Shown: piece after piece, positions 1 through 15,899 of the stretch
Position numbering within the stretch: position 1 is the first letter of the stretch
Layout: each line of letters begins with the position of its first letter
Source of the DNA: an archaeon
GTDB lineage: Archaea > Thermoproteota > Nitrososphaeria > Nitrososphaerales > Nitrosopumilaceae
Reading direction: 5' to 3'
DNA: 15,899 bases
Assembly: GCA_005240025.1 (NCBI GenBank)
Contig: SBBK01000092.1
Span: forward strand, 1 to 15,899
Made by a program: the position numbers and the translations under genes
The notes under the pieces: model-generated
What the model was told of the DNA's origin: nothing
Seen by the model: the letters and a program-made list of their open reading frames with translations, nothing else
The model's database searches: none

Positions 1-117
1 AGCTAGTGTCATATTTTTGCCTCAAGATCTTTTTTCTAAAAACCTGAAACGAGTTTTCCAGAAAAATTCAGATCATCAAAAAAGATAAATGCAAATCACT
101 TTTCCAAAAAAGCTCCA

Positions 118-1305
118 ATGAGGCAAAAGGCAGTCCTTGCTTTTTCCGGCGGGCTGGACACGTCAGTTGTGGTAAAGTATCTCCAAGAGAATCACGACAT
201 GGATGTCATCACAGTTACAGTAGACGTCGGCGAGGGCAGCGACCAGCGCAAAATCGCAGCCAAGGCAAAAAAGCTTGGCGTTCTAAAACACTACAACATT
301 GATGCAAAATCAGAGTTTGTCCACAAGTACATCCACCCGGCAATCAAGGCAAATGCACTGTACCAGAAAAAATACTGCCTGGCCACTTCGCTTGCCAGAC
401 CGCTCATTGCGCAAAAAGTGCTCGAAGTAGCAAAAAAAGAAAAAGCTGGCGCCCTGGCACACGGCTGCACCGGCAAGGGAAACGACCAGGTACGATTTGA
501 CGTGACGTTTGCGTCAGGGTCCAGTCTACCCATAATTGCGCCAATTCGCGACCTGAACTTGGACAGGGCAACCGAAATCGAGTTTGCAAAAAGGCACGGA
601 ATTGTCATCGACAGCGTTTCAAAAAAATTCTCAATTGATCAAAATTTGTGGGGCCGCGCAATCGAGGGTGGAAACCTCGAAGACCCATACAGTGAGCCCC
701 CTGACGATGCATTCATCTGGGTAAAGACAAAAAATCTTCCAGACTCGCCAAGATATCTTGAGATTGAATTCGAAGGTGGCATTCCGATCAAAGTCGACAA
801 AAAAGAAATGGATCCGGTCAAGCTAATCCAATACACAAACCAGGTGGCAGGCTCCTGCGGTGTCGGCACAATAGATCACATAGAAGACAGAGTGGTTGGA
901 ATCAAGTCCCGCGAGGTCTACGAGACGCCGGCTGCCCTGTGCATAATTGAAGCCCACTCGGATTTGGAAAAAATGGTCCACACAAAGCACCAGAACAAGT
1001 TCAAATCCCTCGTAGACCAGGAATGGGCTTGGCTTGCATATTCCGGTTTGTGGCAGGACCCACTAAAGGCAGACCTTGACAGATTCATAGAGAGCTCCCA
1101 AAAAGTAGTCACCGGCACAGTCAGGCTAAAGCTGTACAAGGGAGGCCTCAGGGTGGTCGGGAGAAAATCCAGGTATTCATTGTATAATCAGCACATTGCC
1201 ACGTACGGCGAGGGCTCTGCCTTTGATCAGACAAAGGCGGCAGGCTTTGTGGAGTTGTGGGGGCTGCAGACAACAGAAGCTAATAAATTGGTAAAACAGA
1301 GGTGA
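118..1305 (+). CDS. argG: Argininosuccinate synthase
   Basis: This is the cytosolic enzyme that joins citrulline and aspartate, using ATP, to make argininosuccinate in the penultimate step of arginine synthesis. At 395 residues it has normal length for the family. The N-terminal PP-loop reads AFSGGLDTSV (about residues 8-17), the citrulline/aspartate-binding segment TGKGNDQVRF lies near residues 118-127, and the conserved YSEPPDDAF stretch is present. The ATG at 118 sits directly before the PP-loop strand as in relatives, so the start is secure. Its stop codon lies 11 nt before the lysW ATG and shares its bases with that gene's likely ribosome-binding site, so the two are probably cotranscribed. 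That placement is the main reason to link the first LysW/ligase pair with arginine. No other arginine-specific late gene (argF, argH) is in the window. Confidence 0.97.
   Translation: MRQKAVLAFSGGLDTSVVVKYLQENHDMDVITVTVDVGEGSDQRKIAAKAKKLGVLKHYNIDAKSEFVHKYIHPAIKANALYQKKYCLATSLARPLIAQKVLEVAKKEKAGALAHGCTGKGNDQVRFDVTFASGSSLPIIAPIRDLNLDRATEIEFAKRHGIVIDSVSKKFSIDQNLWGRAIEGGNLEDPYSEPPDDAFIWVKTKNLPDSPRYLEIEFEGGIPIKVDKKEMDPVKLIQYTNQVAGSCGVGTIDHIEDRVVGIKSREVYETPAALCIIEAHSDLEKMVHTKHQNKFKSLVDQEWAWLAYSGLWQDPLKADLDRFIESSQKVVTGTVRLKLYKGGLRVVGRKSRYSLYNQHIATYGEGSAFDQTKAAGFVELWGLQTTEANKLVKQR
1301..1305 (+). promoter_or_regulatory. Ribosome-binding site of lysW1
   Basis: GGTGA overlaps the argG stop codon and lies 11 nt before the ATG at 1317. 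It decides the lysW1 start: an in-frame GTG at 1302 would add five residues (MRKII) not expected before the first zinc-binding cysteine, and it falls inside this site. The same GGTGA element precedes the small minus-strand ORF near 12967. Confidence 0.5.
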
Positions 1306-1316
1306 GAAAAATCATA

Positions 1317-1484
1317 ATGAATTGTTTAGAATGTGACGCCGTAATCAACGTACCAGACGACGCATCCGTAGGCGAGATTGTATCCTGCCCAGAGTGTGGC
1401 GCGGACTTTGAGATTGCAAAAAAGAGCGGCAACCAGGTAGAGCTAAAAATAGCTGAAAGTGTAGGCGAAGACTGGGGAGAATAG
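1317..1484 (+). CDS. lysW: Amino-group carrier protein LysW (copy 1, ends EDWGE)
   Basis: A 55-residue acidic carrier protein. In this family the alpha-amino group of the substrate is coupled to the gamma-carboxylate of the C-terminal glutamate, which protects it while LysZ, LysY, LysJ and LysK act. The sequence shows two zinc-binding Cys-x-x-Cys pairs (Cys3/Cys6 and Cys24/Cys27) and the exact C-terminal signature EDWGE at residues 51-55. It lies between argG and an ATP-grasp ligase whose TTG start follows its stop codon directly, so carrier and ligase should be made together. By context this copy probably carries glutamate for ornithine and arginine synthesis, but sequence alone does not exclude use in lysine synthesis. 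A second, divergent copy lies at 8397-8564. Confidence 0.95.
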   Translation: MNCLECDAVINVPDDASVGEIVSCPECGADFEIAKKSGNQVELKIAESVGEDWGE

Positions 1485-2342
1485 TTGTCGCGAGTTTGTA
1501 TCGTCTTTGATCGGGTCAGGCCCGAGGAAAAGATGCTCGAAGACGCGGCATCAAGCCTTGGCCACGATACGATAAGAATGGATGCAAAGACAACCCAGCT
1601 CAGCACGGAAAGCAGGCGGGGTGATGTCGACTTTGGCGATGTCGTAGTGGAAAGATGTGTTAGTTATTTTCGCGGGCTGCACTTTACTGCATGCCTGGAA
1701 TTTTTAGGAGTCCCCGTCATAAACAGCCACGAGGTATCGGACAGGTGTGGCAACAAACTGGTAACATCGCTTTTGCTAAAAAAGGCAGGGGTCCCAACCC
1801 CCAGGACATATTTTGCATTTTCATCAGAAGAGGCAACAAGCATGATTGCTAGGCTAGGCTATCCTCTTGTGATAAAGCCAATCATTGGAAGCTGGGGCCG
1901 CGGAATTTTGCCACTCCGGGACAAAGACACAGCCGAGGCAATAATTGAGATGCGCGACCTCCAGGACGGATCCCACGACAGAATTTATTATTTGCAGGAG
2001 GTAATAGACAGGCCTCCACGCGACATTCGCGCAATAACAGTGGGAGACCAAGTCGTTGCCGCAATGTACCGCAAATCCCAGGGAGATTTTAAGACAAACA
2101 TTGCACTTGGGGGGGATCCTGAGCTTTGCCAGACTACGCCAGAGATTGAGGAGCTTTGCCTCAAGGCATCAAAAGCAATGGGTGGCGGGATTTTGGGAAT
2201 CGACCTGATGGAGGACAAAAAGCGCGGCCTAGTAGTCCACGAGGTAAACAACACCGTAGAGTTCAAGGGGCTTGCAAGGGTTGCAAAAAAGAACATACCA
2301 CAGGAAATGATCAAGTTCGCAGTCAGTTACGCAAGAAAATAG
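1485..2342 (+). CDS. argX: LysW-amino acid ligase, LysX/ArgX family (probably glutamate-specific)
   Basis: An ATP-grasp enzyme of 285 residues, the usual family length, that forms the amide bond between an amino acid and the LysW C-terminus. Family features include the nucleotide-binding segment VIKPIIGSWGRG (about 129-140), RPPRDIRA (177-184), GIDLME (238-243) and the active-site strand HEVNNTVEF (252-260). The start is a TTG immediately after the lysW stop; it aligns with the start of the second ligase, since both begin with a short beta strand and a D-x-x-R-x-E-E-K motif. Assignment to arginine rests on neighbours (argG, LysW1). Against certainty, the N-N-T motif also occurs in the second ligase and resembles that of lysine-pathway LysX. 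It differs from copy 2 in the loop KTNIALGG (203-210) versus KTNTHLGG. It could therefore be LysX or bifunctional. Confidence 0.8.
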   Translation: MSRVCIVFDRVRPEEKMLEDAASSLGHDTIRMDAKTTQLSTESRRGDVDFGDVVVERCVSYFRGLHFTACLEFLGVPVINSHEVSDRCGNKLVTSLLLKKAGVPTPRTYFAFSSEEATSMIARLGYPLVIKPIIGSWGRGILPLRDKDTAEAIIEMRDLQDGSHDRIYYLQEVIDRPPRDIRAITVGDQVVAAMYRKSQGDFKTNIALGGDPELCQTTPEIEELCLKASKAMGGGILGIDLMEDKKRGLVVHEVNNTVEFKGLARVAKKNIPQEMIKFAVSYARK

Positions 2343-2471
2343 TGCAGAAATTCCAAACTATGGATCACAATATTGCAGGGTTACTGTTGAATGCACGTCA
2401 CCCTCCCGTGAATCACTCAGGCAACATCACGATTATTCCAGGACCCGATGAATAATACCTGATTTCACATA

Positions 2472-2486
2472 TTTGCGATTCGCAAA
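2472..2486. repeat. Perfect 15-bp palindrome between convergent genes
   Basis: TTTGCGA-T-TCGCAAA is a perfect inverted repeat with 7-bp arms. A wider AT dyad, ATATTT at 2469-2474 and AAATAT at 2493-2498, encloses it, and a third related half-site TGCGAAA occurs at 2489-2495. It sits just beyond the stop codon of the HNH gene and about 130 nt after the ligase stop. It may be a bidirectional terminator, a protein-binding site or an insertion border. The rest of 2343-2497 holds no recognisable gene. Confidence 0.5.
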
Positions 2487-2497
2487 ACTGCGAAATA

Positions 2498-3499
2498 TTA
2501 AAGACGAATTACGGAAAAACCGTATTCTTTGCAGTTTTCATAGTGTTTTCTTATCTCGCCCTCCCATCCTTTTCCCACATCGAGCCCAGTGAGGGACTTG
2601 TGCAGCTCGGCGATTCTGTCCCTGTATGTTTTGTTTCGTTTTATGATTTCGTCCAAAAATTCCGAACTGGCCAGCGAGTCGCTCTTTTTAGAGTTGCACC
2701 CGCTGCATGTCATGACCAGATTCCAGGATTCATCCTCAAAAATGTACGACCACGGGATAAAGTGGTCTACATGAGTATCATCGTTTTCAAGGACACAGTT
2801 GCAGTAAAAACAGTGCCTAAAGTCTCGAAAGATGTGCACGTATTTTCTTAGCGAGGTGCGCTTGACTTCGGCGCTTTCTATCTTTGCTATCAGACGCGGA
2901 AGCGTGTTTATTTTTTCTAGGAATTTTGCCCACTCCAGAATGACTGATTTGAAAAGTGTCGTATAGTTTTGGTTAAAGAATTCAAGAGCCTGCGGTTTTA
3001 TCCTGATGCACATTGCGTTGTCATCATAATCGTAAAAAACCGGCTTCCCTGTTGCCGAGTTTCCCTCCCTGATGTTTTGGAATCTAGGTATCACCTGTGA
3101 TGTCTTGCTTTTTTCTTTTCCAAAGACCTTTTTGCGGATTTCATTTTGTGCTTCTTTGATGATATCGGCAGGCATCTCTGAGAATCTTCTGTGAATGTAG
3201 TGTTCTCCAAAGACGTGGCGTATTGTGGTGACGACCGAAGGGGGTTTTGCGTCGTTGTGGTTTTGCCGTATTCTGTATTTGCATTCCTGGTGCCAGTAGT
3301 ATTTTAGAAAGGCATTTGCTATTTGCTGGTAGTCTACTGTTTCTGGCTCGTTGTTTTTTAGTTTGGCATAGATTTGTTCTTTGGTCAGATTTTGCGAGTA
3401 ATCCAGGAGGAATCGTGCAAGGGCAAACTTGTAGGTGTTGTCTTTGACGCCCTTCGTGAGGATTGTGTTAAAGTAGTATCTGAGATCAGTGTTTGCCAA
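2498..3499 (-). CDS. HNH endonuclease domain protein
   Basis: A 333-residue protein whose C-terminal third is a zinc-supported HNH nuclease. Cys230 and Cys233 (HCFYC) are followed by the catalytic segment HVDH (243-246), Asn260 in the WNLV turn, and Cys265-x-x-Cys268-Asn269 with a following Lys pair. All residues expected of an active McrA-like HNH motif are present. The N-terminal ~210 residues are helical and basic with no domain I recognise. The start is a TTG at 3499; the only nearby ATG is followed at once by a stop. It is oriented against the biosynthetic genes, separates the first carrier/ligase pair from argC, and looks AT-richer (lines 2941-3000 and 3061-3120 count to about 35% and 40% GC, against about 55% for line 7681-7740). 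This suggests later acquisition. No methylase or toxin partner adjoins it, so restriction, defence or selfish roles are open. Confidence 0.85.
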   Translation of the reverse strand: MANTDLRYYFNTILTKGVKDNTYKFALARFLLDYSQNLTKEQIYAKLKNNEPETVDYQQIANAFLKYYWHQECKYRIRQNHNDAKPPSVVTTIRHVFGEHYIHRRFSEMPADIIKEAQNEIRKKVFGKEKSKTSQVIPRFQNIREGNSATGKPVFYDYDDNAMCIRIKPQALEFFNQNYTTLFKSVILEWAKFLEKINTLPRLIAKIESAEVKRTSLRKYVHIFRDFRHCFYCNCVLENDDTHVDHFIPWSYIFEDESWNLVMTCSGCNSKKSDSLASSEFLDEIIKRNKTYRDRIAELHKSLTGLDVGKGWEGEIRKHYENCKEYGFSVIRL

Positions 3500-3510
3500 C
3501 AGTTACATGA

Positions 3511-3524
3511 TTTGAATAATCAAA
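3511..3524. promoter_or_regulatory. Dyad TTTGA-ATAA-TCAAA upstream of the HNH gene
   Basis: A perfect 5-bp inverted repeat with a 4-nt AT spacer lies 11-25 nt before the TTG start of the HNH gene, within the 152-nt divergent region shared with argC. Its position over the likely promoter/transcription start of the HNH gene fits an operator, but no cognate regulator can be named. The remainder of 3500-3651 shows only the argC promoter. Confidence 0.3.
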
Positions 3525-3618
3525 GATAAGCTTGTTTGTGGAGTCCTTGGCTGAGGGGTTTCTTGTGGAGACCGTGCATCCTGGATCAGATTTTTCAAGG
3601 GGTTTTTGCAGTCAAATT

Positions 3619-3630
3619 CTATAAATTATA
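3619..3630 (+). promoter_or_regulatory. TATA box of the argC-lysZ-lysJ-lysM operon
   Basis: TCTATAAATTATA-type AT-rich element centred about 28 nt before the argC ATG at 3652. The spacing predicts transcription starting close to the ATG, although GAGGG at 3640-3644 could also act as a ribosome-binding site on a short leader. It gives the shared enzymes a promoter independent of argG. Confidence 0.6.
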
Positions 3631-3651
3631 CTGTATTTTGAGGGATGATGT

Positions 3652-4707
3652 ATGTTAAGGGTGGGCGTAGTTGGCGCATCAGGGTACGTAGGCGGCGAAA
3701 TGCTGCGACTTCTGGTAACCCATCCCAAAATCGAAATTGCAATGGTCACATCCCGCCAGTATGTCGGTGAATACATCCACCGCATCCAGCCAGCACTCAA
3801 GGGATTTACTGAACTTACGTTTTCCGAGCTGGATTATGACAAAATGTCAGACAAATGCGATCTGGTCTTTACCGCAGTTCCCCACGGAACGGCAACAGAA
3901 ATAGTAAAAGCACTCTACGACAGGGGCCTCAAAATAGTAGACCTTTCAGCAGACTACCGCCTGCACCAGCAAGAAGGATACACCAGGTGGTATGGCTGGG
4001 AGCACCCCCACCCCGACTATCTGGCAAAATCCGTCTACGGTGTTCCAGAACTTCACAGAGAGAAAATTAAAGACGCCAGGCTTGTGTCGTGTCCTGGCTG
4101 CATGGCAGTAACATCGATGCTGGCCCTTGCCCCCTTGGTCAAAAACAATCTAATCGACACAGAACATGTGGTAGTGGATTCCAAGATTGGCTCATCTGGT
4201 GCAGGTGCCGGAAGTGTCGCAGGGACCCACCACGCCATGCGCTCAGGAGTCATCAGACCATACAAGCCTACAAAGCACAGGCATACGGGAGAAATTGAGC
4301 AGGAACTCTCAGAAATTGCAGGCAAACCAATCAAGGTATCGATGAGCCCACACGCAGTGGATATAGTTCGCGGCATCTTGTGCACAAGCCATACCTTCCT
4401 TACAAAAGAAATTTCAGAGCTGGAGTTGTGGCGCGTCTATCGTGACATGTACAAAAACGAGAGATTCATCAGGCTGATTCGCGACAAAAAAGGACTCTAC
4501 AAGTTCCCGGACCCCAAGTTCGTAGTCGGCTCCAACTTTTGCGATATCGGCTTTGACATAGACGAGTACAACCACAGACTTGTTGCACTGTCTGCATCAG
4601 ATAATTTGATGAAGGGTGCCGCAGGATCTGCAGTACAAAACATGAACATAATGGCAGGCTTTGATGAGATGGACGGCCTCAGGTACTCGCCGCTCACTCC
4701 AGTTTAA
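3652..4707 (+). CDS. lysY: LysW-acyl-phosphate reductase (ArgC/LysY family)
   Basis: NADPH-dependent reductase that converts the LysW-bound gamma-glutamyl or aminoadipyl phosphate to the semialdehyde. It has 351 residues, normal for the family. The Rossmann motif VGVVGASGYVGGE is at residues 4-16, the catalytic cysteine is Cys150 in CPGCMA, and the active-site histidine is in MSPHAVDIVRG near residue 219. The PGCMA form and the presence of LysW genes on both sides argue for the LysY branch over classical N-acetylglutamyl-phosphate reductase. With only one reductase gene here and two carrier/ligase pairs, it probably serves both arginine and lysine synthesis, as reported for Sulfolobus. A TATA box at 3619-3630 starts this operon, and four nt separate its stop from the lysZ ATG. 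Confidence 0.92.
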   Translation: MLRVGVVGASGYVGGEMLRLLVTHPKIEIAMVTSRQYVGEYIHRIQPALKGFTELTFSELDYDKMSDKCDLVFTAVPHGTATEIVKALYDRGLKIVDLSADYRLHQQEGYTRWYGWEHPHPDYLAKSVYGVPELHREKIKDARLVSCPGCMAVTSMLALAPLVKNNLIDTEHVVVDSKIGSSGAGAGSVAGTHHAMRSGVIRPYKPTKHRHTGEIEQELSEIAGKPIKVSMSPHAVDIVRGILCTSHTFLTKEISELELWRVYRDMYKNERFIRLIRDKKGLYKFPDPKFVVGSNFCDIGFDIDEYNHRLVALSASDNLMKGAAGSAVQNMNIMAGFDEMDGLRYSPLTPV

Positions 4708-4711
4708 GAAA

Positions 4712-5512
4712 ATGATCACAGTCAAAATTGGCGGAAGCGTGGTAGAAAATCTTCACCCATCCACAATCTCCGACATAAAAAAGGTCGCCTCAGATGAGGG
4801 AGTAATACTTGTGCACGGGGGCGGCAAAGAAGTCACAAAAACCTGCGAACTTTTGGGGAAGGAACCCAAGTTTGTGGTGTCCCCTGGCGGCATCAAATCA
4901 AGATATACCGACAAGGAGACTGCAGAGATCTTTACAATGGTAATGTCCGGCAAGATAAACAAGGCAATAGTCCAAATGCTCCAAAAAAACGGCATCAACG
5001 CAATAGGACTCAGTGGGGTAGATGGGCAAATATTTGTGGCAGAGCGCAAGGACAAGCTTGTAATTGTAAACGAAAAGGGCCGAAAGCAAGTAATTGACGG
5101 CGGCTACACCGGCAAGGTCACCCATGTTAACTCCAAGCTTTTAAGGTTGCTTTTGGATCAGGGCTACACGCCGGTAATTTCTCCAATTGCCATAAGCAAG
5201 GAATTTGACCTGCTAAACATAGATGGGGACCGGGCAGCTGCAAATGTGGCAGGGGCCATCAAGTGCGATAAAATCCTGTTTTTGACAAACGTCGACGGCC
5301 TTTTGATGAACGACAGATTAGTTGAAAAGCTGACAAACGCAGAGGCAAAGGAGATTCGCCCCAAGGTAGGCTTTGGGATGGAAAAAAAGATTCTTGCCGC
5401 ATCCGAGGCCCTCGATATGGGTGTCAGCGAAGCCCTCATTGCAAACGGCCAGCGGGAAAATCCTATATCCTCGGCAATTTCTCACCAGAGCTGCACGGTA
5501 ATTTCAAAATGA
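4712..5512 (+). CDS. lysZ: LysW-aminoadipate/glutamate kinase
   Basis: Amino acid kinase family enzyme (266 residues) that phosphorylates the side-chain carboxylate of the LysW-bound substrate. Visible motifs are KIGGS (5-9), the glycine-rich HGGGKE (35-40), the substrate-loop RYTDKET, LSGVDG (100-105) and the nucleotide-binding NIDGDRAAANVAG (169-181) followed by NVDGL. The ATG at 4712 is chosen because the KIGGS strand must be near the N-terminus; the longer open frame from 4661 runs inside argC. The gene begins 4 nt after argC and its ATGA overlaps the aminotransferase start, indicating translational coupling. It is related to ArgB N-acetylglutamate kinase, but the LysW context makes LysZ the better name. 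Confidence 0.93.
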   Translation: MITVKIGGSVVENLHPSTISDIKKVASDEGVILVHGGGKEVTKTCELLGKEPKFVVSPGGIKSRYTDKETAEIFTMVMSGKINKAIVQMLQKNGINAIGLSGVDGQIFVAERKDKLVIVNEKGRKQVIDGGYTGKVTHVNSKLLRLLLDQGYTPVISPIAISKEFDLLNIDGDRAAANVAGAIKCDKILFLTNVDGLLMNDRLVEKLTNAEAKEIRPKVGFGMEKKILAASEALDMGVSEALIANGQRENPISSAISHQSCTVISK

Positions 5513-6696
5513 ACGAAGATAACTTCCTTGGCAGCCTGTATCAGAGGTTTCCAGTAACAATAGAGCGCGGACAGGGAGTCCGAGTGTGGGACATTAACAA
5601 CAAAGAATACATTGACTGTATGGGTGGATACGGAGTGGCCCTCGTTGGCCACAGAAACCCTCGAGTTGTCTCTGCAATCAAGTCCCAGCTTGACAAAATC
5701 ATAACAGTGCACACCTCGCTCTACAACAAAACCCGGGAGGAGTTTTTGGAAGAATTAATCAAGGTTGCGCCAGACGGACTCTCAAATGTACACCTTGGCA
5801 ACAGTGGCACCGAGGCAGTAGAGGCGGCAATCAAGTTTGCAAGAAAATACACAGGAAAATCAGGAATGGTTGCAATGACTGGTTCCTACCACGGAAAATC
5901 CATGGGGGCCCTCTCAATTACGTTTAATCCAAAGTACCGCAAGTCATTCATGCCACTGGTGGAAAAGGTTGCATTTTCACAGTTTGGCGATATCGAGGCC
6001 CTGAAATCAAAAATAGACAAAGACACGGCATTTGTCATCATGGAACCAATCCAGGGGGAGGGTGGAATCCATGTTGCGCCCGATGGATTTTTGCAAGATG
6101 TAAGAAAGGTTTGCGACCAAAACGGAATCCTTTTAATTTTTGACGAAATTCAGGCAGGTTTGGGCAGAACGGGCAAGATGTGGGCCTGCGACCACTGGAA
6201 TACGACGCCCGATATCATGTGTCTTGCAAAGGGAATAGCGGGTGGCGTCCCAATGAGCGCAACCTTGGTCAGGCCTGAAATTTTGGCAGCCATGAGCAAG
6301 GGCGAACACTCCTCAACCTTTGGCGGAAACCCCCTGTCGTGTGCCGCTGGAATTGCCACGCTGCAGACCCTCACAGAAGATGGCCTAGTGGACAATGCCG
6401 CAATGGTCGGCAGGATATTTCGAGACGGCCTTGAAAAGCTAAAACAAAAACACGGAATCATCCGCGAGATAAGGGGCAGGGGCCTCATGATCGGAATAGA
6501 GATGAAGTTTGAGGTAAAGGATATTTTGTTTGACGGGATTTCAGAGGGAGTTTTGCTCCTTTATTCGGGCAGAAATGTCCTCCGGCTGCTGCCGCCACTC
6601 GTCATAAACGAGGAGGACATCAAAAAAGTATTAGAGATACTGGACAGATTGTTTGCTAGGGAGACTGCGAGGAGAAATGTTCAAGGACAAAATTGA
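5509..6696 (+). CDS. lysJ: LysW-lysine/ornithine aminotransferase
   Basis: Class III PLP-dependent aminotransferase of 395 residues, normal length. It converts the carrier-bound semialdehyde to LysW-lysine or LysW-ornithine with glutamate as amino donor. Motifs include GNSGTEAVEAAIK (98-110) for cofactor phosphate binding, SYHGKSMGALS, the FDEIQAGLGRTG segment with Asp212, LAKGIAGG with Lys241 as the Schiff-base lysine, and SSTFGGNPL. It starts in a 4-nt ATGA overlap with lysZ. As the only ArgD/LysJ-type gene in the cluster it is probably shared by both pathways. Plain N-acetylornithine aminotransferase is the alternative, disfavoured by the LysW neighbours. Confidence 0.93.
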   Translation: MNEDNFLGSLYQRFPVTIERGQGVRVWDINNKEYIDCMGGYGVALVGHRNPRVVSAIKSQLDKIITVHTSLYNKTREEFLEELIKVAPDGLSNVHLGNSGTEAVEAAIKFARKYTGKSGMVAMTGSYHGKSMGALSITFNPKYRKSFMPLVEKVAFSQFGDIEALKSKIDKDTAFVIMEPIQGEGGIHVAPDGFLQDVRKVCDQNGILLIFDEIQAGLGRTGKMWACDHWNTTPDIMCLAKGIAGGVPMSATLVRPEILAAMSKGEHSSTFGGNPLSCAAGIATLQTLTEDGLVDNAAMVGRIFRDGLEKLKQKHGIIREIRGRGLMIGIEMKFEVKDILFDGISEGVLLLYSGRNVLRLLPPLVINEEDIKKVLEILDRLFARETARRNVQGQN

Positions 6697-7096
6697 CGAC
6701 GAAATACTGAGGATACTCAAGGACAATTCCAGACAATCCTTTGTGGATATTGGAAAAAATCTCAAGCTCTCAGAGTCTGCCGTGCGCCGCAGGGTAAAAA
6801 ACCTCATTGACGGCGGAGTCATAAAAAAATTCACACTCGAGACAGGCGAGCAAAATTCAACAAAGGCAATAGTGCTGATTTCCGTCGAGTCCTCCATGGA
6901 CACCTCCAAGGTATCAGCCCGGCTCACCAAGCTGGATGGAGTAAGAAAGGTATACGAGATCACGGGTCAGTACGATATTGCGGTCATCATTTCTGCTCCA
7001 AACATTGCGGAAATCAACATCTCAATAGACTCTCTCCGCAAAATCCCGGGCGTCTCAGACACCAACACTGTCATCATTTTGCGCGACGTGACCTAG
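6677..7096 (+). CDS. lysM: Lrp/AsnC-family regulator (LysM-like)
   Basis: A 139-residue transcription regulator with an N-terminal helix-turn-helix (about 5-50, including SFVDIGKNLKLSESAVRRRV) and a C-terminal RAM ligand-binding domain (about 62-135) containing the typical GQYDIAVII strand. The ATG at 6677 begins the usual D-x-x-I-L-x-x-L-x-x-N-S/A-R helix; an upstream in-frame TTG at 6653 would add eight residues inside lysJ. It overlaps the lysJ end by 20 nt, so it is cotranscribed with the lysine genes. In Sulfolobus, LysM in a lysW cluster is a lysine-responsive Lrp-type regulator, and by position this protein is likely its counterpart. Possible targets are the dyads upstream of the homocitrate synthase gene. 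Ligand and binding site are inference. Confidence 0.85.
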   Translation: MFKDKIDDEILRILKDNSRQSFVDIGKNLKLSESAVRRRVKNLIDGGVIKKFTLETGEQNSTKAIVLISVESSMDTSKVSARLTKLDGVRKVYEITGQYDIAVIISAPNIAEINISIDSLRKIPGVSDTNTVIILRDVT

Positions 7097-7113
7097 GAAC
7101 GATAATCGAGCTC

Positions 7114-7126
7114 AAACCAGTGGTTT
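7114..7126. promoter_or_regulatory. 13-bp palindrome AAACCA-G-TGGTTT, candidate operator
   Basis: Perfect inverted repeat with 6-bp arms in the 116-nt region between lysM and the homocitrate synthase gene. Just before it lies a shorter dyad CGAT-A-ATCG at 7100-7108. It may be a regulator site or may mark the end of the upstream transcript. No terminator-like T tract follows immediately. Confidence 0.35.
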
Positions 7127-7130
7127 AAGC

Positions 7131-7160
7131 CTAAAAGTTACAGAAATTGTCTGATTTTAG
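7131..7160. promoter_or_regulatory. Interrupted dyad CTAAAA..CAGA-CAGA'..TTTTAG, candidate Lrp-type site
   Basis: CTAAAA (7131-7136) pairs with TTTTAG (7155-7160), and CAGA (7141-7144) pairs with TCTG (7150-7153) around an AATTG centre. The AT-rich dyad lies 20-50 nt upstream of the TATA box at 7181, a position suited to activation or modulation of homocitrate synthase by the adjacent Lrp-family protein. The link to LysM is inference. Confidence 0.35.
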
Positions 7161-7180
7161 CCGTTTTTAGTACGAATATG

Positions 7181-7188
7181 TTTATAAC
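7181..7188 (+). promoter_or_regulatory. TATA box of the homocitrate synthase operon
   Basis: TTTATAAC is centred about 29 nt before the ATG at 7213, and no ribosome-binding site precedes that ATG, which predicts a leaderless transcript. It would drive homocitrate synthase, lysW2, lysX2 and lysK. Confidence 0.6.
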
Positions 7189-7212
7189 TGGTCCAGGGGC
7201 CCATCTACTGCA

Positions 7213-8394
7213 ATGAACGATCCAAACTATTACGCCCACCTGCACAACGAGTACGACAAAAAGCCCCGGAGGGTCCATGTACTGGACAGCACGCTTCGGG
7301 AGGGCGAACAGCACCCGGGTGTGACATTTACCAACAAGCAGAGAATCCAGATTGCGTGGATGCTTGATTATTTCGGAGTGGACCAAATCGAGATATCACC
7401 AGTGGTGTCGGAGGATCATTTTGAGGCGACAAAAACCATAATCAAACAAGGCCTCAAGGCAGACATTGTTGCCCACGTCAGGGCGCTAAAGACGGACGTC
7501 GATGTCGCGCTAAGGTGCGACCCCAAGTGGACTGCCACATATCTTGGAATTTCCGATATTCACCTCAAGGACAAGCTTAGAATAACAAGGGAGGAAGCAC
7601 TCCGCCGAGCAGTAGAGACAGTCGAGTACGCAAAATCTCACGGACTCAAAATGAGATTTACCGTGGAGGATGGCTCCAGAGCAGACCCCGAGTTTGTACT
7701 CAAGGTCTGCAAGGCAATCGAGGATGCAGGTGTGGACAGAATAAGCCTCCCGGACACAGTGGGAGTGATGAGGCCAAAGGGAATGTTCAATTTTGTCAAA
7801 ATGGTAAAGGAAAAGATACGAGTACCGCTGGATGTCCACTGTCACAACGACATCGGGTTTGCAGTTGCCAATGCATTTGCCGGAGTCGATGCGGGTGCGG
7901 ACCAGATCCACACCACAATAGACGGGATTGGCGAGCGAACCGGGATTCCATCCCTTGCCGAGGTGGCAGTCGCCTTGACGTATTTGTACCGTTCCCCAAA
8001 CGACTTTAGGCTCGACATGCTGACTGATCTTTCCAGACTAATCGAGGAGTATACAGGAATCAAGCCCTACGACTCAAAGCCAGTTGTCGGCTCATCCGCA
8101 TACAAACACAAGGCAGGAACGCACCTGGCTGCAATTTTGAGAAATCCGGCAGCGTACGAACCCATTCCCCCCCGGGTTGTAGGCAACAGGCGCCGAATAG
8201 TATTTGGCGAGCTGGCAGGAAAGACAGGTTCTGCATACCTTATGTCCCTTTTGGGTCTGGATAAAAACGACGAGCAGGCAAAGGCAGTGGCCCTTGGCCT
8301 TAAAAACCTCCGAATGGGAGACCTCCTTGAGATCCCCCTTGATGGCAAGCTTGAAAGAAAGATAATTAATGACGCCAGAGGAACCAAAGAGTAA
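7213..8394 (+). CDS. lysS: Homocitrate synthase
   Basis: DRE-TIM-barrel acyltransferase (393 residues) that condenses acetyl-CoA with 2-oxoglutarate, the entry step of the alpha-aminoadipate route to lysine. Signature motifs are DSTLREGEQ (25-33), the metal-site HCHND (His209, His211), the TTIDGIGERTG turn (about 234-244) and HKAGTHLAA (299-307), the last typical of archaeal homocitrate synthases. It lies 3 nt before lysW2 and begins the lysine-specific half of the locus. No C-terminal RAM domain is evident: the protein ends about 60 residues after the barrel/subdomain, unlike the longer Sulfolobus enzyme, so feedback may work differently. Isopropylmalate synthase is the main alternative; the motif wording and the LysW neighbours favour homocitrate synthase. 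Homoaconitase and homoisocitrate dehydrogenase genes are not in the window. Confidence 0.85.
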   Translation: MNDPNYYAHLHNEYDKKPRRVHVLDSTLREGEQHPGVTFTNKQRIQIAWMLDYFGVDQIEISPVVSEDHFEATKTIIKQGLKADIVAHVRALKTDVDVALRCDPKWTATYLGISDIHLKDKLRITREEALRRAVETVEYAKSHGLKMRFTVEDGSRADPEFVLKVCKAIEDAGVDRISLPDTVGVMRPKGMFNFVKMVKEKIRVPLDVHCHNDIGFAVANAFAGVDAGADQIHTTIDGIGERTGIPSLAEVAVALTYLYRSPNDFRLDMLTDLSRLIEEYTGIKPYDSKPVVGSSAYKHKAGTHLAAILRNPAAYEPIPPRVVGNRRRIVFGELAGKTGSAYLMSLLGLDKNDEQAKAVALGLKNLRMGDLLEIPLDGKLERKIINDARGTKE

Positions 8395-8396
8395 CC

Positions 8397-8564
8397 ATGG
8401 TAAAATGTTCTGAATGCGATTCGGATATCTCAGTTCCAAAGGACGCCCTTGAGGGCGAGCTGGTAACTTGCCCAGACTGTGGTGCAAGTTTTGAGATTAC
8501 AAAATCTTCAGGCGGTTTTGGGTTAAAACCTGCCCAGAGCGTAGGAGAGGACTGGGGTCAGTGA
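8397..8564 (+). CDS. lysW: LysW-family carrier protein, copy 2, with C-terminal Gln (EDWGQ)
   Basis: A second 55-residue carrier, too short for many gene callers. Zinc-binding pairs Cys4/Cys7 and Cys25/Cys28 and the length match copy 1, and the C-terminal block SVGEDWG is identical to it. However, the last codon is CAG (8559-8561), so the protein ends in glutamine, where LysW normally ends in the glutamate whose side-chain carboxylate carries the substrate. The stop TGA overlaps the GTG start of the following ligase as GTGA, giving tight coupling. It sits 2 nt after homocitrate synthase and directly before the second ligase, so it is probably the lysine-pathway carrier. A CAG/GAG sequence error is possible; Pup-like deamidation or alpha-carboxyl attachment are the biological alternatives. 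Confidence 0.9.
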   Translation: MVKCSECDSDISVPKDALEGELVTCPDCGASFEITKSSGGFGLKPAQSVGEDWGQ

Positions 8565-9403
8565 CCCCCATAACTGTTCTTTACGACACCATCCGAGTCG
8601 AGGAAAAGGCCCTTGTCGAGGCATCAGACAGAACAGGCATCAAAATTGAGATGGTTGATTGTAAAAATCTCATATTAGATATTGACAAAAAAAACACATA
8701 CCACACCGTACTGCAGCGATGTGTCAGCTATTATAGAAATCTCCATTCTACCGCTGCCCTCGAAGGTATGGGTGCAAGTGTGATAAACTCGCTGTATACA
8801 GGAATTTATGCCGGCAACAAACTCTTTACCCACATGCTGCTACAGGCTGCCAGGATCCCGACACCCTTTGTCACAGTTGCATTCTCTAAAGAATCCGCCA
8901 TTGCGGCCCTCAACAGGCTTGGATACCCAAGGGTGATCAAGCCGACCGTTGGAAGCTGGGGCAGGATGGTGACAAAGCTAAACAGCAGGGAAGCTGCCGA
9001 TGGCATAATCGAGGAGCGCGAAAAAATGTATCCCATATACCAGGTTCACTATCTGGAAGAGTTTGTTAAAAGGCCTCCCCGGGACATAAGGGCAATAGTA
9101 ATAGGTGATTCTGTGGCCGGCGCCATTTATCGCAATTCTTCCGAAGGAAACTGGAAGACAAACACCCATCTTGGAGGGACTGCCGAGGTCTGCAAGGTAA
9201 CAAGCGAGATTGAGGAGATCTGCCTCAAGGCAAAAGACGCAGTAAGGGGCCAGATAGTAGGGGTGGACCTAATGGAAAGCAAAGACAGGGGCCTGGTAGT
9301 ACACGAGATAAACAACACTACCGAATACAGAAACGTTGCCCGCGTAACTGGTGTGGACATTGCCGCAAAGATTTTAGAATACGCAGTCAAATCAGGAAAT
9401 TAA
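8561..9403 (+). CDS. lysX: Alpha-aminoadipate-LysW ligase
   Basis: ATP-grasp ligase of 280 residues that attaches an amino acid to its carrier. Motifs are VIKPTVGSWGRM (125-136), RPPRDIRA (171-178), GVDLME (234-239) and the active-site strand HEINNTTEY (248-256). The C-terminal TGVDIAAKILEYA is very close to what I recall of Thermus LysX, and the KTNTHLGG loop (199-206) keeps the T-N-T seen there, unlike the first ligase. The GTG start overlaps the carrier stop by 4 nt. Placement between homocitrate synthase/LysW2 and lysK supports aminoadipate as substrate. Its partner carrier ends in Gln, so either this enzyme uses an unusual acceptor or another step precedes it. Confidence 0.86.
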   Translation: MTPITVLYDTIRVEEKALVEASDRTGIKIEMVDCKNLILDIDKKNTYHTVLQRCVSYYRNLHSTAALEGMGASVINSLYTGIYAGNKLFTHMLLQAARIPTPFVTVAFSKESAIAALNRLGYPRVIKPTVGSWGRMVTKLNSREAADGIIEEREKMYPIYQVHYLEEFVKRPPRDIRAIVIGDSVAGAIYRNSSEGNWKTNTHLGGTAEVCKVTSEIEEICLKAKDAVRGQIVGVDLMESKDRGLVVHEINNTTEYRNVARVTGVDIAAKILEYAVKSGN

Positions 9404-9406
9404 AAA

Positions 9407-10531
9407 ATGGATGCATCATTTACAATAACTCCGAGATTTTCAATAAAGCTTTTGGAAAAAGCACTCCGACTTTACACTCCGTCCCTTGCAGAAAAACCGA
9501 TGGCTGAATTTCTGGCAGACAAGTGCGACGACCTGGGATTTGAAAATATCCACACAGACGAGGTGGGAAACCTCATAGCTACGATGGGTTCTGGCTCGCC
9601 CAGAATTTTGCTGTGCGGACACATGGATACAGTCCCTGGAAAGATAAAGATCCGAAAGGAGGGAGACTATCTTTTTGGGCGGGGTGCCTCCGATGCCAAG
9701 GCCCCCCTCATGGCTCTTTTGCTTGCTGCCGCGACAATCCAGAAAAACAACGGCACGATAATTTTTGTAGGAGCTGTGGATGAGGAGGGAAACGCAACAG
9801 GCATCAAGAATCTGGCAAAGCAAAAGATGGACATCGATTATGCGATATTTGGCGAGCCAAGCGGTCTCCGAAATGTCACAATTGCATACAAGGGAAGAAT
9901 TGCAATAAACCTCAAGGTAAACGTTGGCGATAGCGCACATGCATCTGCACCGTGGCTTGCAAAAAACGCAATCGAGGAATCTGCCAGATTTGCAGCCGAG
10001 CTCAAAAATTCGCTAGAGGAAAACCAAGATGGAAAATCCAGGGGGATGCTTTTGACTGCCACCATTACCGAGATAAAGGGAGGGGACAGCCACAACGTCA
10101 CCCCAAAAGAATGCAACACAGTAATTGACATTCGAATCCCAGTCGACATGAACTGCAAGATGGTTGGAGAAAAGATCGCCTCCAAGGTCACCGAGATCTC
10201 CCAGAGGCAGAAAGTCGAGGCGATGTATTCCGTACTGGATGAGACTGAGCCCTTTGAGGCCCCCCTGAACTCGCCACTGATCAGGGCATTTACCCTTGGG
10301 GTGATGGACATAGAGCACACAAGGCCCTCACTCATTCGCAAGACGGGGACAGGCGACATGAACATTGTTGGCTCCCTTTGGAATATTCCCATTGTGACAT
10401 ATGGTCCCGGCGACCCCCATGCATCACATACAGTTGACGAGCGGGTCTCGATGAGTGAGTACCTGCGGGGAATCGAGGTATTAAGAAACACTTTACACCA
10501 TCTAAAGCGATTGCATGACTCCAAAAGATGA
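9407..10531 (+). CDS. lysK: LysW-lysine/ornithine hydrolase
   Basis: M20-family metallohydrolase (374 residues) that releases lysine or ornithine from the carrier. The metal ligands of the family are visible: His72 and Asp74 in GHMDT, Asp96 in GASDAK, the catalytic and binding pair Glu126-Glu127 in DEEGN, Glu150 in FGEPSG, and a late histidine in PGDPHASHTVDE. It starts 3 nt after the second ligase and is the last gene of the lysine operon. Because no second deacylase is present, it probably completes both arginine and lysine branches, as in Sulfolobus. ArgE or DapE would be the alternative names on motifs alone. Confidence 0.92.
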   Translation: MDASFTITPRFSIKLLEKALRLYTPSLAEKPMAEFLADKCDDLGFENIHTDEVGNLIATMGSGSPRILLCGHMDTVPGKIKIRKEGDYLFGRGASDAKAPLMALLLAAATIQKNNGTIIFVGAVDEEGNATGIKNLAKQKMDIDYAIFGEPSGLRNVTIAYKGRIAINLKVNVGDSAHASAPWLAKNAIEESARFAAELKNSLEENQDGKSRGMLLTATITEIKGGDSHNVTPKECNTVIDIRIPVDMNCKMVGEKIASKVTEISQRQKVEAMYSVLDETEPFEAPLNSPLIRAFTLGVMDIEHTRPSLIRKTGTGDMNIVGSLWNIPIVTYGPGDPHASHTVDERVSMSEYLRGIEVLRNTLHHLKRLHDSKR

Positions 10532-10535
10532 GCAG

Positions 10536-11570
10536 ATGCTGTCCTTTGTTGGTCTTGGCATAGCTGGCGTGGATTCCATGTCAGAAAAGGCAAGACAGTC
10601 AATATCTGTGGCAGATATTGTATACCTTGAGCAGTTTACAAGCCCGATGCCAGAGTCGGATGTGCAGAAAATAAGGCAGATGGCCAAAACATTCAAACCT
10701 GCCCCCCGCTGGCTTGTCGAGGATGGAGGGGAAATACTCCAAAACGCGCAAAAAGGCAACGTAGTTTTGCTTTCGTTTGGCGACCCCTACATCGCCACGA
10801 CACACATCGAGCTGCGGGTGCGAGCAATGCGACAAAAGATTCGAACCGAAACGGTTCATGCATCATCTGCTGTTACTGCCCTTGTCGGCGAGTGCGGCCT
10901 ACACTATTACAAGATAGGCAAGACAGTTACAATAATGAGTGGCGTTCCGTCAACTACGGCATACTATACTATTTTTGAAAACCTCAGGCTTGGAAACCAC
11001 ACAGTAGTACTGCTGGAATACAACCAGGACAGGAACTTTTTTTTGAATCCCGGTGACGCTCTAAAGAGTCTCCTGGATGCCGAAAAAGAGCAGGCAAGAA
11101 AAGCCATACGCGAATCAACGTTTGCGGTGGTTGCCTCAAGGGTTGGCCTTGATACGCAGAAGATAGTTGCCGGCAAGATTTCAAGCCTTGTGGATTTTGA
11201 TTTTGGTGATCCGCCACACTCCATTGTCATTCCTGGAGGCATGCACTTTACAGAATCTGAAGCCGTCGAGATCCTTGCAGAGTGTCTTGACTCCCCCCAA
11301 GACAACTCGGAAAAAATAGAAAAGATTTCCGAGCAGATGATAAAAAAATACGTGCCCATGGTAAGGGATGCCCTTGGCAAAATTGCGCCACTCTACAAGG
11401 AGGCACCAGAGTTTGCAGAGGTGCTGCAGAACGCTGAGCTATACATCAGGGATGCGGAACGGTTTTTTGAGCAGGGAAAGGACGAGCTTGCCATACTCAG
11501 CATCGGGTATGCGGATGGCCTAGTAGATGCCCTGAGGATATCCAAGGGCATAGAGCCCCGGATAGGGTAG
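10536..11570 (+). CDS. dph5: Diphthine synthase with C-terminal DUF357-like domain
   Basis: SAM-dependent methyltransferase that acts on the modified histidine of elongation factor 2 during diphthamide synthesis. Residues 1-252 are a complete Dph5: MLSFVGLGIAG at the start, LSFGDPYIATTH (79-90), the IMSGVPSTTAYY stretch, and GGMHFTESEAVE near the end. Dph5 normally stops at about 255-270 residues. Here another ~90 residues follow (256-344), mostly helical and ending in a segment (about YIRDAERFFEQGKDELAILS, then YADGLVDALR) that resembles DUF357. The ATG at 10536 is chosen because family members start at the first beta strand; an ATG at 10515 would add seven residues and overlap lysK by 17 nt. 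There is no functional link to the upstream amino acid genes beyond close spacing. Confidence 0.93.
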   Translation: MLSFVGLGIAGVDSMSEKARQSISVADIVYLEQFTSPMPESDVQKIRQMAKTFKPAPRWLVEDGGEILQNAQKGNVVLLSFGDPYIATTHIELRVRAMRQKIRTETVHASSAVTALVGECGLHYYKIGKTVTIMSGVPSTTAYYTIFENLRLGNHTVVLLEYNQDRNFFLNPGDALKSLLDAEKEQARKAIRESTFAVVASRVGLDTQKIVAGKISSLVDFDFGDPPHSIVIPGGMHFTESEAVEILAECLDSPQDNSEKIEKISEQMIKKYVPMVRDALGKIAPLYKEAPEFAEVLQNAELYIRDAERFFEQGKDELAILSIGYADGLVDALRISKGIEPRIG

Positions 11571-11571
11571 C

Positions 11572-11580
11572 TTAAAAAAG
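11572..11580 (+). promoter_or_regulatory. Possible TATA box of the RibL gene
   Basis: TTAAAAAAG lies about 26 nt before the TTG start at 11602, directly after the dph5 stop. The spacing fits a leaderless transcript, but the element is short and the gene could equally be read through from dph5. Confidence 0.3.
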
Positions 11581-11601
11581 AATGAACGAATAGTTAGCTG
11601 G

Positions 11602-12219
11602 TTGGATAGCATCGACAAAAAAATCCTAGCCACCCTGTATGTCTGCTCGATAACAAAGGAGCCGCCTCTTCAGGCCTGCGTCAGAAAGACGGGCCTCTCT
11701 GAACAGTACATCAGGGAAAGAATGGCAGGCCTTGCAAAAAAAGATCTCATTTCAAAAAACCAGGACACCCTGACCGAGTTTGGCAGAACTGCCATAAGAG
11801 TAGTCCTTGCGGGAGGGGTCTTTGACATCATTCATCCGGGCCACATTCACACCCTCAATTCGGCAAAGGCCCTGGGCGACGTTTTGGTAGTAGTGGTAGC
11901 TACTGGCAACACCGCAGTAAAGATGAAAAAAAGAAGACCGCTGCACACCGAGGATCACAGGCAGGAGCTTGTCGGCTCGCTTTCGATGGTGGATTTGTGT
12001 GTGATTGGAAACGAAGGCGACATCTTCAAAACGGTGGACCTTGTGCGGCCGGACACAGTCGCACTTGGATATGATCAGGTGCATCAGGAGAAGTTCATCA
12101 CGGATGGCTGCAAGAACATCAACCTGAATGTCAAGGTGGCAAGGCTCCAGTCCCCGATTCCAGATTTCTCTAGCTCAAAGATAGAAAAAGAGTACGGCGA
12201 GGCCCTTCATGGTTTGTAA
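11602..12219 (+). CDS. ribL: FAD synthetase (RibL type) with N-terminal winged helix
   Basis: A 205-residue protein in two parts. Residues 1-65 form a predicted winged helix-turn-helix (PLQACVRKTGLSEQYIRERMAGL, then a basic wing). Residues 66-205 are a cytidylyltransferase-like nucleotidyltransferase with AGGVFDIIHPGHI including the HPGH motif (78-81), a basic KMKKRRP stretch that would contact phosphate, and SSSKIEKEY (190-198) in place of the family's S-S/T-T/S-x-I-I motif. This architecture fits archaeal RibL, which adenylates FMN to FAD; glycerol-3-phosphate cytidylyltransferase is the alternative. The TTG start is forced: no other start codon occurs in this frame after the dph5 stop. A riboflavin kinase encoded at 13050-13727 supports the flavin role. 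Confidence 0.8.
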   Translation: MDSIDKKILATLYVCSITKEPPLQACVRKTGLSEQYIRERMAGLAKKDLISKNQDTLTEFGRTAIRVVLAGGVFDIIHPGHIHTLNSAKALGDVLVVVVATGNTAVKMKKRRPLHTEDHRQELVGSLSMVDLCVIGNEGDIFKTVDLVRPDTVALGYDQVHQEKFITDGCKNINLNVKVARLQSPIPDFSSSKIEKEYGEALHGL

Positions 12220-12250
12220 ATTGCATGCGGCGGAATAGTTTTTCTAAAAA

Positions 12251-12826
12251 ATGAGACCGCTCCACATCGAGAAAAAAGGATTGCGCTGCCTTGCAATAGC
12301 CGAAAGCTTCACTCAAAAATCTGCAAAATCTGTCCTTGCGGGAATAGTCATGCGGAGGGATTTTGTAATAGACGGTTTTGTGTTCGGAAAGACAACGCTG
12401 GAAGGCGACGATGCGACCGACGAGATAGTCAAGATGTACAGAAGGCTTGGGAGGCCAGACATCAGTTATCTTCTGATATCCGGGCTCATCATTTCAATGT
12501 ACAACATAGTGGATCCAAAAAAGGTTGCAGCCGAAGTCGGGTTGCCGGTAATTGCTGTGACCTACAAAGATTCTTCCGGCATTGAGGATGCAATAAAATA
12601 TCACTTTCCAAAAAGATTCGATAAAAAACTGGAGCAATACACAAATCTTGAAAAAAGACAAAAGATAAAGTTGCATACAGGGAGCCCAGTCTACGTCAGG
12701 TGTGAAGGCTGCACTGTTTTGAAGGCGGAAAAAATTCTAAACGGTCTCACCCTGCAGGGCCATGTCCCAGAACCGCTGCGGATTGCACATCTTTTGGCCA
12801 GAGCTCTACTTTTGGAATCGGCCTAG
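12251..12826 (+). CDS. DUF99 family protein
   Basis: A 191-residue cytosolic protein recognised as DUF99, an archaeal family with an endonuclease-V-like fold and no established function that I can name. Conserved-looking parts are CLAIAESF near the start, FVIDGFVFGKTTLEGDDAT with acidic residues (about 38-58), YLLISGLIISMYNIVD (70-85) and GLPVIAVTYK (97-106). It lies 31 nt after the RibL gene on the same strand, so it may be cotranscribed; an AT-rich TTTGTAAATT at 12212-12221 could be its own promoter. Its 3' end overlaps, tail to tail, a small minus-strand ORF by 21 nt. Nuclease activity should not be assumed. Confidence 0.82.
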   Translation: MRPLHIEKKGLRCLAIAESFTQKSAKSVLAGIVMRRDFVIDGFVFGKTTLEGDDATDEIVKMYRRLGRPDISYLLISGLIISMYNIVDPKKVAAEVGLPVIAVTYKDSSGIEDAIKYHFPKRFDKKLEQYTNLEKRQKIKLHTGSPVYVRCEGCTVLKAEKILNGLTLQGHVPEPLRIAHLLARALLLESA

Positions 12827-12967
12827 TCCTGCGGTATTGTGGAGGTCTTTTATGAGGTCATGAACTGAATCGCAGGTCCTCCATCTTTTGCTTTTCAGTG
12901 CTTTTTTTATATCACGGATTTCTGCATCTGAAAGTGGCGGTGATTCAATTGTCTTCGGTTTTGGCAA
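12806..12967 (-). CDS. Small hypothetical protein, 53 residues
   Basis: A short open frame on the minus strand, starting at a TTG (12967-12965) and ending with TAG (12808-12806). A GGTGA ribosome-binding site lies 10 nt upstream of the start, as for lysW1. The predicted protein begins with a proline/lysine-rich lead (PKPKTIESPPLSD), then a likely amphipathic helix (AEIRDIKKALKSKRWRT) and a second helix (CDSVHDLIKDLHN), with a single cysteine. Composition looks protein-like, not random. An AT-rich TAATTATC stretch (minus strand, about 12988-12996) could be its promoter. It sits between ribK and DUF99 and overlaps the DUF99 3' end by 21 nt. I do not recognise a family. Confidence 0.55.
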   Translation of the reverse strand: MPKPKTIESPPLSDAEIRDIKKALKSKRWRTCDSVHDLIKDLHNTAGLGRFQK

Positions 12968-13049
12968 TGGTCTTTTTTCACCTTCTAACTAGATAATTAT
13001 TTGTGTTTAAGGGGGGATGCCGATTCCTGCCTTTTGATGGTCTATGAAA

Positions 13050-13727
13050 TTATTCGGTTGGAATCTTTATTGCCAGATGGGCACCGTTCTTTAGAACTAG
13101 TCTTTTTCTAATGTCGGTTTCCGATATCAGCTCAATTACGGAATAGTCGTGGTGTGTCCGCTCCAAAAGAATCAGCTGGCAGTCGATTTTGCCATTAATC
13201 GTACATGGGTAGCACTTGACCCACCCGTAGGTTCGCCTGCCGTCAGAAAAACCGTCTATTTTGATTCCCTCCTTGCTGCCAAGCTGGCGGGCTGCTTCTA
13301 CATGTTCTTTTTTGTCGAGCCGCACATTGAGTGTGCCGGGAAATGGAACATATCCTATTTTTGTCTTGAATTGTTTTGTGTAGCCTTTGAGTGACATGTA
13401 ATAGGCACCCTCCCCCATTCCGGAAACCAGGGTGCCACCCAGTTCAATTGTGTTTACTGCACCCATGCTGTTTTTTAGCAGGTTAAAGACATCAGATATT
13501 TGCTCGTATCCTTTTTTTGTCAGCCTGACGGATATCTTGCGTCCGGACATCATTCTTTCTATGAATCCTGCCTCTTCTAGCTCCAGAAGGTGTTGTGATG
13601 CGGCCTGCTGGGATTTGTGGATCTGTTGACCAAGAGACGTGGTGGTGACTGGGACAAAGTTGTTTTTTGCACCACGCGAAAGCAGCCCGGTGAGGGTTAC
13701 GAGGTGCTGGATTTTCAGCTCGGACAT
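13050..13727 (-). CDS. ribK: CTP-dependent-type riboflavin kinase with N-terminal winged helix (RbkR-like)
   Basis: Converts riboflavin to FMN; archaeal enzymes of this fold use CTP. Of 225 residues, about 1-85 form a MarR/ArsR-like winged helix (TTTSLGQQIHKSQQAASQHLLELEEAGFIER, then a basic wing) and about 92-225 the kinase: GGTLVSGMGEGAYYM (97-111), GYVPFPGTLNVRL (125-137), and the following DGRRTYGWVKCYPC and LERTHHDY strands. Fused HTH-kinase proteins known as RbkR act as both enzyme and repressor of riboflavin genes in some archaea, so the same dual role is possible. ATG at 13727, 9 nt after the dnaG stop, places it in an operon with dnaG. Whether the HTH binds DNA here is inference. Confidence 0.9.
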   Translation of the reverse strand: MSELKIQHLVTLTGLLSRGAKNNFVPVTTTSLGQQIHKSQQAASQHLLELEEAGFIERMMSGRKISVRLTKKGYEQISDVFNLLKNSMGAVNTIELGGTLVSGMGEGAYYMSLKGYTKQFKTKIGYVPFPGTLNVRLDKKEHVEAARQLGSKEGIKIDGFSDGRRTYGWVKCYPCTINGKIDCQLILLERTHHDYSVIELISETDIRKRLVLKNGAHLAIKIPTE

Positions 13728-13736
13728 TGGGTTGTC

Positions 13737-14885
13737 TTATGCAACGCCAAGTTCTGTAAATGTCTTTAGCGTTATTCCGTCGCGGTTTGTCAGGTTTGCT
13801 ATTCTGTGTCCAATGACGCACTCGATTCCGGCCTGCTTTGCTCCGTCGACTAGCCTTTGTGTTACTATTCCATCAAGAATCAGATATTTTATTCCGGACT
13901 GGATAGATAGTTTTGATACCAGCTCGCTTATTGGAACCTTGAAAACCTCGCTCTTGTTTGCATCCAGACCTACTGCCTCGAGGGTTTCGTTTATTTGTGC
14001 AAATGTCTTTCCTGCCAAGTCTGCCATTGGCTTGTCGTTTGGATCAGTGATGGCCGGTTTTGGCTTGGGGTTTTTCATCTCTTCTATTGTATCTCTGAGA
14101 ATGTCGGCTATTTGCTGTGGTGTGAGCTCCTCCACTTCGACTCCTTCTGGGGCCCTGTGGACTATATCGATATCAACCATGCCTTTGAGTTCTTTGAGTA
14201 TAAAGCCGCCTGCCCTGTCGCCATCCAAAAATGCCACTACCTTTTCTTTTGTGTCGCAGAGGTCCTTAATCGACTCGTCAATTCTTGCGCCATCAATTGC
14301 AAGTGCGTTGTCAATTCCTGCCCTGAGCAGATTTATCACATCGGCCCGGCCTTCAACTAAGATAATCCATGGAGCTTCAAAGACTCCGACTCCGCATGGG
14401 AGTTTGCCCCTTCCATATGTAGTGAGCTTGCCTGAAGTCGAGGTTCCCTCGTGGATGTCTTTTAGCATTGTTTCACCTTCACTGATTGTCTTTGTTGCCC
14501 ATTGTTGCTTGATCTCTTTTGCCCGCTTGATGATTTCGTCTTTTTTTGTGGCCCGGACATCCTCGATGGCAACAAGCTTGAACTTGCAGTCAAAGGGGCC
14601 GACCTTGTCAATGCTTTCTACTGCGGCAGCAATAAGAGACGCGGTATCCACATCGGTGCTCATTGGGATTAACGCATCGCCTTTTGTCATGTTTGTAGTG
14701 GTGGTGGTAGTGACCTCGATTCGTCCCACCTTTGAGACTCGCTGGAGCTCATTGAGATTCATTTCGGGGCCCAGGAGACCTTCGGTCTGGCCGAAAATTG
14801 CTCCGATTATATCTGCCCTTTCAACGAGTCCGTCAACTTCAAACGATAGCTTAACGTGATATTTGACAATTCCTGATTGCGGCAA
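13737..14885 (-). CDS. dnaG: Archaeal DnaG-type TOPRIM protein
   Basis: A 382-residue bacterial-primase-like protein of archaea, associated in studied species with the exosome and possibly with primer synthesis. The N-terminal region (1-165) carries the archaeal-DnaG core (GLLGPEMNLNELQRVSKVGRIEV, 36-58). The TOPRIM domain follows (about 170-260), with WIILVEGRADV holding Glu178 and VVAFLDGDRAGG holding Asp221 and Asp223, so the catalytic triad is intact. A basic/proline linker (KNPKPKP) leads to a helical C-terminus. The start is a TTG at 14885, supported by a full AGGAGGT ribosome-binding site 10 nt upstream. A run of threonines at about 59-64 sits in the N-terminal domain. It is the first gene of an operon with ribK. 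Confidence 0.95.
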   Translation of the reverse strand: MPQSGIVKYHVKLSFEVDGLVERADIIGAIFGQTEGLLGPEMNLNELQRVSKVGRIEVTTTTTTNMTKGDALIPMSTDVDTASLIAAAVESIDKVGPFDCKFKLVAIEDVRATKKDEIIKRAKEIKQQWATKTISEGETMLKDIHEGTSTSGKLTTYGRGKLPCGVGVFEAPWIILVEGRADVINLLRAGIDNALAIDGARIDESIKDLCDTKEKVVAFLDGDRAGGFILKELKGMVDIDIVHRAPEGVEVEELTPQQIADILRDTIEEMKNPKPKPAITDPNDKPMADLAGKTFAQINETLEAVGLDANKSEVFKVPISELVSKLSIQSGIKYLILDGIVTQRLVDGAKQAGIECVIGHRIANLTNRDGITLKTFTELGVA

Positions 14886-14895
14886 TTGAAAATAT

Positions 14896-14902
14896 ACCTC
14901 CT
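14896..14902 (-). promoter_or_regulatory. Strong ribosome-binding site of dnaG
   Basis: AGGAGGT on the minus strand ends 10 nt before the TTG at 14885 and decides that non-ATG start. It implies a leadered transcript, in line with the TATA box about 35 nt further upstream. Confidence 0.7.
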
Positions 14903-14933
14903 AGTAATCAATGCCTGTCATTTTATTATCACA

Positions 14934-14942
14934 GATATAATG
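14934..14942 (-). promoter_or_regulatory. TATA box of the dnaG-ribK operon
   Basis: ATTATATC on the minus strand. Counting about 26 nt from its centre puts transcription start near 14911, leaving a leader of some 25 nt that contains the AGGAGGT site. Confidence 0.5.
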
Positions 14943-14965
14943 CTTATGAAATTTTTACGCTAGTC

Positions 14966-14992
14966 GATCCAGTACAGGCTGGGCCGAGGATC
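14966..14992. other. Interrupted hairpin between the Fe-S carrier gene and dnaG
   Basis: GATCC (14966-14970) pairs with GGATC (14988-14992) and, inside, GGC pairs with GCC around TGG. Read on the minus strand, an ATTTTCTCATTTTT tract lies just before it, 3-20 nt after the stop of the Fe-S carrier gene, so this area probably terminates that transcript. Nothing else is recognisable in 14943-15012. Confidence 0.3.
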
Positions 14993-15012
14993 TAAAAATG
15001 AGAAAATCGGAT

Positions 15013-15363
15013 TTATGCGGTGTTAAAGGAATGACCGCATGAACATGACTTGGTTACATTTGGATTGTTTATCTTAAATCCAGATCCCATGAGGCTTTCG
15101 ATGTAGTCGATGTTTGCACCCTTGAGGTGTTCTTGGCTGTAGCTGTCTACCAACATTTTTACGCCTTCTTCCTCGATTACTGTGTCGTCCTCTTCTGGCT
15201 TTAGCTCAAACCCCATCCCGTAGGAAAGGCCCGAGCATCCGCCGCCCTGGACGTAGACCCGCAGAAATTCCGGCTTTTCGGCCTCTTCTTTCATGAATTC
15301 TTTGATCTTTTCTGCTGCCTTGGGCGTTACCGTGATGAGTTTTTGTGATTGTTCGGTTGCCAT
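15013..15363 (-). CDS. A-type iron-sulfur cluster carrier (HesB/IscA/ErpA family)
   Basis: A 116-residue protein of normal family length that binds and delivers Fe-S clusters. The three conserved cysteines are present: one in GGGCSGLSY (about residue 43) and two in the C-terminal CSCGHSF (about residues 107 and 109). The middle shows the usual VDSYSQEHLKGANIDYIESLMGSGFKI-type fold, here ending in NPNVTKSCSCG. The ATG at 15363 is preceded at 25-30 nt by a TATA box. It is a single-gene unit: it lies 64 nt after the helicase stop and is followed by a T-rich tract. The specific sub-type (IscA, ErpA, SufA) cannot be decided, so no symbol is given. Confidence 0.93.
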   Translation of the reverse strand: MATEQSQKLITVTPKAAEKIKEFMKEEAEKPEFLRVYVQGGGCSGLSYGMGFELKPEEDDTVIEEEGVKMLVDSYSQEHLKGANIDYIESLMGSGFKINNPNVTKSCSCGHSFNTA

Positions 15364-15384
15364 GCATGGTTTTGTCTGGTCAAA

Positions 15385-15393
15385 TTATAATAA
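15385..15393 (-). promoter_or_regulatory. TATA box of the Fe-S carrier gene
   Basis: TTATTATAA on the minus strand, centred about 26 nt before the ATG at 15363; no ribosome-binding site is visible, so a leaderless transcript is likely. Confidence 0.55.
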
Positions 15394-15427
15394 TCTTTTC
15401 ACACGTTTACCACTAGTGAGCTTGAGC

Positions 15428-15899
15428 TTATTTTTGCGGGAAGCCCCCTGACAGCAACACATCATGAAAGGCCCGCGGGATCATATTATGGCATCTGATA
15501 AGCAGGTCATATGCCGAAGAGTCAAGAACATAAGTTACTGCCCAGTCATTTTCCGACCTGACAGAGCGCCCAAGGCCCTGGAGCAGCCTGGTTATTGCCT
15601 GGGATTTGTACCAGAGGGGGAATTTGTTCATCTTGAGACGGGTTCTTTTGTCGCCCAGGTTTGGATAGGGAGTTTTTGCAATGATTTGGAACCTTGATAG
15701 GTCATCATGCAGATCAACTCCCTCCCATAGCGAAGAAGACAGCAAAACAGAGTTGCCGTGATTTAGGTGGTCTTTGAGAACCTCGCTTTGGGTCTGGCCA
15801 AGCTCGTTTATGCTGTGGCATATTCGGATTCGCCTTTTGTTTTGAGCTGACAGATTCTGAATTATTTGACGGCAGCGATTTTCCGAAGACGTCAAAATA
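15428..15899 (-). CDS. Rad3/XPD-family DNA helicase, C-terminal part (partial)
   Basis: The open frame enters from the right edge of the window and ends at a TAA at 15430-15428, so only the last ~157 residues are seen. They belong to the C-terminal helicase domain of superfamily 2 Rad3/XPD/DinG proteins: SSLWEGVDLHDD corresponds to motif V, IIAKTPYPNLGDKRTRLKM to the following strand and loop, and ITRLLQGLGRSVRSENDWAVTYVLD to motif VI with the Q-x-x-G-R-x-x-R arginines. The four-cysteine Fe-S domain and the Walker motifs would lie upstream, outside the window, so XPD cannot be separated from a DinG-like helicase. The TTG at 15895 is not a start; the frame stays open to the edge. Confidence 0.88.
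   Translation of the reverse strand, partial: ILTSSENRCRQIIQNLSAQNKRRIRICHSINELGQTQSEVLKDHLNHGNSVLLSSSLWEGVDLHDDLSRFQIIAKTPYPNLGDKRTRLKMNKFPLWYKSQAITRLLQGLGRSVRSENDWAVTYVLDSSAYDLLIRCHNMIPRAFHDVLLSGGFPQK

Follow-up and report, generated by a model that had tools for sequence, protein, structure and literature searches.

A LysW-type carrier protein of an archaeon, LysW2, is encoded with Gln as its last residue, and this Gln end is real and conserved, marking a clade yet also recurring. In carrier-protein lysine and arginine synthesis, the Glu to which the substrate is attached has been described as a fixed point; a Gln at the attachment position points to a missing maturation enzyme or to a different linkage. 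Judged from sequence comparison, the Gln-ended LysW2 is best interpreted as the known carrier encoded in a Gln pro-form, with a missing enzyme step. The clade consists of three families (f1 to f3) that the genus names on the loci found with LysX2 suggest to be those of the ammonia-oxidising archaea, which are among the most abundant archaea.

Results

LysW2 ends in Gln within a combined arginine and lysine cluster

We analyzed a stretch of 15,899 nucleotides (the window), which combines arginine and lysine genes in one cluster, in the order argG, LysW1, LysX1 (putative ArgX), LysY/ArgC, LysZ, LysJ, a LysM-type regulator, a synthase-family gene, LysW2, LysX2 and LysK. LysW2 (8397–8564, forward strand, as are all features below unless stated) is an amino-group carrier protein of 55 amino acids with the encoded C-terminus SVGEDWGQ, matching NF041070 with 90.3 bits (cut-off 75) and PF21344 with 48.6 bits (cut-off 27). 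Its codon 55 is CAG (8559–8561), encoding Gln55, and is followed by the stop codon TGA (8562–8564), which overlaps the LysX2 start codon (GTG at 8561). The second carrier, LysW1 (1317–1484; NF041070, 87.6 bits), ends in EDWGE (GAA TAG). The two ends are thus as the sequence-only reading had described them. That reading had also held that the overlap with lysX does not force the CAG codon, and our data agree: GAG TGA precedes LysX in six loci (L146, L243–L246 and L249) and, conversely, there are Gln carriers that stop at TAA or TAG (the f2 loci L087–L090, and also G215 and G326).

LysW2 has the zinc-ribbon domain and the carrier profile of LysW/ArgW proteins, and its gene lies next to LysX and the other pathway genes; where membership calls for a C-terminal Glu, the encoded sequence has Gln. 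Since the NF041070 alignment reaches its last position in LysW2, the named family already admits Gln ends. With the bacterial-type profile TIGR01206, LysW2 scored 28.0 bits, below the cut-off of 53.2, and the outcome was likewise below cut-off in all 11 genomes searched.

LysX2 (8561–9403), an ATP-grasp ligase and the putative loader of LysW2, matches TIGR02144 (LysX_arch) with 313.5 bits (cut-off 275.6). LysK (9407–10531), of the [LysW]-lysine hydrolase family (M20), matches TIGR01902 with 263.1 bits (cut-off 163.1) and PF01546, its nearest solved structure being 5xoy; its match to NF003367 (270.3 bits) is below the cut-off of 363. Directly 5′ of LysW2 lies a gene of the homocitrate/isopropylmalate synthase family (7213–8394) that matches NF002085, TIGR02146 and TIGR02090, each below cut-off. 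The remaining pathway genes are LysX1 (1485–2342; TIGR02144, 307.1 bits), whose putative ArgX role is suggested by its place after argG, a LysY/ArgC-type reductase (3652–4707; TIGR01850, above cut-off), the [LysW]-aminoadipate/glutamate kinase LysZ (4709–5512; NF010662, 305.8 bits, cut-off 194) and a LysJ/ArgD-type aminotransferase (5509–6696; TIGR00707, 435.3 bits, cut-off 410). We infer from gene position which carrier serves the lysine and which the arginine pathway. Between LysX1 and LysY there is an HNH-endonuclease-like gene on the reverse strand (2498–3499; PF13395, PF01844). The distance between LysW1 and LysW2 is 7.1 kb in the window versus 5.8–6.0 kb in the relatives G061, G402 and G398, so that this gene looks like a recent insertion in the cluster.

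The Gln end is conserved in three families and occurs outside them

A search with LysX2 returned 80 loci, 78 of which carry a LysW just 5′ of LysX2; all 78 end in EDWGQ with CAGTGA. In L011 and L045, the two remaining loci, only 79–99 bases upstream of LysX are included. By their titles, the 80 loci are mostly from Nitrosopumilus, Nitrosarchaeum, Nitrosotenuis, Nitrosopelagicus, Nitrosotalea or Thaumarchaeota, with two from Nitrososphaeraceae and one from Thioglobus. The last (L024) bears a bacterial name, Candidatus Thioglobus autotrophicus, and its LysW2–LysX2 pair groups with Nitrosopelagicus in the tree; it is probably a mis-binned archaeal contig.

We then counted genomes by the DNA pattern for EDWGQ followed by a stop codon, many of the genomes surveyed being incomplete. 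Across the phylum, the pattern occurs in 87 of 398 genomes, and the reversed pattern, used as a control, in 3. By family, these are 62 of 63 in f1, 4 of 4 in f2, 6 of 6 in f3 and 0 of 1 in f4; the remaining 15 genomes fall outside the order (eight in f12, four in f17, and one each in f11, f35 and f38). The raw tallies still contain a match in G032 (L085) that lies in no LysW frame found by the scan and one of two matches in G215 that ends in TGG instead of a stop codon; the f11 match lies within no LysW frame found. LysW proteins ending in Gln were found outside the order in f12, f17, f35 and f38. Among 350 genomes of the window's own order, EDWGQ occurs in 169 of 182 genomes of f1, 6 of 7 of f2 and 66 of 70 of f3 (241 of 259 together), and in 0 of 91 of the other families, the family counts having been read from a table by hand. 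Of the 18 f1–f3 genomes without the pattern, seven have a LysW2 ending in Glu, six have no LysW match, three have LysW1 only and two have a LysW2 cut at a contig end. In the other families of the order, 27 of 30 genomes have a LysW match, and all 30 of the matches fetched (from 46) end in Glu. The bacterial sample, two plasmid-borne LysW copies, also ends in Glu. In one single-contig f1 genome of 3.2 Mb (L254, G576), the protein search matched LysW1 and found no LysW2. The possibility that the Gln end is a trait of the lysine carrier LysW2 only was rejected, as four genomes (G227, G390, G082 and G581) have a LysW1 with a Gln end.

Only Gln or Glu is found at the carrier end

Among 152 distinct complete LysW proteins, from loci found via LysX2, the whole LysW2 protein or TIGR01206, 85 end in EDWGQ and 67 in EDWGE, and none has another end. 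Thus, none of the residues one base away from GAG or CAG (Lys, Asp, Ala, Gly, Val, His, Arg, Pro and Leu) was found among these 152 ends. The profile used for collection was built from at most 60 LysW proteins ending in EDWGE or EDWGQ with the last 8 residues removed, and its seeds, like the part of the genome choice made after the pattern searches, were not blind to the carrier end. One LysW protein search contributed 30 loci of its 31 matches. In a larger collection (293 LysW frames, including duplicates and loci selected by Gln and Glu patterns), 153 ends are Gln and 140 are Glu.

Gln and Glu have been exchanged repeatedly

We mapped the carrier end onto a LysX tree (121 proteins) that contains no LysW letters. 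Parsimony places 13 changes of the Gln/Glu label on it, of which starred branches force at least 9; the tree is a quick IQ-TREE run with several long branches, thinned to about every sixth LysX2-found locus and about every fourth of L093–L114, and leaves out LysW genes without a LysX within 700 bases, partial LysX proteins and identical ones. A first tree of 74 rows needed 9 changes, 8 of them forced. The label is nevertheless strongly clustered, as shuffled labels need about 37 changes versus the 13 observed.

The switch also occurs within genera. In f12 g54, two genomes have Gln (G128 and G152) and three have Glu (G064, G104 and G158); in f35 g70, G137 has Gln and G095 has Glu. In f1 g6, LysW2 ends in Glu in G263, G622, G661 and G669, which form one clade, and in G645; it does so too in G559 (f3) and G436 (f2), which completes the seven genomes mentioned above. 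LysW1 switches as well, with Gln in G227 and G390 versus Glu in G283, and Gln in G082 and G581 versus Glu in G583. The latter three genomes belong to genus g7 (L172/L239, L259 and L258, respectively), in which LysW1 thus has Gln in two genomes and Glu in the third. No LysX was found beside the Gln-ended LysW1 of G082.

We also counted base changes in 111 LysW2 genes from f1–f3 and the LysX2-found loci, of which 104 encode Gln and 7 Glu at the end. At position 1 of the terminal codon, 4 changes are required, each an exchange between C and G. For the wobble base of the neighboring Gly codon the count is likewise 4, taken over its 52 C-or-G rows only, and 1 to 3 changes are required at the other wobble bases where C and G both occur. 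By contrast, wobble positions with three or four states need 14 to 19 changes when counted over all four bases, and no change is needed at the bases determining E, D, W and G of the LysW2 end. Valid for C/G exchange alone and based on small numbers, this comparison of rates fits a fairly free exchange of Gln and Glu. Gln may nonetheless be favoured rather than neutral in f1–f3, given the clustering of the label and the retention of Gln in 241 of their 259 genomes.

LysX and the neighboring genes do not follow the switch

We compared LysX proteins in nine contrasts between Gln- and Glu-linked loci, which were chosen by hand and are not all independent. The nearest LysX pairs within contrasts are 61 to 91% identical. 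No column separates the two states in all nine contrasts; the best three, all at variable positions, do so in seven, and a given residue is tied to one state in at most three contrasts. Of the 37 LysX columns that are conserved in the Gln and in the Glu set, none differs between the two. A LysX signature specific for Gln was therefore rejected, and LysX seems, from its sequence, to meet the same carrier end in Gln and Glu cases. A neighboring gene specific for Gln was likewise rejected for f12 g54, where the genes of the Gln loci L210 and L211 have counterparts in the Glu loci L212 or L214, except for two genes at one edge of each Gln locus. In f35 and f17, too few genes are common to the loci for this comparison.

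In some genomes a Gln-ended carrier is the only one found

Two genomes, G215 and G326, each encode argG, LysX1, LysY, LysZ, LysJ, the synthase, LysX2, LysK and one Gln-ended LysW on one contig. A second LysW was found neither by protein search of the genome nor by motif search in the locus, where the LysX1 frame comes directly after argG. With a single LysW beside both ligase genes, the Gln carrier should serve both, unless the amino acids are imported; lysine or arginine prototrophy is unproven by the genomes used. On this sequence evidence, we conclude that the Gln-ended LysW must work as a carrier. Both genomes are of genus g15 of f3 (L234 and L235, respectively), which seems to have lost LysW1 and to use one Gln-ended carrier for two ligases. 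G009 (f12 g27) also has a single LysW, ending in Gln, with two LysX-type genes, and in G227 and G390 both LysW proteins end in Gln.

Candidate enzymes for a proposed conversion of Gln to Glu

The sequence-only reading had offered deamidation as for Pup among its explanations, with a search for a Dop-like or other amidase gene as a check. A Dop/PafA homolog (PF03136) was found in 0 of 32 genomes by a search that matched Corynebacterium glutamicum among 14 controls, and we rejected Dop/PafA as the maturation enzyme. The glutamine deamidase CheD is encoded in 8 of the 32 genomes. Of the 23 genomes in which a carrier ends in Gln, 7 encode CheD, and the genome of the window is one of these 7; we rejected CheD as a general maturation enzyme, as it is missing from the other 16. 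LysK is above the TIGR01902 cut-off in 31 of 31 genomes (26 with a Gln carrier, 5 without), and at the 44 near-invariant columns of its alignment, the 87 Gln-linked sequences agree in residue with the 8 Glu-linked ones.

LysK cuts the γ-amide between LysW-Glu and lysine. Since a C-terminal Gln is the smallest γ-amide of LysW-Glu, LysK is a candidate for the deamidase. Its presence cannot decide the matter because Glu genomes have it too, and its leaving group would be ammonia, much smaller than lysine, which counts against it. By analogy, then, LysK is a tentative candidate for the amidase, a weaker proposal than deamidation itself. It would possibly have two jobs, freeing finished lysine or ornithine from LysW and stripping ammonia from Gln-encoded LysW, though we put the chance of this well below even.

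Discussion

We propose that LysW2 is a working carrier that is encoded as a Gln pro-form and deamidated to Glu prior to loading, a reading that the comparative data make somewhat better than an even bet; deamidation of its Gln by one enzyme or another appears reasonably probable. Chemically, the C-terminal Gln would be the γ-amide of LysW-Glu. Hydrolysis of this amide would produce the usual C-terminal Glu, and LysX2 would then ligate α-aminoadipate to the Glu γ-carboxyl group as in the standard pathway. Carriers encoded with Gln and those encoded with Glu would become the same molecule and, once matured, should be interchangeable in evolution. We favor deamidation because only Gln and Glu are seen, because they have been exchanged repeatedly without a LysX change that tracks the exchange, and because the Gln carrier is sometimes the only one found. 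The Pup-like explanation thus stands as to deamidation and falls as to Dop itself.

If the substrate were ligated to the α-carboxyl group of the terminal residue, the side chain would not need to be an acid. This would agree with the retention of Gln in most f1–f3 genomes and with the place of LysX in the RimK family, whose members are named α-L-glutamate ligases (LysX2 matches TIGR00768 with 279.0 bits; cut-off 143.4). Yet α-attachment should permit other residues at the carrier end, and some LysX residue might be expected to follow the switch, which none does. In addition, the window and L224 each have a single LysZ/LysY/LysJ/LysK set next to carriers of both kinds, Gln- and Glu-ended, and this set would need to handle both linkages. 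The γ-linkage of the substrate is, moreover, established for LysW of Thermus and Sulfolobus, and we regard α-attachment as unlikely. Tolerance of only Gln or Glu would also be explained by a transglutaminase-like reaction, in which the substrate is moved by LysX2 or a partner directly to the side chain of Gln, with ammonia released and no free Glu formed. However, LysX2 retains the positions conserved across Gln- and Glu-linked LysX proteins as well as the ATP-grasp domain, which activates a carboxylate, and such a transfer seems very improbable.

Mistranslation deserves no greater weight. Archaea make Gln-tRNA from Glu-tRNA(Gln), and a small share of carriers might receive Glu at CAG, enough for a carrier that is recycled; what speaks for this is general knowledge, while most carriers would be useless, at odds with the retention of Gln in f1–f3. 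LysW2-Gln could also be a dead or regulatory copy that is never loaded, LysW1-Glu, which is present beside it in the window, doing the work. This is hardly credible with the Gln carriers of G215, G326 and G009, genomes in which no other LysW was found, with the two Gln-ended carriers of G227 and G390, and with the position of LysW2 directly 5′ of LysX2 in 78 of 80 loci. The sequence-only reading had also considered a sequencing or assembly error, GAG being read as CAG. We found nothing in its favor; it is refuted by CAG in 78 of 78 relatives showing LysW and by EDWGQ in 241 of the 350 genomes counted in the order, which leave it a negligible chance.

Compared with known LysW/ArgW carriers (NF041070, PF21344), LysW2 has in common the zinc-ribbon globular part, the acidic tail, the EDWG motif and the LysX neighbor; the solved LysW chains (3vpb_E, 3wwl_A and 5k2m_E), however, all end in EDWGE, whereas the encoded end of LysW2 is Gln. 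Its ligase belongs to the same ATP-grasp family (TIGR00768, PF08443) as the α-L-glutamate ligases RimK, CofF and MptN, but LysX2 is above the cut-off of LysX_arch (TIGR02144) and well below those of these three. The Gln/Glu swaps suggest an unrecognised maturation step that converts one residue into the other, and here the nearest likeness is to Pup, also a small protein that is used via the side chain of its last residue and is encoded with Gln or Glu. In actinobacteria, Dop has two activities, releasing Pup from target proteins and deamidating Pup-Gln. LysW differs in being a zinc ribbon that carries a metabolite, not a protein target, and the Pup ligase/Dop family was found in 0 of 32 genomes. 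If LysK did have its double role, the logic of Dop with Pup would have evolved independently in an unrelated hydrolase, and the choice between Gln and Glu at the carrier end would be nearly free wherever LysK is present. If deamidation is correct, LysW2 would be the second case, after Pup, of a protein that is used through its last residue and encoded as a Gln pro-form.
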